From: Bacteroides mediterraneensis
GTDB taxonomy: Bacteria > Bacteroidota > Bacteroidia > Bacteroidales > Bacteroidaceae
NCBI RefSeq assembly: GCF_900128455.1
Contig: NZ_LT635783.1
Span: forward strand, 3,214,546 to 3,278,545
Reading direction: 5' to 3'
Length of the DNA: 64,000 nucleotides
Under the pieces are notes generated by a model. The model saw only the letters and a program-made list of their open reading frames with translations, made no database searches and was not told the DNA's origin. This document shows, in pieces, positions 1 to 64,000 of this stretch; within the stretch, counting starts at the first letter, position 1, and each line of letters begins with the position of its first letter. A program made the position numbers and the translations under genes.

Positions 1-1869
1 GCCATTGAAGGAAAGCCTTACACGCAGCAATATCCGATTGATTCGGCCAACCCGATGGTCGCCAAGGATATTGATGCTTCGGCACTGTGGAAAAAAATTG
101 TACACAATGCATGGAAATCGGCAGAGCCGGGGGTGTTGTTCTGGGATACCATCATTCGTGAGTCTGTACCCGACTGTTACGCCGACTTAGGTTTCCGCAC
201 GGTTTCAACAAACCCTTGTGGCGAAATTCCTCTGTGTCCGTACGACTCTTGCCGTCTGCTGGCCATCAACCTGTATTCATACGTAGTAAATCCATTTACT
301 CCGGAAGCTTACTTTGATTTTGAACTGTTCAAGAAGCATGTGGCATTGGCACAGCGCATAATGGACGACATCATCGATCTGGAACTGGAAAAGATTGAAC
401 GGATTTTTGAAAAAATAGATTCTGACCCTGAAAGCATGGAAGTGAAAGGGACAGAACGCCACTTGTGGGAAAAGATTTATCGTAAATCGGGCTTGGGACG
501 CCGTACGGGTGTAGGTATCACGGCTGAAGGTGATATGTTGGCTGCCATGGGACTGCGTTATGGTACGGAAGAGGCTACTGAATTCTCTGAAAAAGTACAC
601 AAGACCATCGCCCTCGAAGCTTACCGTTCTTCCGTAAACATGGCCAAGGAACGTGGGGCTTTCGAAATCTACGACGCAGAGCGTGAAAAGAACAACCCGT
701 TCATCAACCGTCTGAAAGAGGCCGACCCTGAATTGTACGAAGAAATGAAGAAGTATGGCCGACGGAACATTGCCTGCCTGACGATTGCACCGACAGGAAC
801 TACCAGTCTGATGACTCAGACTACTTCGGGTATTGAACCGGTATTCATGCCTGTGTACAAACGTCGCCGGAAAGTCAATCCGAATGATACAAACGTTCAT
901 GTAGATTTCGTGGATGAAACTGGAGATGCATTCGAAGAGTATGTAGTGTTCCATCACAAATTCCTGACTTGGATGAAAGTGAACGGCTACGATCCAGACA
1001 AACGCTATACACAGGAGGAAATTGACGAACTGGTAGCTAAATCACCGTATTATAAAGCCACTTCCAACGATGTGGACTGGCTGATGAAGGTGAAGATGCA
1101 AGGACGTATCCAAAAATGGGTGGACCACTCCATCAGTGTGACCATCAACCTGCCGAACAACGTAAGCGAAGACCTCGTGAACCAGCTTTATGTAGAAGCT
1201 TGGCGTTCTGGCTGTAAAGGTTGTACCGTATATCGGGATGGCTCCCGTGCCGGCGTACTGCTTTCAACAAAGAAGAAAGACAAGAAAGAAGAAGAGGAAT
1301 GCCGCTGCAAACCGCCTCAGGTAGTGGAGGTACGCCCGAAAGTGTTGGAAGCCGACGTGGTACGTTTCCAGAACAACAAGGAAAAATGGGTGGCATTTGT
1401 CGGTCTGCTCGATGGAAGACCTTACGAAATCTTCACTGGTCTGCAGGATGATGAGGAAGGCATCGTATTGCCGAAATCTATTACCTCCGGACGTATCATC
1501 AAGAGCTACGACGAAGACGGTACCAAACATTACGACTTCCAGTTCGAAAACAAACGTGGCTACAAGATGACCATCGAAGGACTTTCTGAAAAGTTCAACA
1601 AAGAATACTGGAACTATGCCAAGCTGATTTCGGGTGTGCTCCGCTGGAGAATGCCGATTGAACAGGTCATCAAGCTGGTAAGTTCTCTGCAACTGGATAG
1701 CGAAAGCATCAACACGTGGAAGAACGGAGTGGAAAGAGCCCTGAAGAAATACGTGCAGGACGGTACTGAAGCCAAAGGCGTGAAATGTCCGAACTGCGGC
1801 CATGAAACCCTGGTATATCAGGAGGGCTGTCTGATTTGCAAGACTTGCGGTTCTTCACGCTGCGGATAA
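1..1869 (+). CDS. nrdJ: Class II (adenosylcobalamin-dependent) ribonucleotide reductase, C-terminal part
   Basis: The reading frame is open from base 1, so the gene starts outside the window; 622 codons plus stop are visible. The enzyme reduces ribonucleotides to deoxyribonucleotides using B12. Visible motifs: the active-site strand NPCGEIPL (near codon 70), the loop APTGTTS typical of class II enzymes, and a C-terminal cysteine-rich tail (CPNCGHE followed by CLICKTCGSSRCG) that usually carries thiols or zinc for reactivation. A Lys/Glu-rich linker near codon 420-435 separates the barrel from the C-terminal domain. folB follows about 100 bp later. Class II assignment rests on the APTGTTS loop and the Cys tail; the N-terminal half could not be checked. 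Confidence 0.9.
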   Translation, partial: AIEGKPYTQQYPIDSANPMVAKDIDASALWKKIVHNAWKSAEPGVLFWDTIIRESVPDCYADLGFRTVSTNPCGEIPLCPYDSCRLLAINLYSYVVNPFTPEAYFDFELFKKHVALAQRIMDDIIDLELEKIERIFEKIDSDPESMEVKGTERHLWEKIYRKSGLGRRTGVGITAEGDMLAAMGLRYGTEEATEFSEKVHKTIALEAYRSSVNMAKERGAFEIYDAEREKNNPFINRLKEADPELYEEMKKYGRRNIACLTIAPTGTTSLMTQTTSGIEPVFMPVYKRRRKVNPNDTNVHVDFVDETGDAFEEYVVFHHKFLTWMKVNGYDPDKRYTQEEIDELVAKSPYYKATSNDVDWLMKVKMQGRIQKWVDHSISVTINLPNNVSEDLVNQLYVEAWRSGCKGCTVYRDGSRAGVLLSTKKKDKKEEEECRCKPPQVVEVRPKVLEADVVRFQNNKEKWVAFVGLLDGRPYEIFTGLQDDEEGIVLPKSITSGRIIKSYDEDGTKHYDFQFENKRGYKMTIEGLSEKFNKEYWNYAKLISGVLRWRMPIEQVIKLVSSLQLDSESINTWKNGVERALKKYVQDGTEAKGVKCPNCGHETLVYQEGCLICKTCGSSRCG

Positions 1870-1973
1870 GAATTTATGACATTCGAGTGAATTACTCAAC
1901 CATATCGGGCATGAATCTGGCAAGAAGCTTTGAACAAGCGCCGGATTCATGCCTCTCTTATATCCCCTTCAAC

Positions 1974-2345
1974 ATGAAACAATCTGAAATGTACATTCAC
2001 CTGAACGGACTGAAAATCTATGCCTTCCACGGCGTACTCCCTCAGGAAAACAAGGTGGGTGCCGAATTCACCCTCAATCTGCGGCTAAAAACGGATTTCA
2101 GCCGCGCATCGCAAACAGACGACCTGAATTATACGCTCAATTATGCAGAGGTGTTTCAGGTGGTGAAAGAAGAGATGCAAGTGCCTTCCCGCCTACTGGA
2201 ACACGTCGTCCAACGCATTGCCGAACGGTTGTTCCGGGACTTCCCCACCCTTACGGAAGTCAAGATTGCCTTGTTCAAGCAGAATCCTCCCATGGGGGCA
2301 GACTGTAGGGAAACCGGAGTGGAATCAACTTACACCAAAAACTAA
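1974..2345 (+). CDS. folB: Dihydroneopterin aldolase
   Basis: Converts 7,8-dihydroneopterin to 6-hydroxymethyl-dihydropterin in folate synthesis. The 123-residue protein is the normal FolB length and shows the family landmarks: YAFHGVLPQE near the N-terminus, the conserved LLEHVVQRIAERLF helix with the catalytic-region Glu, and a C-terminal strand ending in GVE. The open frame extends upstream into the reductase gene, but FolB homology begins about residue 6, so ATG at 1974 (or the in-frame ATG at 1989) is preferred. It lies 6 bp upstream of the phosphatase gene, so the two are probably co-transcribed. Confidence 0.88.
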   Translation: MKQSEMYIHLNGLKIYAFHGVLPQENKVGAEFTLNLRLKTDFSRASQTDDLNYTLNYAEVFQVVKEEMQVPSRLLEHVVQRIAERLFRDFPTLTEVKIALFKQNPPMGADCRETGVESTYTKN

Positions 2346-2351
2346 CGCGAT

Positions 2352-3014
2352 ATGAAGAAACTTGTGATTTTTGACTTAGACGGAACTTTGCTAAACACGA
2401 TTGCCGACCTGGCCGCGGCTACCAATTACGCCTTGACTCAATTCGGCTATCCTACTCATCCGACCGACGCCTATCGCTTTTTTGTAGGCAACGGCATCAA
2501 CAAACTCTTTGAACGGGCACTTCCCGAACAGGAAAGGACTCTGGAAAACGTCATACGCATCCGTTCGAAGTTTGTCCCCTACTACAATATCCACAATGCA
2601 GATTTAAGCCGTCCCTATCCCGGCATCGAAGAACTGCTCAACCTGCTGCAACAGCATCATCTCCAGCTTGCCGTAGCCTCCAACAAATATCAAGAAGCCA
2701 CCGCCAAACTCATCGGACAATATTTTCCTGCCATCCATTTCACGGCAGTTTTCGGACAGCGGGACAACGTACCGACCAAACCAGATCCTCAGGTGGTAAA
2801 TGAAATCATACAAATGGCCGGAGTAAGCAAAGAAGAAGTGGTCTATATCGGCGACTCCGGAGTGGACATGCAGACCGGACTCAACGCAGGAGTCACCACC
2901 ATCGGAGCATGCTGGGGTTTCCGGCCGAAAAGTGAATTGGAGGAATTTCACCCGGATTTGCTGGCGGAAAAGCCTGAGGATATCAGCCATTTCCTGCAAT
3001 TATCCAATATCTAA
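2352..3014 (+). CDS. gph: HAD-family phosphatase, phosphoglycolate phosphatase-like
   Basis: A 220-residue HAD hydrolase. Motif I is FDLDGTLLNT (residues 7-16, nucleophile Asp8), motif II is the VASNK segment, motif III is the Lys in TKPDPQ, and motif IV is YIGDSGVDM with the Mg-binding acidic residue. The helical cap between motifs I and II is the type found in Gph/PGP enzymes that hydrolyse 2-phosphoglycolate or other small phosphate esters. Substrate cannot be fixed from sequence. It follows folB by 6 bp and ends before a bidirectional hairpin terminator. Confidence 0.82.
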   Translation: MKKLVIFDLDGTLLNTIADLAAATNYALTQFGYPTHPTDAYRFFVGNGINKLFERALPEQERTLENVIRIRSKFVPYYNIHNADLSRPYPGIEELLNLLQQHHLQLAVASNKYQEATAKLIGQYFPAIHFTAVFGQRDNVPTKPDPQVVNEIIQMAGVSKEEVVYIGDSGVDMQTGLNAGVTTIGACWGFRPKSELEEFHPDLLAEKPEDISHFLQLSNI

Positions 3015-3058
3015 TATCACAGCCCGCGCATTCACACCACAATTTACGGGCATAAAAA

Positions 3059-3093
3059 AACGCCTTTACGTTCTATGCCAGACGTAAAGGTGC
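3059..3093. terminator. Bidirectional hairpin terminator between convergent genes
   Basis: GCCTTTACGT (3062-3071) pairs with ACGTAAAGGTGC (3082-3093) around a 10-nt loop. It is flanked by an A-run on the left and T-rich sequence on the right, so it can end transcription from both the phosphatase gene and the opposing Sel1-repeat gene. Confidence 0.75.
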
Positions 3094-3154
3094 TTTATTA
3101 CAGACAAAAGGATGCTTCGAATAAGACGCTAATCACTTTTCGGAAGAAGATAAA

Positions 3155-4255
3155 TCACGACTCTGACAGTCGTTTAAGGGCCAGATGATGCCCTGCCTGA
3201 GCCGCTTTCTTATACCAGAACATAGCCAGATGGAGGTCGGGAGTTCCGGTCCAACCTTCTTCGTATCCTTGTCCAATCCGATAAAAGGCATAAGGATCGG
3301 ATGAGTGGCGGTAAGCCTCGAAAGCCTGCGGCAAGGACACAGGCAACCGACCGCATCCCTTGCGGTACAAATCTCCCAGATTGGCCGAGGCATAGGTCAA
3401 ATCACCCTGACGGACAGCCTCTTTGAACCAGAACTCAGCTTCATAGCCATCGGAATCCACCCCGACTCCTTCCTGATATAACGTTCCGATGTCATTCAAA
3501 ACCACTCCATCCACACGGGTTCCTTCGCGGTATTCCTTTCCCAGCTCCAAGAGCATATCCACGTCTTCCTGTGAAAAACTTTCCCAGGTTTCCGTACCGT
3601 CGGACTGCCATGACTTGACACGACCGATTGATACATGCTGTGGCACATCCACTTCCACGTCCATGGCATAAGCCAGACTGTCGGCTATAAATTCATCCCG
3701 CGTTGCTTCCAAAAGCCATCCCTTTTGCAACAAATACTGGATGTAGCCATAAATACGGGAAGTGGAAGAATGAAGATTCACCCCATATTGCTTCAGCTGT
3801 TCGAGCGAAACATAGCGGATACCTTCTTTAGGCAATTCCAGATAACAACGGGGCACAACGGAAAGCACCACCTTCAACGAAGCAATCTCTTCCCCTATGC
3901 AGTCTTCAATCCACTGCGTTCCCAAGCGTTCATACACAGAATAAGTCTTTCCATCCTCTCCCGATACCAGTTTCGGACTATGTCCGTTCAGACACAACCC
4001 CAGTGTGTCAATCAGATAAGGAAAGAACTTATAATCATCATAAGAAGACAAACCGTCCATGGCCACCACCACCTTCCCCTTCTGGTCTTCTGAAATAGCA
4101 AATGAAGTCGTGGAATATTCCGGACGATGAAAATAATACAGATTTTTTCCCTGATACGTGCCCTGAAGCGTCACCTTTACCGGTACCTCCAGCCTGCGTA
4201 TAAGTTCCTTCATACGAAAAGGGGCAACCGTATTCAGTTGAAAAGAAATTCGCAT
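3155..4255 (-). CDS. Sel1/TPR-repeat protein
   Basis: 366 residues with no signal peptide. The C-terminal third contains Sel1-type repeats: the segments NDIGTLYQEGVGV, ANLGDLYRKGCG and YRIGQGYEEGW each begin a helix pair, and AMFWYKKAAQAG is a classic Sel1 second helix. The N-terminal two thirds are not a family I recognise. Start chosen at the ATG at 4255 because the upstream part of the frame overlaps mnmA. It lies 11 bp downstream of mnmA and is probably translated from the same mRNA, so a role linked to tRNA thiolation or sulfur handling is possible but is only an inference from position. Confidence 0.7.
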   Translation of the reverse strand: MRISFQLNTVAPFRMKELIRRLEVPVKVTLQGTYQGKNLYYFHRPEYSTTSFAISEDQKGKVVVAMDGLSSYDDYKFFPYLIDTLGLCLNGHSPKLVSGEDGKTYSVYERLGTQWIEDCIGEEIASLKVVLSVVPRCYLELPKEGIRYVSLEQLKQYGVNLHSSTSRIYGYIQYLLQKGWLLEATRDEFIADSLAYAMDVEVDVPQHVSIGRVKSWQSDGTETWESFSQEDVDMLLELGKEYREGTRVDGVVLNDIGTLYQEGVGVDSDGYEAEFWFKEAVRQGDLTYASANLGDLYRKGCGRLPVSLPQAFEAYRHSSDPYAFYRIGQGYEEGWTGTPDLHLAMFWYKKAAQAGHHLALKRLSES

Positions 4256-4266
4256 AGTCAGCCTTT

Positions 4267-5340
4267 CTACTTTAAAAATTCCCTTGTTCTTATCTCGCCA
4301 CTGCCTATGCACAGGCGAGCATCCTTGTCATAAATCACCCCGAACTGCCCAGGGGCTATCCCCTGTATCGGCTCCGCGCTGGACACCAGCAATCCGTCTT
4401 CCGAAAAACGGACGGTTCCAGTCTGAAAGGTATCCGTGTGGCGTATCTTGAAACAAACTTCAGTTTCCGGTTCTTTCCAAGGATTCAAGGTAATGAAATG
4501 GAAGTCCTTCAAGTAAAAGGAGTAGCCAAACTGCTTTTCTGTATCATAACCATGCGACACATAGATAATGTTTTCATCCACATTCTTATCTACGACGAAC
4601 CACGGACCGCCACCCAGTCCCAACCCTTTGCGTTGCCCAATGGTATGGAACCAATACCCCCGATGCTGTCCGATGACCTTTCCTGTCTCCAACTCAACCA
4701 CCAATCCTGGCCGTTCACCCAGGAAACGACGGATAAAGTCATTGTAGTTAATCTTACCCAGGAAACAGATTCCCTGACTGTCTTTCCGTCTGGCACTTGG
4801 CAAGGAAGCCTTCAAAGCCAACGCCCGCACTTCCTCTTTCATCAATCCGCCCAACGGGAACATCAGTCGCGACACCTGAAGGTAATCAATCTGTGCCAAG
4901 AAATCCGTCTGGTCCTTCACCGGGTCTTTGGCTGTAGCCAGCCACGTATGCCCGTCAATTACAAGTGTAGAAGCATAATGTCCTGTAGCTATCTTATCAT
5001 AGTCATGTCCGGCCTTTTGGTCGAAACAACCGAACTTTATCAATTTATTACACATCACATCCGGATTGGGAGTCAGCCCACGCCGTACCTTATCGATGGT
5101 GTAAGCCACCACATTGTCCCAATACTCCTTCTGCAAATCCACGATATGGAACGGCAGCCCATATTTCCGGGCAGTGGCAGAAGCCAGTTCTATGTCCTCT
5201 TCCGCCGTACACGTCAGCTCCTCATCCGTATCCATACCAATCTTTATGTAAAACAAATCTGGCTTATACCCTTGTTCACACAACAGATGTACAGCTACCG
5301 CGCTGTCAACTCCTCCCGAAATCAATGCTGCTATCTTCAT
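4267..5340 (-). CDS. mnmA: tRNA-specific 2-thiouridylase
   Basis: Installs sulfur at U34 of Lys, Glu and Gln tRNAs using ATP and a persulfide relay. The 357-residue protein begins with the PP-loop [12 protein letters not shown], has the first catalytic Cys in [13 protein letters not shown], the ATGHYA segment, and the second Cys in [13 protein letters not shown]. The C-terminal portion resembles the usual beta-barrel domain. The start at 5340 places the PP-loop about 10 residues from the N-terminus, as in the family; the longer open frame would start inside the promoter. Bacteroides often carry more than one MnmA copy, so this may be one of two. Confidence 0.92.
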
Positions 5341-5358
5341 ATTTATCTTTTTTAGCGG

Positions 5359-5389
5359 CAAAAATACCGCCTAGATTCTAAGTGAACAA
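5359..5389 (-). promoter_or_regulatory. Bacteroidetes-type promoter of mnmA
   Basis: Read on the minus strand: TTG (5389-5387), 20 bp, then TATTTTTG (5366-5359), matching the TTTG-N19-21-TAnnTTTG consensus. It lies 19 bp upstream of the mnmA start. Confidence 0.6.
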
Positions 5390-5409
5390 TACCCTTTTCA
5401 GGGTATATC

Positions 5410-6009
5410 TCATTTCAAAGCCTGAAACTGCTCTATCAATGAAGTAAGGTTTGCTGTAAACAAACGGGCCGAAATGGCCAACAAGATGATGCCGAAGAAT
5501 TTACGGATGACATAAATTCCTCCTTTTCCCAGCATGCGCTCGATGCGGTCTGTCAGCTTCAATACGATATAGACCCACACCATATTCAATATCAACGCCA
5601 ACACAATGTTAATCGGCGCATATTCCGCCCGCAACGACAACAAAGTGGTAAATGCGCCGGCACCTGCCAGCAAAGGGAACACCAAAGGCACCAGAGTGGC
5701 CTCTTTGATAGGTCCTGTATTCTTGAAAATTTCGATATCCAGAATCATTTCCAGCGACATCAGAAAAATGACAAAAGCACCGGCTACGGCAAACGAAGCA
5801 ATATCCACCTGAAACAAACGCAACATCATGTCGCCGGCATAGAAAAAACCTAGAAGAAGCGCAAAAGCGATAAAAGTGGCCTTAGGGGCATTTACAGCCC
5901 GCCCTTTCTGCTTCAAATCCAGAATGATAGGGATAGAGCCAATGATATCAATCACGGCAAAAAGGACGATAAAGGCACTTAAAAACTGTTGAAAATCAAA
6001 TCCAATCAT
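5410..6009 (-). CDS. MarC family integral membrane protein
   Basis: 199 residues, about six hydrophobic segments, typical of the MarC/UPF0056 family. The N-terminal AVIDIIGSIPIILDLK and the central FPLLAGAGAFTTLLSL are characteristic family segments. Members are inner-membrane proteins of unsettled function; early links to multiple antibiotic resistance were not upheld. It has its own promoter and is followed by mnmA about 70 bp downstream on the same strand, though mnmA also has its own promoter. Confidence 0.85.
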   Translation of the reverse strand: MIGFDFQQFLSAFIVLFAVIDIIGSIPIILDLKQKGRAVNAPKATFIAFALLLGFFYAGDMMLRLFQVDIASFAVAGAFVIFLMSLEMILDIEIFKNTGPIKEATLVPLVFPLLAGAGAFTTLLSLRAEYAPINIVLALILNMVWVYIVLKLTDRIERMLGKGGIYVIRKFFGIILLAISARLFTANLTSLIEQFQALK

Positions 6010-6032
6010 TGTTATTATCCAAATTACTTTTG

Positions 6033-6062
6033 CAAAGTTATCATTTTTTTATACACCTGCAA
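6033..6062 (-). promoter_or_regulatory. Bacteroidetes-type promoter of marC
   Basis: Minus strand: TTG (6062-6060), 19 bp, TAACTTTG (6040-6033), 23 bp upstream of the marC ATG. It matches the Bacteroides -33/-7 consensus. Confidence 0.65.
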
Positions 6063-6148
6063 GATTTGACAAACATTATCAGACTGTAAGAAAGAATAAA
6101 AAAGATAAAACCTATAATCAAGGAACTGCTGCACTGAGGAAATATACT

Positions 6149-6156
6149 TAACTTTG
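6149..6156 (+). promoter_or_regulatory. Candidate -7 element of the Crp-type regulator gene
   Basis: TAACTTTG lies 35 bp upstream of the ATG at 6192. No good -33 TTG lies 19-21 bp further up, so the promoter may be weak or activator-dependent. Confidence 0.4.
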
Positions 6157-6191
6157 TATGTTAAAAGATAACTTAATAAAGTTAACGAGAG

Positions 6192-6878
6192 ATGGAATTG
6201 ACAATGTACGACAAGCTTTTACAGCTCCCTCTGTTTCAAGGGATGTCGAAATTCGACTTTACCGACATCCTGGAGAAAGTAAAGATTCACTTCAATAAAT
6301 ATGAACCTGGAAGCTGCCTGGTAAAACAAGATACTCCGTGCGACCAGCTTATTTTTGTGCTGGACGGAGAAGTACAGATAGAATCCAACGATGCTCCGCA
6401 CAAATACACTTTGTGGGAAAACTTTAAAAGTCCGAATGTCATCGAGCCTTATTCCTTGTTTGGAATGCGCCCTTATTTTACGGCATCATACACTGCGCTG
6501 ACCGAAGTAAATACCTTGCACATTGAGAAATCCTACATTCTCAACGAATTGTGCCGCTATGAAGTGTTCAACCTGAACTATATGAACATGCTGAGCAACC
6601 GGAGCCAGGTAATTTACAACAAACTGTGGAATTCCCATATCGGGAAGACACGTGATAAAATCATCAACTTTCTTCTGTTGCGCTGCATGACGCCTTACGG
6701 TCCGAAGAAACTGTCCATCCGGATGGAAGACCTCGCCCGGCTGATTGACGACACGCGCATCAATGTGTCGAACGTGCTGAACGACCTCCAGAACCGAGGC
6801 TTAATCCAACTGGGACGCCGCACGTTCAGCATTCCCGATTTAAGGGAGGTAATTCTCCTTTCGGACAAAAAAGAATAA
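6192..6878 (+). CDS. Crp/Fnr-family transcriptional regulator
   Basis: 228 residues: an N-terminal cyclic-nucleotide-binding-type beta barrel (about 10-125; VLDGEVQIES is the typical barrel strand), a dimerisation helix, and a C-terminal winged helix-turn-helix (about 155-225; LSIRMEDLARLIDDTRINVS gives the recognition region). No cysteine cluster for an Fnr-type iron-sulfur centre is visible at the N-terminus, and the cAMP-contact residues are not obvious, so the ligand is unknown. The M3 peptidase gene starts 25 bp downstream and may be co-transcribed. Confidence 0.85.
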   Translation: MELTMYDKLLQLPLFQGMSKFDFTDILEKVKIHFNKYEPGSCLVKQDTPCDQLIFVLDGEVQIESNDAPHKYTLWENFKSPNVIEPYSLFGMRPYFTASYTALTEVNTLHIEKSYILNELCRYEVFNLNYMNMLSNRSQVIYNKLWNSHIGKTRDKIINFLLLRCMTPYGPKKLSIRMEDLARLIDDTRINVSNVLNDLQNRGLIQLGRRTFSIPDLREVILLSDKKE

Positions 6879-6903
6879 ACCTAAATTTTTACAGACTAGC
6901 TTT

Positions 6904-8943
6904 ATGAACAATCCATTTTTGCAACCCTATCATACCCTCCACGACACCACTCCTTTCCAGCAGATACGGATAGAAGACTACGAACCGGCTATCCGGGAAG
7001 GAATGCGCCTGGAAGATGAGGAAATTCGGCAAATCACCGGGAATCCGGAGATGCCTACCTTCCAGAACACGGTTCTGGCACTGGAACATGCCGGAAAGAC
7101 CCTGGACAGAGTCACCACCGTCTTGTTCAACCTGCTGAGTGCGGAAACAAACGATGAACTGGAAGCCATTGCGGAGAAAATGACGCCGGAACTTTCGGAA
7201 CATGCCAACAACATCAGCCTCAACGAGACATTGTTTACGCGGGTCAAGGCGGTATATGAACAGCGGGACTCACTTCAGCTGACACCGGAAGAACGGCGCC
7301 TGTTGGAAAAGTCATACGACGGATTTGTCCGTAACGGTGCCAACCTGCCGGAAAAGGACAAAGAGACTTTCCGCAAGCTGAGCATGGAACTGAGCAGCCT
7401 GACTCTGAAATTCTCACAGAACCATCTGAAAGAGACGAACAGCTTCGAACTGGTTCTACAACACGAAGACGATTTGGCCGGACTGCCGGAAAGTGCCGTG
7501 GAAGCAGCGGCCCATACCGCTCATGAGAAGGGGAAAGACGGATGCTGGATTATCACCCTGCAGGCCCCCAGCTACGTACCCTTTATGAAATACAGCGATA
7601 AAAGAGAGCTGCGCAAACAACTTTACATGGCCTACAACACCCAATGTTGCCACGATAACGAATTCAACAACCTGAACATCGTAAAACGGTTGGTCAACCT
7701 GCGCATGGAGCTGGCTCAGCTGTTGGGATTCTCCAATTATGCGGAATACGTACTGAAAAAGCGTATGGCCGAAAACAGCGACCATGTGTACAAGCTGCTG
7801 AACGACTTACTGGAGGCCTATACCCCTGTGGCCCGGAAGGAAGTGGAGGAAATCCGCACTTTGGCCCGTGAACTGGAAGGAAGCGACTTCGAACTGATGC
7901 CGTGGGACTTTTCTTATTATGCAGAAAAGCTGAAGAACCGGAAATTCAGTCTCGACGAAGAAGCGCTCCGTCCCTATTTTGAACTAAGCCGCGTAAAAGC
8001 GGGCGTATTCGGACTGGCCACCCGCCTGTATGGCATCACCTTCAAGGAAAACCAAGAAATTCCGGTGTACCATCCGGATGTACAGGCCTACGAGGTGTTC
8101 GACCGCGACGGTAGTTTCCTAGCCGTACTTTATACCGACTTTCACCCCCGTGAAGGCAAACGTTCGGGCGCATGGATGACCAGCTACAAAGAGCAATGGA
8201 TAGAAGACAATGACACCAACAGTCGTCCGCACGTCTCCGTAACCATGAATTTCACCAAACCCACAAAAGACAAACCAGCCTTGCTGACTTTCTCGGAGGT
8301 CAACACCTTCCTGCATGAATTCGGCCATGCTCTGCACGGCATGTTTGCCAATACTCGCTTCCAAAGTATGAGCGGTACGAACGTGTATTGGGATTTTGTG
8401 GAACTTCCTTCACAAATCATGGAAAACTTTGCCATAGAAAAAGAATTTTTAAATACATTCGCATGTCATTACCAGACGGGCGAACCGATTCCCGAGGAAC
8501 TGATTCAACGCATTGTAGATGCTTCCAACTTCAACGTAGCTTATGCTTGCCTGCGTCAAGTCAGTTTCGGATTGCTCGACATGGCCTGGTACACCCGCCA
8601 GACCCCGTTTGAGGGAGATGTAAAGGCATACGAGAAAGCTTCCTGGCAAAGCACCCAACTGCTTCCACAGCTGGAAGACACCTGCATGAGCGTACAGTTC
8701 GGGCATATCATGTCGGGCGGCTATTCAGCCGGATACTACAGTTACAAATGGGCGGAAGTACTGGATGCTGATGCCTTTTCGGTTTTCAAGGCGAAAGGAA
8801 TCTTCAATCCGGAAACGGCACGTTCCTTCCGGGAAAATATTTTATCAAAAGGGGGCACCGAACATCCGATGACGCTTTACAAACGCTTCCGGGGACAGGA
8901 ACCGACCATCGACGCATTGTTAAAAAGAAATGGAATAAAATGA
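6904..8943 (+). CDS. M3-family metallopeptidase (peptidyl-dipeptidase/oligopeptidase A type)
   Basis: 679 residues, the normal size of the Dcp/OpdA family. The zinc site HEFGHALH sits at about residues 472-479, with the third ligand Glu about 25 residues later in the FVELPSQIMENF segment. There is no signal peptide, so it is a cytoplasmic enzyme that degrades short peptides. The stop codon overlaps the next ATG (ATGA at 8940), indicating translational coupling to the lipoprotein gene. Confidence 0.93.
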   Translation: MNNPFLQPYHTLHDTTPFQQIRIEDYEPAIREGMRLEDEEIRQITGNPEMPTFQNTVLALEHAGKTLDRVTTVLFNLLSAETNDELEAIAEKMTPELSEHANNISLNETLFTRVKAVYEQRDSLQLTPEERRLLEKSYDGFVRNGANLPEKDKETFRKLSMELSSLTLKFSQNHLKETNSFELVLQHEDDLAGLPESAVEAAAHTAHEKGKDGCWIITLQAPSYVPFMKYSDKRELRKQLYMAYNTQCCHDNEFNNLNIVKRLVNLRMELAQLLGFSNYAEYVLKKRMAENSDHVYKLLNDLLEAYTPVARKEVEEIRTLARELEGSDFELMPWDFSYYAEKLKNRKFSLDEEALRPYFELSRVKAGVFGLATRLYGITFKENQEIPVYHPDVQAYEVFDRDGSFLAVLYTDFHPREGKRSGAWMTSYKEQWIEDNDTNSRPHVSVTMNFTKPTKDKPALLTFSEVNTFLHEFGHALHGMFANTRFQSMSGTNVYWDFVELPSQIMENFAIEKEFLNTFACHYQTGEPIPEELIQRIVDASNFNVAYACLRQVSFGLLDMAWYTRQTPFEGDVKAYEKASWQSTQLLPQLEDTCMSVQFGHIMSGGYSAGYYSYKWAEVLDADAFSVFKAKGIFNPETARSFRENILSKGGTEHPMTLYKRFRGQEPTIDALLKRNGIK

Positions 8944-9425
8944 ACATACAAATGAAAACATTCAAAATCTACTGTTTCTTTACGTTAATCCTGCTGCTGG
9001 CCGGATGTAACCAGAAAGACGATGTACATGAAATTTTCTCCAGCGGCCAGACATGGCACTGGAGCGGCTCTTACAGCACCAGCGACTGGAAAGATGACAA
9101 CAACTTCAATTCCACTTTGACGCGGGATGAACTGGCCAGAATCAATGATGGCCAAGACAAATACAATATCATTTTCAAAGAAGACGGCACAGTGGAAGGA
9201 AACGGAAGCAGTTTCAACTTTACCGGCACATGGAGTGCCAACGGGGATGACCAAAGCTTTTCTATCCAGCTGAAGCCTAACGGAAACCGCAGCGGACTGG
9301 ACAAGACCTTTTATGACGAAATAACCAACGCGAAATTCTATCGGGGCAGTTCACGGCTCATCAAGCTCTTTAACCTCGACAAGAATCATTACATTCAATT
9401 TTACCCCAAAGGTTTTAACAACTAG
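8940..9425 (+). CDS. Small lipoprotein of unknown function
   Basis: 161 residues with a lipoprotein signal: a hydrophobic core and lipobox LLAGC with the modified Cys at residue 23. The mature part is a polar beta-rich domain that includes YNIIFKEDGTVEG and FNFTGTWSANG, which resembles the lipocalin-like or stress-response lipoprotein pattern of Bacteroidales. An alternative ATG at 8952 would give a shorter signal peptide. The ATGA overlap with the M3 peptidase gene ties its expression to that gene. Function unknown. Confidence 0.65.
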   Translation: MNIQMKTFKIYCFFTLILLLAGCNQKDDVHEIFSSGQTWHWSGSYSTSDWKDDNNFNSTLTRDELARINDGQDKYNIIFKEDGTVEGNGSSFNFTGTWSANGDDQSFSIQLKPNGNRSGLDKTFYDEITNAKFYRGSSRLIKLFNLDKNHYIQFYPKGFNN

Positions 9426-9436
9426 GCAGCATCATT

Positions 9437-9871
9437 ATGGAACCATCAGAACATAAACAAGAAATCCTAGACAAGCGCTATATGCGCATGGCACTCATCT
9501 GGGCCGAAAACTCTTATTGTAAGCGGCGTCAGGTAGGAGCCTTAATCGTCAAAGACAAGATGATTATCTCGGACGGATACAATGGTACACCGGCCGGATT
9601 TGAGAATGTGTGTGAAGACGAAAACGGAGTAACCCGCCCTTACGTGCTCCATGCGGAAGCCAATGCCATCACCAAGATAGCCCGTTCCAGCAACAGCAGT
9701 GAAGGGGCTACCATGTATGTCACCGCCTCCCCTTGCATCGAATGTGCGAAACTGATTATTCAGGCTGGCATCAAACGGGTGGTCTACGCTGAGAAATACC
9801 GCTTGGAAGACGGACTGGACCTACTGAAACGAGCTCATATTGAAGTTGTATATCTTAACCCCAATGAATAA
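9437..9871 (+). CDS. dCMP/cytidine deaminase family (ComEB-like)
   Basis: 144 residues. Zinc motifs are complete: HAEANAI (zinc His and catalytic Glu) and PCIECAKL (two zinc Cys). The QVGALIVKD and SDGYNGTPAG segments are typical of deoxycytidylate deaminases, which make dUMP for thymidylate synthesis. It ends in an overlap with the start of the protease gene. Confidence 0.9.
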   Translation: MEPSEHKQEILDKRYMRMALIWAENSYCKRRQVGALIVKDKMIISDGYNGTPAGFENVCEDENGVTRPYVLHAEANAITKIARSSNSSEGATMYVTASPCIECAKLIIQAGIKRVVYAEKYRLEDGLDLLKRAHIEVVYLNPNE

Positions 9872-11528
9872 AAATATGAAAAACAATAGTACACGCTTTA
9901 TTCCGTTTCTGCTGGCCATCTGCCTGATTGCAGGTATCGCCATCGGTACATTCTATGCCAACCATTTTTCCGGCAACAAACTGGGTATCATCAACACGTC
10001 CTCCAACAAGTTGAATGCCTTGTTGCGTATCATCGACGACCAGTATGTGGATACCGTCAATATCAGCGACCTGGTGGAAGAAGCCATGCCACAGATTCTT
10101 TCAGAACTTGACCCACATTCTTCATATATTCCAGCCAAAGACCTGGAGGCCGTTACAGCCGACCTCAAAGGCAGCTTCAGTGGCATCGGTATCCAGTTTA
10201 CCATCCAGAATGACACCATCCATGTGAACAGCGTCATCCAGGGAGGCCCGTCCGAAAAGGTGGGACTGATGGCAGGCGACCGCATCGTGGAAGTAGATGA
10301 TTCTGCCTTCGTGGGAAAAATCGTAACCAACGAAGAGGCTATGAAGCGCCTGAAAGGCGAAAAAGGCAGCAAGGTCAAACTCGGTGTGTACCGCCCGGGA
10401 GAAAAAGAGCTGCTGCATTTTACAGTCGTACGTGGCAACATTCCGGTCAAAAGTATTGACGCAGCCTACATGATTAACGAAAAAGTGGGTTATGTCAAAG
10501 TCAACAAGTTCGGTGAAACCACATACCCGGAATTACTGATAGCCTTGGCCAAACTGGCTCAGAAGCACTGTGAGGGACTGATTATAGACCTTCGTGGAAA
10601 CACAGGAGGGTATATGGCTGCTGCCATCCAGATGGTCAACGAATTTCTTCCCGACAACCGCCTGATTGTGTACACACAAGGACGGAAATCCCCGCGCCAG
10701 GACTACAACTCCAACGGTACGGGAAGCAACCAGAAAATGCCGCTCGTGGTTTTGGTGGACGAAGGCTCGGCTTCTGCCAGCGAAATCTTTGCCGGAGCCA
10801 TCCAGGACAATGACCGCGGAACCATCGTCGGACGCCGTTCGTTCGGAAAAGGCCTGGTACAGCAACCCATTGAATTCAGCGACGGCTCTGCCATCCGCCT
10901 GACCATCGCCCGTTATTACACTCCGTCGGGCCGTTGCATTCAGAAGCCATACGAAAAAGGGAAAGAATCGGAATATGAATTGGATTTGCTCACCCGCTAC
11001 GAACACGGAGAGTTCTTCTCGGCCGACAGTATCAAGCAGAACGAAACAGAAGTCTACCACACCCGTCTGGGACGTCCGGTGTATGGAGGAGGAGGCATCA
11101 TGCCCGATATCTTCGTTCCGCAAGATACCACGGGTATGACTTCCTATTTCCGAATGGCGGCCAACCGAGGACTGATTATCCGCTACACCTTCGAATACAC
11201 CGACCAGAACCGTAGCGTATTGCAGAAATACGACACTTCGGAAAAGATGGAGGAATACCTGAAAAAACAGAACCTGCTGAACAATTTTGCCGCATGGGCC
11301 GAAAAGAAAGGATTGAAACGCCGCAACAATCTGATGGCCAAATCACGTCAGCTTTTTGAAATGAGCCTTTACGGAAACATTATCTACAACATGCTGGGCA
11401 TGGAGGCGTATGTGGAATTCCTGAATGAAACCGATAAAACGGTTTTGAAGGCGGTAGAAATTCTGGAAAAGGATGAGTCTTTCCCACAGGCTCCTGAGGT
11501 GGAGACTTCCAATGAGAAAAAGAAATAA
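9864..11528 (+). CDS. S41-family C-terminal processing protease
   Basis: 554 residues from the ATG at 9864, which overlaps the deaminase stop (ATGAATAA). An N-terminal membrane anchor (FIPFLLAICLIAGIAIG) is followed by a PDZ domain (about 90-175; GIGIQFTI and GGPSEKVGLMAGD) and the S41 catalytic domain. The catalytic Ser lies in GSASASEIFAGA and the Lys in RRSFGKGLVQ. It is a periplasm-facing Ser/Lys protease that trims C-termini of envelope proteins. The C-terminal 150 residues are helical and of the type found in Bacteroidetes CtpA homologues. Confidence 0.9.
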   Translation: MNKNMKNNSTRFIPFLLAICLIAGIAIGTFYANHFSGNKLGIINTSSNKLNALLRIIDDQYVDTVNISDLVEEAMPQILSELDPHSSYIPAKDLEAVTADLKGSFSGIGIQFTIQNDTIHVNSVIQGGPSEKVGLMAGDRIVEVDDSAFVGKIVTNEEAMKRLKGEKGSKVKLGVYRPGEKELLHFTVVRGNIPVKSIDAAYMINEKVGYVKVNKFGETTYPELLIALAKLAQKHCEGLIIDLRGNTGGYMAAAIQMVNEFLPDNRLIVYTQGRKSPRQDYNSNGTGSNQKMPLVVLVDEGSASASEIFAGAIQDNDRGTIVGRRSFGKGLVQQPIEFSDGSAIRLTIARYYTPSGRCIQKPYEKGKESEYELDLLTRYEHGEFFSADSIKQNETEVYHTRLGRPVYGGGGIMPDIFVPQDTTGMTSYFRMAANRGLIIRYTFEYTDQNRSVLQKYDTSEKMEEYLKKQNLLNNFAAWAEKKGLKRRNNLMAKSRQLFEMSLYGNIIYNMLGMEAYVEFLNETDKTVLKAVEILEKDESFPQAPEVETSNEKKK

Positions 11529-11534
11529 AATCTC

Positions 11535-12107
11535 ATGGACAAAAGAGAATTACGCAAACAGATGGCACAAGAGAAGCGGAAATACTCCGCTTCTCAAAAA
11601 GCGGAATGGTCTTCCAGCTTATTCCAGAAGCTGGAAGACCATCCTTTATTTTTACAGGCAAAAACCATCCTGCTCTATCACTCCCTGCCCGATGAAGTAG
11701 AAACTCATGCGTTTATCGAACGGTGGTATCCGCACAAGCGCATCATACTGCCACTGGTAAAAGGAGACGAACTGGAATTCCGGTATTACGAAGGAAAAAA
11801 ATCATTACAGACCGGTTCATTCGGCATTGAAGAACCGACCGGAAGAAAAGTGGAAAACTTAGCTGAAATCGAACTGAGCATCGTTCCCGGTGTAGCCTTC
11901 GACCGCACTGGAAACCGATTGGGACGTGGAAAGGGATACTATGACCGTGCTCTTTCCCGACTTCATTCCTATAATATAGGTGTCTGCTTTCATTTCCAGC
12001 TCTGCCCTCACATACCGACAGAACCTACAGACCGCCCCATGCACGAGGTTTGGACTGAAGAAGGATGTGTATACTCAACGGAACACAATGTTCACGATAA
12101 CTTGTGA
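11535..12107 (+). CDS. 5-formyltetrahydrofolate cyclo-ligase
   Basis: 190 residues; converts 5-formyl-THF to methenyl-THF with ATP. The signature GNRLGRGKGYYDRAL is intact and preceded by VPGVAFDR. It lies 6 bp after the protease gene. Its last 33 bases overlap the 3' end of the DUF721 gene on the other strand. Confidence 0.9.
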   Translation: MDKRELRKQMAQEKRKYSASQKAEWSSSLFQKLEDHPLFLQAKTILLYHSLPDEVETHAFIERWYPHKRIILPLVKGDELEFRYYEGKKSLQTGSFGIEEPTGRKVENLAEIELSIVPGVAFDRTGNRLGRGKGYYDRALSRLHSYNIGVCFHFQLCPHIPTEPTDRPMHEVWTEEGCVYSTEHNVHDNL

Positions 12108-12365
12108 GCCTACTTGCGCATTCAGGTTACGAATCAGCATCTCCCGCCCCATCATCAGTTCTTGGCGGATGACCGAGGAAGAGAGGCTGACATAAAGCAC
12201 CTGGTTCTTAATAAACAGATTCGTAGTGTAACGGGTGATGACCGGTCCCACCACATCCTTCCAGGCATCCACCAGCCGATATTCGTTCAAGGGGGTCTCC
12301 AGCCCCTGTTGGCGAAGGAACTGCCGGAGCACATCCCCTATCTGTTCCGTATTATTCCGCTTCAT
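12075..12365 (-). CDS. DUF721 (DciA-like) protein
   Basis: 96 residues, all of it the DUF721 domain: IGDVLRQFLRQQGLE at the start, the core WKDVVGPVITRYT, and LFIKNQVLYVSLSSSVIRQEL. DUF721 domains resemble the helicase loader DciA, and genes for it commonly sit next to recF in this phylum. Start at the ATG at 12365, which overlaps recF by 14 bp. It overlaps the cyclo-ligase gene tail to tail. Confidence 0.83.
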   Translation of the reverse strand: MKRNNTEQIGDVLRQFLRQQGLETPLNEYRLVDAWKDVVGPVITRYTTNLFIKNQVLYVSLSSSVIRQELMMGREMLIRNLNAQVGSQVIVNIVFR

Positions 12366-13473
12366 AACCTTCCTTTCGTTCTGATACCTCGCCGTTTTCC
12401 ACCTCGAACAGCTTATAGTCCCCCTCAATCTTTTTCAGGATACGGTCCAGATGGTCACGGTTGGTATCCGTAATGAAAATCTGCCCGAAACTGTCGCCTG
12501 CCACGAGCTTCACAATCTGTTCCACCCGCAAGGCATCCAGCTTGTCGAAGATATCATCCAATAAAATCAAAGGAGTAGTACCGCTTCCTGTCCGCTTCAA
12601 GAATTCAAACTGTGCCAGCTTGAGCGCAATCAGATACGTTTTGTTCTGCCCCTGCGAGCCTTCCCGCTTCATGGGAAACTCTCCCAGTTGCATAATCAGG
12701 TCGTCCTTGTGAATACCTTTCAGGGAATATCCCATCACCCGGTCCCGCTGCCGGTTCTCACGCAGCAAGGTCAGCAAGTCTCCCTCTGCCGCATGCGACT
12801 GATACGACAGTTTCACCTGCTCCCGGTTCTGGGAAATATAAGCATAATACGACTGGAAAATCGGAATAAACTCATCAATAAACTGCCGACGTTTGCGGAA
12901 CACAATCTCTCCCGTAGAAGCCATCATTTCCTCCCACACATTCATCAGCTCCTCATCCGGCTCGAGCTCCGCTTTCAACAACGTATTCCGCTGTGCCAGC
13001 GCTTTGTTGTAACGAATCAACGCATCCAGGTATTCACGGTCGAACTGCGAAATCACCACGTCCATGAACCGTCGGCGTTCTTCACTTCCTCCCGCTATCA
13101 GCAGCGTATCCGCCGGAGAAACCATGACCAGCGGTATCAGTCCGATATGGTCCGACAAACGGGTGTATTCCTTCTTGTTCCGCTTGAACTGTTTTTTCTG
13201 ACGGCGTTTCAACCCGCAATACACTTCCTCCGGATCGCCGCCGTCCGTTTCATAAAAACCCTGTAGCACAAAGAAATCCTGTTCATGCCGAATATTCTGA
13301 GAATCAATGGGATTGGTTGCGCTCTTACAGAAAGAAAGATAATATACGGCATCCATCAGGTTGGTCTTTCCCATCCCGTTCTTGCCGATGATACAGTTCA
13401 TCTTACGGGAAAAAGTCAGTTCCGCCTGCTCCAGATTCTTATAGTTTACGATTGAAATGCGTTTAAGCCACAT
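12352..13473 (-). CDS. recF: DNA replication/repair protein RecF
   Basis: 373 residues. Walker A is GKNGMGKTN (about 30-38), the ABC signature region is EGSQGQNKTY, and Walker B is PLILLDDIFDKLD. RecF binds gapped DNA and loads RecA with RecO and RecR. Followed by DUF721 in a 14-bp overlap, a two-gene unit. Confidence 0.93.
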   Translation of the reverse strand: MWLKRISIVNYKNLEQAELTFSRKMNCIIGKNGMGKTNLMDAVYYLSFCKSATNPIDSQNIRHEQDFFVLQGFYETDGGDPEEVYCGLKRRQKKQFKRNKKEYTRLSDHIGLIPLVMVSPADTLLIAGGSEERRRFMDVVISQFDREYLDALIRYNKALAQRNTLLKAELEPDEELMNVWEEMMASTGEIVFRKRRQFIDEFIPIFQSYYAYISQNREQVKLSYQSHAAEGDLLTLLRENRQRDRVMGYSLKGIHKDDLIMQLGEFPMKREGSQGQNKTYLIALKLAQFEFLKRTGSGTTPLILLDDIFDKLDALRVEQIVKLVAGDSFGQIFITDTNRDHLDRILKKIEGDYKLFEVENGEVSERKEGYEAE

Positions 13474-13566
13474 AAAACTCTTGTTATTTAGGATACAAAA
13501 TTAACAATAAAAGCAAGATTCATTAAAAAAACTGCCCGCAAATTTCGTTTATAAGTATAAATAAAC

Positions 13567-13574
13567 TACTTTTG
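13567..13574 (+). promoter_or_regulatory. Candidate -7 element of the TPR-protein gene
   Basis: TACTTTTG matches TAnnTTTG and lies 46 bp upstream of the ATG at 13621. The -33 position holds TTCG rather than TTTG. Confidence 0.45.
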
Positions 13575-13620
13575 CTGTCCGAATAAGTGGATTTTGAAAA
13601 TAATAAAAAACAAATATCAA

Positions 13621-14298
13621 ATGACTGAACAAAAACACACTCATGACCCATTGAATGTAGACGAAGCGCTCAGCACTTCGGAAGCATTTCTTCTCAAAAA
13701 CAAGAATTTACTGTTAGGTATAGTAATCGCTTTGGTTGTCATTGTTGGAGGTTACCTCGGATACAAGCATTTCATTGCCGAGCCCAATGAATTGAAAGCC
13801 TCTGAAGCTATTTTCAAAGGCGAACAATATTTCGGAGCCGACAACTTTGAAGTGGCTCTGAAAGGCGACAGCCTTGGCTACGCAGGTTTCGTGAAACTGG
13901 CAGACCAGTTCAGCGGTACAGATGCCGGCAACCTGGCCAACGCATACGCAGGTCTTTGCTATGCACAGCTCGGCAAATACGAAGACGCCATCAAATACCT
14001 AGACAAATTCAGCGGCAGCGACTTGCTGGTAGCTCCTTCCGTAATGGGAGCACTGGGAAACTGCTACGCACAGGTAGGTCAGCTTGACAAGGCTGTGGCT
14101 ACTTTACTGAAAGCAGCCGAACGTGCCAACAGCATGTCACTGAGTCCGATTTACCTGATTCAGGCCGGACAGATTCTGGAAAAGCAAGGTAAGAATGCAG
14201 AAGCCGTAGACGCTTACAAACAGGTAAAGAACAAATACGGTAACTCTTACCAGGCTATGGATATTGACAAATACATCGAACGTGCTTCTTTGAAATAA
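13621..14298 (+). CDS. Membrane-anchored tetratricopeptide-repeat protein
   Basis: 225 residues. A short cytoplasmic N-terminus is followed by one membrane helix (about 30-52: NLLLGIVIALVVIVGGYLGY) and an outer domain of TPR-like helices (NAYAGLCYAQLGKYEDAIKY, LGNCYAQVGQLDKAVATLLK). This layout matches the YfgM-like/BamD-like tetratricopeptide proteins conserved next to ribH in Bacteroidetes. Start at ATG 13621 puts the membrane helix near residue 30. The upstream part of the frame has no support. A strong terminator follows. Confidence 0.75.
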   Translation: MTEQKHTHDPLNVDEALSTSEAFLLKNKNLLLGIVIALVVIVGGYLGYKHFIAEPNELKASEAIFKGEQYFGADNFEVALKGDSLGYAGFVKLADQFSGTDAGNLANAYAGLCYAQLGKYEDAIKYLDKFSGSDLLVAPSVMGALGNCYAQVGQLDKAVATLLKAAERANSMSLSPIYLIQAGQILEKQGKNAEAVDAYKQVKNKYGNSYQAMDIDKYIERASLK

Positions 14299-14347
14299 TT
14301 CCAGCAAGACATTCTTCTATTATCATAAAAGAGTATCATCATTCAAG

Positions 14348-14406
14348 CCGGACCGAAAAACTCAAAGCATCTGCGGATGTACTCCAGTTTTTCGGTCCGG
14401 TTTCTT
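14348..14406 (+). terminator. Strong intrinsic terminator after the TPR gene
   Basis: A perfect 15-bp stem (14348-14362 with 14386-14400) whose loop can form a second small hairpin (CATC/GATG), followed by TTTCTTTT. It isolates ribH from the TPR gene. Confidence 0.85.
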
Positions 14407-14438
14407 TTATCCTCTAATAACCTTTAAAAACAACAAAT

Positions 14439-14933
14439 ATGGCAACAGCTTATCACAATCTTTCTGATTACGATTTCAACTCCGTACCCGATGCCTCACA
14501 GATGCGTTTCGGCATCGTCGTATCCGAATGGAATCACAATATCACCGGTGCCCTTCTCGAAGGGGCTGTCCGTACCCTGAAAAAACACGGAGCCAAAGAT
14601 GAAAACATATTGGTTTATCCGGTTCCGGGAAGTTTTGAACTGACTTTCGGTTCCGCACAGCTCATCAAAAGCGGAAAAGTGGATGCCGTCATCGCATTAG
14701 GCTGCGTAGTGCGTGGCGATACCCCCCATTTTGACTATGTTTGTGCAGGAGCCACACAAGGTATCACCGAACTGAATGCAACCACCGACACACCAGTGAT
14801 TTACGGCCTGATTACTACCAACAACATGCAACAAGCCGAAGATCGTGCTGGAGGCAAATTAGGGAATAAAGGTGACGAATGTGCTGTTACTGCGATAAAA
14901 ATGATTGATTTTGTTTGCAAGTTAAAAAAATAA
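14439..14933 (+). CDS. ribH: 6,7-dimethyl-8-ribityllumazine synthase
   Basis: Penultimate enzyme of riboflavin synthesis. 164 residues with the family landmarks [13 protein letters not shown] (substrate loop with Trp/Asn), [27 protein letters not shown] (catalytic His) and [13 protein letters not shown]. No riboflavin cluster is nearby and no FMN riboswitch is visible in the 5' region. The tRNA promoter overlaps its 3' end. Confidence 0.95.
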
Positions 14934-14944
14934 TCGTACCTTTG
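14914..14944 (+). promoter_or_regulatory. Promoter of the tRNA-Tyr/Gly cluster
   Basis: TTTG (14914-14917), 19 bp, TACCTTTG (14937-14944): an exact match to the Bacteroides housekeeping consensus, 40 bp upstream of the first tRNA. The -33 box lies inside the ribH coding end. Confidence 0.75.
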
Positions 14945-14983
14945 CAACGCAATTGAGAAAAGCACTAAATCTCGGTTGCGGAC

Positions 14984-15069
14984 GGGCAAATACCAGAGTG
15001 GCCAAATGGGGCAGACTGTAAATCTGCTGGCTTACGCCTTCGGTGGTTCGAATCCATCTTTGCCCACCA
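14984..15069 (+). tRNA. tRNA-Tyr (GTA), copy 1
   Basis: The acceptor GGGCAAA pairs with TTTGCCC; the anticodon GTA is at 15018-15020; the long variable arm is of the class II type; the TTCGAATCC T-loop is present. Discriminator A at 15066 is followed by an encoded CCA (15067-15069). Confidence 0.95.
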
Positions 15070-15074
15070 AATTT

Positions 15075-15147
15075 GCGGAAGTAGCTCAGTTGATAGAGCA
15101 TTAGCCTTCCAAGCTGAGGGTCGCGGGTTTGAGTCCCGTCTTCCGCT
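15075..15147 (+). tRNA. tRNA-Gly (TCC), copy 1
   Basis: 73 nt; acceptor GCGGAAG pairs with CTTCCGC; the anticodon loop CTTCCAA gives anticodon TCC; discriminator T; no encoded CCA. Confidence 0.95.
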
Positions 15148-15166
15148 CTTTTTTTGAAATTCTGTT

Positions 15167-15249
15167 GGGCAAGTACCAGAGTGGCCAAATGGGGCAGACT
15201 GTAAATCTGCTGGCTTACGCCTTCGGTGGTTCGAATCCATCCTTGCCCA
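15167..15249 (+). tRNA. tRNA-Tyr (GTA), copy 2
   Basis: Near-identical to copy 1 except the last acceptor pair, which is G-C (GGGCAAG with CTTGCCC) instead of A-T. The 3' end reads ACCG, so CCA is not encoded. Confidence 0.95.
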
Positions 15250-15259
15250 CCGCAAATTT

Positions 15260-15332
15260 GCGGAAGTAGCTCAGTTGATAGAGCATTAGCCTTCCAAGCT
15301 GAGGGTCGCGGGTTTGAGTCCCGTCTTCCGCT
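15260..15332 (+). tRNA. tRNA-Gly (TCC), copy 2
   Basis: Identical in sequence to copy 1 over its 73 nt. It lies 10 bp after the second tRNA-Tyr. Confidence 0.95.
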
Positions 15333-15336
15333 CTCC

Positions 15337-15370
15337 GAGAGATTGTCTTTTAAAGACAGTCTCTTTTTTT
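15337..15370 (+). terminator. Terminator of the tRNA cluster
   Basis: GAGATTGTCTTT (15339-15350) pairs with AAAGACAGTCTC (15352-15363), followed by a run of seven T. Confidence 0.8.
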
Positions 15371-15465
15371 ATATCTTCCCTTCCTCTTGTAAAACTGAAT
15401 GGCTGAAAAGCAGCTCATGCCACCCTTCAGCCATCCTTTATTCCCTGTGATGCAAACGGAAACGC

Positions 15466-17007
15466 TTATCGGCCACCCTTTCTGAGCTTTCGCAAGACAT
15501 CCTGCATCTGGAACACCACCTCCGGATGTTCAATGGCCACATTCTGCTGTTCACAAGAATCATCCGATATTTTATAAAGCTGCGGAGATATACTGTTTCC
15601 CGACTCTATTTCCGGAACCCATGGCACACCGGCAGGACCGTCATTCGGTTCGATGTATTTCCAGTCCTTCGTCCGCACGGATAAAGTATGGTTATACGAC
15701 TGCTCCACAACCCATTCTCTTCCATCTGCGTCTTTTCCCAGCAACACATTCAGCTGATTCTCGCTGTCTGGCGCACTCCCTTTCGGAAGTATCGCACCCA
15801 ACAGTTCTCCCATGGACCTCATCAGGTCAATCTGCGAAACCAGCGCGGCAGAAGTTCCTGCTTTCTGCATACCGGCAGGCCATGATACAATAAAAGGTAT
15901 TCTGGTTCCCCCCTCAAACGCACTGTACTTATTGCCTCTCAAGCCCCCTGTAGGTGAATGTCCGTTTAAAAGCTCGGCAGCCTTGTCGTCATAGCCGTCG
16001 TCACAAACCGGTCCGTTGTCACTCGTCAGGATAATCAGAGTATTGTCCCGCAACTTCAATTCTTCCAGACAGGCAAGCAGCTGGCCTACGCTCCAGTCGA
16101 ACTGTGCAATCGCATCCCCTCTCAGGCCCATCACATTTTTCCCTCTGAACCGCTCATGTGGAAAACGAGGCACATGTACGTCGTTCGTAGCAAAATACAT
16201 GAAGAAAGGCTCTTTACTGTGCTGACGGATAAAACCAATGGCATGCGCCGTGATAGAATCAGCAATATTCTCATCCTTCCACAAAGCTTTTCCTCCACCC
16301 TTCATATATCCAAATCGTCCGATTCCATTCACTATGGCCTTGTTGTGCTCATGAGTAGGTTGCAGATTATACATCAGTTCCGGATGGTCCACTCCTAACG
16401 GCTCACCGGGAAACGGCTTCGTATAACTGACTTCTATCGGATGTGCAGGGTCATAATTCGCCACCTTGCCATTCTCAATGAAGACGCAAGGCACACGGTC
16501 GGCCGTAGCAGCCATAATATAAGAATAATCAAAGCCCAAATCTCCCGGATGCATAGGAAGAGGAGCATTCCAGTCCTGCTTGCCAGTTTCATGCCCCAAC
16601 CCCAAATGCCACTTACCGATTACCGAGGTCGCATATCCTTCATTTTTAAACACGTCTGCCAAGGTGTACTGTCCAGGATCTATAATCATGCTGGCATCCC
16701 CTGCTGCCACATCGGTACCTTTCTTTCGCCAGGCATACTCCCCAGTAAGAAGCGAATACCTCGACGGGGTACTCGTGGATGCCACCGCATACGCATTTGA
16801 AAACAGGATTCCGTTCTGAGCCACACTGTTCACAGCCGGTGTATGTATATTCTTGGCATGATAACACTCCAAATCTCCATAACCTAGGTCATCCGCACAG
16901 ATAATAATCACATTGGGACGAGAAGGCTTATTGGCGTCGGCTGCCAAAAGGTGAGTCGAAGCTAGTAAAGACAGAAAAGAACCCGCATACAAGAATTTTT
17001 CTTTCAT
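15466..17007 (-). CDS. Periplasmic Ser-type sulfatase
   Basis: 513 residues from the ATG at 17007 (ATG 17013 is also possible). A signal peptide ends near LLAAD. The metal ligands lie in ICADDLGYGD (Asp39, Asp40) and the formylglycine site is S79-T-P-S-R, the serine variant matured by the radical-SAM enzyme anSME, followed by YSLLTG. It cleaves sulfate esters from host glycans or other sulfated compounds in the periplasm; substrate unknown. No SusCD pair, sulfatase-maturase or glycosidase lies nearby. A hairpin separates it from gcvT, which lies upstream on the same strand. Confidence 0.88.
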   Translation of the reverse strand: MKEKFLYAGSFLSLLASTHLLAADANKPSRPNVIIICADDLGYGDLECYHAKNIHTPAVNSVAQNGILFSNAYAVASTSTPSRYSLLTGEYAWRKKGTDVAAGDASMIIDPGQYTLADVFKNEGYATSVIGKWHLGLGHETGKQDWNAPLPMHPGDLGFDYSYIMAATADRVPCVFIENGKVANYDPAHPIEVSYTKPFPGEPLGVDHPELMYNLQPTHEHNKAIVNGIGRFGYMKGGGKALWKDENIADSITAHAIGFIRQHSKEPFFMYFATNDVHVPRFPHERFRGKNVMGLRGDAIAQFDWSVGQLLACLEELKLRDNTLIILTSDNGPVCDDGYDDKAAELLNGHSPTGGLRGNKYSAFEGGTRIPFIVSWPAGMQKAGTSAALVSQIDLMRSMGELLGAILPKGSAPDSENQLNVLLGKDADGREWVVEQSYNHTLSVRTKDWKYIEPNDGPAGVPWVPEIESGNSISPQLYKISDDSCEQQNVAIEHPEVVFQMQDVLRKLRKGGR

Positions 17008-17024
17008 TTGCATAGAAACAATAA

Positions 17025-17064
17025 ATGCAAAGCCGTCGGAGAATTTTCTGAGACGACTTTGCAT
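17025..17064 (-). terminator. Hairpin between gcvT and the sulfatase gene
   Basis: ATGCAAAG at 17025-17032 pairs with CTTTGCAT at the right end, with further CGTC/GACG pairing inside. On the minus strand it is followed by TTTATTG, so it may act as a weak terminator or attenuator. Confidence 0.45.
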
Positions 17065-17095
17065 CTGAAAATAATCAAAATCTTATTTCAAAATA

Positions 17096-18187
17096 TCAGG
17101 AAATCTTTCGGAAAGGAGGCTTCACCACCTGCGCTTTCAGCTTCCGGCCACGGTTGTCCAAATAGATTTCCGTACCCGGCTTCGCATAGTCTATTTTGAC
17201 ATAACCCATACCGATGCCGATTTTCCGCGTAGGCGACATGGTACCCGACGTTACCTGCCCGATGGTTTCTCCCGCCTCGTTCAGCAAGGCATATCCGTGA
17301 CGCGGAATCCCTCGGTCAATCATTTCAAATCCCACCAGTTTCCGGCTCACCCCTTCGGCTTTCTGCTTTTCCAGTGCCGCACGGTTAGTAAAGTTCTTTC
17401 CATCCACAAACTTCGTAATCCATCCCAACCCGGCTTCCAGCGGAGAAGTCTCGTCGGTAATGTCATTGCCATACAGACAGAAGCCCATCTCCAGACGCAA
17501 CGTATCGCGGGCACCCAGTCCGATAGGCTTGATGCCGAACTCCTCCCCGGCTTCAAAAATGGCATCCCAGATTTTCAGTGCCACTTCCGGATAGAAATAC
17601 AGTTCGAAGCCCCCTGCTCCCGTATATCCCGTATTGGAAATAATGACATTCGGAACACCGGCAAATTCTCCCACCTTGAATGTGTAATAAGGAATCGATT
17701 TCAAATCTACCGGAGTCAGTTTCTGAAGTGTGTCACAAGCCTTCGGACCTTGCACAGCCAGCTGTGCCATACGGTCGGATGCGTTTTCCAGCTCCGCCCC
17801 TACCCGGTTATGGCCCACACACCAGTTCCAGTCTTTCTCGATATTGGCCGCATTGACCACCAGCATGTATTTTTCGGGCTCGTATGCATACACCAGCAAA
17901 TCGTCTACAATTCCTCCCGTCTCGTTCGGGAAGCACGTGTACTGCACCTTACCCGGCGTAAGCACCGCCGCATTGTTGGAAGTCACCTCCTGAATGAAAT
18001 CCAGCGCATGAGGACCTTTCACCCAGAATTCTCCCATGTGCGACACATCGAAGACACCCACCGCATGGCAGACCGTCAAGTGTTCATCAATGATTCCGGA
18101 ATATTCAATCGGCATGTTATAACCTGCAAATTCATGCATTTTGGCACCGAGTGCAATGTGCTTCTCGGTAAATGGAGTTGTTTTCAT
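17096..18187 (-). CDS. gcvT: Glycine cleavage system T protein (aminomethyltransferase)
   Basis: 363 residues; transfers the methylene group from aminomethyl-lipoyl H-protein to tetrahydrofolate. Landmarks: [43 protein letters not shown] and [19 protein letters not shown]. The C-terminal barrel contains [21 protein letters not shown]. Start at ATG 18187. gcvH and gcvP are not in the window. It follows pepT by 72 bp on the same strand and probably shares its promoter. Confidence 0.95.
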
Positions 18188-18259
18188 AAAGTATATTTTA
18201 AGGTTGATGTATAAAGTTGCAGACCTGTGCAGAAACAAGTCCGCAACTTTCAGAATGAT

Positions 18260-19498
18260 TTAACGATATCTTTTGGCGGTCAGCTCTGCAATCTTCACAA
18301 CCACCATCATGGCCTTCTCGATAGACTGGACAGGCACAAACTCATAACGTCCGTGGAAATTCAGTCCTCCGGCAAAAATATTCGGGCAAGGAAGGCCTTT
18401 GAACGAAAGCTGTGCCCCGTCTGTCCCCCCACGAATGGCTTTTACCTTCGGAGCGACCCCTGCTTCCTGCATGGCTGCAAAAGCAATGTCGATAATGTGC
18501 ATCAACGGTTCTACCTGCTGGCGCATGTTGTAATACTGGTCTTTCAGCTCCACAGATACCGTACCTTCTCCGTACTTCTGGTTCAGCTGTGCGGCATAGT
18601 CCAACAAGGCCTGCTTGCGCGCCTCAAACTTCTGACGGTCATGGTCGCGGACAATGTAAGACAACACGGTCTTTTCCACTTCACCTTCCATTCCAATCAG
18701 GTGATAGAAACCTTCATATCCTTCCGTCGTACCCGGAGTCTCATTAGCGGGAAGCAAGGAAGCGTATTCAGTGGCCACCAGCAAAGAATTAATCATCTTG
18801 TTCTTGGCATATCCCGGATGCACGTTGCGTCCCTTCACCACCACTTTAGCTGCCGCCGCATTGAAGTTCTCGAACTCCAGTTCACCCACTTCGCCGCCGT
18901 CCATCGTATAGGCCCATTTCGCACCGAACTTCTCCACGTCGAACTTATGGGCTCCCAGGCCAATTTCCTCATCCGGATTGAAACCGATACGGATATCCCC
19001 ATGCTCGATTTCCGGATGCGCCTTCAGATAGGCCACCGCCCCTATGATTTCCGCAATTCCGGCTTTGTCGTCGGCTCCCAGCAAAGTATGACCATCGGTC
19101 ACAATCAAATCTTCGCCCACATGATCCAACAGCTCCGGGAAATTCTTCGGTGACAAAATGATATGTTCTTCTGCACACAACGGAATATCCTGCCCGTCGT
19201 ATTTCTCCACAATACGTGGCTTCACATTTGCTCCGCTCATGTCGGGGCTGGTGTCCATGTGGGAAATAAAACCGATAACCGGCACCTCATGGTCCACGTT
19301 CGAAGGCAATGTGGCAAACAGATAACCGTTTTCATCGAGCGAAATATCTTTCAGTCCCAGTTTCTCCAGTTCTTCCTTCAGATAACGGGCGAACACCATC
19401 TGTTTCGGCGTACTTGGCGTTACCCCGGTCGATTCGTCCGACTGTGTATCAAAAGTCACATACTTTAAAAAGCGTTCAATTACTGTCATATACTTCAT
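18260..19498 (-). CDS. pepT: Peptidase T (tripeptide aminopeptidase)
   Basis: 412 residues, M20B family di-zinc enzyme that releases the N-terminal residue of tripeptides. Metal and catalytic motifs: [36 protein letters not shown] (catalytic Glu-Glu), [12 protein letters not shown] and [16 protein letters not shown]. No signal peptide, so cytoplasmic. ATG 19498 or 19489 could be the start. Followed by gcvT. Confidence 0.95.
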
Positions 19499-19521
19499 TA
19501 TTTACAAATATCTTACTTCTG

Positions 19522-19553
19522 TAAAAGTAAGAAATACCCGAAAAACGACCAAA
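19522..19553 (-). promoter_or_regulatory. Candidate promoter of pepT-gcvT
   Basis: Minus strand: TTTG (19553-19550), 20 bp, TACTTTTA (19529-19522). One mismatch from TAnnTTTG; 24 bp upstream of the pepT ATG. Confidence 0.5.
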
Positions 19554-19698
19554 ATACTTACCATTTTTTATTAGAACACAAGAATGATTTACCTTGCCCC
19601 TACAGAAAATCCACCACATCGACAGACTTTTAAGTTAAAATGATAGACCAGTTCCACAATCTCTTAAAACAAGACCAGACAGATTCAGGCGTTTTTTG

Positions 19699-19706
19699 TA
19701 ATTTTG
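19699..19706 (+). promoter_or_regulatory. Candidate -7 element next to the start of the barrel gene
   Basis: TAATTTTG ends only 4 bp before the ATG at 19711. If used, transcription would begin at or near the start codon, giving a leaderless or almost leaderless mRNA. No clear -33 box. Confidence 0.35.
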
Positions 19707-19710
19707 CCGC

Positions 19711-20913
19711 ATGAAAAAATACCTACTCATCTGCATTTACTGCCTGTTTGCCATCATGGGGAATGCGCAAGAAACTTTGCAAGCACAAGACAGCCTGCGC
19801 ATCCAGCAACAGACCGCGAAAGAACTCAAGAAAAAGAAGAAAGCTGAACGCAACTTTCACTATAACATATTGGGGGGGCCTAGCTATACCCCCGACTTCG
19901 GTCTGCTGATAGGCGGTAGCGCCCTCATGACATTCCGGATGAACCCGAAAGACACCACCATGCGCCGTTCGGTCATCCCCGCAGCCTTGGCTTTCATGTT
20001 CAACGGAGGACTCAATCTGGTGGTGAAGCCGCAACTTTTCTTCCAGAACGACCGGTTCCGCATCTTCGGACAGTTCTCGTTCAAAAACACCCAGGAAAAT
20101 TTCTATGGTGTAGGCTACAGCACCAACAAGAATTACCTGCGAAGCGACTCCACCAGTCAGTACCGCTACAGCGGTATCCAGATAAACCCATGGTTTCTGT
20201 TCCGGCTGGGAGAAAGCGATTTCTTTGCCGGCCCTCAAATTGATATCACCTACGACCATATCATGGACCCGGCCAAATACCTGGTGGAGCAACCCGACTA
20301 CAAACGGGCAGGAGGAACAGCCGACGGATACAAGAACTTCAGTTCGGGTATCGGTTTCCTGCTGACCTACGACACGCGCGATGTGCCCGCCAATCCCTAC
20401 AAAGGACTGTATTTCGACCTGAGAGGGCTGATGTATGAAAAATTCCTGGGAAGCAATACCAGCTTTTACCGCGTAGAACTGGACTACCGGCAATACAAGA
20501 CGGTAGGAAAACGAAAGGTACTGGCCTGGACGGTACAAAGCAAACATTCTTTCGGACATAACCTCCCCTTGAACAAATACGTGCTGAGCGGCACTCCCTT
20601 CGACCTGCGAGGATATTACATGGGACAATACCGCGACAAGTCATCGCACGTGGCACTGGCCGAATACCGCCAGATGTTCAACACCGACCAAAGCAACTGG
20701 ATCAAGAAGGTCATCAACCGGCTGGGCTTCGTGGCGTGGGGCGGATGCGGCTTCATGGGACCTACTCCCGGAAAGATTGAGGGAGTGCTTCCCAATGCCG
20801 GACTCGGACTCCGTATCGAGGTGCAACCCCGTATGAACGTACGCCTGGATTTGGGACGTGATTTTACCAACCAGCAGAATCTGTTTTATTTCAACATGAC
20901 CGAGGCATTCTAA
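19711..20913 (+). CDS. BamA/TamA-type outer-membrane beta-barrel protein
   Basis: 400 residues. Signal peptide (to about MGNAQ), a short Lys-rich linker, then a barrel with alternating strands; GIGFLLTYDTRDVPANPYKG and the C-terminal LRIEVQPRMNVRLDLGRDF are hallmark segments of the bacterial surface antigen (Omp85 C-terminal) domain. It ends with the Phe expected of an outer-membrane protein. POTRA domains are absent, so it is a short, barrel-only member. It may be an outer-membrane channel or assembly accessory; substrate unknown. Confidence 0.75.
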   Translation: MKKYLLICIYCLFAIMGNAQETLQAQDSLRIQQQTAKELKKKKKAERNFHYNILGGPSYTPDFGLLIGGSALMTFRMNPKDTTMRRSVIPAALAFMFNGGLNLVVKPQLFFQNDRFRIFGQFSFKNTQENFYGVGYSTNKNYLRSDSTSQYRYSGIQINPWFLFRLGESDFFAGPQIDITYDHIMDPAKYLVEQPDYKRAGGTADGYKNFSSGIGFLLTYDTRDVPANPYKGLYFDLRGLMYEKFLGSNTSFYRVELDYRQYKTVGKRKVLAWTVQSKHSFGHNLPLNKYVLSGTPFDLRGYYMGQYRDKSSHVALAEYRQMFNTDQSNWIKKVINRLGFVAWGGCGFMGPTPGKIEGVLPNAGLGLRIEVQPRMNVRLDLGRDFTNQQNLFYFNMTEAF

Positions 20914-20960
20914 AAAACACCCCGACAAAATACCCCTTGTGTCACAGCATTTTCTCTGTC

Positions 20961-21044
20961 CCACACTGTGGGATACAAAAACCACACTGTGAAATACATA
21001 TCCCGCAGTGTGGGATACATATTTCACAGTGTGGTACAGAAAAT
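20961..21044. repeat. Four-unit 21-bp tandem repeat with inverted symmetry
   Basis: Four imperfect units of exactly 21 bp (20961, 20982, 21003, 21024) share CCACACTGTGGGATACATA. Unit 1 contains the perfect dyad TCCCACACTGTGGGA (20959-20973). Units 2 and 4 form a perfect 15-bp inverted repeat (20982-20996 with 21020-21034). It fills the convergent gap between the barrel gene and the PurF-like gene, and could be a multi-site protein-binding array or a transcription-ending structure. Confidence 0.8.
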
Positions 21045-21113
21045 ATGCTTATGCATTTTCCGGAATGTGCAGGGAAGATGCTTGTTTATCTTCCCCACAT
21101 CCGAAACATATTA

Positions 21114-22520
21114 TCAGAAACAGCTGGAACCGTCGAAACAGTGTGTGCAAATCTTACACTTCGGCAGTCCGATAGCCTCAACCAAAGTCTCCAAGGTGTT
21201 GAATTTCAGCGAAGTCAATCCAAAACGGGCACGGATACGTTCCACCAGCTCCTTATACTCCGGAGAATCCGTCGTCGCATATTTGTCCAATTTGGCATTT
21301 TCGTCGCCTTCAATCTCCTTGATGATGCGACGGGTAATCAATTCCATGTCGCTCTTGGAAGAAGTGAAACCGATGAAAGGACATCCGTAAATCAACGGCG
21401 GACATGCGATACGCATGTGTACTTCCTTGGCTCCGTAGTCATAAAGAATGTTCACATTGTCACGGAGCTGCGTACCGCGTACAATGGAGTCATCACAGAA
21501 CAACAGACGCTTTCCCTGCAGCATGGTACGGTTTGGAATCAATTTCATCTTGGCCACCAGCGAACGCATGCTCTGGTTGCTCGGCGTAAAGCTTCTGGGC
21601 CAAGTCGGAGTATATTTGGCAATGGCCCGGTGATAGGGAACTCCCTTTCCTTCTGCATACCCCAATGCCATTCCTACACCCGAATCAGGGATACCACACA
21701 CACAATCCACCTCGGAATCATCCTGCTGTCCCATCTTGTATCCACTCATGAAACGCACTTCCTCTACATTTTTCCCTTCATAGCAAGAAACCGGGAAACC
21801 GTAGTACACCCACAGGAAGGAACAAATCTGCATCTTTTCGTTTGGTTTGCGAAGCTGTTCAAGGCCGTCGGCCCGCATACGCAAAATCTCCCCCGGACCT
21901 ACATAACGGTCGATTTCAAAATCCAGGTTCGGAAGACTGCTCGACTCACTGGTTGCCGCGTATGCCCCTTCCTTCTTCCCGATGACAATCGGTGTACGTC
22001 CCCATTTGTCACGGGCTACGATAATCCCGTCTTCCGTCAGGACCAACATGGAACAAGAGCCCTTGATTTTTTGGAACACGTTCTCAATGCCTTCCACAAA
22101 ATCTTTTCCCTGCACGATGAGCAATGCCACCAGTTCCGTAGGATTGGTCTTTCCCATGCTCATTTCAGAGAAATGCATATTGCTGTCCAACAGTTCCTTC
22201 ACCAGCTCATCCATGTTATTGATTTTTGCCACCGTCACAATCGCAAAACGTCCCAGATGCGAATTGATCATGATGGGCTGAGGATCCGTATCACTGATGA
22301 CACCGATGCCCGACTTGCCCTTAAACTTCGGAAGCTCATCTTCGAACTTCGTACGAAAGTAAGAACTTTCCAGGTTATGAATCGAACGTATGAAACCTTC
22401 GCCTTCCGCGTATGTAGCCATACCGGCGCGTTTCGTTCCTAAATGTGAATTGTAATCCGTACCGTAAAATAAATCGGTCACGCATTCAGCCTTAGAGACT
22501 GTTCCGAAAAAGCCACCCAT
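21114..22520 (-). CDS. PurF-like amidophosphoribosyltransferase with a degenerate glutaminase site
   Basis: 468 residues aligned along the whole of PurF, the first committed enzyme of purine synthesis. The PRPP site is intact (LLFCDDSIVRGTQ, 339-351), and Cys233, Cys380 and the C-terminal cluster Cys455/458/461 sit where Bacillus-type PurF holds a 4Fe-4S cluster. The N-terminus reads MGGFFGT instead of MCG: the nucleophile Cys is Gly, and an in-frame stop just upstream excludes another start. The HTRYxTxG and NGN glutamine-site motifs are also missing. It may use free ammonia, a partner's glutaminase, or have a different role. Confidence 0.85.
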   Translation of the reverse strand: MGGFFGTVSKAECVTDLFYGTDYNSHLGTKRAGMATYAEGEGFIRSIHNLESSYFRTKFEDELPKFKGKSGIGVISDTDPQPIMINSHLGRFAIVTVAKINNMDELVKELLDSNMHFSEMSMGKTNPTELVALLIVQGKDFVEGIENVFQKIKGSCSMLVLTEDGIIVARDKWGRTPIVIGKKEGAYAATSESSSLPNLDFEIDRYVGPGEILRMRADGLEQLRKPNEKMQICSFLWVYYGFPVSCYEGKNVEEVRFMSGYKMGQQDDSEVDCVCGIPDSGVGMALGYAEGKGVPYHRAIAKYTPTWPRSFTPSNQSMRSLVAKMKLIPNRTMLQGKRLLFCDDSIVRGTQLRDNVNILYDYGAKEVHMRIACPPLIYGCPFIGFTSSKSDMELITRRIIKEIEGDENAKLDKYATTDSPEYKELVERIRARFGLTSLKFNTLETLVEAIGLPKCKICTHCFDGSSCF

Positions 22521-22557
22521 TCTTTATTTTTTATTTAGTTGTTATGATTTTCGGGTG

Positions 22558-22565
22558 CAAAAGTA
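22558..22565 (-). promoter_or_regulatory. Candidate -7 element of the PurF-like gene
   Basis: Minus strand TACTTTTG, 37 bp upstream of the ATG. No consensus -33 box at the usual distance. Confidence 0.45.
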
Positions 22566-22744
22566 CGGAAAAAAATGGGAAGTCCTTATGCGTAAAAAAC
22601 CTTAAACACATTTTTTTACACAAACAATGAACATTTTCCTCTCTTTATTTGTTTCTAACTCCTTTACTGAATCTCCCTTCTCCCAAAGGGAAAGAAGCCA
22701 TATATTACCAACAAAAGGCTTAACTAAACTAACTTATGTACAAA

Positions 22745-22774
22745 AAAAGCCACCGCACAACACCGGTGGCTTTT
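22745..22774. terminator. Distal terminator of the SRP RNA/tRNA-Thr unit
   Basis: AAAAGCCACCG pairs with CGGTGGCTTTT around an 8-nt loop, with A- and T-runs on both sides so it can work on either strand. It is the second of two hairpins beyond the tRNA-Thr genes. The rest of 22570-22740 holds no gene or motif that I recognise. Confidence 0.65.
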
Positions 22775-22800
22775 CTTTTTTCATCCGTACAGACACAAAA

Positions 22801-22826
22801 AAAGTCGGACAAACTTGTCCAACTTT
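22801..22826 (-). terminator. Proximal terminator of the SRP RNA/tRNA-Thr unit
   Basis: On the minus strand AAAGTTGGACAAG pairs with TTTGTCCGACTTT and is followed by seven or more T. It begins 4 bp after the last tRNA-Thr. Confidence 0.8.
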
Positions 22827-22830
22827 TCCG

Positions 22831-22904
22831 AGCCTCTTGTCGGATTCGAACCAACGACCCCGAGATTACAAATCACGTGCTCTGGCCAACTGAGCTAAAG
22901 AGGC
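22831..22904 (-). tRNA. tRNA-Thr (TGT), distal copy
   Basis: 74 nt; acceptor GCCTCTT pairs with AAGAGGC; anticodon loop TTTGTAA gives TGT; TTCGAATCC T-loop; discriminator T; no encoded CCA. Confidence 0.95.
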
Positions 22905-22926
22905 AATCAATATGTCTTTTTTTTTG

Positions 22927-23000
22927 AGCCTCTTGTCGGATTCGAACCAACGACCCCGAGATTACAAATCACGTGCTCTGGCCAACTGAGCTAAAGAGGC
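22927..23000 (-). tRNA. tRNA-Thr (TGT), proximal copy
   Basis: Same sequence as the distal copy over all 74 nt. It begins 4 nt after the end of the SRP RNA, so it must be released by RNase P from a shared transcript. Confidence 0.95.
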
Positions 23001-23004
23001 GGGT

Positions 23005-23100
23005 GGGTAAGCTTACCATATCGCGCCGCTACAACCAACTACCTTTGCTGCGATCAAGCCCTAGAGGATTCGAAGGGAGCTGGCCGTATGGGACTTACCC
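23005..23100 (-). ncRNA. ffs: Signal recognition particle RNA, bacterial small type
   Basis: 96 nt on the minus strand. The ends GGGTAAG and CTTACCC are complementary, CCATA/TATGG extends the helix, and the apical part carries AGGGC ... GCAGCAAAGGTAG, which lines up with the universal SRP domain IV (AGGTC ... GCAGCCAAGGCAG in E. coli) that binds Ffh. The size matches the bacterial small SRP RNA (about 97 nt). The identification rests on this motif and the terminal helix; the tip of the hairpin differs from the GGAA tetraloop. Confidence 0.8.
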
Positions 23101-23116
23101 GTTTTCAATCTGTTTT

Positions 23117-23143
23117 CGAGCGACACCGTCAAAGTGTTTCTCG
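23117..23143 (-). other. Hairpin in the leader of the SRP RNA precursor
   Basis: CGAG and CTCG enclose ACAC/GTGT pairing in the 5' leader between the promoter and the mature SRP RNA. It may be a processing signal. Confidence 0.4.
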
Positions 23144-23153
23144 ATTGCGGGTG

Positions 23154-23183
23154 CAAAGGTAGGTATTTTTTCCGAATACACAA
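23154..23183 (-). promoter_or_regulatory. Promoter of the SRP RNA/tRNA-Thr unit
   Basis: Minus strand: TTG (23183-23181), 19 bp, TACCTTTG (23161-23154). The -7 box has the same sequence as that of the tRNA-Tyr/Gly promoter. The SRP RNA starts about 53 bp downstream. Confidence 0.7.
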
Positions 23184-23266
23184 TACCTTCGCGAAAAAAA
23201 ATGCTCAAAAATGGAAAGATACATGATTTTTCAGTCTTTTATATACCACAGCTCACCGAAAAAGAC

Positions 23267-23274
23267 TACTTTTG
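23267..23274 (+). promoter_or_regulatory. Candidate -7 element of the DUF4199 gene
   Basis: TACTTTTG 23 bp upstream of ATG 23298. It lies about 80 bp from the divergent SRP RNA promoter. No consensus -33 box. Confidence 0.45.
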
Positions 23275-23297
23275 TAACCACTAACAAACTTTTTTAT

Positions 23298-23828
23298 ATG
23301 ACAGCAGAAAGACCAATCACCCTACAGGAATATGCCATGCGGTTCGGAACTTACATGGGACTGTTCTGGATTTTCAAATTCATTTTTCTTCCCATCGGTT
23401 TTTCCATACCGTTGCTTCAACTACTGTTCATCCTGATGACGCTTTTTGTGCCTGTACTGGGCTATATTTATACCCGCCGCTACCGCAACCAGTACCGTGA
23501 AGGCAGCCTTTCCTTTACCCAGGCCTTCAGTTTCTGCTTTCTGATGTATCTCTTTGCTTCCATTCTGGCTGCACTGGCTCATTATGTGTACTTCCGTTTT
23601 ATCGACCAAGGTTATTTATTAAATACATATCTCAGCCAACTGGATAATATAAAAGATTCCGTCAGTGGCGACATGAAGATTTCTGTAGAGCAACTCATCA
23701 GCAGTTTTGAAGTCATTTCATCACTTACCCCTTTGCAACTGACTTTCCAACTGCTTTCGCAAAATTTCTTCTATGGAATCCTATTGTCTGTTCCAACGGC
23801 CCTGCTGACCATGAAAAAAAAGAATTAA
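23298..23828 (+). CDS. DUF4199 membrane protein
   Basis: 176 residues with about four membrane helices (GLFWIFKFIFLPIGFSIP, LLFILMTLFVPVLGYIY, FCFLMYLFASILAALAHYV and a C-terminal helix). This is the Bacteroidetes DUF4199 family, commonly encoded directly before a family 2 glycosyltransferase as here (18-bp gap). Start at ATG 23298 because the upstream frame lies over the promoter. Function unknown; envelope glycan export or anchoring is only suggested by the neighbour. Confidence 0.8.
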   Translation: MTAERPITLQEYAMRFGTYMGLFWIFKFIFLPIGFSIPLLQLLFILMTLFVPVLGYIYTRRYRNQYREGSLSFTQAFSFCFLMYLFASILAALAHYVYFRFIDQGYLLNTYLSQLDNIKDSVSGDMKISVEQLISSFEVISSLTPLQLTFQLLSQNFFYGILLSVPTALLTMKKKN

Positions 23829-23846
23829 TCGATTAGAAATAAAAAT

Positions 23847-24797
23847 ATGGATATATCTGTAGTCGTACCTCTCTATAACGAAGAGGAATCCTTACCCGAA
23901 TTGTATGCCTGGATTGAACGCGTCATGTACGCCCACCACTTTACGTATGAAGTCATTTTCGTGAACGACGGCAGCACGGATCACTCCTGGCAAGTCATCG
24001 AAGAACTCAGCCGGAAGTCAAAAGAAGTGAAAGGCATCAAGTTCCGCCGCAATTACGGAAAATCACCTGCATTGTTCTGCGGATTCGAAAAGGCTGAAGG
24101 TGATGTGGTCATCACCATGGATGCAGACTTACAGGACAGCCCGGACGAGATTCCGGAATTGTACCGCATGATTACAGAAGAAGGATACGACTTGGTTTCA
24201 GGCTGGAAACAGAAACGCTACGACCCGTTGTCGAAGACCATTCCGACCAAGCTGTTCAATGCAACGGCACGTGCCGTTTCGGGCATACACAACCTGCACG
24301 ACTTCAACTGCGGACTGAAGGCCTACCGCAAGGACGTGGTGAAGAACATCGAGGTGTACGGCGAAATGCACCGGTATATCCCATATCTGGCCAAAAATGC
24401 AGGTTTTACCCGCATTGGAGAAAAAGTGGTACACCATCAGGCACGCAAATACGGAAAGACGAAATTCGGCTTGAACCGCTTTGTAAACGGCTATCTGGAC
24501 TTGCTGTCGCTCTGGTTCCTCTCCACTTTTGGGGTGAATCCCATGCACATATTCGGCTTTTTGGGCTCCATCATGTTCATGCTGGGATTTATTGCCGTCA
24601 TCGTCATAGGAGCCAACAAACTATACGACATGTATTGCGGAAACCCTTACCGTCTGGTTACAGAAAGTCCCTACTTCTATCTGGCCTTGACCACCATGAT
24701 TCTGGGAACCCAGCTTTTCCTGGCCGGGTTCATCGGTGAACTGATTGCACGCAACTCGCCGGAAAGAAACAAATATCAAATCGAGAAAGAACTTTAA
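23847..24797 (+). CDS. Family 2 glycosyltransferase with C-terminal membrane helices (DPM1/GtrB-like)
   Basis: 316 residues. GT-A fold with VVPLYNEEESLPEL at the N-terminus and the metal motif in TMDADLQDSP; two C-terminal membrane helices (about 230-255 and 275-300). This layout is that of enzymes that load a sugar onto undecaprenyl or dolichyl phosphate at the inner membrane. The stop overlaps the next ATG (AATGATG), so the DUF6452 gene is coupled. Confidence 0.88.
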   Translation: MDISVVVPLYNEEESLPELYAWIERVMYAHHFTYEVIFVNDGSTDHSWQVIEELSRKSKEVKGIKFRRNYGKSPALFCGFEKAEGDVVITMDADLQDSPDEIPELYRMITEEGYDLVSGWKQKRYDPLSKTIPTKLFNATARAVSGIHNLHDFNCGLKAYRKDVVKNIEVYGEMHRYIPYLAKNAGFTRIGEKVVHHQARKYGKTKFGLNRFVNGYLDLLSLWFLSTFGVNPMHIFGFLGSIMFMLGFIAVIVIGANKLYDMYCGNPYRLVTESPYFYLALTTMILGTQLFLAGFIGELIARNSPERNKYQIEKEL

Positions 24798-25300
24798 TGA
24801 TGAAGAAACTACCGATTGTATTCAGCCTGTTCCTGTTGGCGGTTATTTCCTTCTTCCCGGCCTGCGAAGTGGAAAACTGTCCGCCCAATGCTTTGGCGTA
24901 TGCACAGTTTAATTTCGTGGACCAATACGGAAAATCGGTGGAATATACAGACACGCTAACTGTTATTGGACAATTACAAACAGCTGACACCCTCATATAT
25001 GATACGCTGATTAATAAATCAACCAATACCAGTACGCTGAGCCTACCTCTCAGTTATGGGGAGCAGACCCGTTTCATTTTCCAGTACAATAACCGGCAGC
25101 GGGACATCATTACGGTCAACCACCGCAACATCCCTTATTTCATCAACCTGGACTGTGGCACCATGATGTTCTACGAGGTTACCAGTGCGGAAGCTACTAC
25201 CCGTATGCTTGATTCACTCGTCATCACCAACCCGAACATAGACAATTATGAAAAAGAGAATTTCAAGATATATTTCACGATTACTGCTACTAATGAGTAG
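24797..25300 (+). CDS. DUF6452 lipoprotein
   Basis: 167 residues; signal peptide with lipobox FFPAC (Cys23). The mature part has a CxxxxC near the start (CEVENC) and a beta-rich domain matching the Bacteroidetes DUF6452 family. Function unknown. Its last 53 bases are also the first codons of the next gene in another frame. Confidence 0.72.
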   Translation: MMKKLPIVFSLFLLAVISFFPACEVENCPPNALAYAQFNFVDQYGKSVEYTDTLTVIGQLQTADTLIYDTLINKSTNTSTLSLPLSYGEQTRFIFQYNNRQRDIITVNHRNIPYFINLDCGTMMFYEVTSAEATTRMLDSLVITNPNIDNYEKENFKIYFTITATNE

Positions 25301-25994
25301 CCTCCTTTTCTGCGGGTCCTTATGGGCACAGCGGCCGGGAGCCCACAAGGCACAGCCGATACAGATAAAAAAAGAGGAAACGAAAAAAGCAGAACCGACG
25401 GAAGATGTACCCCTCTACCAAGGCACAAGCATCGGCGTGGAAATTGCCGGTATCGGGAGCTACCTGCTGGGAAGTGACATTCTGAACAGTGAAGTATCGA
25501 TACAAGCCAATTTTAAAAACCGCTTTCTGCCCGTGGTGGAAGTGGGATATGGGAAGGCAGACGCCATCAACGATGGCAACGACCTACACTACAAAACCTC
25601 AGCGCCTTATTTCCGGGTGGGAATGGATTACAACGTATTTTACAAGAAGCCGCACCTTCCTGGCTACTTGTTCGTGGGACTCCGCTATGGCATGACCTCA
25701 TTCAGCTACGATGTGAACGGCCCGGACATGAACGACCCGAACTATGGTGGGGAAATCTCCTATCCTTTCTCCTACTCCGGCTTGAAGAGTAATGCCAGTT
25801 GGCTGGAGGGTGTGCTTGGGCTCAAGGTAAAAATCTACAAAAGCTTTTGCATGGGTTGGACTGTAAGATACAAAATGAGGATGAACGTAAAAGGCCATGA
25901 AAATTCCATTCCATGGTATGTGCCTGGCTTCGGCAAAAATGCAGGAAGCAGTTTCAACCTGACGTATAATCTCATTTATAACTTACCCTTCTGA
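25248..25994 (+). CDS. DUF6048 outer-membrane-like protein
   Basis: 248 residues with a signal peptide (ending near LWAQ) and an amphipathic strand pattern (EVGYGKADAIND, FRVGMDYNVFYKK, YLFVGLRYGMTSF) ending in LPF, suggesting a small outer-membrane barrel. It matches the DUF6048 family that accompanies DUF6452. It starts inside DUF6452 (53-bp overlap), so the two are translationally linked and probably function together. Confidence 0.72.
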   Translation: MKKRISRYISRLLLLMSSLLFCGSLWAQRPGAHKAQPIQIKKEETKKAEPTEDVPLYQGTSIGVEIAGIGSYLLGSDILNSEVSIQANFKNRFLPVVEVGYGKADAINDGNDLHYKTSAPYFRVGMDYNVFYKKPHLPGYLFVGLRYGMTSFSYDVNGPDMNDPNYGGEISYPFSYSGLKSNASWLEGVLGLKVKIYKSFCMGWTVRYKMRMNVKGHENSIPWYVPGFGKNAGSSFNLTYNLIYNLPF

Positions 25995-25999
25995 CTTGC

Positions 26000-26572
26000 A
26001 TGAATTTAATTGAAACCCTTTTATTATCTGTCAGTCTGGCCATCGACTGTTTCACTGTATCGGTCACCAGTGGAATCATCCTGCACCGTATCCGTTGGGG
26101 TACCTTCTTAAGAATGGCTTTTTTCTTCGGGCTTTTCCAGGCGATGATGCCTTTTCTGGGATGGTTAGGAGCCAGCCGTTTCCAGCATCTGATTGAAGCT
26201 TACGACCATTGGATTGCTTTTGCCCTGCTGGCCTTTCTAGGAGTCCGGATGATACGGGCCCAGTTCAAAGAGGAAGAAACGGCTTCGTTCAATCCTACCA
26301 GCCTGAAGGTAACACTAGCTCTGGCAGTAGCTACCAGCATCGACGCACTGGCTATCGGCATTTCATTTGCCTTTGCCGGACTCACCCAAATAGAAGACTT
26401 GGGAATGCCACTGACCAGCATCGGACTGGCCTCTTTCATTCTCTCTCTGGCCGGAAGCCTCATCGGAGTCTTCTTCGGCAAACGTTTCCATCTGCGCGTG
26501 GAAATTTTCGGCGGTCTGGTACTGATTGGTATCGGCATCAAGATTTTAATAGAACATTTATTCTTACTATAA
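26000..26572 (+). CDS. mntP: Manganese efflux pump MntP
   Basis: 190 residues, six membrane helices in two similar halves. The two acidic signature helices are present: LAIDCFTVSVTSG in the first half and SIDALAIGISFA in the second, carrying the Asp residues needed for Mn2+ export. Starts 5 bp after the DUF6048 gene and is 3 bp before apbE. Protects the cell from excess manganese. Confidence 0.9.
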   Translation: MNLIETLLLSVSLAIDCFTVSVTSGIILHRIRWGTFLRMAFFFGLFQAMMPFLGWLGASRFQHLIEAYDHWIAFALLAFLGVRMIRAQFKEEETASFNPTSLKVTLALAVATSIDALAIGISFAFAGLTQIEDLGMPLTSIGLASFILSLAGSLIGVFFGKRFHLRVEIFGGLVLIGIGIKILIEHLFLL

Positions 26573-26575
26573 CTC

Positions 26576-27589
26576 ATGAACAAGAACAAACTGAAATGGC
26601 AAGTACCTTTCCTCATCCTGCTCATTGTGGGAACCGTACTGATTCTGAAAAAGCAATCGCCTTATCAGACCGACCAAGGTCTGGTGTTCGGCACCGTTTA
26701 TAAAATCACTTACCAGTCGTCGGAAAACCTGAAAGACGAGATTGAAAAAGAACTGCAGAAGGTGGACAATTCTTTATCCCCGTTCAATAAGCAGTCGGTC
26801 ATTACACGTATCAACCAAAACACAGACCTGCATACTGACAGCCTGTTTGTCTACGTGTTCAATCTGGCCAAAGAAGTGTCTAACAATACCGGAAAGGCAT
26901 ACGACGTAACGGTAGCTCCGTTAGTCAATGCTTGGGGATTTGGCTTCAAGCACTCCCAGTTCCCCGACTCGCTGACCATCGACAGCCTGCGCCAGTTTGT
27001 GGGTATCGACAAAGTCCAGCTGAATGCAGACGGAGAAGTCGTCAAGTCCGACCCGCGCATGATGCTCGATTTCAGCTCCATTGCCAAAGGATTCGGAGTA
27101 GACTGTGTAGCCCGTCTGTTCGACCGGAAGGGTATCAAGAACTATATGATTGACATAGGCGGAGAACTGGTCATGAAAGGACAGAATGCCAAGATGGAGA
27201 CCTGGCGGATTGGAGTCAACAAACCGATTGACGACTCCTTGTCTGTCAATCAGGAATTACAAACCATACTCGAAATCACCGATGCCGGCATGGCCACATC
27301 GGGCAACTACCGTAACTTCTACTACAAAGACGGGAAGAAATATGCACATACCATCGACCCACGTACAGGCTATCCCGTACAACACAACATTCTTTCCTCC
27401 ACCGTCATTGCCAAGAACTGTGCTACAGCCGATGCCTACGCTACAGCTTTCATGGTACTAGGATTGGATTCTGCCAAAGCAGTCTGCAACGCTCATCCCG
27501 AATTGGATGCCTATTTCATCTATACGGACAGGAACGGAAAATTACAGACTTATTCCACAGAAGGCATGAAGAAATACATGCGGAATTAA
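26576..27589 (+). CDS. apbE: FAD:protein FMN transferase
   Basis: 337 residues. An N-terminal membrane anchor (FLILLIVGTVLIL) is followed by the ApbE domain: YDVTVAPLVNAWGFG, SSIAKGFGVD, YMIDIGGELVMKG, HTIDPRTGYPV and the Mg-binding TADAYATAFMVLG. It attaches FMN through phosphoester bonds to Thr/Ser of secreted or membrane flavoproteins such as Nqr and Rnf subunits. No target lies in the window. Confidence 0.93.
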   Translation: MNKNKLKWQVPFLILLIVGTVLILKKQSPYQTDQGLVFGTVYKITYQSSENLKDEIEKELQKVDNSLSPFNKQSVITRINQNTDLHTDSLFVYVFNLAKEVSNNTGKAYDVTVAPLVNAWGFGFKHSQFPDSLTIDSLRQFVGIDKVQLNADGEVVKSDPRMMLDFSSIAKGFGVDCVARLFDRKGIKNYMIDIGGELVMKGQNAKMETWRIGVNKPIDDSLSVNQELQTILEITDAGMATSGNYRNFYYKDGKKYAHTIDPRTGYPVQHNILSSTVIAKNCATADAYATAFMVLGLDSAKAVCNAHPELDAYFIYTDRNGKLQTYSTEGMKKYMRN

Positions 27590-27604
27590 AAACTGGGAAG
27601 TACT

Positions 27605-27654
27605 CCACAAAAATGCCGGAACGCAGCCTATCGCACGTTCCGGCATTTTTGTGG
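27605..27654. terminator. Bidirectional terminator between apbE and the EamA transporter gene
   Basis: A perfect 19-bp stem (27605-27623 with 27636-27654) around a 12-nt loop, with an internal A-run and T-run that let it work in either direction. Confidence 0.85.
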
Positions 27655-27684
27655 ATAAAAAGACGAATCTTAAGTCTCACTTTC

Positions 27685-28590
27685 TTATCCCAATACATTT
27701 CCCAGATAAAGGAAGAACATCCCAATCAGTACCAAAATCAAATCGACCACCTTGCTCTTCAGGTTCTTCTCCCGGAAAATCATGGCCCCAAACAGGAAAG
27801 AAACAATCACGCTTCCCCGTCGTACCATGGATACAATGGAAATCATGGCTCCATCCATCCCCAAGGCATAGAAATACACGAAATCAGCGGCCGACAAGAA
27901 AACAGAAATCAGAATGATGCACCAGTCCCAGTGGAACGGTGTACTGTGCTTCCGCTTGGGCCACCATAAGAACATCAATACTCCTCCCATCAGGAAAAGC
28001 TGATAAACATTGTACCATGCCTGCACCACCATGTTGTTGAAACGTCCCATCAGGTATTTGTCATACAATCCGCTCACCGCTCCCAACACAGCAGCCAGTA
28101 CCACAAACCAAATCCACTTGTCGTGCTTGAAGTCAATGCCTTCCTTCTTTCCCGAACGGCTCAACATGAAGAACGAGATAATGGCCATCAACACCCCAAT
28201 CCACTGGTACACATTCAGGCGCTCGCCGAATATCAGCAAGGCCCCCACCAGCGTCATGACCGGACGGGTCGCATTAATCGGCCCCACGATGGTCAACGGC
28301 AAATGCTTCATGCCAAAATAACCGAACGTCCACGAAGAAAGCACGATAAACGATTTCAGCAGAATGAACTTATGTACCTCCCAGTCTGCCGAAGGCACAT
28401 AAAAAAGCGTATCCTTCAAAGTTTCCGGATGAAAGTGTGAAATCAAAATAAACGGCAGGAAAATCAGACTCGAAAAAAGCGTATTCAGTCCCAGCACCGG
28501 GAGCACCGCATTGTTTGCCAACGATTTTTTCTTGAAGACATCATAAAAGCCCAGCAACGCCGCTGAGCAAAAAGCCAGTAATAACCACAT
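27685..28590 (-). CDS. EamA/DMT-family transporter
   Basis: 301 residues with ten predicted membrane helices in two EamA halves. The mid-protein IGPINATRPVMTLVGALLIFGERL and C-terminal VRRGSVIVSFLFGAMIFREKNLKSK are the typical repeat ends. Substrate unknown (drug or metabolite). Start at ATG 28590, because the longer frame would begin inside the promoter. It has its own promoter. Confidence 0.85.
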   Translation of the reverse strand: MWLLLAFCSAALLGFYDVFKKKSLANNAVLPVLGLNTLFSSLIFLPFILISHFHPETLKDTLFYVPSADWEVHKFILLKSFIVLSSWTFGYFGMKHLPLTIVGPINATRPVMTLVGALLIFGERLNVYQWIGVLMAIISFFMLSRSGKKEGIDFKHDKWIWFVVLAAVLGAVSGLYDKYLMGRFNNMVVQAWYNVYQLFLMGGVLMFLWWPKRKHSTPFHWDWCIILISVFLSAADFVYFYALGMDGAMISIVSMVRRGSVIVSFLFGAMIFREKNLKSKVVDLILVLIGMFFLYLGNVLG

Positions 28591-28620
28591 GTTCTTTACA
28601 TTAATTCGAATTACAGCCTG

Positions 28621-28651
28621 CAAAATTAGACAATAAAGCCGTGACCCGCAA
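28621..28651 (-). promoter_or_regulatory. Promoter of the EamA transporter gene
   Basis: Minus strand: TTG (28651-28649), 20 bp, TAATTTTG (28628-28621), 30 bp upstream of the ATG at 28590. Confidence 0.65.
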
Positions 28652-28704
28652 GTTTCACCGGCAGAACCTTCCCTTCTTTTTCAAAAAGTCTTCCTGTAAC
28701 CGGC

Positions 28705-30039
28705 TCAACCGTTCTTTCCGGACAAGTCTGCACGCCGTGCAGGGAACGAAATACGGAATCGTGTCAATCCATCCGGATATGTCCGCAAAGAGAACGTACA
28801 CCCATGACGGGTCAGCACTTCGCGGATAAAAATCAGTCCGATTCCTTGTCCGTGGGGCTTGGTAGAAAAGAACGGGCTGAACAGTTTCGTTTCCACCTCC
28901 TTGGAGATGCCTTTCCCCGTATCAGCTATTTCAAGCATGACTGGAGACACCGACGTACGAATGAAAATATCACCCCCCTGTCCGATACTTTCTGCCGCAT
29001 TCTTGATGATGTTCACCAGCACTTGCTCAAATAAAGCCGTATCCATCCATACCTTCGGGTTTTCAGCACACAGCTCATTGTGCAACGTAATCTGCCGCTC
29101 CCGGCAGATGGTTTCCATAAACATCCTGCACGCGGTCACCCTGTCGTTCAATCGCACTTGTTCCAAACTCGGTTCCGGAATTTTCACCACATTGGCAAAA
29201 TTGGTGATGAAACGGCTCATCCCCAGACAACGTTCCACACAAACCTGCATGACCTCCCGTAAATCGCCCGTTTCTTCTTCCAGCGTTTCCAGTGCATCTC
29301 CTACCGTCTCCAAAGTTGAGGTTATGCCTGCCGTGGTATTGTTCACCTCATGGGCAATCATCCGAATCACTTTTTCGTAAGCCTTTTTCTCTGCCTTGAC
29401 CACCTCGGTCGTCAAACTCTCTATCAGCACAAAGGGATGAGCAAATCCACGGTCTACAAACGAAAGCCGGGAACAACGGTAGATTTTGGCATCACTCAAA
29501 CGAATCGTATCGGTCGTATCCTTAGGCAAACGTGACACTTCCTCAGCCAGAGGCGTATCCAGTTCCTCCAACCGCTTCCCCATCAGTTCCTCGGCTGAAG
29601 TATACCCCAAAAACCGCAAAGCCGCAGTATTCAGCATGGATATCTGCTCATCAAAAGTCAGAATAATCACCCCCATAGGCGACACATTAATGAGCAAGTC
29701 CAAAAAGTGGTTCTGCTCCCGCAAGCGCAGGCGTTCATTCTTCAACTGGTCCATCATCCGGTTGAACATCTCCACGATACGGTCGGCTTCGGCCTGTCCC
29801 ACCGGCGCAAGCCGGCTGCTGAAATCCTGTTCACGCAGCAAGTCCATCCCACTCGCAATACTGTTGAGCGGTTTAATCACCTTCCAGTAAAAATAAAACA
29901 AGATAACCAGACTGAAAGAAATCACTCCTTCTCCTACATACAAAAACGGACTCTTCGTACTTAAGGTGAAAGACAATAAGATTCCCCAGGCCAGAGCCAA
30001 CAGCAAACCCAACAGAAAAAACAACGTGCTCAACCTCAT
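28705..30039 (-). CDS. NtrY-like sensor histidine kinase
   Basis: 444 residues. Two N-terminal membrane helices (about 5-25 and 35-55) enclose only a short outer loop; HAMP-like linker to 105; PAS-like domain (about 110-160); dimerisation helix with MIAHEVNN (His230, a variant of HExxN); kinase boxes NIIKNAAESI, IADTGKGIS and GQGIGLIFI. It should phosphorylate the NtrC-type regulator encoded 11 bp upstream. The short outer loop suggests it senses a membrane or internal signal rather than a large ligand. Last gene of the exporter operon. Confidence 0.88.
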   Translation of the reverse strand: MRLSTLFFLLGLLLALAWGILLSFTLSTKSPFLYVGEGVISFSLVILFYFYWKVIKPLNSIASGMDLLREQDFSSRLAPVGQAEADRIVEMFNRMMDQLKNERLRLREQNHFLDLLINVSPMGVIILTFDEQISMLNTAALRFLGYTSAEELMGKRLEELDTPLAEEVSRLPKDTTDTIRLSDAKIYRCSRLSFVDRGFAHPFVLIESLTTEVVKAEKKAYEKVIRMIAHEVNNTTAGITSTLETVGDALETLEEETGDLREVMQVCVERCLGMSRFITNFANVVKIPEPSLEQVRLNDRVTACRMFMETICRERQITLHNELCAENPKVWMDTALFEQVLVNIIKNAAESIGQGGDIFIRTSVSPVMLEIADTGKGISKEVETKLFSPFFSTKPHGQGIGLIFIREVLTRHGCTFSLRTYPDGLTRFRISFPARRADLSGKNG

Positions 30040-30050
30040 CACTCTTCCGA

Positions 30051-31409
30051 TTAATCGTTAAACGAAATACCATATTTTTCCAACCGGCGATACAAAGCCG
30101 ACCGACTGATACCCAACGAAAGAGCGACCTGCGTCAGATTATTGTCATGAGCCTCCAATGCCTGAAGAATGGTACGCTTTTCCAATTCCTCAAGTGTAAG
30201 TCCTTTTACCTCCGCCATAGAATCTGTGGGAACAGCAGCCGGACGGTACTGTGACTGAAAGTCGGCTGCCGTCAGACAGTCTTTTCCACACACCAGCAAC
30301 GTACGCTCCACCAGATTCTTCAGTTCACGAATATTCCCGGGGTAAGGCAAACGACTCAAAAATGCCAACGCATCCCCCGAGAGTTCCACTTGCGGCAATC
30401 CGTCGGCCCGGCAACGGCTTTCCACAAAATGACGGGCCAGCAGAGGAATGTCCTCCCGCCGCTCACGCAAAGCCGGAAGATGCACCGTAATCAGGTTGAT
30501 GCGATAAAATAAATCCTCCCGAAACGTATGTTCACGCACCATCTGCTCCAGATTGGCATTGGTGGCACAGACCACCCGTACATCCACCTTCCGCGGACGG
30601 CTCTCCCCCAACGGTTCAAACGTCTGCTCCTGCAACACCCGAAGCAGCTTAACCTGACACGACAAGTCCAGTTCACCGATTTCGTCCAAGAAAATCGTCC
30701 CTTTATCCGCCAGTTCGAAACGTCCTTTCCGGTCGGTCACCGCATCAGTAAACGCCCCTTTCTTGTGTCCGAACATCTCACTTTCAAACAAAGTCTGCGA
30801 AATTCCTCCCAGATTGACCTTGACAAAAGGCTGGTTCCTGCGCGGACTGTTCAAGTGTATCGCCTCGGCAATCAATTCTTTTCCTGTACCACTTTCCCCC
30901 GTCACCAGTACCGAAGCACTTGTTCGGGATACCCTCTTCACCGTCGCCAACACCGCTTCCAAGGCCTTGCTCTTCCCAATGATATGACTGCGGTCGAAAT
31001 CCTCTGCTTCTGTGACCGAGACACCGGCAGTTTCCTCTTTTGCCGTCAGTTCCAACGCCGTTTCAATACGCTGCATCAACGCCGCATTGTTCCACGGTTT
31101 GGTAATGAAATCAAAGGCACCGGCCCGCATTCCTTGTACAGCCAGAGGAATACTTCCCCAAGCCGTCATCAGAATAACAGGTACATCCGGACAAAACAGT
31201 TTGACCTGCTTCAACAAAAGCAGGCCTTCCGCCCCGTCGGTAGAAAGACTGAAATTCATGTCCATCAATATCAACTGCGGAGTAATGGAACGTACTGCTT
31301 CCATCGCCTCTTTAGGCCCAAGTACCGCTAGTACCTCATATTTCGCCCGTTTAAGCATAAAACTGAGCGACGAACGAATGGCACTATCATCATCTATTAT
31401 TAGTATCAT
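30051..31409 (-). CDS. NtrC-family sigma-54-dependent response regulator
   Basis: 452 residues. Receiver domain with acidic pocket IIDDD and phosphoacceptor Asp50 (LILMDMN); AAA+ domain with Walker A GESGTGKE (171-178) and the sigma-54 contact loop GAFTDA (218-223; GAFTGA in enterics, D in place of the second G); C-terminal Fis-type helix-turn-helix (LTQVALSLGISRSALYRRL). It should activate a sigma-54 promoter; the one at 37738-37753 in front of its own operon is the clear candidate. Start codon lies immediately after a TAnnTTTG element. Confidence 0.93.
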   Translation of the reverse strand: MILIIDDDSAIRSSLSFMLKRAKYEVLAVLGPKEAMEAVRSITPQLILMDMNFSLSTDGAEGLLLLKQVKLFCPDVPVILMTAWGSIPLAVQGMRAGAFDFITKPWNNAALMQRIETALELTAKEETAGVSVTEAEDFDRSHIIGKSKALEAVLATVKRVSRTSASVLVTGESGTGKELIAEAIHLNSPRRNQPFVKVNLGGISQTLFESEMFGHKKGAFTDAVTDRKGRFELADKGTIFLDEIGELDLSCQVKLLRVLQEQTFEPLGESRPRKVDVRVVCATNANLEQMVREHTFREDLFYRINLITVHLPALRERREDIPLLARHFVESRCRADGLPQVELSGDALAFLSRLPYPGNIRELKNLVERTLLVCGKDCLTAADFQSQYRPAAVPTDSMAEVKGLTLEELEKRTILQALEAHDNNLTQVALSLGISRSALYRRLEKYGISFND

Positions 31410-31416
31410 AACACGA

Positions 31417-31424
31417 CAAAAGTA
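31417..31424 (-). promoter_or_regulatory. Candidate internal -7 element before the response-regulator gene
   Basis: Minus strand TACTTTTG ends 7 bp before the ATG at 31409. It could give a constitutive, nearly leaderless transcript of the regulator and kinase. No consensus -33 box. Confidence 0.4.
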
Positions 31425-31449
31425 AATATAATTTCACAAAAGAAACGGG

Positions 31450-32934
31450 TCAATGCCTGACTATCTTCTCAAAATCGGCCTCAATCCCTGTACCTGCCGC
31501 AAAATCCCACAGTGTGAGACTGCGCAACTGGTAATAATAGTACCAGTAATAAAACAGCTCATTGATATGCTTGCGGCGTGCCTCATCCTTCTGACTCTGC
31601 GAATCGTTCAAGTCGAGTGTAGAAATCTTGCCGACCAGAAAAGTCTCCACGTTCGTATGATAGCGTTTACGGGCAATCTTATCGGCCTCATCCGCCAAAT
31701 GGAGCTGTGTCTGCTGGTTGTTGAACTGCTCCACCAGCACAAACAGATTCTGATTGAAATTCATGGATTCCTGCCGCAATTTGCTTTCCGTCACTTCCCG
31801 GTTGCTCTGTGCCACTTTTACCTGCCCGCGACGTTTGCCCCAGTCCAAAATCGGAATCTTGAAACCAATCTCCACTACCTGGTTGTCTTTTAACCGACGA
31901 TAAGCCGTGTCAAAACGTCGGTCGGTTCCCGTAAATCCGACCTGAGCGAACAGCGTAATCTCCCGCATATTTCCCTTGGCCTTAGCCACCTCATAGTCGG
32001 CCTCCAGCTGTCTGCGACGGATATTCTGAGCGAATGAATTGTTGGCCAGCGCCTTGGAAAGAACATCTGCATAATCCAACCGGACTTCAGGCACAGAATC
32101 CGGCACCTCCGGTACCAGTTCTTCATGCTCCCCCAAAGCCAGAAAAGAACGTAAGGTAAACATGTGACTCTTCAAGGCACTCTCGTTGGAAGTCAGCGAG
32201 GAACGGGCATCCAGCACATTCAACTGCAACTGCAACACATCATTTTCACTAATCTGTCCCATCCGACGCTTGGCTTTAGCTACCTCATACAATTTCTCTG
32301 CATTTTCCAGATTCTGTCTGGCAATAGCCACATTTTCACGAGCCAGTAACAGATTGAAAAAATAATTGATGGTGGTCATCGTCACCTCTTCCGTTGCACT
32401 TAAGAATGCCGCCTTGGCCTCCGCATAACGCACCGGTTCAATCCGACGGTCCCATTTGGTCTGATTCACCCCAAAGACAGGCTGGTTCAAGGTCAAAGCC
32501 AACGGAACCGACATAAAGCGGTTACCCGAACTGCCATCCATCTGCCGCAGAAAATCAAGAGAGGTATTCAACGACAACGTACCTCCCGTGAACCAGATAT
32601 TCTGGTCAATGGAAAGCTGTCCATTCATCTGCATGTAGTTGTTCCGCACATAGGTATAGGAACCGTCATTCTGCTGGTACGAATTATACGCCTTGTGGTA
32701 AGAAGGGAGAATGGCCGTAAAATTCACCTCCGGCAACAATTCCGCACGATAAGTACGATACTCCCAATACGCCGTTTTCAGCTCGTTTAAAGCCACGGCC
32801 GCATCCACACTCTGTACCCGTGCCAGCATAATGGCCTCGTCCAGCGTCAATACATGTGTTTTTCTCATCGGCTCCACAGCCCCTCCTTTACAGAAAAGGA
32901 AAAAAGAAAATAAAATCCATACACTCCGTTTCAT
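31450..32934 (-). CDS. TolC-type outer-membrane efflux protein
   Basis: 494 residues with a signal peptide (VWILFSFFLFCKGGA) and the two OEP repeats: long coiled-coil helices rich in heptads (ENVAIARQNLENAEKLYEVA, ISENDVLQLQLNVLDARSSL) alternating with barrel strands (MNGQLSIDQNIWFTGGTLSL). It forms the outer-membrane channel of a tripartite exporter with the neighbouring fusion protein and ABC units. ATG 32934 or 32940 is the start; the longer frame has no signal peptide. Confidence 0.9.
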   Translation of the reverse strand: MKRSVWILFSFFLFCKGGAVEPMRKTHVLTLDEAIMLARVQSVDAAVALNELKTAYWEYRTYRAELLPEVNFTAILPSYHKAYNSYQQNDGSYTYVRNNYMQMNGQLSIDQNIWFTGGTLSLNTSLDFLRQMDGSSGNRFMSVPLALTLNQPVFGVNQTKWDRRIEPVRYAEAKAAFLSATEEVTMTTINYFFNLLLARENVAIARQNLENAEKLYEVAKAKRRMGQISENDVLQLQLNVLDARSSLTSNESALKSHMFTLRSFLALGEHEELVPEVPDSVPEVRLDYADVLSKALANNSFAQNIRRRQLEADYEVAKAKGNMREITLFAQVGFTGTDRRFDTAYRRLKDNQVVEIGFKIPILDWGKRRGQVKVAQSNREVTESKLRQESMNFNQNLFVLVEQFNNQQTQLHLADEADKIARKRYHTNVETFLVGKISTLDLNDSQSQKDEARRKHINELFYYWYYYYQLRSLTLWDFAAGTGIEADFEKIVRH

Positions 32935-33000
32935 ACTCATCCACTCATTTATCGTATCACATCCGTTCCTCACCTCAATTTTTCCAACCAGCCATCCGCC

Positions 33001-33666
33001 TTATCCTACCTGGCGGCCATCAAAGAAGCGTACGATACGTGAGGTCTGTTTAGCCTGCTCTTCATTATGAGTCACCATCACCACCGTACGCCCGTCTTCC
33101 TGGTTCAGCTTGTGCAGCAGCTCCATAATCTCCGCTCCCATCTTGGAATCCAAGTTACCGGTCGGTTCGTCGGCCAGCACGATTTCCGGATTTCCCACAA
33201 TAGCCCGGGCAATGGCCACACGCTGGCATTGTCCTCCGGAAAGCTGCGACGGCATGTGATGCATACGATGACTCAGCCCCACCTTCTGCAACACTTCCTC
33301 AGCCCGTTGCCGGCGTTCTTTCGCAGAAACATCGCGATAAAGTAAAGGTACCTCCACATTATCCAGCACATTCAAGGAATTAATCAGGTGGAACGACTGG
33401 AACACGAATCCCAAGTTCCAGTTACGGAAAGCAGCCAGTTCCTTGTCTTTCATTCCCTCCACTTTCACTCCCGCAATCTGGATGGTACCGCTGGTAGGCG
33501 CATCCAGCAATCCCATGATGTTCAGCAAAGTAGATTTTCCACATCCTGAAGGTCCCATAATGCTGAGGAATTCTCCTTTTTCTACCGTCAGGTTCACATT
33601 TTCCAATGCCTGTGTCTCTATCTCATTGGTCCGGTAAATCTTATTGATTCCGGTTAATTCTATCAT
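33001..33666 (-). CDS. ABC transporter ATP-binding protein, MacB/LolD type
   Basis: 221 residues. Walker A GPSGCGKST, Q-loop VFQSFHL, signature LSGGQCQRVAIARA, Walker B IVLADEPTGNLD and switch His in MVTHN are all present. The length and the spacing GKSTLLNIMGLLDAPTSG put it in the MacB/LolD/FtsE clade that energises mechanotransmission rather than substrate passage. Partner permeases are the two FtsX-type proteins upstream. Confidence 0.93.
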   Translation of the reverse strand: MIELTGINKIYRTNEIETQALENVNLTVEKGEFLSIMGPSGCGKSTLLNIMGLLDAPTSGTIQIAGVKVEGMKDKELAAFRNWNLGFVFQSFHLINSLNVLDNVEVPLLYRDVSAKERRQRAEEVLQKVGLSHRMHHMPSQLSGGQCQRVAIARAIVGNPEIVLADEPTGNLDSKMGAEIMELLHKLNQEDGRTVVMVTHNEEQAKQTSRIVRFFDGRQVG

Positions 33667-33734
33667 ATTCATACGCATCTTGTTTAAAAGTTTATCATTG
33701 CATCTGTATTCAGACGAATTGTTTCACGTGCTTT

Positions 33735-35036
33735 TTATTCATCCCGCAAGGCTTCCGTGGGCGAGATGGCGCTTATCCGGCGAGCCGGGATATAAATACC
33801 TGCCCATACTACCAGCAGCAGCACCACATACACCGCCAGTGAGACAAGGAAAAAGTGCAGTCCAAAATTGTCCACCCAACTGGGAATCACCGCCGGCATC
33901 CAGGAATTTCCCTTATTCAGCCCTTCACTAAACGCATATTGCAGATAAATAAAACAGCCTATGAAAGTAGCCAGCGTGGTCAGTACCGTACCTTCTCCCA
34001 AGAGCATCAGACGAATACGATGCGGTGTCGCTCCATAAGAAAGCATCACCCCCACCTCTTCCCGACGGGTACGGGTCTGCATCCAGAAAGTACCAATCAC
34101 CCCCAGACAGAGATTGATTAGGAAAAACAGTGCAATGCTCAAGTTACGACGATAAAGTGCTGTCGAATCACTGAATTCACGAGCCGCATTGATTTCATCG
34201 TACGACTGCAATTCACGAGCATAAAGATTTCCGGCACGTAGCTGTCGAAGCATCCAAGGGCGGAAATCGTGCAAGAAACGCTCCATGCTGACTCCCTCTT
34301 TCAAACGAATGACCATCCTCATATCGTCCAGATTGGAACGTATATCCGGATGCTGCTGCGGCATGAACACAATCGGTACTGGACGCCAGTCACTCAGATA
34401 CTTGCATGCTTTCACCGTCCCCTTCACTGCCGTATAAAACGTGTCTGTACCATTCACCTCCCAGTAACGCTGGTTCCGATACGTATGTGTATGAAACATT
34501 TCTTCCAGCAAATCTTCCGTCATGATATAATAGTACCCATTGTCCAGCTCCGACAGCTGAACCGCACTCATACTCCCCTCCCCAGATTGGAAACCGTAGG
34601 TTTCAAAGAAATGGGTATGAGGTAAAAATTCGATATAGAGAGCCGAATGAACTACCGAATCACCTTCTGCTACAAAGTCGGAAGTCCCACTTCCCATCGC
34701 ACCCGGATATACAAAAGAAAGTACCGGAGCGGCCTGTTCCACCCCAGGATACTGCCGGGCACGGTCTACCAGATTCAAATACGCCTGCATCAACGAAGCC
34801 GAATCGGTCGCTTGCGGCTCATACCCAGGAGCCTCCGGAGGAAGCATAGCCACAGACACCATACACAGGCGGTCTGCATCGTATCCCAACGGAAGATGTC
34901 GCTCATAAGTCACTACCATCACGGGGTCGAAAATGGCCCAGGAAAGAATGGCCACCAATATCAGTTCAGCCAGTAACCATCCGTTACGACGGCGACGGCT
35001 CCAAAGATTTTTCAAAATCAGTTTCCACATATCCAC
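33735..35036 (-). CDS. FtsX/MacB-like ABC permease 2
   Basis: 433 residues. One N-terminal membrane helix (LAELILVAILSWAIFDPV), a large periplasmic domain (about 45-290), then three helices near the C-terminus and the closing ARRISAISPTEALRDE, the usual FtsX-family end. Motif REEVGVMLSYGATPHRIRLM is the coupling helix region. It probably pairs with permease 1 as a heterodimer, since only one ATPase gene follows. The start overlaps or abuts permease 1 by a 16-bp gap. Confidence 0.85.
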   Translation of the reverse strand: MDMWKLILKNLWSRRRRNGWLLAELILVAILSWAIFDPVMVVTYERHLPLGYDADRLCMVSVAMLPPEAPGYEPQATDSASLMQAYLNLVDRARQYPGVEQAAPVLSFVYPGAMGSGTSDFVAEGDSVVHSALYIEFLPHTHFFETYGFQSGEGSMSAVQLSELDNGYYYIMTEDLLEEMFHTHTYRNQRYWEVNGTDTFYTAVKGTVKACKYLSDWRPVPIVFMPQQHPDIRSNLDDMRMVIRLKEGVSMERFLHDFRPWMLRQLRAGNLYARELQSYDEINAAREFSDSTALYRRNLSIALFFLINLCLGVIGTFWMQTRTRREEVGVMLSYGATPHRIRLMLLGEGTVLTTLATFIGCFIYLQYAFSEGLNKGNSWMPAVIPSWVDNFGLHFFLVSLAVYVVLLLVVWAGIYIPARRISAISPTEALRDE

Positions 35037-35052
35037 AAACTATTTTTTCGGA

Positions 35053-36372
35053 TTATCTCTTTTCATACAATGAATACACAATCGGCTTACGCAACGACAT
35101 CCATGCCGGCCACAAAGCGGAAAGCAAATTCAGCACCAGACACAATAAAAAGGCAATGAGAAACACGACCGGTGCAAACAGCATCTCACCTGACACATAC
35201 AGATTGGCTCCTTCCGGAATATCCATCGGCCAGGAATCAAACAACATAAAAATCCATTCACGCCCCACATAAAGCATGATCCATGCCACCAGCAAGCCCA
35301 GCAGACCTCCCACTAATGTAAGGAAAAAATTCTCCCACATCACCTGCGACAGCAAGGCACTCCGACTGGCCCCAAAAGACTTACGAACGCCCATCTCCGG
35401 CAAACGACTCTCCATACGACTGGCTATCAGTCCGTTCAGGTTAAGTGAAGGTACTACCAGAAGTACCAGTACCCACAGTATCAGCCGACCTGCCACCCTC
35501 CAAGAGCTGAAACTCGTATCCGCCGGATACTCTTTAAACACACTGAGTGCATGCGAAGTGGGCTGTTCCCACAATTCCATCTGCCACTGCCCTTTATATT
35601 GTGTGTTCACTCTTCTGGTCAAGTCCTTGATTTCAGCCCGTAAAGCCTTTGCTTGTGCATTGTCTTTCACTAAAAAAGTCACGTCAAACAGACCACAATA
35701 GGGGAAGCTGGAGACAACGGGGTCCTTGTAATTTGATTCAATGGAATAAGGTACATAAACCTGTGCATACGACTGGCGGGTCAAAAAACTCGCTCCACGT
35801 ACCACCCCACATACGTGATAATTCACATAATCCATGGAAAACGAACGTCCCACCACGCCTTCTGTCGCACCAAACAAACGACGAGCAAGATCATCGGAAA
35901 TCACAGCCGTATGAATACCACTTGCCAAATCGGCCTCCGTGAATGGATGTCCCTCCAGAAATTGCAACGCATAGATACGGAAGAAAGCCGGGTCTACCAG
36001 TTTCAATGCCGGACGGAAATCCCCGCTCCGATCGGCAGGCTGTATATAATAGTCCATTGCATTGCTGAAACGCGCAGAAACCGCGACCACATTCTTTAGC
36101 GGATAAATCCATTCCTGTAAAGCCCGATACGACAAAGCGGACTGATAGGTTCTTGATTCCTGTTCCGATTTGAAACTGACATGAGTCAGATACAACGTGT
36201 TTTTCCGATTCTCTTCCGGATAGATAGGAGCCAGTTTCACGTAATAAACTACCGCCACTATCACGGTCATGGCAATGGCCAGGCCTGTACCGACAATGTA
36301 AAGCATACTGAACAGACGGTTCTGTTTCAGTAACGTAAAAGCCTGTGTCAAATAAGTTCTTCGCATTCTCAT
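35053..36372 (-). CDS. FtsX/MacB-like ABC permease 1
   Basis: 439 residues with the same topology: helix at about 20-45, MacB-type periplasmic core (about 50-280, with DPAFFRIYALQFLEGHPF and VGRSFSMD), three C-terminal helices and the coupling segment RLPEMGVRKSFGASRSALLS. It is distinct in sequence from permease 2, so the pair is likely a heterodimer. ATG 36372 or 36366. Confidence 0.87.
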   Translation of the reverse strand: MRMRRTYLTQAFTLLKQNRLFSMLYIVGTGLAIAMTVIVAVVYYVKLAPIYPEENRKNTLYLTHVSFKSEQESRTYQSALSYRALQEWIYPLKNVVAVSARFSNAMDYYIQPADRSGDFRPALKLVDPAFFRIYALQFLEGHPFTEADLASGIHTAVISDDLARRLFGATEGVVGRSFSMDYVNYHVCGVVRGASFLTRQSYAQVYVPYSIESNYKDPVVSSFPYCGLFDVTFLVKDNAQAKALRAEIKDLTRRVNTQYKGQWQMELWEQPTSHALSVFKEYPADTSFSSWRVAGRLILWVLVLLVVPSLNLNGLIASRMESRLPEMGVRKSFGASRSALLSQVMWENFFLTLVGGLLGLLVAWIMLYVGREWIFMLFDSWPMDIPEGANLYVSGEMLFAPVVFLIAFLLCLVLNLLSALWPAWMSLRKPIVYSLYEKR

Positions 36373-36458
36373 AAAATTTCACTCTCAGTTTAATCTTGTA
36401 TATTTTCTTGGTCATCTATTATTGTCTCGAAAAGTTTTTCCTTCCATCCATATCCAAC

Positions 36459-37709
36459 TCAATGTTTCAACCTTACCTTCTGCTTGTTCCGAAAATCCTT
36501 CATATCGCTGACCACCACTTGGTCGCCCGGCTGAAGCCCGGAAATAACCTCCACGTATTCAAAATTGGAATCTCCTAACTGCACTTTCCGCTGGACCAGT
36601 TCATCTTTTCCATCCCGCACAAAAAGTGCATATTCTCCCTTTCCCACATAATAACTGGCATTATCGATTCGCAGTACGTCCTCTTTCACGGCATTCATCA
36701 CATACACATCCACTTTCAATCCGGAACGCAACCGGCGATAATGGTCATTGGCCAGCTGTACAATAAAGGAAATCACGCCATTTTTAGATAAAGGCGTCAC
36801 ACTGCTGATTTGTCCTTCCAGTTTTTCATTGCCTATCTTCACAATGGCCCGTCCGCCTGCCACGACCTGGTCTGCATAGGTATCGGCAATTTCGGCTTCC
36901 ACTTTAAAATGACTCAGGTCTGAAATGACCGCCAGTCGGGTTCCTTCCGTCACCTGTGCCCCCACCTGATCATTGATATAGGTAAGAATGGCTTTTCGCG
37001 GTGACCGAATCTGTGCATCCTCCAAGGTCCGCTTCATCTCTGCCATCTCCTTGCGGAAAATCTCATATTCCAGCTCCTTCACCCTCAAATCGGCCGCTTT
37101 CACCTGCCGTTCGTTGGCCAGCTGCTGACGAAGCTGTTCCAGTTCCAGTCTTCCCGTCTGAAAATTCAGTTCCGCCTGACGCACCCGGTCGGTCGTACCC
37201 GAACCCAAGCTGTCAAGATATTGTTCGTTACGCAACTCCGCCTTCATCCGGTTCAGTTTCATGGCCGACACCTTTACCTTCATTTCCAAATCGCTGAGAT
37301 ACGTTTGATTGTTGATTTTCACCTGATCCAGCTGATAACGCTTCATCTGGTCTTCATCCTGTAATTTCTGATAGCCGGTCTCAGTGCTCTGCAAATCCAG
37401 TTTCAACAACGGCGTGCCTACCTCCACACTGTCTCCTCCTTTTCCATATACCTCCACAATACGCGAATTAATCGGCGTATTGATGATTTCTTCAAAGGCA
37501 GGTACGACCTTACCCGACGCGCTCACACTTACTTCAATCGTTCCCCGGGTCACTTCTGAAAAAACCAGATTGCTTTCTTTCACACTGCTGCGCATCCATG
37601 AAAAAAGCAAAACCAACACCATCATGCATCCGGCTCCAATACCTCCATAACGTATAAGTCTCTTATTGCGTACCCTTCTTCGTACTTCTTTTGATATTTC
37701 TCTATCCAT
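36459..37709 (-). CDS. HlyD/MacA-type membrane fusion protein
   Basis: 416 residues. N-terminal cytoplasmic Arg/Lys-rich stretch, one membrane helix (YGGIGAGCMMVLVLLFSW), split lipoyl domain (NSRIVEVYGKGGDSVEVG and RSPRKAILTYINDQVG), a long coiled-coil hairpin (about 120-230) and a beta-barrel/MP domain. It links the inner-membrane ABC unit to the TolC partner. Start at ATG 37709: the predicted sigma-54 transcript begins near 37727, so the first ATG in the open frame (37754) would be untranscribed. Confidence 0.9.
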   Translation of the reverse strand: MDREISKEVRRRVRNKRLIRYGGIGAGCMMVLVLLFSWMRSSVKESNLVFSEVTRGTIEVSVSASGKVVPAFEEIINTPINSRIVEVYGKGGDSVEVGTPLLKLDLQSTETGYQKLQDEDQMKRYQLDQVKINNQTYLSDLEMKVKVSAMKLNRMKAELRNEQYLDSLGSGTTDRVRQAELNFQTGRLELEQLRQQLANERQVKAADLRVKELEYEIFRKEMAEMKRTLEDAQIRSPRKAILTYINDQVGAQVTEGTRLAVISDLSHFKVEAEIADTYADQVVAGGRAIVKIGNEKLEGQISSVTPLSKNGVISFIVQLANDHYRRLRSGLKVDVYVMNAVKEDVLRIDNASYYVGKGEYALFVRDGKDELVQRKVQLGDSNFEYVEVISGLQPGDQVVVSDMKDFRNKQKVRLKH

Positions 37710-37737
37710 ATTTTTATCAATCATCCCACTTTTCAAA

Positions 37738-37753
37738 AGCAACATCCATGCCA
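37738..37753 (-). promoter_or_regulatory. Sigma-54 promoter of the exporter operon
   Basis: Minus strand TGGCATGGATGTTGCT: GG of the -24 box and GC of the -12 box are separated by exactly 10 bp, matching TGGCAC-N5-TTGCW with one substitution. The predicted start of transcription is about 37727, giving a leader of roughly 18 nt to ATG 37709. The operon encodes its own NtrC-type activator. Confidence 0.8.
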
Positions 37754-37796
37754 AAAAGATAAACAGCTGATATCCAACAACAACCCTTCTTCAGAA

Positions 37797-37816
37797 GGTG
37801 TCCGATATCGAACACC
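37797..37816. promoter_or_regulatory. Dyad that may be the enhancer (UAS) for the NtrC-type regulator
   Basis: A 20-bp near-perfect palindrome, GGTGTCCGAT followed by ATCGAACACC, with only one mismatched pair. Its centre lies about 80 bp upstream of the predicted sigma-54 start site, a normal distance for an upstream activator sequence. It also lies about 110 bp upstream of the divergent radical-SAM gene. Confidence 0.65.
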
Positions 37817-37923
37817 CTGTTCGGTTTTAAACGCAGACTTTCCGTTTTTCGCGAGAAATCTTCCCAAACCGTTGCACATTTCAGGAACTCTCCCTACCTT
37901 TAAATCTGGAAAGGAATAGAAAT

Positions 37924-39213
37924 ATGAACGAGCAGGTAATACAAAAACTAAAGATACTGACGGAATCCGCCAAATATGACGTGTCGTGTGCTTCCAGTGG
38001 TACCTCCCGCAAGAATACCAAAGGAGGGGTGGGAAATACCGTGGGCGGATGGGGCATCTGTCACAGCTTTTCGGAAGACGGACGCTGTATCTCCCTGCTC
38101 AAAATCATGCTGACCAACTACTGCATTTACGATTGCGCCTACTGCATCAACCGGGTGAGCAACGACATTCCGCGAGCCACGCTTTCCGTGACGGAACTGG
38201 TGGAATTGACCATGGAATTCTACCGAAGAAACTACATCGAGGGACTGTTCCTCAGCTCAGGAGTGGTACGCAATCCCGACTACACCATGGAGCGCCTGGT
38301 TCGAGTGGCCAAAGACTTGCGAGTGGTACACCGTTTCAACGGATACATCCACCTGAAAAGTATCCCTGGCGCCAGTGAGGAACTGGTACAGGAAGCTGGA
38401 TTATATGCTGACCGCCTCAGTGTCAACCTGGAAATCCCGACCGAAAAAAATTTAAAATTGCTGGCTCCGGAGAAGGACCACCAAAGTGTATATCTCCCGA
38501 TGAAATATATCCAGCAAGGTATCCTGACCCATCTGGAAGATCGGAAACATTATCGGCATGTGCCTCGTTTCGCCCCCGGCGGACAAAGCACACAGATGAT
38601 TGTCGGCGCTACTCCTGAAACCGATAAGGATATCTTGCGAGTTTCTTCCTCGCTCTATGAACAACCCACCATGAAGCGAGTATATTATTCGGGCTATATT
38701 TCAGTCAACACCTACGACAAGCGGCTGCCGACCTTGAAGCAACCGCCTTTGGTCCGGGAAAACCGACTCTACCAAGCCGACTGGCTGTTGCGTTTCTACC
38801 AGTTCAAAGTAAACGAAATCGTGGACGACCAGACTCCCAACCTGGATCTGGACATCGACCCGAAACTGGCCTGGGCCCTCCGCCATCCGGAGTTTTTCCC
38901 TGTGAACATACAGACCGCCGATTACGAAGCTATCCTGCGCGTGCCGGGCATTGGAGTAAAATCTGCTCGCCTGATTGTGGCTTCCCGCCGTTTCTCGCGC
39001 ATCGGTTTCTATGAACTGAAAAAGATGGGAGCCGTGATGAAAAAAGCTAAATACTTCATCACCTGCAATGAACTGCCCGACAAGACTATCCATGAACTGG
39101 GGGCAGCCGGTGTACGAAGACTGTTGCTCCCTACTCCCCGCAAAAAGACCGATGAACGTCAATTAAGTTTTGACTTCACAGAAACAGAAGAAGCTGCCCC
39201 CACACACAAGTGA
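37924..39213 (+). CDS. Putative DNA modification/repair radical SAM protein (TIGR03916 type)
   Basis: 429 residues. The radical-SAM cysteines are Cys67, Cys71 and Cys74 (CIYDCAYC), with further conserved Cys22, Cys46 and Cys55 near the N-terminus. A helix-hairpin-helix DNA-binding motif is near the C-terminus (LRVPGIGVKSARLIVASRR). This is the family named putative DNA modification/repair radical SAM protein, related in layout to spore photoproduct lyase. Its usual partner (TIGR03915 type) lies 1.2 kb downstream, separated by an unrelated minus-strand gene. The reaction is not established. Confidence 0.88.
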   Translation: MNEQVIQKLKILTESAKYDVSCASSGTSRKNTKGGVGNTVGGWGICHSFSEDGRCISLLKIMLTNYCIYDCAYCINRVSNDIPRATLSVTELVELTMEFYRRNYIEGLFLSSGVVRNPDYTMERLVRVAKDLRVVHRFNGYIHLKSIPGASEELVQEAGLYADRLSVNLEIPTEKNLKLLAPEKDHQSVYLPMKYIQQGILTHLEDRKHYRHVPRFAPGGQSTQMIVGATPETDKDILRVSSSLYEQPTMKRVYYSGYISVNTYDKRLPTLKQPPLVRENRLYQADWLLRFYQFKVNEIVDDQTPNLDLDIDPKLAWALRHPEFFPVNIQTADYEAILRVPGIGVKSARLIVASRRFSRIGFYELKKMGAVMKKAKYFITCNELPDKTIHELGAAGVRRLLLPTPRKKTDERQLSFDFTETEEAAPTHK

Positions 39214-39225
39214 AAGCAGCTTCTT
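39188..39225 (+). terminator. Terminator overlapping the end of the radical-SAM gene
   Basis: AAGAAGCTGC (39188-39197) pairs perfectly with GCAGCTTCTT (39216-39225), followed by T-rich sequence. The stop codon lies in the loop. It would stop the transcript before the opposing hydrolase gene. Confidence 0.7.
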
Positions 39226-39249
39226 TCTTATTATTCCTATCCCGCATCC

Positions 39250-40335
39250 TCAACGGATGGACACTTCCATCACTGGTTGTTCCTTTACGGTATCCAATGG
39301 TACCGCTCTGTATTTGACGCGCTGGAAATCAATCTTGTTCAAGTCAATGCTGCGGATAGATGCATTATACATCGTGCGGAAATAAATCATCCGATGCCGC
39401 ATGTCCGTAGCCGAAGTCCACTGGGTCGCACTTGGGATATTGGCCGGAATCTTTCCTCCCTGAAACTCAATACCTACCGGGATATCAAAATTATTCAGAA
39501 TCTGAAATCCCTGAAGTACCGTCTGATGGGCATTCTCCTGCTGGGGTGCCGTAGTCTGATAAAAGGCAGCCCGCACAAAACGGGAAGGAGGAGTCACATC
39601 GCCCGGCATTCCCAGAAAACCGCTTCCTGCCCCGAAAGAACGTAAGGTAATCTTCCCAAACTCCTGGGGCTGCGCACTGCCCGCATAGAGATTCACATAA
39701 TTGTTCAAGTTGGTCAGCTGCCATTCAAAGCCCGGAGAATTGGTCAATACGCCCAATTCGTTTTCATAGAAATGCAATTGTCCGTCTACAATCTCCAGTA
39801 CTACCTGTCGTCCCGATACATCGGCAAACCGCCAGTGTACAGTGGACGCTCGTGGGTCAATGGCTACTACATGTACCTCTTTCAGACTTTCCATCACCTC
39901 GTCCACGGTCTGGCAATTCCCCAAGACCCAAGCTACCAGCTGCAAATCGGCAATAGAAGAGGACTTCCACTCAGCCTTATAGACCTCATACTGGCCGTAG
40001 TTCGGGAAATAAAACAAACCGGCAGAAAGTCCTTTCTCGTTCAGCCCTTCGGCCACAAACTCCTTCTGCTCCACCGAAAGACCCACATAACCATATTTTG
40101 CCGTAAATTTCATGCCATCCTGCCCGCCGGGTACATACGACTGTGCCGTATAGCCACGCGGAACCACCACATAGCAGCTGTTCAAATCACTTCCGCCCCA
40201 TTCAATGGTACGGGCCAGAATGCGCGTACTGTCTTTTGCCGTCAAGGTAATACCGGTACAAGCCTGCGAAGGCTGCGACAGGAAGACGGCCACTGTGGCC
40301 ATCACCCCCAAGAACATAAATTTGTAATTCATCAT
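39250..40335 (-). CDS. Choloylglycine hydrolase/penicillin V acylase-family amidase
   Basis: 361 residues. A signal peptide ends at SQA, exposing Cys26 (SQA/CTGITLTAKD) as the N-terminal nucleophile of the Ntn-hydrolase fold. TRILARTIEWGG, GYTAQSYVPGG, VAEGLNEKGLSAGLFYFP and the Asn/Arg-rich C-terminal region match the linear amide C-N hydrolase family, which includes bile salt hydrolases and penicillin V acylases of gut Bacteroides. A periplasmic location is expected; bile salts, N-acyl amino acids or penicillin V are possible substrates. It has inserted, in evolutionary terms, between two genes that normally go together. Confidence 0.87.
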   Translation of the reverse strand: MMNYKFMFLGVMATVAVFLSQPSQACTGITLTAKDSTRILARTIEWGGSDLNSCYVVVPRGYTAQSYVPGGQDGMKFTAKYGYVGLSVEQKEFVAEGLNEKGLSAGLFYFPNYGQYEVYKAEWKSSSIADLQLVAWVLGNCQTVDEVMESLKEVHVVAIDPRASTVHWRFADVSGRQVVLEIVDGQLHFYENELGVLTNSPGFEWQLTNLNNYVNLYAGSAQPQEFGKITLRSFGAGSGFLGMPGDVTPPSRFVRAAFYQTTAPQQENAHQTVLQGFQILNNFDIPVGIEFQGGKIPANIPSATQWTSATDMRHRMIYFRTMYNASIRSIDLNKIDFQRVKYRAVPLDTVKEQPVMEVSIR

Positions 40336-40371
40336 TCACTCGATTTTAGTATACAACAAAAAACGTCTGAT

Positions 40372-40404
40372 TTTGTTTCGGTTTATCGTTTTTTACTACT
40401 TTTG
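40372..40404 (+). promoter_or_regulatory. Promoter of the TIGR03915-type gene
   Basis: TTTG (40372-40375), 21 bp, TACTTTTG (40397-40404), 47 bp upstream of ATG 40452. The gene thus has an independent promoter although its partner lies upstream. Confidence 0.65.
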
Positions 40405-40451
40405 TTCTCCGAAAGCTTTTTCCAAAGATAGAAAATTTTCCATTAAAAGCC

Positions 40452-41219
40452 ATGATTATTTTTCAATATGACGCCACATTCGAAGGTCTGCTCACCGCCT
40501 TGTTCGATGCCTATTTCCGGCGGACTTTTCCCGACCTCTTGCTTACAGAAAAGGAGCCGCTGCCTCTTTTCTATGACGAAAGTCATCGGGTAATAACCGA
40601 CATGACCAAAGCAGAACGGGTATGGAAACTGCTTTCCCGAAAACTTTCCCGGAGTGCCCTGTCCTGCCTCACTTATTGCTGGCTTTCCGAAACCCCGGAG
40701 GCCCCGATGCTCCTTTTCCGCTACATGCGAAAAGTGACGGATGCTTCCCGTTCCATCGAACAAAATTTTGCCGACCCAGATGTGCTTGGAGTATATCAGC
40801 TAAGCAAGAAAGTGGCAGGCGAACGGATGCGGGTACTCCAATTCATGCGTTTTCAAAAGACAGCCGACCAAACTTATTTCGGCATCATGGAACCAATATA
40901 CAATGTGTATCCACTGACCATCCAGCATTTTCAAGACCGCTTTGCCGACCAAGCATGGATTATTTACGACGCCCGCCGCCGATACGGATACTATTACGAC
41001 CTGAAAGAGGTGAATGAAATTACGTTTGAAAACTCACAAGCCGATTTTCTGCGCCACGGAAAACTGCAGGATGAACTCCTGGATAAAAACGAAAAGCTTT
41101 TCCAAGAGGGATGGAAAAGCTATTTTCACAGTGTATGTATTCAGTCCCGGCTCAACCCCGCAAAGCACAAAAAGGATATGCCGGTCCGTTTTTGGAAATA
41201 CCTTACAGAAAAAGATTAG
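40452..41219 (+). CDS. Putative DNA repair/metabolism protein (TIGR03915 type, DUF4130)
   Basis: 255 residues. N-terminal [16 protein letters not shown], central [10 protein letters not shown]-like helices, the segment [18 protein letters not shown], and [25 protein letters not shown] near the middle are the family core (DUF4130 at the C-terminal half). This family nearly always occurs with the radical-SAM DNA protein found here at 37924-39213, hence a joint role in DNA repair or base modification; the activity is unknown. The last 4 bases overlap the truA stop on the other strand. Confidence 0.83.
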
Positions 41220-41974
41220 GCAAACGGGAATAAATCGTCCGGATATCCGATATCGACCAAAAAGAGGGCATGCCCCGGTACGGAAGTTCCGGCACTGCAG
41301 CGGTTCTTCTCTTCTATCACTTTCCGGAATCCCTCGACCGAAAGTTTCCCACGTCCCACTTCTACCAGTGTCCCGACAATGGCCCGTACCATGTTCCGCA
41401 AAAAACGGTCGGCCTGAATGGTAAACACCCATTCCGTATCACTTATCTGATCCCAATGGGCCTGCATAATCTTGCAGTTATTGGTCTTGACATCCGTATG
41501 CAACTTACTGAAACTGGTAAAATCCGTATAATCGAACAGCGTCTGGGCTGCTTCATTCATTTTCTCAAAATCCAGCGGCTGAAACAACCTCCAGCAATAA
41601 GCCCGATTGAACGGGTTCTTCTGCGTAGTGACATAATACTTATACGTGCGATAGGTAGCATCAAAACGGGCATGGGCATCCTGATTTACCCTCCTGACAC
41701 GATACACCGAAATATCTGGCGGCAACAAACGGTTAAGCTTATCTGTCACCATGTCTTCCTCCAACATCCATTCCACATCAAAATGGGCCACCATCAAACG
41801 GGCATGTACCCCTGCATCCGTCCGTCCGGCACCGACCACTTCAATGGCGTCATCCCGTAAAAACGTATGCAAAGCTTTCATCAAGGTTTCTTGCACACTG
41901 CTTCCATTCGGCTGTATCTGCCAGCCATGATAGTTGGTCCCATCGTAGGCCAAATAAATGAAATACCTGAACAT
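41216..41974 (-). CDS. truA: tRNA pseudouridine(38-40) synthase
   Basis: 252 residues; makes pseudouridine at positions 38-40 of the tRNA anticodon arm. The N-terminal [19 protein letters not shown], catalytic Asp in [21 protein letters not shown] and [17 protein letters not shown] are all conserved. Start at ATG 41974. It starts 11 bp after the DUF5715 gene. Confidence 0.95.
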
Positions 41975-41985
41975 CACGCTATAAT

Positions 41986-42654
41986 TTATCGGGCTGTTAT
42001 ATGAAAACACCCTTGTTTCAACTCATACTTCACATAGCAGCGGTCTGCCTTGCGAAGGTCGCGCAGCACTTCCGACAACACCAGCTTCAAGGTATCCGCA
42101 CTTACGTCCTGCATGGGACGGCCGTCAGGGTCTTCCACCTTTTCAAAACGCTTCCAGCTCACATCGAATGTAGTCCCGTAAAAATGACAGGAATTCAACG
42201 AAGCATTGCCGTTTGTGCGACGTAAGCGCTTCACGTCGTCTTTCGTACGCGTCACGGAAGTCACAATCACCTTATTGGGATTCAAGCCTTTATTCTCTAA
42301 CGAATCTAAGAAATTAACCCCAATCGTATCCAGCAACGCACTGGCCTGAGGCACCAGATAAGGAATGGAATGTGTCAATGAATCCAACCCGTAACGCTCA
42401 CAAGCCATAATCTCCACCAGACGGCCTTTCATTTCTTCCGCTTCTTCACGGGTACTGATGGGACGAATGCCGATTTTCTTTGCTGTAGCCAGCTGTACGT
42501 CGTTCAAATCACCAAACGAGCGCTTATAACTAATCACTCCCCTGATATTACGCGGGTTATTCATTTTCATCGACATATCCTTTTCCTTGCATCCAAACAG
42601 GCACATTCCCGCCAGCAAGGCCACCACAAAGCACGACTTGAGTAATAGCTTCAT
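41986..42654 (-). CDS. DUF5715 lipoprotein with an M15-peptidase-like pattern
   Basis: 222 residues; lipoprotein signal with lipobox CLFGC. The C-terminal half shows a pattern like zinc D,D-carboxypeptidases of family M15: [14 protein letters not shown] (SxxRT), then [14 protein letters not shown] (His and Asp spaced as in SxHxxGxAxD) and the terminal CFHITAR (third ligand His). It fits the Bacteroidetes DUF5715 family; a peptidoglycan-trimming function is an inference. The ATG at 42654 gives a normal signal peptide. Confidence 0.72.
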
Positions 42655-42681
42655 TTCTTCCTTATCCTTTTTAATTCGCGA

Positions 42682-42689
42682 CAAAGATA
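42682..42689 (-). promoter_or_regulatory. Candidate -7 element of the DUF5715-truA unit
   Basis: Minus strand TATCTTTG, 27 bp upstream of ATG 42654. No clear -33 box. Confidence 0.45.
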
Positions 42690-42773
42690 ACACAAAAAAC
42701 CTATAAACCTACATTATTACTTTTAGTTATCACACATAAAAAAAGGTGAATAGGACATTCCATCAAAAACACC

Positions 42774-42781
42774 TATCTTTG
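42774..42781 (+). promoter_or_regulatory. Candidate -7 element of the YeiH transporter gene
   Basis: TATCTTTG, 49 bp upstream of ATG 42831. No clear -33 box. Confidence 0.45.
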
Positions 42782-42830
42782 CGCCAAATTCAAGAACACA
42801 ATAATTCTATACACATAAAAACAAGTCTAT

Positions 42831-43907
42831 ATGTTTGAAAAAGGAAACAGAGCCAATACCTTACACGGTATTCTTTTGATTGCACTATTCTCATTTGCGG
42901 CCTTTTATATCGCCGAAATCCCCTTCGTCAAAAGCCTCTCATTCAGTCCGCTGATTGTCGGTATCATCCTGGGTATGTTGTATGCCAACAGCCTTCGCAA
43001 CAAGCTTCCTGAAACATGGGTACCCGGTATTAAATTCTGTACGAAGCAAATTCTGCGTGCCGGTATCGTACTCTACGGATTCCGTCTGACACTGACACAG
43101 GTCGCAGCCGTAGGACTTCCGGCGGTCATTGTAGATACCGTCATCGTAGCGGGAACCATCTTCCTGGGTGTATGGCTGGGAAAAATGATGAAAATGGACA
43201 AAGACACTTCCCTCATGACAGCTACCGGTAGCGCCATCTGTGGAGCTGCTGCCGTACTGGGTGCTGAACCGGTCGTAAAATGTGAAGGACATAAAACAGC
43301 CATTGCCGTATCGACTGTAGTCATCTTCGGAACCATCTCCATGTTCCTCTATCCCATCATGTACCGTGCCGGATTGCTGGATGCCCTGGGCAATACAGGA
43401 GTAGCCATCTACACCGGAAGTACCCTGCATGAGGTAGCCCACGTGGCAGGTGCCGGAAATGCCATGGACCCGACCGACACTTTGGGAATTGCCGGAACAG
43501 CCACTATTACCAAAATGATTCGTGTGATGATGCTAGCTCCGGTATTGGTCATCATGAGCTTCGCCCTGGCAGGCAGAAAGAAAAACAATGCGGAAGGAAA
43601 AGCCGAAAAGAGCAAGATTACCATTCCTTGGTTTGCCTTTGGATTCATCGGTATCATCTGTGTGAACTCCCTGCTGCAATACCTGACAGGTGCTGAAACA
43701 GTAAAGGATATTCCGCTGAACGGTGCCATTGAATACATCGATACCTTCATGCTGACCATGGCTATGACGGCACTAGGTACAGATACCAGCCTAGAAAAAT
43801 TCAAGCAAGCCGGAGCCAAACCGTTCCTGCTGGCAGGGTTGCTCTACATCTGGTTGCTAGTGGGCGGATACCTGCTCACGCAGTACATCACTCCGATGTT
43901 CGCCTAA
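42831..43907 (+). CDS. YeiH-family putative sulfate exporter
   Basis: 358 residues with about ten membrane helices. Typical family segments: SPLIVGIILGMLYAN, FCTKQILRAGIVLYGFRLT, TATGSAICGAAAVLGAEPV and YTGSTLHEVAHVAGAGNAM. This UPF0324 family is annotated as a putative sulfate exporter on slight evidence. The gene is isolated by its own terminator. Confidence 0.9.
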   Translation: MFEKGNRANTLHGILLIALFSFAAFYIAEIPFVKSLSFSPLIVGIILGMLYANSLRNKLPETWVPGIKFCTKQILRAGIVLYGFRLTLTQVAAVGLPAVIVDTVIVAGTIFLGVWLGKMMKMDKDTSLMTATGSAICGAAAVLGAEPVVKCEGHKTAIAVSTVVIFGTISMFLYPIMYRAGLLDALGNTGVAIYTGSTLHEVAHVAGAGNAMDPTDTLGIAGTATITKMIRVMMLAPVLVIMSFALAGRKKNNAEGKAEKSKITIPWFAFGFIGIICVNSLLQYLTGAETVKDIPLNGAIEYIDTFMLTMAMTALGTDTSLEKFKQAGAKPFLLAGLLYIWLLVGGYLLTQYITPMFA

Positions 43908-43928
43908 GAAAACCTGCTCATACAAATA

Positions 43929-43977
43929 CATAAAATGAATGGAGGCAGCCTTTCGGGTTGCCTCCATTCATTTTATG
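43929..43977. terminator. Bidirectional terminator between the YeiH gene and the araC-type gene
   Basis: A 22-bp stem starting CATAAAATGAATGGAGGCA with a short CG-containing loop; the flanking A/T-rich arms make it usable from both sides. Confidence 0.85.
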
Positions 43978-43987
43978 TAATTATACA

Positions 43988-44833
43988 TTATTTATTGCGA
44001 TACTGTTTGGGCGACATTCCCGTGTAACGCTTGAAATACTTCCCGAAAAAGGAAATATCCGAAAAATTCAGCGAATAAGCCACTTCCTGTACAGTCATGT
44101 CTGTAGAACGAAGTTTTGCCTGTGCATCCCGTATGATAAAGGAAGAAAGAATATCAGTCAGTGTTTTTCCTGTTACTTTTTTCACTGTCGTACTCAAATG
44201 CTGAGGAGACAGATGCAATTTTTCGGCATAAAAAGATACATTGCGTTCTGTCTTATAGTATTGCACAATAATTCGTACCAGTTCTTTCACTATTTCCTGG
44301 TTACGATTATACCTCGGTGAATTATCCTCTCCCCTCTTCTTATATACTCCGCCCAATGCCAGCAAAAGCTGCGTATAAATCAAGCCAACCTGCATTTCCG
44401 TCATTTCTTCCTGTATTTTCTGACGACGAATCAACAGACGAATACTGTCACGGAACAATTCAAATTTTTCTTTTTGCATTTCTATTACCGGACGTTCAAA
44501 TATATAAGGAGTGTATTCCACCGTATAAGAAAACAATTTAGCTCCTTCTATCAGTTTTCTGGAGAAAGCCACAAATATAAACCGGCAATCCGTGCTTTGT
44601 TCTTCAATTTGGAAAAATACACCCGGAAACAAAATGGCCAGCGCTCCTTCCTTCATTTCATAATGCGTCAAGTGAATCTTCACACGACAATTTCCCCTCA
44701 GACACAAAAGGAAAAGGCATCCCGGAAAAGGAGCAGAAACCTGAAACAACTGTCTGAAGCCGCCCGTCATGTCTATACCTGCTATCATATTCTGATCTTC
44801 AGGCAACAAATCAAGCTTTTCCAATTTTTTCAT
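43988..44833 (-). CDS. AraC-family transcriptional regulator
   Basis: 281 residues. The N-terminal part is a cupin-like sensing domain (residues 20-140); the C-terminal double helix-turn-helix includes FYAEKLHLSPQHLSTTVKKVTG and VQEVAYSLNFSDISFFGKYFKRYTGMSPKQYR. The ligand is unknown. It may control itself or the adjacent YeiH or DUF308 gene, though terminators and promoters on both sides suggest independent units. Confidence 0.88.
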   Translation of the reverse strand: MKKLEKLDLLPEDQNMIAGIDMTGGFRQLFQVSAPFPGCLFLLCLRGNCRVKIHLTHYEMKEGALAILFPGVFFQIEEQSTDCRFIFVAFSRKLIEGAKLFSYTVEYTPYIFERPVIEMQKEKFELFRDSIRLLIRRQKIQEEMTEMQVGLIYTQLLLALGGVYKKRGEDNSPRYNRNQEIVKELVRIIVQYYKTERNVSFYAEKLHLSPQHLSTTVKKVTGKTLTDILSSFIIRDAQAKLRSTDMTVQEVAYSLNFSDISFFGKYFKRYTGMSPKQYRNK

Positions 44834-44855
44834 TCTATCACTCTTTTATTCAAGG

Positions 44856-44886
44856 CAAATATAGAGGTTCTCCCAATAGATTCCAA
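44856..44886 (-). promoter_or_regulatory. Promoter of the araC-type gene
   Basis: Minus strand: TTG (44886-44884), 20 bp, TATATTTG (44863-44856), 22 bp upstream of the ATG at 44833. Confidence 0.6.
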
Positions 44887-44922
44887 CACAAAGGAATACA
44901 CAATGAGTTAAAAAGAAAAAAG

Positions 44923-44948
44923 AAAAGCCGGATATGCTCCGGCCTTTT
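44923..44948 (-). terminator. Terminator of the DUF308 gene
   Basis: On the minus strand GGCCGGA pairs with TCCGGC and is followed by TTTTC; it begins right after the DUF308 stop codon. Confidence 0.7.
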
Positions 44949-44949
44949 A

Positions 44950-45519
44950 CTAATCCTTTATTTCTTCAATAGGCACCACATCTTCTATCTTGCTCTTTGT
45001 CTTGCGGAAACGCAGCAACCGGAAAAGATCCATCAAAGCATATATAATGGACGATACTCCCAGCACGATAAAAGGGATTTCTGCTGTTTCAAACGGATTA
45101 AACAACACCGTAATGCCTGCGGCCAGGACCAGCACCGGCACCACATATACACCAAACGGCACCGGCATGAACGAACGGGCTGCAATCAGATTGGCCAGCT
45201 GACTGATTCCTCCCAGAACCAGCAACACGCCAAGTACATACATCAACACGCCCACAAAAAAAGAGGGCATGATAATGAGCCATATTCCAAAAAGAGTGCT
45301 CCCCAAGGCCACAATCGGAAATACCGGACGAGGAGCCTCTGCCTTTCTCCGATTCAGCATGGCCAAATAAGTGAACAATCCCACTAAACCGGGAATCAGA
45401 AACAACACCCCAATGGTAATTACCAGGTAATTCACCGCCACATCAGGCCATGTCACGAGCAGGATTCCGAGAATCAATGCACAAAGTGATCCTACCAATG
45501 CATAATTCAAAGATTTCAT
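44950..45519 (-). CDS. HdeD/DUF308-family membrane protein
   Basis: 189 residues with six hydrophobic helices in three repeated pairs (GILLVTWPDVAVNYLVI, GVLMYVLGVLLVLGGI, GVSSIIYALMDLFRLL), the acid-resistance HdeD/DUF308 layout. Inner-membrane, probably linked to stress, function unproven. Charged C-terminal tail is cytoplasmic. Confidence 0.85.
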   Translation of the reverse strand: MKSLNYALVGSLCALILGILLVTWPDVAVNYLVITIGVLFLIPGLVGLFTYLAMLNRRKAEAPRPVFPIVALGSTLFGIWLIIMPSFFVGVLMYVLGVLLVLGGISQLANLIAARSFMPVPFGVYVVPVLVLAAGITVLFNPFETAEIPFIVLGVSSIIYALMDLFRLLRFRKTKSKIEDVVPIEEIKD

Positions 45520-45546
45520 ACTTTCATCTGTTTAAAATTCATTACT

Positions 45547-45577
45547 CAAAGGTAATAAAAAAGCATCAATCTACAAA
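45547..45577 (-). promoter_or_regulatory. Promoter of the DUF308 gene
   Basis: Minus strand: TTTG (45577-45574), 19 bp, TACCTTTG (45554-45547), 27 bp upstream of ATG 45519. Full consensus. Confidence 0.7.
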
Positions 45578-45605
45578 CAAATCTTTCAAAAGGATAATTA
45601 AGAGA

Positions 45606-47690
45606 TTATCCCGCATAACTATGCATACCTCCTAACACATAGTTCACTCCAAAATATGTCATCAATACCGTGGAAAAGGCTAAAATCAAATATAAGTGAA
45701 AGACACTTGGATGACGAAATAAGGAAAAACTTTTCCCATGAAAAGCTGCTCCGTAAATCAGAAAAGTGATTAAAGCCCACACCTCTTTCGGGTCCCATGT
45801 CCAATAACTCCCCCAGGAAACATTAGCCCAGACCGCTCCAATAAAAATACCTATACCTAGCAACAATACTGCAGGATAGAGTAACAATCGGCAACATAAC
45901 GTGAGACGTTGCATCTGAGCCACCTGTTTCCGTACCGCAAGTGCCAAGATACTGCACAGGCAAATAAAGGCAAACAATGCATATGAAATCATGATAATGG
46001 ACACATGGATACTCAACCAAGGAGAAAGCAACACTGGCATCAATGGGGTAATCTGCGGATTCTTTTCTCCCAACCAGGCAACCAACAACACCCATCCGGA
46101 CAGCAACAACCCTGACGGCAAAAGCAACACCAAACGACGTTGCCAGATACAAGCACCCAGCAGCAGACAACCGGCTAGAAAAAGCATCGTTTCCGGCCCA
46201 TTTCCAAGCGGGATACGACCTCCAATATACCATCGAAGCAGATAAGCCCCCCAATGTACAAGACACGATGTCCAAAGCCCAACCTTCAATACAACATAAA
46301 CCCAATTTCGTCTATAGTTGCCTTGAGGAACTACCACATAAAAACGTAACCACCAGAAAAAGCCTACAATTCCCAGAAAAAGGTTGCACATAAACAAAAT
46401 TTTGGAAAAAGGAATCGCATTGTAGCACAATTCCGCCAGAACCCGAAGAGATGACAATGGCTCTACACTTCCATCAGTCGGCAAAGGTCGGATAAGCGTA
46501 CCCTTTTTCAACATCAAGACCATACCCACTTTTTCATCCAGTTCCCGTATCTCTTTCTCCAATTTCTCCGCCTGATGCTGTTCCAGCCATCCTTTAAGCC
46601 CACTCTGTCTTTTTCTCTGCCATTCATTCCACACTTTTTCCAAACGATAACTCTTTCCGTCGAATAAATCCACCAAGGCTACATGGTCAGACTTCAACTT
46701 TAACATCTGACGAAGATTTTCACTCTTCACGTAAAACATTGGTTCATGCTGCCATTCTTCAGGATATAGTAACCAGCTTGCTACGACCTGTTCCGGAGTC
46801 AAGCCTTGGTAGGAGGAACTCCCACATAACTTCAACGTAAAATCACGGGCCAAAGTATTAAACGGTACCACCCGATCCTGATAAATGACTTGACGTGTTT
46901 TCAACTTTTCTGCATCCTGCCGTGCCAATACACGCACTGGCTGAGCCTGCAGAACTGGTAATGATATTCCCCATAGCGCACAAATCAAGCCTACCTTTCT
47001 CCAAGCTGGATGATGCAACAAGTTCCAAAAGGTTTCCCTCCGACTCACCAGCAGACTGACTGCAGAAAAAAGCAAACACACATATCCTGCATAGGTCACA
47101 ACAATGCCCCAAGGATCATAATTGACACTCAACCAACTACCAGACCAATCTGTATCGAAAGACGACTGATAAAAACGATAACCGTCTACCGAAAGAATAT
47201 GATTCATTGAAATGACTTCCTTACGTTCTTCTCCCTCCACTCGGCAGGTCACATAACTTAAATAATCCATCGGAGCTTCCGTACCTGGATAATATGCCAC
47301 TCTGAAACTGTCCAATCGAATATGGAAAGGCATTTCTCGTAATACCTGATCGGAAGTTCCGACAAACTGACTGATTTCCTTCCCTTGTTCAAGATGTACA
47401 TACCCTTTCTCTCCCGTCAAAAAGGTAAGCAAGGCCCCTCCCAATATGACCAGGAGGGAGCCGTGCCACCACACAACGGAGAAACGCATTCCCAGCCGGT
47501 ACTTTCCCAGCACCCGCAACAGGACACAAGCTAACGTTCCCCACAAGCTACAAAACCAAAAAGAACGATAAATATGAGTTTCCACAAAAGAAGTTCCATA
47601 TGCTTGCTCCAGCAAAGTGGCTGCAACCAACACTATAATCAGGGTTACATAAAGAAAGATTCCAACTATTTTCCATCCACGTACTTCCAT
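45606..47690 (-). CDS. Fused ResB-CcsA cytochrome c synthase
   Basis: 694 residues; covalently attaches haem to CxxCH motifs of exported proteins (system II). The N-terminal half has ResB-like helices (FLYVTLIIVLVAATLLEQAYG, LVILGGALLTFLTG) around a periplasmic domain with HLEQGKEISQF; the C-terminal half is CcsA with the WWD haem-handling motif (about 621-640; SWGSYWTWDPKEVWALI) and conserved His residues. Start at ATG 47690, since the ORF's first codon is TTG. Last gene of the imelysin/di-haem operon; the substrates are probably the CxxCH lipoproteins encoded upstream. Confidence 0.88.
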   Translation of the reverse strand: MEVRGWKIVGIFLYVTLIIVLVAATLLEQAYGTSFVETHIYRSFWFCSLWGTLACVLLRVLGKYRLGMRFSVVWWHGSLLVILGGALLTFLTGEKGYVHLEQGKEISQFVGTSDQVLREMPFHIRLDSFRVAYYPGTEAPMDYLSYVTCRVEGEERKEVISMNHILSVDGYRFYQSSFDTDWSGSWLSVNYDPWGIVVTYAGYVCLLFSAVSLLVSRRETFWNLLHHPAWRKVGLICALWGISLPVLQAQPVRVLARQDAEKLKTRQVIYQDRVVPFNTLARDFTLKLCGSSSYQGLTPEQVVASWLLYPEEWQHEPMFYVKSENLRQMLKLKSDHVALVDLFDGKSYRLEKVWNEWQRKRQSGLKGWLEQHQAEKLEKEIRELDEKVGMVLMLKKGTLIRPLPTDGSVEPLSSLRVLAELCYNAIPFSKILFMCNLFLGIVGFFWWLRFYVVVPQGNYRRNWVYVVLKVGLWTSCLVHWGAYLLRWYIGGRIPLGNGPETMLFLAGCLLLGACIWQRRLVLLLPSGLLLSGWVLLVAWLGEKNPQITPLMPVLLSPWLSIHVSIIMISYALFAFICLCSILALAVRKQVAQMQRLTLCCRLLLYPAVLLLGIGIFIGAVWANVSWGSYWTWDPKEVWALITFLIYGAAFHGKSFSLFRHPSVFHLYLILAFSTVLMTYFGVNYVLGGMHSYAG

Positions 47691-47695
47691 AGATT

Positions 47696-48853
47696 TCAAA
47701 AATCAGGATAAAGCGTGTTTTTCTGTGCCCTTGTACCCATACATTCCATTTCAATAAGCCAACCTGGACGGCAAACAGGAGCCAGCAGAATCACTTTCGG
47801 AATTTCTGGGAAACGCTGGTCGAACATCTCACGTACCGTCACATAATCTGCCCCATCACGTAGATATACCAACATTTGTCCAATATCTTCAAACGACATC
47901 TCTGCCTCTCCAAGCAAGGCCTCCACATTTTGCCACATCCGTTCAGTCTGCCGGCGAATATCACCCGGATAAACAATGTCTCCATTCCGGTTAATACTGG
48001 CTGTGCCAGAGATGAAAACCTGACGACGATCTCCATAATCCACATACGTTCCACGTTCAAAGCTCACTCCATACTCATAAGTCGGATTCAAGTAATCGCG
48101 TGCATATAAATAGTGTATTTGTTCCCGACAAAGCCCCAATACGGCATACGTATCCATCTGCACCAAAACTCCAGCATCAGCATGACGTCCGCTAATACCT
48201 GTACTTGCAATATAATGCGTCTGTGGAGTAAGCCCTTGAGTGACAAATACCTCATTACGGGCCTTAACTACCCCAGCATAATTCACATCGATATTTTGCA
48301 CGAAAAACCAGGTCCGAATACAGTTCTCAGCCAAATGTCCTCCCCATGCAATCAACTGGAGAATATAATCATTCAGCAACAAACGGGTCTGGTACTCCGA
48401 ATTGGCCGCACGATTGCAAGCCGTTCCGCCCCATAAATGCCGATAACTACCATGCGAAACTTCAAACAAGCCGTTTTCAAGAGAACTACTCTGCATCTCC
48501 GACTGCAAATATACCCACATGGCAATCTTACTGCCATCCAAAGGCGGCTGCTCTACTATGGAGCAGGCACAAGTTGTGCTCTCGGGTACTTGTGCTGCCA
48601 GCCAGTCAGCCTGATTGGCCGCATCACTCAAGAAATAACGCTTGAACACGGCAACCGCCCCTTTCAATTCGTTTTCCAATAAAGCATAATATGTATCGAG
48701 TACCGCATCCAATTGTTCTTTATATGTCAAGGAAGGCCGAATGACATGAATCATGACTTGATATTCATTCACCCCTTCCTCTTGTGTAAAACATGAGATC
48801 TCGACTAAAGTCTTTTCTTGTAACTTGTGAATTCGTTGTTGTTTGTGGCTCAT
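47696..48853 (-). CDS. Tandem RidA/YjgF-like protein (chorismatase-like fold)
   Basis: 385 residues, no signal peptide. The C-terminal half has a clear RidA-type core (VFISGTASINRNGDIVYPGDI, QTERMWQNVEALLGEAEMSF, VLLAPVCRPGWLIEMEC); the middle part (ENCIRTWFFVQNID) looks like a second, divergent copy. Two-domain RidA-like proteins include FkbO/Hyg5 chorismatases, but also uncharacterised proteins. What a cytoplasmic enzyme does between periplasmic haem and iron genes is not clear. Start at ATG 48853; the open frame's earlier start is ATT. Confidence 0.7.
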   Translation of the reverse strand: MSHKQQRIHKLQEKTLVEISCFTQEEGVNEYQVMIHVIRPSLTYKEQLDAVLDTYYALLENELKGAVAVFKRYFLSDAANQADWLAAQVPESTTCACSIVEQPPLDGSKIAMWVYLQSEMQSSSLENGLFEVSHGSYRHLWGGTACNRAANSEYQTRLLLNDYILQLIAWGGHLAENCIRTWFFVQNIDVNYAGVVKARNEVFVTQGLTPQTHYIASTGISGRHADAGVLVQMDTYAVLGLCREQIHYLYARDYLNPTYEYGVSFERGTYVDYGDRRQVFISGTASINRNGDIVYPGDIRRQTERMWQNVEALLGEAEMSFEDIGQMLVYLRDGADYVTVREMFDQRFPEIPKVILLAPVCRPGWLIEMECMGTRAQKNTLYPDF

Positions 48854-48872
48854 AATCAATCTAATTTATCGA

Positions 48873-49601
48873 TCAAGGCTTTGCGCCTTCAGTTATCCAG
48901 TCGTCTATCAAATTTAATAATACAGGTTCTGCTGAAAGAATATCCTGATGGTCATGGTGTACATGTCCATTCTCGTTCAACACCAAGTGCAGAAAACTAT
49001 GCTCAGCGTCTTCCGGCTCTACCCTCTTCCAGTCTGGTTGTACAGAAGAAGGCACGTCTACCAGTTGCTCGTAACTTTTTCCTTCGGTCAGAAACAGACC
49101 GGCAGCCGCCGATGTACTTCCTCCGTGGCAGTTTACACACCGAGAATCGAACACATGCTCCTGAATGGCTTGAAACATGCCTACCGACTGCTCACCTACC
49201 TCCAGACGGATGGTATCTTCCGTCACTTCCGAACAGTCTACCTTAACAAAAGTAACAACCCGCTCCCGGATACGGTTAATGACACACAATTCGACCTGTG
49301 TCACCTCATCCGTCACTCCCGACATCACGACCTGAATCGTTCCATCCTCTTCTGCCTGCGAAGGCATCACATTGGCAGAAGTCAGAGCATATTCACTTTT
49401 TGCATCAAAACCAGCCACTACCACCGTATAGCCCGAGGGCCAACTCTCAATGCCGGATACCTTTCCGATAAACTTTACCGTACGTCCTCCTTCTGCTGTG
49501 ACAGAGACGGTATCATAAATTCGCCCTTCATCACAAGCAGTCAGCCATCCGGAAACAGCCACCCAAAGTATCCATAGAAACATATTTTTTCTCATACCCA
49601 T
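48873..49601 (-). CDS. Lipoprotein with one CxxCH c-type haem motif
   Basis: 242 residues. Lipobox WLTAC (Cys23). The N-terminal part is a beta-rich, Ig-like domain (about 30-135). The C-terminal part carries CVNCH (Cys155, Cys158, His159) and several His residues (HVHHDH near 220) that could complete haem or metal binding. It resembles the single-haem cytochrome lipoproteins found with imelysin and DUF1111 genes. Starts 9 bp after the porin gene stop. Confidence 0.75.
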   Translation of the reverse strand: MGMRKNMFLWILWVAVSGWLTACDEGRIYDTVSVTAEGGRTVKFIGKVSGIESWPSGYTVVVAGFDAKSEYALTSANVMPSQAEEDGTIQVVMSGVTDEVTQVELCVINRIRERVVTFVKVDCSEVTEDTIRLEVGEQSVGMFQAIQEHVFDSRCVNCHGGSTSAAAGLFLTEGKSYEQLVDVPSSVQPDWKRVEPEDAEHSFLHLVLNENGHVHHDHQDILSAEPVLLNLIDDWITEGAKP

Positions 49602-49610
49602 TTCCTTTCC

Positions 49611-50825
49611 TTAGAATGTGTACTGAAGCAGTACCGTAGCGCTATGGGTAGCAATCCCCAAATCGTCATTATCACGGTCCAACTGTGTATCGTGCCCCCA
49701 GCGTCCCACAAACTGATACATAGCCTGCAATTTCAGGTTACATCCCCTGAAGAAATAGTTCACTCCTACTGCCGGCATATTCATAAATCCGTTTGTATCC
49801 ATCCCGTTACGATTGAAAAAATCATAGCGAGCCGTAGCCTGCAAACGGGATGTCACAAAATAACCTCCCTGCACATATCCTCCCAAGTAATGATAAGCCT
49901 CATCAATTTTCTGTCGCTTGGTAAAACCGACACGCATATAATACAACTCCGCACCCAAATACAGTTTTCTTTTCAACATGGCAAACTCTAATCCGGCACG
50001 ATAATCGTTCGTACTTTCATTCTCGCTTTCTACGTTCAACGAAGTAGATACCCCGAACATCAGCTTGTCTTCTTTCAGGCGATTGGGATTACCTTGCGTA
50101 GAAGGCATCACTCCTTTCGGCATATAAGTAAACCGTCCAGCATACAGCAAGGAAGGAATGTGCCAATCATCACTGAATGTCTTCCCTGCCGTATTGACCG
50201 ATATACCCGTTCCATTAAAGAGTCCGACTTCATACCCAAATCTATCTGCTAACAAACCGTGGACTTCTACCCCCAAATCGAATCCCGTACCAATATTGGG
50301 AGTCACGGCATTCAACGAATAAGGCAAGATTACAGAGGAGGTCAACGAGAGCGGAAGAGAAGGCATCAATGTTTCTCCTAAAGTAGTCAGATAACCGTGT
50401 GAAAAAGGTGTCTTGAACTTTCCGACACGAATGGAAAACTGTTTTTTCAATTCTACATCAAACCATGCCTGCTGCAACAACGCTGCCCCTGTAGCTGCCG
50501 CATTAAGTGAAAGATTGAAAGAAACCTTTCCAAAAGCCTTTCCTGTAAATCCCAACACCGCATAAGGAATAGCAAATCCAGAATTAGCCACATTATCCTG
50601 ATTATACGCCTTATCCAGCCCTTCATCGTCATACCAGTTGAAGTTTGCACTGGTCTGTACCAGCAGATAAGGCTTGAACACAAAGTCGCCCTTTTTAGAA
50701 GCGATGGTAAATCCCTCTCTCCCGGCCAGCGACACAACACCGTTTTCCGTATCCTCTTCATGCTGTGCCAAAACTGTCAGCGGCATCATGGCAGCCAGAC
50801 ACATCGCAATCATTATTCTTTTCAT
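49611..50825 (-). CDS. Outer-membrane porin, OprP/OprO-like
   Basis: 404 residues; signal peptide (MMPLTVLAQ), then a beta-barrel with repeated aromatic-flanked strands (FTGKAFGKVSFNLSLNAAAT, FSIRVGKFKTPFSHGYLTT) and terminal Phe (LLQYTF). KFKTPF and the following loop resemble phosphate-selective porin O/P proteins. It sits between two haem lipoproteins, suggesting passage of iron or an anion for the system. Confidence 0.78.
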   Translation of the reverse strand: MKRIMIAMCLAAMMPLTVLAQHEEDTENGVVSLAGREGFTIASKKGDFVFKPYLLVQTSANFNWYDDEGLDKAYNQDNVANSGFAIPYAVLGFTGKAFGKVSFNLSLNAAATGAALLQQAWFDVELKKQFSIRVGKFKTPFSHGYLTTLGETLMPSLPLSLTSSVILPYSLNAVTPNIGTGFDLGVEVHGLLADRFGYEVGLFNGTGISVNTAGKTFSDDWHIPSLLYAGRFTYMPKGVMPSTQGNPNRLKEDKLMFGVSTSLNVESENESTNDYRAGLEFAMLKRKLYLGAELYYMRVGFTKRQKIDEAYHYLGGYVQGGYFVTSRLQATARYDFFNRNGMDTNGFMNMPAVGVNYFFRGCNLKLQAMYQFVGRWGHDTQLDRDNDDLGIATHSATVLLQYTF

Positions 50826-50850
50826 AAATCGTTCGTTTCAGTTCTAAAAA

Positions 50851-52278
50851 TTAAAGTGAATTCAAAAACGCAATCAGCGCATCACGGTCTTCCTTACTCA
50901 TGCGTTTGAACAGATTTTTCGAGGCTTCTGCCTCTCCTCCGTGCCACATGATGGCCTCCACCAGGTTACGGGCACGCCCGTCGTGCAGGAAATACGTATG
51001 ACCGTTCACCACTTCCTGCAGGCCGATGCCCCACAAAGGAGTCGTACGCCATTCATTTCCGCGAGCCAGTCCACTCACATAATTGTCGTTCAACCCTACC
51101 CCCATGATCTCCGACCCCATGTCGTGCAGCAAAAAATCAGAATATGGATGAATGGTTTGATTTCCTAACCACGGCAATTCCGTTCCATTCAGTAAAGTAG
51201 CTCCTCTTGTCTTTGTGTGCAAAGTAGTAACATGACAAAGATGGCACTTTGCCTCGTAAAATTTCTGCTCACCTTGCTGTACCTGTGCATCATTCACATT
51301 CCGCCGAGCCGGCACTCCCAAACAATGCATATAAAGGTCCACATCTTCCATATCCTCCGTCGACACATCCAACTGATCGTACGAGAGCCCCATCATGCTT
51401 CCCTGATCCATCTGTATCTGTCCCTCGCAGATTTCTTCCGGATAACGGCTGTTGGTCACTCCCATGTCACTGGAAAATCCCAGCTCCACCGTCAGGTCGG
51501 CATGCTGTGCCTTGTTGCCTGAAAGTCCCAAACGGGTCACGCCACGCTCACTGATATAATTACACCGCCCACTAATACCGTATTCCGGATAATTGCTTTT
51601 GGCTGCCAGTGCTTCAATCTCTGTTTGGTCAAGTGCCATCATCTGCCCCATCCCAACATGACGCAACGGAATGCGAACAGAACAGAACAAATCTTCCGGA
51701 CGAATACTGTCGGCATACCATTCTGTTATGGTATAAGTCGGCTTACAAAGCTCATACGTTTCTCCATCAGGAAATTCAAACGTCTGATAATCATATTTCA
51801 CCGAAAGTTTTCCTTCCGGTTTGACTCCGTAGATAGCCTGATCGTGCAACACACGCCCATAGTTCTGGAAAAAAGCTCCATTCTTTCGAGTAATATACAC
51901 CAGCATGGAAGAAAAACCGTAATTTCCCGAGCCACCTTCGCTCCATAATGTCGGTTTGGTACGCCCCGCATTCCGGTGGCAGCTTCCACATGAATATCCG
52001 GCATATACCGGTCCCAGTCCACCGCCCTGATTGCTGCTGGTACGTACATCGTCATACAATCCATCACCGTCATTAAAACGGGTACTATAGATTCCCGAAA
52101 CCCATGGAGCTTCAAAATCGTATGCTTTCGACGAGGCTAGAAAATTGGTAGCAGTACCGGCGGACAATGCATATCCATCCGGTACTTCCACATATTGCTG
52201 GTCAATGCCTTCCTTGTGACAGCCCCACAAACAGCCAGGCAAAAAAACATATAATACAAACTTCAAAATCCTCCTCAT
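50851..52278 (-). CDS. Di-haem DUF1111 (thiol-oxidoreductase-like) lipoprotein
   Basis: 475 residues; lipobox LWGC (Cys20). Two c-type haem motifs: CGSCH (97-101) and CHLCH (345-349). The segments TPLWGIGL and FLHDGRARNLVEAIMWHGGEA near the C-terminus are the DUF1111 signature. The family has a di-haem peroxidase-like architecture and is often paired with imelysin in iron-regulated operons. The redox partner and reaction are unknown. ATG 52302 is an alternative start, only 3 bp past the imelysin stop. Confidence 0.85.
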   Translation of the reverse strand: MRRILKFVLYVFLPGCLWGCHKEGIDQQYVEVPDGYALSAGTATNFLASSKAYDFEAPWVSGIYSTRFNDGDGLYDDVRTSSNQGGGLGPVYAGYSCGSCHRNAGRTKPTLWSEGGSGNYGFSSMLVYITRKNGAFFQNYGRVLHDQAIYGVKPEGKLSVKYDYQTFEFPDGETYELCKPTYTITEWYADSIRPEDLFCSVRIPLRHVGMGQMMALDQTEIEALAAKSNYPEYGISGRCNYISERGVTRLGLSGNKAQHADLTVELGFSSDMGVTNSRYPEEICEGQIQMDQGSMMGLSYDQLDVSTEDMEDVDLYMHCLGVPARRNVNDAQVQQGEQKFYEAKCHLCHVTTLHTKTRGATLLNGTELPWLGNQTIHPYSDFLLHDMGSEIMGVGLNDNYVSGLARGNEWRTTPLWGIGLQEVVNGHTYFLHDGRARNLVEAIMWHGGEAEASKNLFKRMSKEDRDALIAFLNSL

Positions 52279-52305
52279 TCTTCTTTCATTTAATATAGCC
52301 ATGTT

Positions 52306-53487
52306 TCAATCCACCGAACGAGCCTGTCCGTCTTTGAACAACAGAAATTCCAGTGTATGGAAACCACGTACATTCTGTGCGGCAGAAATACTTTCACTAT
52401 CTTCCGAATAGTCACCGCTCCATTCCATCTGACTGTAATCTCCCGAATTCAAAATATTTACGATGGCTGCCTGGTCAAGCGGCCAGCTGTCCATGTTCGG
52501 ATCCAGTCCCTGGTCGGCTACAGGACCAAACAAAAACGCCTCACTCATTTCCCAAGGTTCACGGGCTGTAATCCAAGCATCACACGCATCCTTAAATGCC
52601 TGATTGGTCGGATTGGCAGCCAACGCATTCACTTTCTCATACAAAGTACCAACCTTCGACTTCAAATCAGCATAAGTAGGCAACACCACTACATCTACAT
52701 AATTCTCTACCACCGGACTCAATACATTTTCAGATAATGCATCACAAGCTGGCTTCAACTGATTTTTCAGCAATACACTCAACTCACTGCAAGCTTCCTG
52801 TGCAGCCAGACTCTGTCCACTATTGATATGATTACGGAAAGGCTGAGGTATGGCCAGAATTTTATCGTAAGCATTCTTGATAGCTGTCAAGGTATTGTCG
52901 GCCAATTCCTGTTGGCCGTTGTTTACCAACGCTGCATACAACGATTTTCCAGCCACCTGACTCTTATCGATTGTAGCCCCACTGATCAATGACTCGCTAC
53001 GTACTCCACAAATTGCATTGCAAATGGATACGATGTTATTGGAATAATCCTCACGTGAATGCCAGCTATACCACGACTCTACGGCATAAAGCGCTTCGGT
53101 CACGTTCCCTGCCTGATATTTGGAATAAGGATCACCGATTTTTGTCTCCCCCACTTCATTGGCGATATCCACACAACCATCTATCACCTGTTGCACGCAC
53201 GAACCTGCACTGTTGAACGGAGCACTGTGGTTTTTAAAAGTTGTGGCATAACTTTCACCTCCTTTATAGGACACCGCCCAATAATCATACAAATCGGAAG
53301 CATCCTTACGGAGCAGAGTCACTACGGCTTTCATGTAATTATTCCAACTAGCAGCATTTTCCGATGTATAATCTATATCGGCCGCATCAATCGGTTCTGG
53401 TTGAGGATCATCATTGTTACTGCACGCGGTTGAAGCAAAAGCCAAGCCTACCGCAAAGGCTGCGGCATAAAAGAAATTCTTTTTCAT
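52306..53487 (-). CDS. Imelysin-family (peptidase M75-like, iron-associated) lipoprotein
   Basis: 393 residues; lipobox STAC (Cys22). The imelysin GxHxxE signature is near the C-terminus (Gly375-F-His377-T-L-Glu380), preceded by the acidic segment EPWEMSEAFLFGPVADQG. Imelysins are periplasmic, two-bundle helical proteins tied to iron uptake (EfeO/IrpA relatives). It is the second gene of the operon. Start at ATG 53487 gives the standard signal peptide. Confidence 0.88.
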   Translation of the reverse strand: MKKNFFYAAAFAVGLAFASTACSNNDDPQPEPIDAADIDYTSENAASWNNYMKAVVTLLRKDASDLYDYWAVSYKGGESYATTFKNHSAPFNSAGSCVQQVIDGCVDIANEVGETKIGDPYSKYQAGNVTEALYAVESWYSWHSREDYSNNIVSICNAICGVRSESLISGATIDKSQVAGKSLYAALVNNGQQELADNTLTAIKNAYDKILAIPQPFRNHINSGQSLAAQEACSELSVLLKNQLKPACDALSENVLSPVVENYVDVVVLPTYADLKSKVGTLYEKVNALAANPTNQAFKDACDAWITAREPWEMSEAFLFGPVADQGLDPNMDSWPLDQAAIVNILNSGDYSQMEWSGDYSEDSESISAAQNVRGFHTLEFLLFKDGQARSVD

Positions 53488-53517
53488 ATTCATAATCATT
53501 TTTAGGATTTAACAGAT

Positions 53518-54882
53518 TCATTTTTTGAAGAACCAGCCTACGTATGCCAGTCCGATGGAAAACTCATTTTCACTGGTATAAGGCCCTGTACCAAACATCT
53601 TTCCTGTACCAATCTGACGAGTGGTATAATCCGCCTTTACCACCAGATTCGGCAATGCAAACCAGTTCAGTCCAGCCACCCACATGCTCACCTTATTACG
53701 CAAGTCCATAGTTTGTCCCACTTCTCCCTTCTCCTGCGGATTATAGTATTCATAGCGGAGAAATGGATAAATTACAGGAACCTTACAATTGTGATTGAAA
53801 ATGGAGCGCAGATTAACACCTACTTCTCCGGCATAACTGGCCGCATTTTTTGCCACTGGCACCACCCGACTGTAGGAAGCATTGTTCGAAAGGCGGACAT
53901 TCTTACTACTAATAAACTTAGAATTCGTCAAATTTCCATACAGCACATTGGCGCGCAGCGTCACGTAATCATTCTTATACTGCAAGTCACCTGAATAAAT
54001 TCGCAGCGGAGCCTTCCGGCCTTCATAAAAGTCTGGTTTGTCGGAATTGCCGGCAGTATTGGCACAATAATAAAAAGAACCTCCCACACGCAGTCCCGGC
54101 ACTCCCCGATAGTCCAATCGAACCACATAACCGGGAGAGTTGAAGTTATCTTCTTCAAAAATTCCTTGCTTGCCACTACCTACCCATGTATTCCGGTCGA
54201 AACCATTCGCATTCAAACCCGCTACGACCAGCACCTGATAATCAAACGTGGTATATCCCTTACCAAACGTACCGAAAAACTCAATCCCGGTCTCATGCCA
54301 CGTAGAAGGAAGAATCGTCGTTTCTCCTTCCGGGCGCACTGTTCCAAAAAAATTAACCGGCTCATGATGCGCATTGGTCAGCCCCACAGGCACTATGATA
54401 TGCCCGGCCCGCACGTTGAAAGCCGGATGAATCAGACGGGTAATATGAAACTGTTCCAAGGCCACTTCTCCTCCTTTTTCCATTTCGGTCTCATACTCGC
54501 CGTTCTCTGAGTTTTCAAGTTCCATAGCCGTACCTACTCCTCCGGATTCAAATTCTATCTCCGCTCCCAAAATCCATTTAGGAGTAAACTTATAATCAAA
54601 AGCCAAAACAAAACGTGGAATGGAAATCGTATTCCGATGGTCACGGGTATTCCCGTTCGGATTTCCATAATAGCGATTAATACCATAATCCTTGAAACTG
54701 GCCACAGCCTCTCCATACCCTCCTACACGAAAGCGGGTATATCCGTCTTTGTCCACACGTTGCTTCTGTATCGTTGTTTTCACATATTCTTCAGCTACCT
54801 GCACCGAATCAACTTCACTAGCTGAAGCAGCTCCCGCAATACAACAAAGAGCAGTAAAAAATAAACTAACTTTTTTTTTCAT
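53518..54882 (-). CDS. Outer-membrane porin (phosphate-selective porin-like)
   Basis: 454 residues; signal peptide ending at ASASE, a short helical plug-like stretch (20-45), then barrel strands (RFRVGGYGEAVASF, IPRFVLAFDYKFTPKWILGAEIEFE) to a terminal FFKK. First gene of the seven-gene operon. It is not the same as the second porin (49611-50825). The substrate is unknown; iron or a small anion is likely from the company. Confidence 0.75.
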   Translation of the reverse strand: MKKKVSLFFTALCCIAGAASASEVDSVQVAEEYVKTTIQKQRVDKDGYTRFRVGGYGEAVASFKDYGINRYYGNPNGNTRDHRNTISIPRFVLAFDYKFTPKWILGAEIEFESGGVGTAMELENSENGEYETEMEKGGEVALEQFHITRLIHPAFNVRAGHIIVPVGLTNAHHEPVNFFGTVRPEGETTILPSTWHETGIEFFGTFGKGYTTFDYQVLVVAGLNANGFDRNTWVGSGKQGIFEEDNFNSPGYVVRLDYRGVPGLRVGGSFYYCANTAGNSDKPDFYEGRKAPLRIYSGDLQYKNDYVTLRANVLYGNLTNSKFISSKNVRLSNNASYSRVVPVAKNAASYAGEVGVNLRSIFNHNCKVPVIYPFLRYEYYNPQEKGEVGQTMDLRNKVSMWVAGLNWFALPNLVVKADYTTRQIGTGKMFGTGPYTSENEFSIGLAYVGWFFKK

Positions 54883-54904
54883 TTCTCTGCGATTTTGAAC
54901 ATCG

Positions 54905-54935
54905 CAAAGGTAAACTACCCAAAAAAGTTTATCAA
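54905..54935 (-). promoter_or_regulatory. Promoter of the porin-imelysin-haem operon
   Basis: Minus strand: TTG (54935-54933), 20 bp, TACCTTTG (54912-54905), 22 bp upstream of ATG 54882. I see no obvious Fur-type operator. Confidence 0.65.
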
Positions 54936-55184
54936 TACCTAAAAATCACGAAAACAACAAACAAAACCTACTTATTTCTCAGTATATATCCAACTTAATT
55001 TTTACATAAATCAGGACACCCTTATATTGCTGGTTTATAGAAACATAGAATAAATCGGTGGATAATTATCCTTTTAAACTTCTCCTTATAATCCTCCATT
55101 ATATACCTAAAAGAGACTAATCCCAATATACCAGTCCAGCCCCAATTCATTTATTAAATTGAAACATTCACTAGAACATAGAAA

Positions 55185-55285
55185 CCAACTTACCTCGGCA
55201 TAAATATGACAAGGTATTTTCATGAAAACACTTTGAAGAAATGAATGAAACAAAATGAAATCACCTTTGACCTACCCGTACAAAA
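55185..55285. repeat. Intergenic repeat element, copy A (one 22-bp unit)
   Basis: Shares CCAACTTACCTCG at its left end and, over some 72 bp on the right, GTATTTTCAT, ACACTTT, AAATgAATG, ACAAAA, GAA-TCA and a final TACAAAA with copy B at 56657-56823. Between them lies one 22-bp unit (55192-55213). Total 101 bp. Confidence 0.75.
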
Positions 55286-55306
55286 TGAACATTATCTCAA
55301 ATTAAA

Positions 55307-55345
55307 CTGCCTCCAAAAGTTAAACACAAAACTTTTTGGAGGCAG
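55307..55345 (-). terminator. Terminator after the membrane-protein gene
   Basis: CTGCCTCCAAAAGT (55307-55320) pairs with ACTTTTTGGAGGCAG (55331-55345, one bulged T); on the minus strand T-rich sequence follows. Confidence 0.65.
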
Positions 55346-55412
55346 CACAAAACAAAATTAGAATGACCCCTATTTTTCAAAACAGATACAACAAGAACCA
55401 ATCAGTAATTGC

Positions 55413-55997
55413 TCAATTATCTATGGTGTATTCTTCAATGCCACGAATTGCCTCTTTGGCCTTACGACGCACTTGAACACAGTGTAAAATTCCTCCGACA
55501 GCACCCAATACAAAGCCGACACTACCCCCGTAGCATATCATTTCACCTCCCACTTTCGGATAGCTTTCGAACATAAACCATACAATCCAACACAAAGCAA
55601 AGGGAATACCGAAATAAAGCCATCTCAAACCAAGCTGGTTCATTCGTACCAATGCTTTGCTGATATCCAACAAGTTCCCCGTTGAAATGCAATCAATACT
55701 GACACCCTTATGGCTATATCGCTGGTAAATTCCGGCTATAATCAAAAACACAGAAGTAAAAACACAAAAGATCCACGAATATCCCATCAACAAGAAAAAT
55801 GTATTGCAATACACCAGTGCGAAACCTATCAAAAAATAGATAAACCTTTTCTTCCGATTAATATAGGCAACCTTGTCCTGCGTAGAGTTTTTAAGTAACT
55901 TTTCACTAACGATGATTTCTTTGGCCAGCTTGTCCCTTAGCAACTGAATCTGTTGCTTCATCTCATCTAATTCAAATTCATCTACATAATTTTCCAT
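55413..55997 (-). CDS. Four-helix membrane protein next to the sigma factor
   Basis: 194 residues. A cytoplasmic N-terminal coiled coil (ELDEMKQQIQLLRDKLAKEI, about 10-40), then two pairs of membrane helices (FIYFLIGFALVYCNTFFLL, IFCVFTSVFLIIAGIY; LYFGIPFALCWIVWFMF, GSVGFVLGAVGGILHCV) and a charged tail. It starts 10 bp after the sigma factor stop, the usual place of an anti-sigma or membrane partner; no known anti-sigma domain is recognisable. Function unknown. Confidence 0.7.
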   Translation of the reverse strand: MENYVDEFELDEMKQQIQLLRDKLAKEIIVSEKLLKNSTQDKVAYINRKKRFIYFLIGFALVYCNTFFLLMGYSWIFCVFTSVFLIIAGIYQRYSHKGVSIDCISTGNLLDISKALVRMNQLGLRWLYFGIPFALCWIVWFMFESYPKVGGEMICYGGSVGFVLGAVGGILHCVQVRRKAKEAIRGIEEYTIDN

Positions 55998-56007
55998 GAT
56001 AGCACAG

Positions 56008-56487
56008 TTAATGGTTCGACATTTTTTTCAACTCTTCTTTAATACGATACAAACGCACAGATACATTTTTGGTAGAAATTCCGACAATAGCACCGATTTC
56101 TTCATAACTCATATTTTCCAGCCACAACAAAACAATGGCACGATCAAAAGGATTCAGCCGATGAATGCGGTCATAGAGCAGACGAATCTGCTTGGAACTT
56201 TCATCTTTATCTTCAAACAGATTGATATCCATGGTCAAAGGAACAACAGCACGCCTTTTCTTTTTCCTTTCGTATGAAATGCAGGTATTGAAACTCACTT
56301 TCCATATCCATGTATTGACGTTAGTAAGATTCTTGAAAGAATCATATCCTTTCCAAAGATTAATAAGCACTTCCTGAAAAAGATCACTTACTTCATCAGC
56401 ATCCTTCGAGAACATAAAACACACCGTATAAATGGTACTCTTATGCTCTTTGACCATTTGCGCAAATGCAGTATCCAATGTTTTCAT
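56008..56487 (-). CDS. ECF-type RNA polymerase sigma factor
   Basis: 159 residues. Region 2 contains DLFQEVLINLWKGYDSF and NVNTWIWKVSFNTCISYERK; region 4 contains LNPFDRAIVLLWLENMSYEEIGAIVGISTKNVSVRLYRIKEEL. Directs polymerase to a small set of promoters in answer to an envelope signal. The gene pair with the downstream membrane protein is flanked by two direct copies of an intergenic repeat. Confidence 0.92.
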   Translation of the reverse strand: MKTLDTAFAQMVKEHKSTIYTVCFMFSKDADEVSDLFQEVLINLWKGYDSFKNLTNVNTWIWKVSFNTCISYERKKKRRAVVPLTMDINLFEDKDESSKQIRLLYDRIHRLNPFDRAIVLLWLENMSYEEIGAIVGISTKNVSVRLYRIKEELKKMSNH

Positions 56488-56541
56488 ATCGTATGAATTT
56501 GTTTTTGACCATTAGACGCTTAGACCATCAGAAAAACTACA

Positions 56542-56549
56542 CAAAAGTA
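56542..56549 (-). promoter_or_regulatory. Candidate -7 element of the sigma factor gene
   Basis: Minus strand TACTTTTG, 54 bp upstream of ATG 56487. No consensus -33 box 19-21 bp away, so it may need an activator. Confidence 0.45.
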
Positions 56550-56656
56550 GAAACTTTTTTAAAGAAAATACGGAAATACAGAAGTAGGAACAAAGTTATC
56601 CCAAGTAATATGCTCGTTTTCCAACAACTGTTCTCAATTTTCTCAAAGACAACATT

Positions 56657-56823
56657 CCAACTTACCTCGTCACGAACGTGACGATATCTTGACACAAACG
56701 TGACGCGCTCTTATCAGCAACGTGACGAGGTCTCCGCACGATTGTACCGAGGTATATTCATAAAGACACTTTACCAAAATAAATGGGACAAAAGAGAATC
56801 ATCTCTACTTGCCCCATACAAAA
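56657..56823. repeat. Intergenic repeat element, copy B (four 22-bp units)
   Basis: Same ends and same orientation as copy A, but 167 bp long, exactly 66 bp (3 x 22) more. The extra length is four 22-bp units (56664-56751) instead of one; three contain AACGTGACG at 56675, 56697 and 56719. CGTCACGAACGTGACG is a palindrome with a 2-bp centre, and CCTCGTCACG pairs with CGTGACGAGG. Confidence 0.8.
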
Positions 56824-56828
56824 ACAGA

Positions 56829-56860
56829 AGAGGGACGCACGGTTGAACATGCATCCCTCT
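56829..56860 (-). terminator. Terminator of the decarboxylase operon
   Basis: AGAGGGACGC (56829-56838) pairs with GCATCCCTCT (56851-56860, one mismatch); it lies 22 bp after the oadB stop. Confidence 0.65.
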
Positions 56861-56881
56861 TTCCTATGCTATGGTGATTTT

Positions 56882-58042
56882 TTAAATCAAGAATCCCAGC
56901 AAAATACCGGCAGCTACTGCCGAACCGATGACACCGGCCACGTTCGGACCCATGGCGTGCATCAGCAGGTAGTTACTCGGATCGTATTCCAACCCTACCA
57001 CCTGCGAAATACGGGCAGAGTCGGGTACCGCAGATACACCGGCATTACCAATAAGCGGATTGATTTTATCGTTTTTGGGAAGAATCAGGTTGAATATCTT
57101 CACGAAAATCACACCGGAAGCGGTGGCAATCACGAATGACAAGGCACCCAGACCGAAAATCTTCAAAGAGTCCACGGTCAGGAACTCAGAAGCCTGCGTG
57201 GAAGCTCCCACGGTAAGTCCCAACAGGATAGTGATGGTATCAATCAGCGGACCACGGGCTGTTTCAGCCAGACGACGGGTCACGCCACTTTCCTTCAACA
57301 AGTTACCGAAGAACAGCATACCCAGCAAAGGCAAACCGGACGGAACCAGGAAACAGGTCAACAACAAGCCTACAATCGGGAACATCACCTTTTCTGTGTG
57401 GGATACGGCACGAGGTGCTTTCATGCGGATCAGCCGCTCCTTCTTGGTGGTAAGCAAACGCATGATAGGCGGTTGTATCACAGGTACAAGGGCCATGTAA
57501 GAATAAGCCGACACGGCAATCGCTCCCATCAAGTTAGGTGCCAGCTTGGACGAAAGGAAAATAGCTGTCGGACCGTCGGCACCACCAATAATACCGATGG
57601 CTCCTGCCTGCATCGGGTCGAACCCCCAAGCAAGGGCAATCATGTAAGCTCCAAAAATACCGAACTGTGCAGCCGCCCCAATCAACATCAGCTTTGGATT
57701 GGATATCAAGGCCGAAAAATCGGTCATGGCCCCGATACCCAAGAAGATGAGGGGCGGATACCAGCCGGAGGTCACTCCCTGGTATAGAATATTCAGAACG
57801 GAACCCTCTTCATAAAGCCCGACTTTCAGGCCAGCCTCCATGTTGAAGGGAATGTTACCAATCAAGATACCAAAGCCGATGGGAATCAGTAACATCGGCT
57901 CAAACTCTTTTGCCACAGCCAGATAAATGAAAAAGATACCGACCAGAATCATCACCACATGCTGGATAGTGGCGTTATGAAAGCCGGTATAGGTCCAGAA
58001 ATCGGCCAGGTTATTCTGTAAAAAACTAGCAAATTCTCCCAT
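56882..58042 (-). CDS. oadB: Na+-translocating decarboxylase beta subunit
   Basis: 386 residues with about ten membrane helices. Carries the ion-path motifs GADGPTAIFLSSKLAPNL and YDPSNYLLMHAMGPNVAGVIGSAVAAG, and NPKLMLIGAAAQFGIF. This subunit decarboxylates carboxybiotin and exports Na+. Last gene of the mce-mmdA-oadG-biotin carrier-oadB operon, so here part of methylmalonyl-CoA decarboxylase rather than oxaloacetate decarboxylase. Confidence 0.93.
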   Translation of the reverse strand: MGEFASFLQNNLADFWTYTGFHNATIQHVVMILVGIFFIYLAVAKEFEPMLLIPIGFGILIGNIPFNMEAGLKVGLYEEGSVLNILYQGVTSGWYPPLIFLGIGAMTDFSALISNPKLMLIGAAAQFGIFGAYMIALAWGFDPMQAGAIGIIGGADGPTAIFLSSKLAPNLMGAIAVSAYSYMALVPVIQPPIMRLLTTKKERLIRMKAPRAVSHTEKVMFPIVGLLLTCFLVPSGLPLLGMLFFGNLLKESGVTRRLAETARGPLIDTITILLGLTVGASTQASEFLTVDSLKIFGLGALSFVIATASGVIFVKIFNLILPKNDKINPLIGNAGVSAVPDSARISQVVGLEYDPSNYLLMHAMGPNVAGVIGSAVAAGILLGFLI

Positions 58043-58044
58043 AA

Positions 58045-58473
58045 TTATTCAATGATTATCAGGTCTGTACCTTCGAGTATTGATTCTCCTTTGCTCACCT
58101 TGATGGCAGTCACCTTACCGTCACGGTCGGCTTTGATGTCGTTTTCCATCTTCATGGCTTCAAGCACAAGCAGCGTCTGCCCACGTTTCACGGTATCTCC
58201 TTCTTTCACCTTGATTTCCAGAATGACACCCGGAAGCGGAGACTTGATACCCGATTTGCTTCCTGCTACTACCGGACGGCTTACAGCTGGAGGAGGAGCA
58301 GCCGGAGTGGTAGCTGCCGTGCGAACTACCGGTTTAATTTTCGGACCGGCCTTTTTCTCCAGTTCTACGGTATAGGCCGTTCCATTCACTTCTACATGTA
58401 CGTTGTTGTCTTCTATGTCTCCCACGGTCACCTTATAAAGATTTCCGTTGATTTTATATCTGTATTCTTTCAT
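58045..58473 (-). CDS. Biotin carrier subunit of the decarboxylase
   Basis: 142 residues. A flexible Ala/Pro-rich linker (about 50-70) leads to the biotinyl domain with the site VLEAMKMEND (Lys biotinylated) between two Gly-rich turns. It starts 21 bp after the oadG stop and ends 2 bp before oadB. Confidence 0.93.
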   Translation of the reverse strand: MKEYRYKINGNLYKVTVGDIEDNNVHVEVNGTAYTVELEKKAGPKIKPVVRTAATTPAAPPPAVSRPVVAGSKSGIKSPLPGVILEIKVKEGDTVKRGQTLLVLEAMKMENDIKADRDGKVTAIKVSKGESILEGTDLIIIE

Positions 58474-58494
58474 GGTTATCTTTTTCTTTAGAGG

Positions 58495-59427
58495 TTATTT
58501 CTTATGAGGAGTCTCACGCAAGGTATAAATCTTGGAACTCCATGGTGAATAGCTTCGTTTCACCCGACTGATGGTCAGAATGGTTTCTTCCACATCGTGG
58601 TCGGCACCTTGGGCTTCATGCAAAGCCATGGAAATGGCGGCAATCACTTCACCCGGAGCTTCACCTAGCTTGCGTTCCTTTGCCTCCTGCTTGTCGGTCA
58701 CATTCTGGGCCTTCATCGCATTGCGTTTACGCAACTTGACAGCCAACTTACCTACAAACTTGAAACAGAGGTAAAGCAATATCAACCCGAAAAATACCAC
58801 GCTCATAGCAGAAATGGCCATGCCGATACCTACCGGGTCATGCTGTTCGAACTTTTCCATCTTCGGGTTGCTTTCAATGGTCTGGTTGTTGGTGCTCGGA
58901 GTCACGTATTTATCCTCGCTTCCACCTTTTACCTCCCATTCCTTAGAACCATCCCCCACACGTGCATACGACTGATCGGCTTGAAGCACACCTGCCGGAA
59001 CGACTACCTGGTCTAACAGCTTCTTACCCGAATCATACAAACCAATCCAGTTGTCCTGTGTCTTGCTCAAGACAAAATTCGTATGGAACGTACCTCTTCT
59101 TGGTGCACCGTCAGCCCAAAACAAGGCATGCTGGCGAGGCTTCAACAGGGTCAACACATCCCCTTTCGGAATAAAATAAGAAAGGGTATCACCAGGCTGA
59201 CTACTTACCCTCAGATAACATCCAGCCAAGTCGGCACTACTGTATGCTCTGTTGAATATTTCCACCCATCCACTGTGTACGCCATAATCGTCCTGAAAAT
59301 TGGCTTCATTATCCACCAGCACCTCATTGATGAGCAGCTTGGAAGTGGTGTTCTGTTCTTTACAGGACGAGAAACCAACCAACAGCAACAGGGCCAGAAA
59401 TATTCCGCTTTTATGTATTTTCATCAT
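58495..59427 (-). CDS. Decarboxylase gamma subunit with an N-terminal lamin-tail-type domain
   Basis: 310 residues, far longer than a usual OadG (about 80-100). Lipoprotein-like N-terminus (lipobox FSSC), then a beta domain of the lamin-tail/LTD type (about 30-170: LLINEVLVDNEAN, DDYGVHSGWVEIFN, DNWIGLYDSG), then the OadG part with one membrane helix (GIGMAISAMSVVFFGLILLYL) and a charged tail. The gamma subunit anchors the complex; the periplasmic LTD domain is an addition whose role is unknown. Confidence 0.8.
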   Translation of the reverse strand: MMKIHKSGIFLALLLLVGFSSCKEQNTTSKLLINEVLVDNEANFQDDYGVHSGWVEIFNRAYSSADLAGCYLRVSSQPGDTLSYFIPKGDVLTLLKPRQHALFWADGAPRRGTFHTNFVLSKTQDNWIGLYDSGKKLLDQVVVPAGVLQADQSYARVGDGSKEWEVKGGSEDKYVTPSTNNQTIESNPKMEKFEQHDPVGIGMAISAMSVVFFGLILLYLCFKFVGKLAVKLRKRNAMKAQNVTDKQEAKERKLGEAPGEVIAAISMALHEAQGADHDVEETILTISRVKRSYSPWSSKIYTLRETPHKK

Positions 59428-59449
59428 TATTGTCGTTTTTTAGTTACTA

Positions 59450-61003
59450 TTACAAAGGAATATTACCGTGTTTCTTGGCCGGATTGGTCAGTTTCTTGGT
59501 CTGCAACTGCTGCAAGGCGCGGATAATACGGAAACGCGTGTTACGCGGCTCAATGACATCATCAATATAGCCATACTTAGCTGCATTATACGGGTTGGCA
59601 AACAGCTTCGTATATTCAGCTTCCTTCTCTGCCATGAAGGCTTTCGGGTCGGGAGCTTCCTTGGCTTCCTTAGCATACAACACTTCTACAGCACCGGCTC
59701 CACCCATTACGGCAATTTCGGCAGTTGGCCATGCATAATTCATGTCGCCCCGCAACTGCTTACAGCTCATCACAATGTGAGAACCTCCATACGACTTGCG
59801 AAGAGTAACCGTCACTTTAGGTACAGTGGCCTCTCCATAAGCATACAACAGTTTGGCTCCGTGCAGAATGACGGCATTGTATTCTTGTCCCGTACCCGGC
59901 AAGAAGCCCGGCACATCCACCAATGATACGATAGGAATATTGAAAGCGTCACAGAAACGGACGAAACGAGCGGCTTTACGGGATGCATTGCAATCGAGCA
60001 CACCGGCCAGAAACTTCGGTTGGTTGGCAACGATACCGACCGACTGTCCGTTAAAGCGAGCAAAACCGATGATGATATTCTTGGCAAAATCACGCTGCAC
60101 TTCGAGAAACTCCCCATTATCGACAATGGCACCGATTACTTCGTACATATCGTATGCCTTGTTCGGGCTGTCAGGAATAATTTCGTTGAGTGAATCTTCC
60201 AAACGATCAATCGGGTCCATACAGTCCACATAAGGAGGCTCTTCCAGATTGTTCTGTGGGATATAGCTCAACAATTTACGAATCAATGCCAAGCCTTCTT
60301 CTTCAGTAGCTGCCGTAAAATGCGTCACACCTGAACGAGTGGAATGGACACTGGCACCTCCCAAATCTTCCTGTGACACATCCTCTCCTGTCACCGTTTT
60401 CACTACCTTCGGACCTGTAAGGAACATGTAAGAAGTACCTTCCATCATCAAGGTGAAGTCTGTCAAGGCCGGAGAATATACTGCACCTCCTGCACAAGGA
60501 CCAAAGATACCGGAAATCTGCGGAATCACTCCTGAAGCTAGGATATTGCGCTGGAAAATTTCCGCATAACCCGCCAAGGCATTGATACCTTCCTGAATAC
60601 GTGCACCTCCAGAGTCGTTCAATCCGATACATGGCGCCCCCATCTTCATGGCCATATCCATCACCTTACAAATTTTCAACGACATGGTTTCTGACAAGGA
60701 ACCGGCAGAAACGGTGAAATCCTGAGCAAAAACATAAACCAGACGGCCTTCGATAGTCCCGTAACCGGTTACGACGCCGTCTCCCAAATAATGTTTCTTG
60801 TCCATTCCGAAATTTGTACAGCGATGCTGCACGAACATGTCCATTTCTTCAAAGCTTCCTTCATCAAGGAGCATGGCTATACGTTCACGTGCAGTGTACT
60901 TTCCTTTATCATGTTGTTTGTCGATGGCTTTCGTGCCGCCACCCAGACGAGCCTGCGCACGAAGCTCTATCAGTTCTTTTACTTTTTCAAGTTGGTTACT
61001 CAT
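59450..61003 (-). CDS. mmdA: Methylmalonyl-CoA decarboxylase/acyl-CoA carboxyltransferase subunit
   Basis: 517 residues. Carboxyltransferase domains: DSGGARIQEGINALAGYAEIF and the FGPCAGGAVYSPALTDF segment form the acyl-CoA oxyanion holes; the C-terminal half has VDVPGFLPGTGQEYNAVILHGAKL and SYGGSHIVMSCKQL. Moves carboxyl from methylmalonyl-CoA to the biotin carrier to yield propionyl-CoA. Located after mce and before oadG, which identifies it as the decarboxylase type. Confidence 0.93.
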   Translation of the reverse strand: MSNQLEKVKELIELRAQARLGGGTKAIDKQHDKGKYTARERIAMLLDEGSFEEMDMFVQHRCTNFGMDKKHYLGDGVVTGYGTIEGRLVYVFAQDFTVSAGSLSETMSLKICKVMDMAMKMGAPCIGLNDSGGARIQEGINALAGYAEIFQRNILASGVIPQISGIFGPCAGGAVYSPALTDFTLMMEGTSYMFLTGPKVVKTVTGEDVSQEDLGGASVHSTRSGVTHFTAATEEEGLALIRKLLSYIPQNNLEEPPYVDCMDPIDRLEDSLNEIIPDSPNKAYDMYEVIGAIVDNGEFLEVQRDFAKNIIIGFARFNGQSVGIVANQPKFLAGVLDCNASRKAARFVRFCDAFNIPIVSLVDVPGFLPGTGQEYNAVILHGAKLLYAYGEATVPKVTVTLRKSYGGSHIVMSCKQLRGDMNYAWPTAEIAVMGGAGAVEVLYAKEAKEAPDPKAFMAEKEAEYTKLFANPYNAAKYGYIDDVIEPRNTRFRIIRALQQLQTKKLTNPAKKHGNIPL

Positions 61004-61051
61004 GGTATTAGTCTTTAATATGGATAAAATAAAAAAGAGGTTTCTGCCGGG

Positions 61052-61456
61052 TTATTTTTCACAAAGTTCTGTCAATACTCCCATGGTTGATTTCGGGTGC
61101 AGGAAAGCAATATGCAGTCCTTCTGCTCCTTTACGGGGAACCTTGTCAATCAAACGGATTCCTGCTTCTTCTGCCTGTGCCAACGCATTTGCCACTCCGT
61201 CTTCTACTGCAAAAGCCACATGATGTACGCCCATCCCGCGGTTTTCAATAAACTTGGCTATAGTACTGTCCGGACCCGTCGGTTCCAATAATTCGATTTT
61301 TGTGTCACCACATTTCAAGAAAGCAGTCTTTACCTTCTGGTCTTCTACGGTTTCTATGTTATAGCATTTCAATCCGAGGACGTTTTCATAATAAGGAAGG
61401 GCTTCTTCAATACTTTTGACTGCGATGCCCAAATGTTCAATGTGAGAAATTTTCAT
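61052..61456 (-). CDS. mce: Methylmalonyl-CoA epimerase
   Basis: 134 residues, VOC fold. Metal ligands: HIEHLGIAVKS (His), KIELLEPTGPD (Glu) and GMGVHHVAFAVED (His). Converts (R)- to (S)-methylmalonyl-CoA or back, feeding the decarboxylase. Start at ATG 61456; the longer open frame would include the AT-rich leader and the palindrome. Confidence 0.93.
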   Translation of the reverse strand: MKISHIEHLGIAVKSIEEALPYYENVLGLKCYNIETVEDQKVKTAFLKCGDTKIELLEPTGPDSTIAKFIENRGMGVHHVAFAVEDGVANALAQAEEAGIRLIDKVPRKGAEGLHIAFLHPKSTMGVLTELCEK

Positions 61457-61491
61457 AATAGAATTGTTTTTTATGGGTATTAATTTAAAGC

Positions 61492-61508
61492 TGTGTATCA
61501 GATACACA
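61492..61508. promoter_or_regulatory. Perfect 8+1+8 palindrome upstream of the decarboxylase operon
   Basis: TGTGTATC-A-GATACACA lies 36-52 bp upstream of the mce ATG, in a spot suited to an operator. No consensus -7 box is clear here, so the promoter may depend on a regulator binding it. Confidence 0.5.
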
Positions 61509-61619
61509 CAGACAAAGAAAAGAAAATTGCGGTGAAAAAAGAAACTTTTTGACGATTTTTTCAAAGAATACCCGTTGTTTAAAGAGAGCTTAATCCCTTT
61601 ATGGCTTCCGTTTCAACAG

Positions 61620-62588
61620 CTATACATAGATTTTGGTAAGTAATCGGTTGAGCCACCCCCAACGCACATGAAACCAACGACGGCTGCTCATCTGCTTTCC
61701 TCCAAAACGCAGAATAAAGTCGCGATAACCGTATTTCTTAAAAGGCAGACCGGCATCAATAAACTCAAAGTGATCACATCCTTGTGAACGGGCATATCGA
61801 ATGGCTCCCCATACAGCCAGCACACCCGGATACTGCAAAGGATAACTTTTACGCATCCCTCCGGAGAATAAAAGGTAGGCATCACTCCCCGAGAACAGAC
61901 ATACGGACCCCCCAATAATTTTATCCTTGTAACGCACGATAAAAATCTTTCCACAATGGGAAAAATGTTCCAACAAAGTACTGAAAAATCCTATATCCGG
62001 CAAATAACGGTGAATTTTGGGCGAATAATAACGTTTTAACATGCTAAAAAAAGCGTTCAGCTCTTCCTTTGTATGAGCCACCTCAATAACAGCCCCATTC
62101 TTCAGTCCGTGACTGATTTGCTTTTTACGGGAAGTACTCATCCATTTGTCCAAGGAATCATGGTGAAGAGAATTACGAACCCGTAGCCAGCGGACAGGGA
62201 AATAACCGTTCCGACGAAAATAGCGATAGCCAAACAGAGGCTCTTCCAAATTACGAAACTCCAACACAAAAGCCCGATCAGCAAATTGAAGGGTAAAATA
62301 CGAGAGCAATTCCCGAAAAATCTCTTCCCTTCGGTAAGAGGAAGGAAAATATTCACCCACTCCATACGCATATCCTTTCTCCACAAAACGACTCAGGCGC
62401 GTACTCTTACGCAAAATACACAGTAACTTACCCACAGGGGTCACTCCTTCGTAAGCGACCAGTAAACGTGGACAGTATCCTTTCGTCTGTTCCAATACAT
62501 GAAACAGTTCGGTAGAATGAAAGATGTTGGAACCCGGCAGTTCGGGTACATCCTTAGCGTGGTAATATGTAGCTAAACGGATGCTCAT
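61620..62588 (-). CDS. FemAB/GNAT-like acyltransferase
   Basis: 322 residues. Two GNAT-like halves; STSRKKQISHGLKNGAVIEV, FIVRYKDKIIGGSVCLFSG, and GVLAVWGAIRYARSQGCDHFEFIDAG are typical of the FemAB-like/BioF2 acetyltransferases used for lipid-II bridge formation or capsule and EPS synthesis. Gram-negative members mostly have unknown acceptors. The ATG at 62588 is only 7 bp from a TAnnTTTG element, so the mRNA may be leaderless. Confidence 0.75.
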   Translation of the reverse strand: MSIRLATYYHAKDVPELPGSNIFHSTELFHVLEQTKGYCPRLLVAYEGVTPVGKLLCILRKSTRLSRFVEKGYAYGVGEYFPSSYRREEIFRELLSYFTLQFADRAFVLEFRNLEEPLFGYRYFRRNGYFPVRWLRVRNSLHHDSLDKWMSTSRKKQISHGLKNGAVIEVAHTKEELNAFFSMLKRYYSPKIHRYLPDIGFFSTLLEHFSHCGKIFIVRYKDKIIGGSVCLFSGSDAYLLFSGGMRKSYPLQYPGVLAVWGAIRYARSQGCDHFEFIDAGLPFKKYGYRDFILRFGGKQMSSRRWFHVRWGWLNRLLTKIYV

Positions 62589-62594
62589 GTCACG

Positions 62595-62602
62595 CAAATT
62601 TA
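62595..62602 (-). promoter_or_regulatory. Candidate -7 element of the FemAB-like gene
   Basis: Minus strand TAAATTTG, directly upstream of ATG 62588. It is divergent from, and close to, the nitroreductase promoter. Confidence 0.4.
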
Positions 62603-62612
62603 CATTTTTTTA

Positions 62613-62643
62613 TTGAGGATTTAACAGGGAAGCCTTATATTTG
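62613..62643 (+). promoter_or_regulatory. Promoter of the nitroreductase gene
   Basis: TTG (62613-62615), 20 bp, TATATTTG (62636-62643), 20 bp upstream of ATG 62664. Confidence 0.6.
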
Positions 62644-62663
62644 TCCACGTAAACTTATTTTTT

Positions 62664-63200
62664 ATGGAAAACTTCAGTGATTTAATTAGAAACAGGCGAA
62701 GTATGCGTAAATTCACAGGTGAGGAACTTACCCAAGACCAAGTGCTCACCTTACTGAAAGCAGCCTTGATGTCTCCCTCATCCAAACGCTCCAACTGCTG
62801 GCAGTTTATTGTCATCGACGACAAAGACACATTGGAAAAGCTTTCTTTCTGCAAGGAATCGGGAGCTGCCTTTGTAAAAGATGCAGCGGTAGCCATTGTG
62901 GTTACAGCCGACCCTCTTGCCAGTGATGTGTGGATTGAAGATGCTTCCATCGCCTCTATCATGATACAATTGCAAGCCGAAGATCTGGGATTGGGAAGTT
63001 GCTGGGTCCAAATCAGGGAACGTTTCACAGCCAACGGTCTGTCTGCCAACGAATATGTCCACGAATTGCTGGATCTTCCCTTACAATTACAAGTACTGTC
63101 TATCATCGCCATAGGACACAAAGGAATGGAGCGAAAGCCTTTCGACGAGTCACACCTGCAATGGGAAAAGGTACACATTAATAAATATGGAGGAAAATAA
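62664..63200 (+). CDS. Nitroreductase-family flavoprotein
   Basis: 178 residues. FMN-binding RRSMRKFTGEEL at the N-terminus, SPSSKRSNCWQFIVIDD, and the C-terminal GLGSCWVQIRER and IIAIGHKGMER. FMN-dependent NAD(P)H enzyme; the natural substrate is unknown. Its stop overlaps the next ATG (TAATG), and the two following genes also overlap, so this is a coupled three-gene unit. Confidence 0.88.
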   Translation: MENFSDLIRNRRSMRKFTGEELTQDQVLTLLKAALMSPSSKRSNCWQFIVIDDKDTLEKLSFCKESGAAFVKDAAVAIVVTADPLASDVWIEDASIASIMIQLQAEDLGLGSCWVQIRERFTANGLSANEYVHELLDLPLQLQVLSIIAIGHKGMERKPFDESHLQWEKVHINKYGGK

Positions 63201-63535
63201 TGGCTACAGCAATAGGTAAACACAAGGATACGTACCGGGCTACCGCCGTTTTCCTCGTACTGACGGGACTGCTCTATCTGATTGACAAATGGGTGGGATT
63301 CGGGAATCTGGGACTACCATGGGTAATGCAGAAAGATACCATGCTACTCTATGCAGCCGTAATTTACCTATGGTTTAAAAGTGACAAGTCGGTTGGCCTC
63401 ATTCTATTGGGTATCTGGCTGATACAAAACATCGGGCTGGTGATTTCCCTGCTGGGACAAATATCGACATTTCTGTTACCTGCAGTCCTGCTGGCCATTG
63501 GAGTTTTATTGTATTTCTTATCTTCACGCGGATGA
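63200..63535 (+). CDS. Small membrane protein
   Basis: 111 residues with about four hydrophobic helices (AVFLVLTGLLYLIDKWV, TMLLYAAVIYLWF, VGLILLGIWLIQNIGL, FLLPAVLLAIGVLLYFL). It resembles the small DUF5668-like membrane proteins but I cannot assign a family firmly. Coupled at both ends by overlapping start/stop codons. Confidence 0.65.
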   Translation: MATAIGKHKDTYRATAVFLVLTGLLYLIDKWVGFGNLGLPWVMQKDTMLLYAAVIYLWFKSDKSVGLILLGIWLIQNIGLVISLLGQISTFLLPAVLLAIGVLLYFLSSRG

Positions 63536-64000
63536 TGAACACGAATAACAAATCGATTGTATGCATCGGGGCTGGCAACGTGGCCACTCATCTTTCAAAA
63601 GCCTTGCAACAAAAGGGCTTCCAGTTACAGCAGGTGTACAGCCGAACCGAAGAGTCTGCCCGTACGTTAGCAGACATACTGGGATGCGAATGGACTACCC
63701 AACTGACACAAATCCACGCAAAAGCTGACATATACATTGTTTCGGTAAAAGATGCCGTACTGGAAACGGTTATTTCACAATTGACTCACTGCAATCCCAA
63801 TGCGCTCTACCTGCATACGGCAGGAAGCATGCCCATGGAGGTGTGGAAAGGAAAACAAAAGAACTATGGCGTAGCATACCCCATGCAAACTTTCAGCAGG
63901 CAGCGGGAAGTACGGATAGAAGAAATTCCGTTCTTCATTGAAGCCAATACGGCAGAAAACCTTTTACAGCTCCGAAAGATTGCCGAAGTCTTGAGTCCCA
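63532..64000 (+). CDS. Rossmann-like/DUF2520 NADP-binding protein, N-terminal part
   Basis: The first 156 codons of a gene that runs off the window; the ATG overlaps the previous stop (ATGA). The dinucleotide-binding loop is VCIGAGNVATHL (residues 9-20), then SVKDAVLETVISQL and YLHTAGSMPMEVW, as in the ProC/F420-dependent-oxidoreductase-like DUF2520 family. PMQTFSRQREV marks the start of the second domain. Function not established. Confidence 0.85.
   Translation, partial: MMNTNNKSIVCIGAGNVATHLSKALQQKGFQLQQVYSRTEESARTLADILGCEWTTQLTQIHAKADIYIVSVKDAVLETVISQLTHCNPNALYLHTAGSMPMEVWKGKQKNYGVAYPMQTFSRQREVRIEEIPFFIEANTAENLLQLRKIAEVLSP

Follow-up and report, generated by a model that had tools for sequence, protein, structure and literature searches.

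The closest described counterpart of the operon analyzed here appears to be BT2473-82 of Bacteroides thetaiotaomicron, a likeness based on published annotation: the gene types of BT2473-BT2482 match, and their arrangement is consistent (CcsA, hypothetical, porin, thiol oxidoreductase, M75, hypothetical), with a fimbrillin and an HTH regulator additionally listed in the locus (PMC10434189). In this model gut commensal, expression of the locus is reported to rise strongly, by 63-324-fold under iron depletion and by 14-33-fold in colitis (PMC10434189). The excerpted text of that paper assigns no function to BT2473-82 and marks the locus as B. thetaiotaomicron-only among its three species; among the openly licensed papers examined, it is the only one whose available text reports the operon as a locus. 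Our analysis adds to that text an order-wide distribution, a chorismatase fold, a probable bis-His cytochrome, and a candidate operator with a candidate regulator.

PIBO of Bacteroides ovatus (3n8u/3oyv; PMC3143127) is a permuted imelysin of the same kind as the one encoded here; CcsBA, chorismatase, and mono-haem partners are not described in the excerpted text of the PIBO paper. The EfeUOB and imelysin-DUF1111 iron loci likewise position an M75 protein beside a haem oxidoreductase, but the operon described here differs from them in having its own cytochrome c synthase, two porins, and a chorismatase-fold enzyme. EfeUOB also has the FTR1 permease EfeU, whereas FTR1/EfeU (PF03239) was not found in the genome carrying our operon (99.98% complete; the control search was positive in 4 of 14 genomes). 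A FeoB reading frame of 830 amino acids is present in this genome.

The window, i.e., the whole stretch of DNA that was analyzed, comprises 64,000 nucleotides of Bacteroides mediterraneensis (contig NZ_LT635783.1). An earlier note on it had described seven reading frames of the same direction, separated by short gaps and served by a single promoter. This observation is real: all seven frames lie in the described order on the minus strand (45606-54882), the successive gaps measure 18, 3, 25, 9, 13, and -4 bp (-4 to 25 bp), and one conserved promoter was found ahead of the porin 1 gene. In the direction of transcription, the features are as follows:

55103..55113, minus strand: second TTTTAGGTAT copy, 168 bp upstream and in the same direction (motif scan)
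54905..54941, minus strand: promoter with candidate operator, TAGGTATTG-N20-TACCTTTG (motif analysis)
53518..54882, minus strand: porin 1, an outer-membrane beta-barrel protein of 454 amino acids whose gene opens the operon (barely passes PF07396, 21.1 bits vs. a cut-off of 20.9; family beside imelysin in 53/56 loci)
52306..53499, minus strand: imelysin (M75) lipoprotein of the circularly permuted PIBO type (profile halves swapped; 3n8u match)
50851..52302, minus strand: DHOR/DUF1111 di-haem oxidoreductase lipoprotein with CxxCH at 105 and 353 (PF06537, 222 bits; cut-off 22)
49611..50825, minus strand: porin 2 (Porin_O_P; Pfam, 212 bits)
48873..49601, minus strand: mono-haem c-type cytochrome lipoprotein, 242 amino acids (CxxCH at 155)
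47696..48859, minus strand: chorismatase-fold protein, 387 amino acids, called tandem RidA-like in the earlier note (fold and E370)
45606..47699, minus strand: cytochrome c synthase CcsBA, a ResB-CcsA fusion of 697 amino acids that includes a WWD region (Pfam; 7s9y)
44950..45519, minus strand: membrane protein of the DUF308 (HdeD-like) type, which may be an eighth gene (reading frame and Pfam; neighbor genes of the closest loci)
44923..44947, minus strand: terminator-like hairpin of 10 pairs (hairpin scan)

The seven genes look like a single transcription unit. Their order stands as first read; the unit may, however, comprise eight genes, since the DUF308 gene starts 86 bp downstream of CcsBA and the 10-pair hairpin lies directly past it. 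Among the RidA-anchored loci, for which the best 80 of 315 relatives were considered, the five closest (L063-L067) have DUF308 next to CcsBA. Terminator-like hairpins show no excess in the region overall (11 vs. 9.7).

The imelysin, DUF1111, and CxxCH proteins had been called lipoproteins, and each carries a lipobox-like cysteine (C26, C28, and C23, respectively) present in at least 97% of the aligned rows. The imelysin matches PF09375 with 159 bits (cut-off 23.5), contains the GxHxxE motif near its C-terminus (GFHTLE at residue 379 of 397), and aligns over residues 30-396 with the PIBO structure 3n8u (E 3.4e-123); it is of the permuted PIBO type, for which the structure is solved. Both CxxCH motifs claimed for the DUF1111 protein are present, each conserved in at least 97% of the 62 rows aligned. 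The haem-attachment enzyme likewise proved to be a System II haem ligase encoded within the operon: ResB (70 bits) and Cytochrom_C_asm (116 bits) domains are joined in one protein, which aligns with the solved CcsBA 7s9y (E 6.7e-76), including the WWD region, and scores below the cut-off of the 252-position NCBIfam model TIGR03144 (136.6 vs. 187.6 bits).

We compared 56 imelysin loci from 55 other Bacteroidales genomes, a set that leaves out the window's locus and the second imelysin of the same genome. The porin 1 family and DHOR were found in 53 of these loci and CcsBA in 41, and the gene order is conserved far beyond chance expectation; this survey had been set beforehand as a refuting test, and its outcome favors a unit with order-wide conservation and shows which parts belong together. 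Bacteroidales usually encode CcsBA next to imelysin-DHOR, and in the window's genome all three c-type cytochrome loci examined come with a CcsA of their own, so that the package cannot be called unusual, as it had been. Chorismatase occurs in 7 of 46 canonical loci, and porin 2, the small cytochrome, and chorismatase occur together in 6 of 46, figures that allow for two weak rows (the "RidA" of L326, a plain 126-codon RidA with 42 bits, and the "Por2" of L334, with 26 bits).

The tandem RidA-like label holds as far as a Ribonuc_L-PSP match is concerned (Pfam, 55 bits) but is incomplete, because the protein has a double-YjgF chorismatase fold over its full length, an assignment that is new here. 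It shares this fold with the FkbO/Hyg5 chorismatases (4bps, 5ag3, 5a3k; Z 31.3-32.2 across 297-305 residues, with the next-best row at Z 14.7), and its E370, invariant in 22/22, aligns with Glu-334 of Hyg5, the reported catalytic residue (PMC7170507). In contrast to those enzymes, with which it is only 19-20% identical, it is encoded in an iron-linked operon; it misses the cut-off of NCBIfam TIGR04444 (41.4 vs. 325 bits) and is not filed as FkbO/Hyg5 type. We rejected chorismatase as an obligatory part of the operon, because it stands alone in 6 of 59 fully covered loci and the stand-alone genes lack the promoter motif (0/25).

The 242-amino-acid lipoprotein with its single CxxCH matched no Pfam family. 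In its structure model (pLDDT 86), a beta domain is N-terminal and the haem domain C-terminal; no PDB match was obtained for this model at E <=0.001, which has no bearing on novelty. The haem is probably bis-His coordinated by H159 and H218, a feature that is also new here.

The promoter reads TTG-N20-TACCTTTG, with the second box 30 bp ahead of porin 1. Of 56 orthologous upstream regions, one of them the window's own, 40 contain a site of this type, compared with a mean of 1.6 and a maximum of 6 in 200 single-base shuffles. Within the window, the short TTTTAGGTAT motif alone does not exceed chance (4 matches vs. 2.6 expected). A sigma-70 scan revealed no excess (21 vs. 18.7 expected). The motif TAGGTATTG-N20-TAnnTTTG is common to feoAB, hmuY, TonB-receptor, ahpC, gpmA, tetR, and pfl genes, and this shared promoter motif is new here; the word "motif" is absent from the main text of PMC10434189. 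It was matched 64 times in 24 genomes of the genus and 115 times in 393 Bacteroidales, compared with 1 and 8 matches, respectively, for the reversed pattern. Among 129 distinct sites with retrieved surroundings, the labeled targets include 15 TonB receptors, 11 porin-imelysin operons, 8 each of FeoAB, TetR, and PflB, 6 calycin, 5 AhpC, 5 LutA, 4 HmuY, at least 4 hemerythrin, and 2 GpmA genes. Ten of the target labels were checked by Pfam; two of the 11 "Por1-imelysin" labels (L262, L318; 75-95 bits) and some TonB labels (L297, L299, L303; 26-92 bits) are weak.

Since the promoter sequence is shared with other iron genes, it points to a likely controller. The candidate is a hemerythrin plus LuxR-type (CdhR-like) regulator, a proposal that is new here. 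The closest known regulator system is CdhR (PG1237) with the hemerythrin PG1236 of Porphyromonas gingivalis, a putative counterpart of the pair in the window's genome; CdhR is reported as an hmu activator, and the excerpted texts give no binding motif for it (PMC10101095, PMC10434189). A hemerythrin-GerE pair or fusion is present in 10 of 56 imelysin loci, and hemerythrin plus LuxR-type regulators also stand beside the motif elsewhere, the neighbor counts being lower bounds among the hemerythrin matches listed. Of the 57 genomes that encode a protein closely related to the hemerythrin, 29 have the motif, vs. 55 of the 336 others. In part of the genomes, the regulator lies near targets with the motif at their promoters. 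Control by other regulators is conceivable: for Riemerella, an imelysin gene is tabulated among the Fur-dependent ones (PMC5609570), and for hmu, the names of PgFur and SigH have been put forward as well (PMC10101095). The leader, inspected by eye, showed no AT-rich palindrome resembling the Fur box of Riemerella as given in the excerpted text of PMC5609570. An ECF sigma factor and a 194-amino-acid gene upstream (55413-56487) were considered as regulators and rejected; an ECF match occurs in only 2 of the best 80 of 315 RidA-anchored loci, and lies downstream there. Lewis and Gui call the mechanism of iron sensing and regulation in Bacteroidetes unclear (PMC10434189); with a defined promoter sequence and a regulator candidate at hand, both this question and the role of the locus become testable in B. 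thetaiotaomicron.

Collectively, these data support the assignment of the operon to iron physiology. The iron link made in the earlier note is sustained by the iron-induced counterpart in B. thetaiotaomicron (PMC10434189) and by the motif common to feoAB and hmuY; its interpretation as a whole is partly supported. We favor the reading that the operon is an iron-acquisition module induced by iron starvation, with a probability of about 0.5, because of the operon structure with its promoter, the iron induction of BT2473-82, the candidate motif regulon and regulator, the conservation, the haem sites of the proposed relay, the finding of a FeoB frame but no FTR1 match, and the retention of Fe2+/Fe3+ by the M75-only EfeM (PMC9174327). 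Low iron, or an altered O2/NO/redox state, would be sensed by the hemerythrin partner, and motif and gene neighborhood suggest that the LuxR/GerE-type regulator would act at TAGGTATTG beside the -33 box to turn the operon on. Small iron complexes or aromatic acids may enter through porins 1 and 2, and the imelysin lipoprotein, judged by its family, would bind iron. DHOR and the mono-haem lipoprotein may form a short haem relay, most likely reducing imelysin-bound Fe(III), and the resulting Fe(II) would be taken up by FeoAB; this predicted ferric reduction is plausible. CcsBA is predicted to attach the three haems. The chorismatase-fold enzyme could, more speculatively, convert chorismate into a compound of the hydroxybenzoate type, which might act as a weak chelator or shuttle electrons. 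The operon would need its own CcsBA because the synthase genes of the nitrite-reductase operon are off when it is required: nrfAH-ccsA of B. thetaiotaomicron is down 30-36-fold in low iron (PMC10434189).

Several observations count against the iron-module reading. No target could be assigned to 55 of the 129 motif sites; only 11 of the 56 genomes with imelysin have the exact motif ahead of the imelysin operon (a relaxed form is found at 18 of 56 loci); the motif is absent in its exact form from the FeoAB gene of the window's genome and from the 25 stand-alone chorismatase-like genes. The motif is also present at the lutABC promoter, yet low iron lowers the expression of P. gingivalis lactate-utilization genes 2-fold (PMC10434189). 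The annotation of DHOR is that of a putative peroxidase, and no biochemical study of the operon was found in the openly licensed literature searched. The cost of three haem sites during iron starvation also speaks against an iron module.

That annotation of DHOR, the presence of the same motif at ahpC, and the rise of the locus in colitis (PMC10434189) would fit a periplasmic peroxide defense, in which a di-haem peroxidase receives electrons from the mono-haem cytochrome and removes H2O2, protecting cells in inflammation, while imelysin buffers iron against Fenton chemistry. We consider this unlikely: a CCP/MauG peroxidase with a dedicated ResB-CcsA is encoded separately in the genome, genes for iron and haem uptake make up a large share of the labeled motif targets, and the known inducer is iron depletion.

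A bolder form of the iron-acquisition reading, which we regard as quite unlikely, envisages a self-contained reductive iron scavenger. Hydroxybenzoate made by the chorismatase would leave through the porins as chelator or shuttle, the surface haem lipoproteins would maintain it in reduced form while stripping Fe(III) onto imelysin, and a hemerythrin-LuxR iron/oxygen switch binding TAGGTATTG would govern an order-wide iron-starvation regulon of Bacteroidales.

The motif common to hmuY and calycin-like genes, and the rise of B. thetaiotaomicron hmu under the same low-iron condition (PMC10434189), could indicate that haem from the host is captured or processed by the lipoproteins, which would complement HmuY, with DHOR and CcsBA binding haem as cargo or sensor. 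This is very unlikely, given that CxxCH is kept in 60/60 small-cytochrome rows, which indicates a covalent structural haem, and that no TonB-dependent receptor is found among the seven genes.

Very unlikely, too, is the ferroxidase scheme proposed for Efe systems, in which DHOR would oxidize Fe(II) and imelysin pass on Fe(III), even though a connection between imelysins and EfeB-like peroxidases was drawn by Xu et al. (2011; PMC3143127). It is at odds with the negative search for an FTR1/EfeU permease in the genome and with the ferrous importer FeoAB, which follows the motif in eight sampled genomes, though not in the window's genome.

The porins and cytochrome lipoproteins of the operon resemble porin-cytochrome conduits, and porin 2 gives a weak ExtI match (31.5 bits vs. 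a cut-off of 150), but a respiratory chain exporting electrons by way of outer-membrane cytochromes and porins is highly improbable, with neither a multihaem cytochrome nor a quinol dehydrogenase among the seven genes and with induction by iron starvation, when such a chain is expected to be off.

Imelysins are also mentioned as iron-related in the available texts on Prevotella bryantii (PMC7709123), Bizionia (PMC9478572), and Rhodobacter (PMC4344238).

The operon lies on the minus strand of the window and comprises seven genes, beginning with a porin gene and ending with a fused ResB-CcsA gene:

54882-45606, minus strand: porin 1, imelysin, DHOR (DUF1111), porin 2, CxxCH lipoprotein, RidA-like protein, fused ResB-CcsA (CcsBA)

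ORFs, Pfam matches and haem motifs bear out the set of seven genes, in one direction and with short gaps, that the earlier note had claimed; the intergenic gaps are, in order, 18, 3, 25, 9, 13 and -4 bp. A DUF308 gene follows ResB-CcsA at a distance of 86 bp and has a 10-pair terminator-like hairpin on its 3' side, so that the unit may number eight genes. Upstream of the operon (window:55413-56487, minus strand) are an ECF sigma factor gene and a 194-aa gene that matches no Pfam family, which are not conserved neighbors. The Bacteroidales assembly that holds the window totals 4.08 Mb over 18 contigs. Genome G022 encodes an imelysin 97% identical to the one here, and the names among the related loci include Phocaeicola, Bacteroides, Prevotella and others.

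The gene-order survey across Bacteroidales suggested in the earlier note spoke for conservation. Imelysin is present in 56 of 393 genomes, and in the imelysin-anchored set (56 loci from 55 genomes, the window's genome left out) porin 1 and DHOR are found in 53 loci and CcsBA in 41 (35 of the 43 with at least 7 kb of downstream DNA). Porin 2, the small cytochrome lipoprotein and the RidA-like protein occur together in 8 of the 10 loci with a permuted imelysin, the type seen in the window, versus 6 of the 46 canonical loci. By these counts, the core of the operon is porin-imelysin-DHOR-CcsBA, with porin 2, the small cytochrome and the RidA-like (chorismatase-fold) protein as an accessory set. 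Anchoring on the RidA-like protein (best 80 of 315 relatives; 59 loci with sufficient flanking DNA on both sides) is biased since it selects for that very gene, imelysin being the fairer anchor; here porin 1, imelysin, DHOR, porin 2 and the small cytochrome are all present in 49/59 loci, 44 of which also carry a same-strand CcsBA, while porin 2 and the small cytochrome are missing in 4/59 and the imelysin genes in 6/59. Two tandem DHOR genes stand behind imelysin in loci L331 and L332.

The apparent B. thetaiotaomicron counterpart, BT2473-82, which we equate with this operon by gene content and order rather than by sequence alignment, is induced 63-324-fold by iron depletion, and the same report puts its rise in a data set on colitis at 14-33-fold (Lewis and Gui, 2023; PMC10434189). 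That paper also lists the hemerythrin-CdhR pair BT0519-20 as up 16-20-fold, hmu, a TetR gene, gpmA and pflAB as likewise up, and the nrfAH-ccsA operon as down 30-36-fold (PMC10434189). Through this published induction the operon is already known as an expressed locus; it is real, conserved and iron-responsive. New are its order-wide anatomy, the predicted chorismatase-fold identity of one product, and a connection with a wider iron regulon through a candidate operator and regulator.

The porin 1 promoter, TTG-N20-TACCTTTG, is of the Bacteroidetes type. Of 56 orthologous upstream regions, 40 have such a site (shuffles: mean 1.6) and 16 do not; GTA stands immediately 5' of TTG in 39 of the 40, and 17 of them have an inverted TACCT 46-48 bases 5' of TTG, some 42 bp away from the GGTA half. 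In the window the copy is a direct one, 168 bp upstream. Three exact matches to TAGGTATTG-N18-22-TAnnTTTG are present in the window's genome, namely at the imelysin operon, pflBA and lutABC. The latter two, which connect the iron operon with genes of fermentation and lactate use, fall within one locus (L189, on contig C1 of the window's genome), together with a putative regulatory gene pair:

L189:5152 (C1:3081152), plus strand: motif before pflBA
L189:11626 (C1:3087590), minus strand: motif before lutABC
L189:11668-13004, minus strand: hemerythrin protein and LuxR/GerE regulator pair, just upstream of lutABC

Across 24 genomes of the genus we counted 64 matches versus 1 for the reversed control, the surplus being smaller (12 versus 2) in another 16 genomes from the order; with the spacer fixed at 20, the 393 Bacteroidales genomes gave 115 versus 8. 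The exact site is directly 5' of the imelysin operon in 11 of the 56 imelysin genomes. We fetched the surroundings of 129 distinct sites and labeled their targets by match to references taken from among the motif targets themselves (some sites count twice, a few labels are weak, and ten representatives were Pfam-checked). On this basis 74 sites precede a reference-matching gene and 55 are unlabeled; the targets are TonB receptors (15), porin-imelysin (11), FeoAB (8), TetR (8), PflB (8), calycin (6), LutA (5), AhpC (5), HmuY (4), hemerythrin (4) and GpmA (2). HmuY, TetR, GpmA, PflB and the imelysin operon all represent gene types whose induction by low iron is reported for B. thetaiotaomicron, which provides an independent check of the motif.

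The hemerythrin-LuxR pair is a candidate regulator and the motif, whose TAGGTA we presume to resemble the NarL-family heptamer, its candidate operator; Fur is a further possibility. The pair, sometimes as one fused protein, occurs in 10 of the 56 imelysin loci; six of these (L151, L338, L341, L342, L352, L360) have it divergent from porin 1, and the others inside or behind the operon. A single fused protein is encoded in L151, L169, L352, L356 and L360. For at least 12 of the 115 motif matches, a hemerythrin-regulator gene is no more than 1 kb away, against <0.1 expected by simple proportion. The motif is found in 29 of 57 genomes with a close hemerythrin relative (≥200 bits) versus 55 of 336 others (Fisher p = 7e-8, uncorrected for genome relatedness); many genomes thus have the one without the other. 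In the literature, the P. gingivalis hemerythrin-CdhR operon is PG1236-37, with a fused form in Prevotella intermedia (Lewis and Gui; PMC10434189); CdhR is reported to activate the hmu genes, for which PgFur and SigH are named as other regulators, and hmu, ahpCF, a TetR gene and cdhR are up together in a PG_0686 mutant (PMC10101095).

The imelysin is circularly permuted, as the halves of the M75 profile align to it in swapped order; its GxHxxE is near the C-terminus, and the PIBO structure 3n8u (PMC3143127) matches residues 30-396. DHOR has two CxxCH motifs, both conserved, and the 242-aa lipoprotein a single one, placed by the predicted structure in a helical C-terminal part behind an N-terminal beta domain. 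Its second histidine, H218, is present in 60/60 aligned rows, and after residue 145 no Met column is conserved in >60% of rows, a pattern suggestive of a low-potential haem with bis-His ligation.

The AlphaFold model of the protein that the earlier note had called tandem RidA-like (pLDDT 92.9, pTM 0.92) matches the FkbO/Hyg5 chorismatases over its full length (Z 31-32 over 297-305 residues; next best row, Z 14.7), and the best seven Foldseek rows are all chorismatases. E370, invariant in 22/22 sequences, aligns with the catalytic Glu-334 of Hyg5 (PMC7170507). Since the protein scores far below the NCBIfam cut-off for FkbO/Hyg5, we name it a predicted chorismatase-fold protein, not a proven chorismatase. 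Its gene is solitary in unrelated settings in L101, L108, L122, L132 and other RidA-anchored loci, and the iron motif precedes 0/25 stand-alone copies, which argues for a wider role. In L146 (4058-7736, minus strand), two such genes flank a hemerythrin-LuxR pair immediately after the imelysin operon.

The sequence itself shows what the operon is composed of, its haem motifs, the permuted imelysin, the predicted chorismatase fold, the conservation and the promoter motif shared with other genes. The imelysin would bind iron, by analogy with the M75-only EfeM, which retained Fe2+ and Fe3+ (PMC9174327); the haem pair would reduce Fe(III), and the iron would then pass to FeoAB (a FeoB frame is present, and FTR1 was not found in this genome). 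The chorismatase-fold protein would have a part in this too. Against this mechanism stand the motif not being universal, the FeoAB genes of this genome being without it, lutABC bearing it although lactate-utilization genes of P. gingivalis fall in low iron (PMC10434189), and the possibility that DHOR is a peroxidase.

The window's CcsBA can be aligned, WWD region included, to the two solved CcsBA chains. It shares 36-44% identity over about 700 residues with unsplit CcsBA proteins encoded in six imelysin operons from other genomes, versus only 30-37% over 154-206 residues with the remaining two CcsA proteins of the window's genome, which belong to further c-type cytochrome loci:

L143:8485-11638: CCP/MauG peroxidase, with its own ResB/CcsA
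L144:5826-11218: nitrite-reductase-like NrfHA pair (recognized via haem-motif count, CxxCK and gene order), with its own ResB/CcsA

All three cytochrome loci observed in this genome are thus equipped with haem ligase genes of their own. Elsewhere in the genome, and in a different setting (L145:351-10265, plus strand), lies a gene for a second imelysin-like protein, this one of canonical order; its cluster opens with a probable SusC/SusD pair and several lipoproteins.
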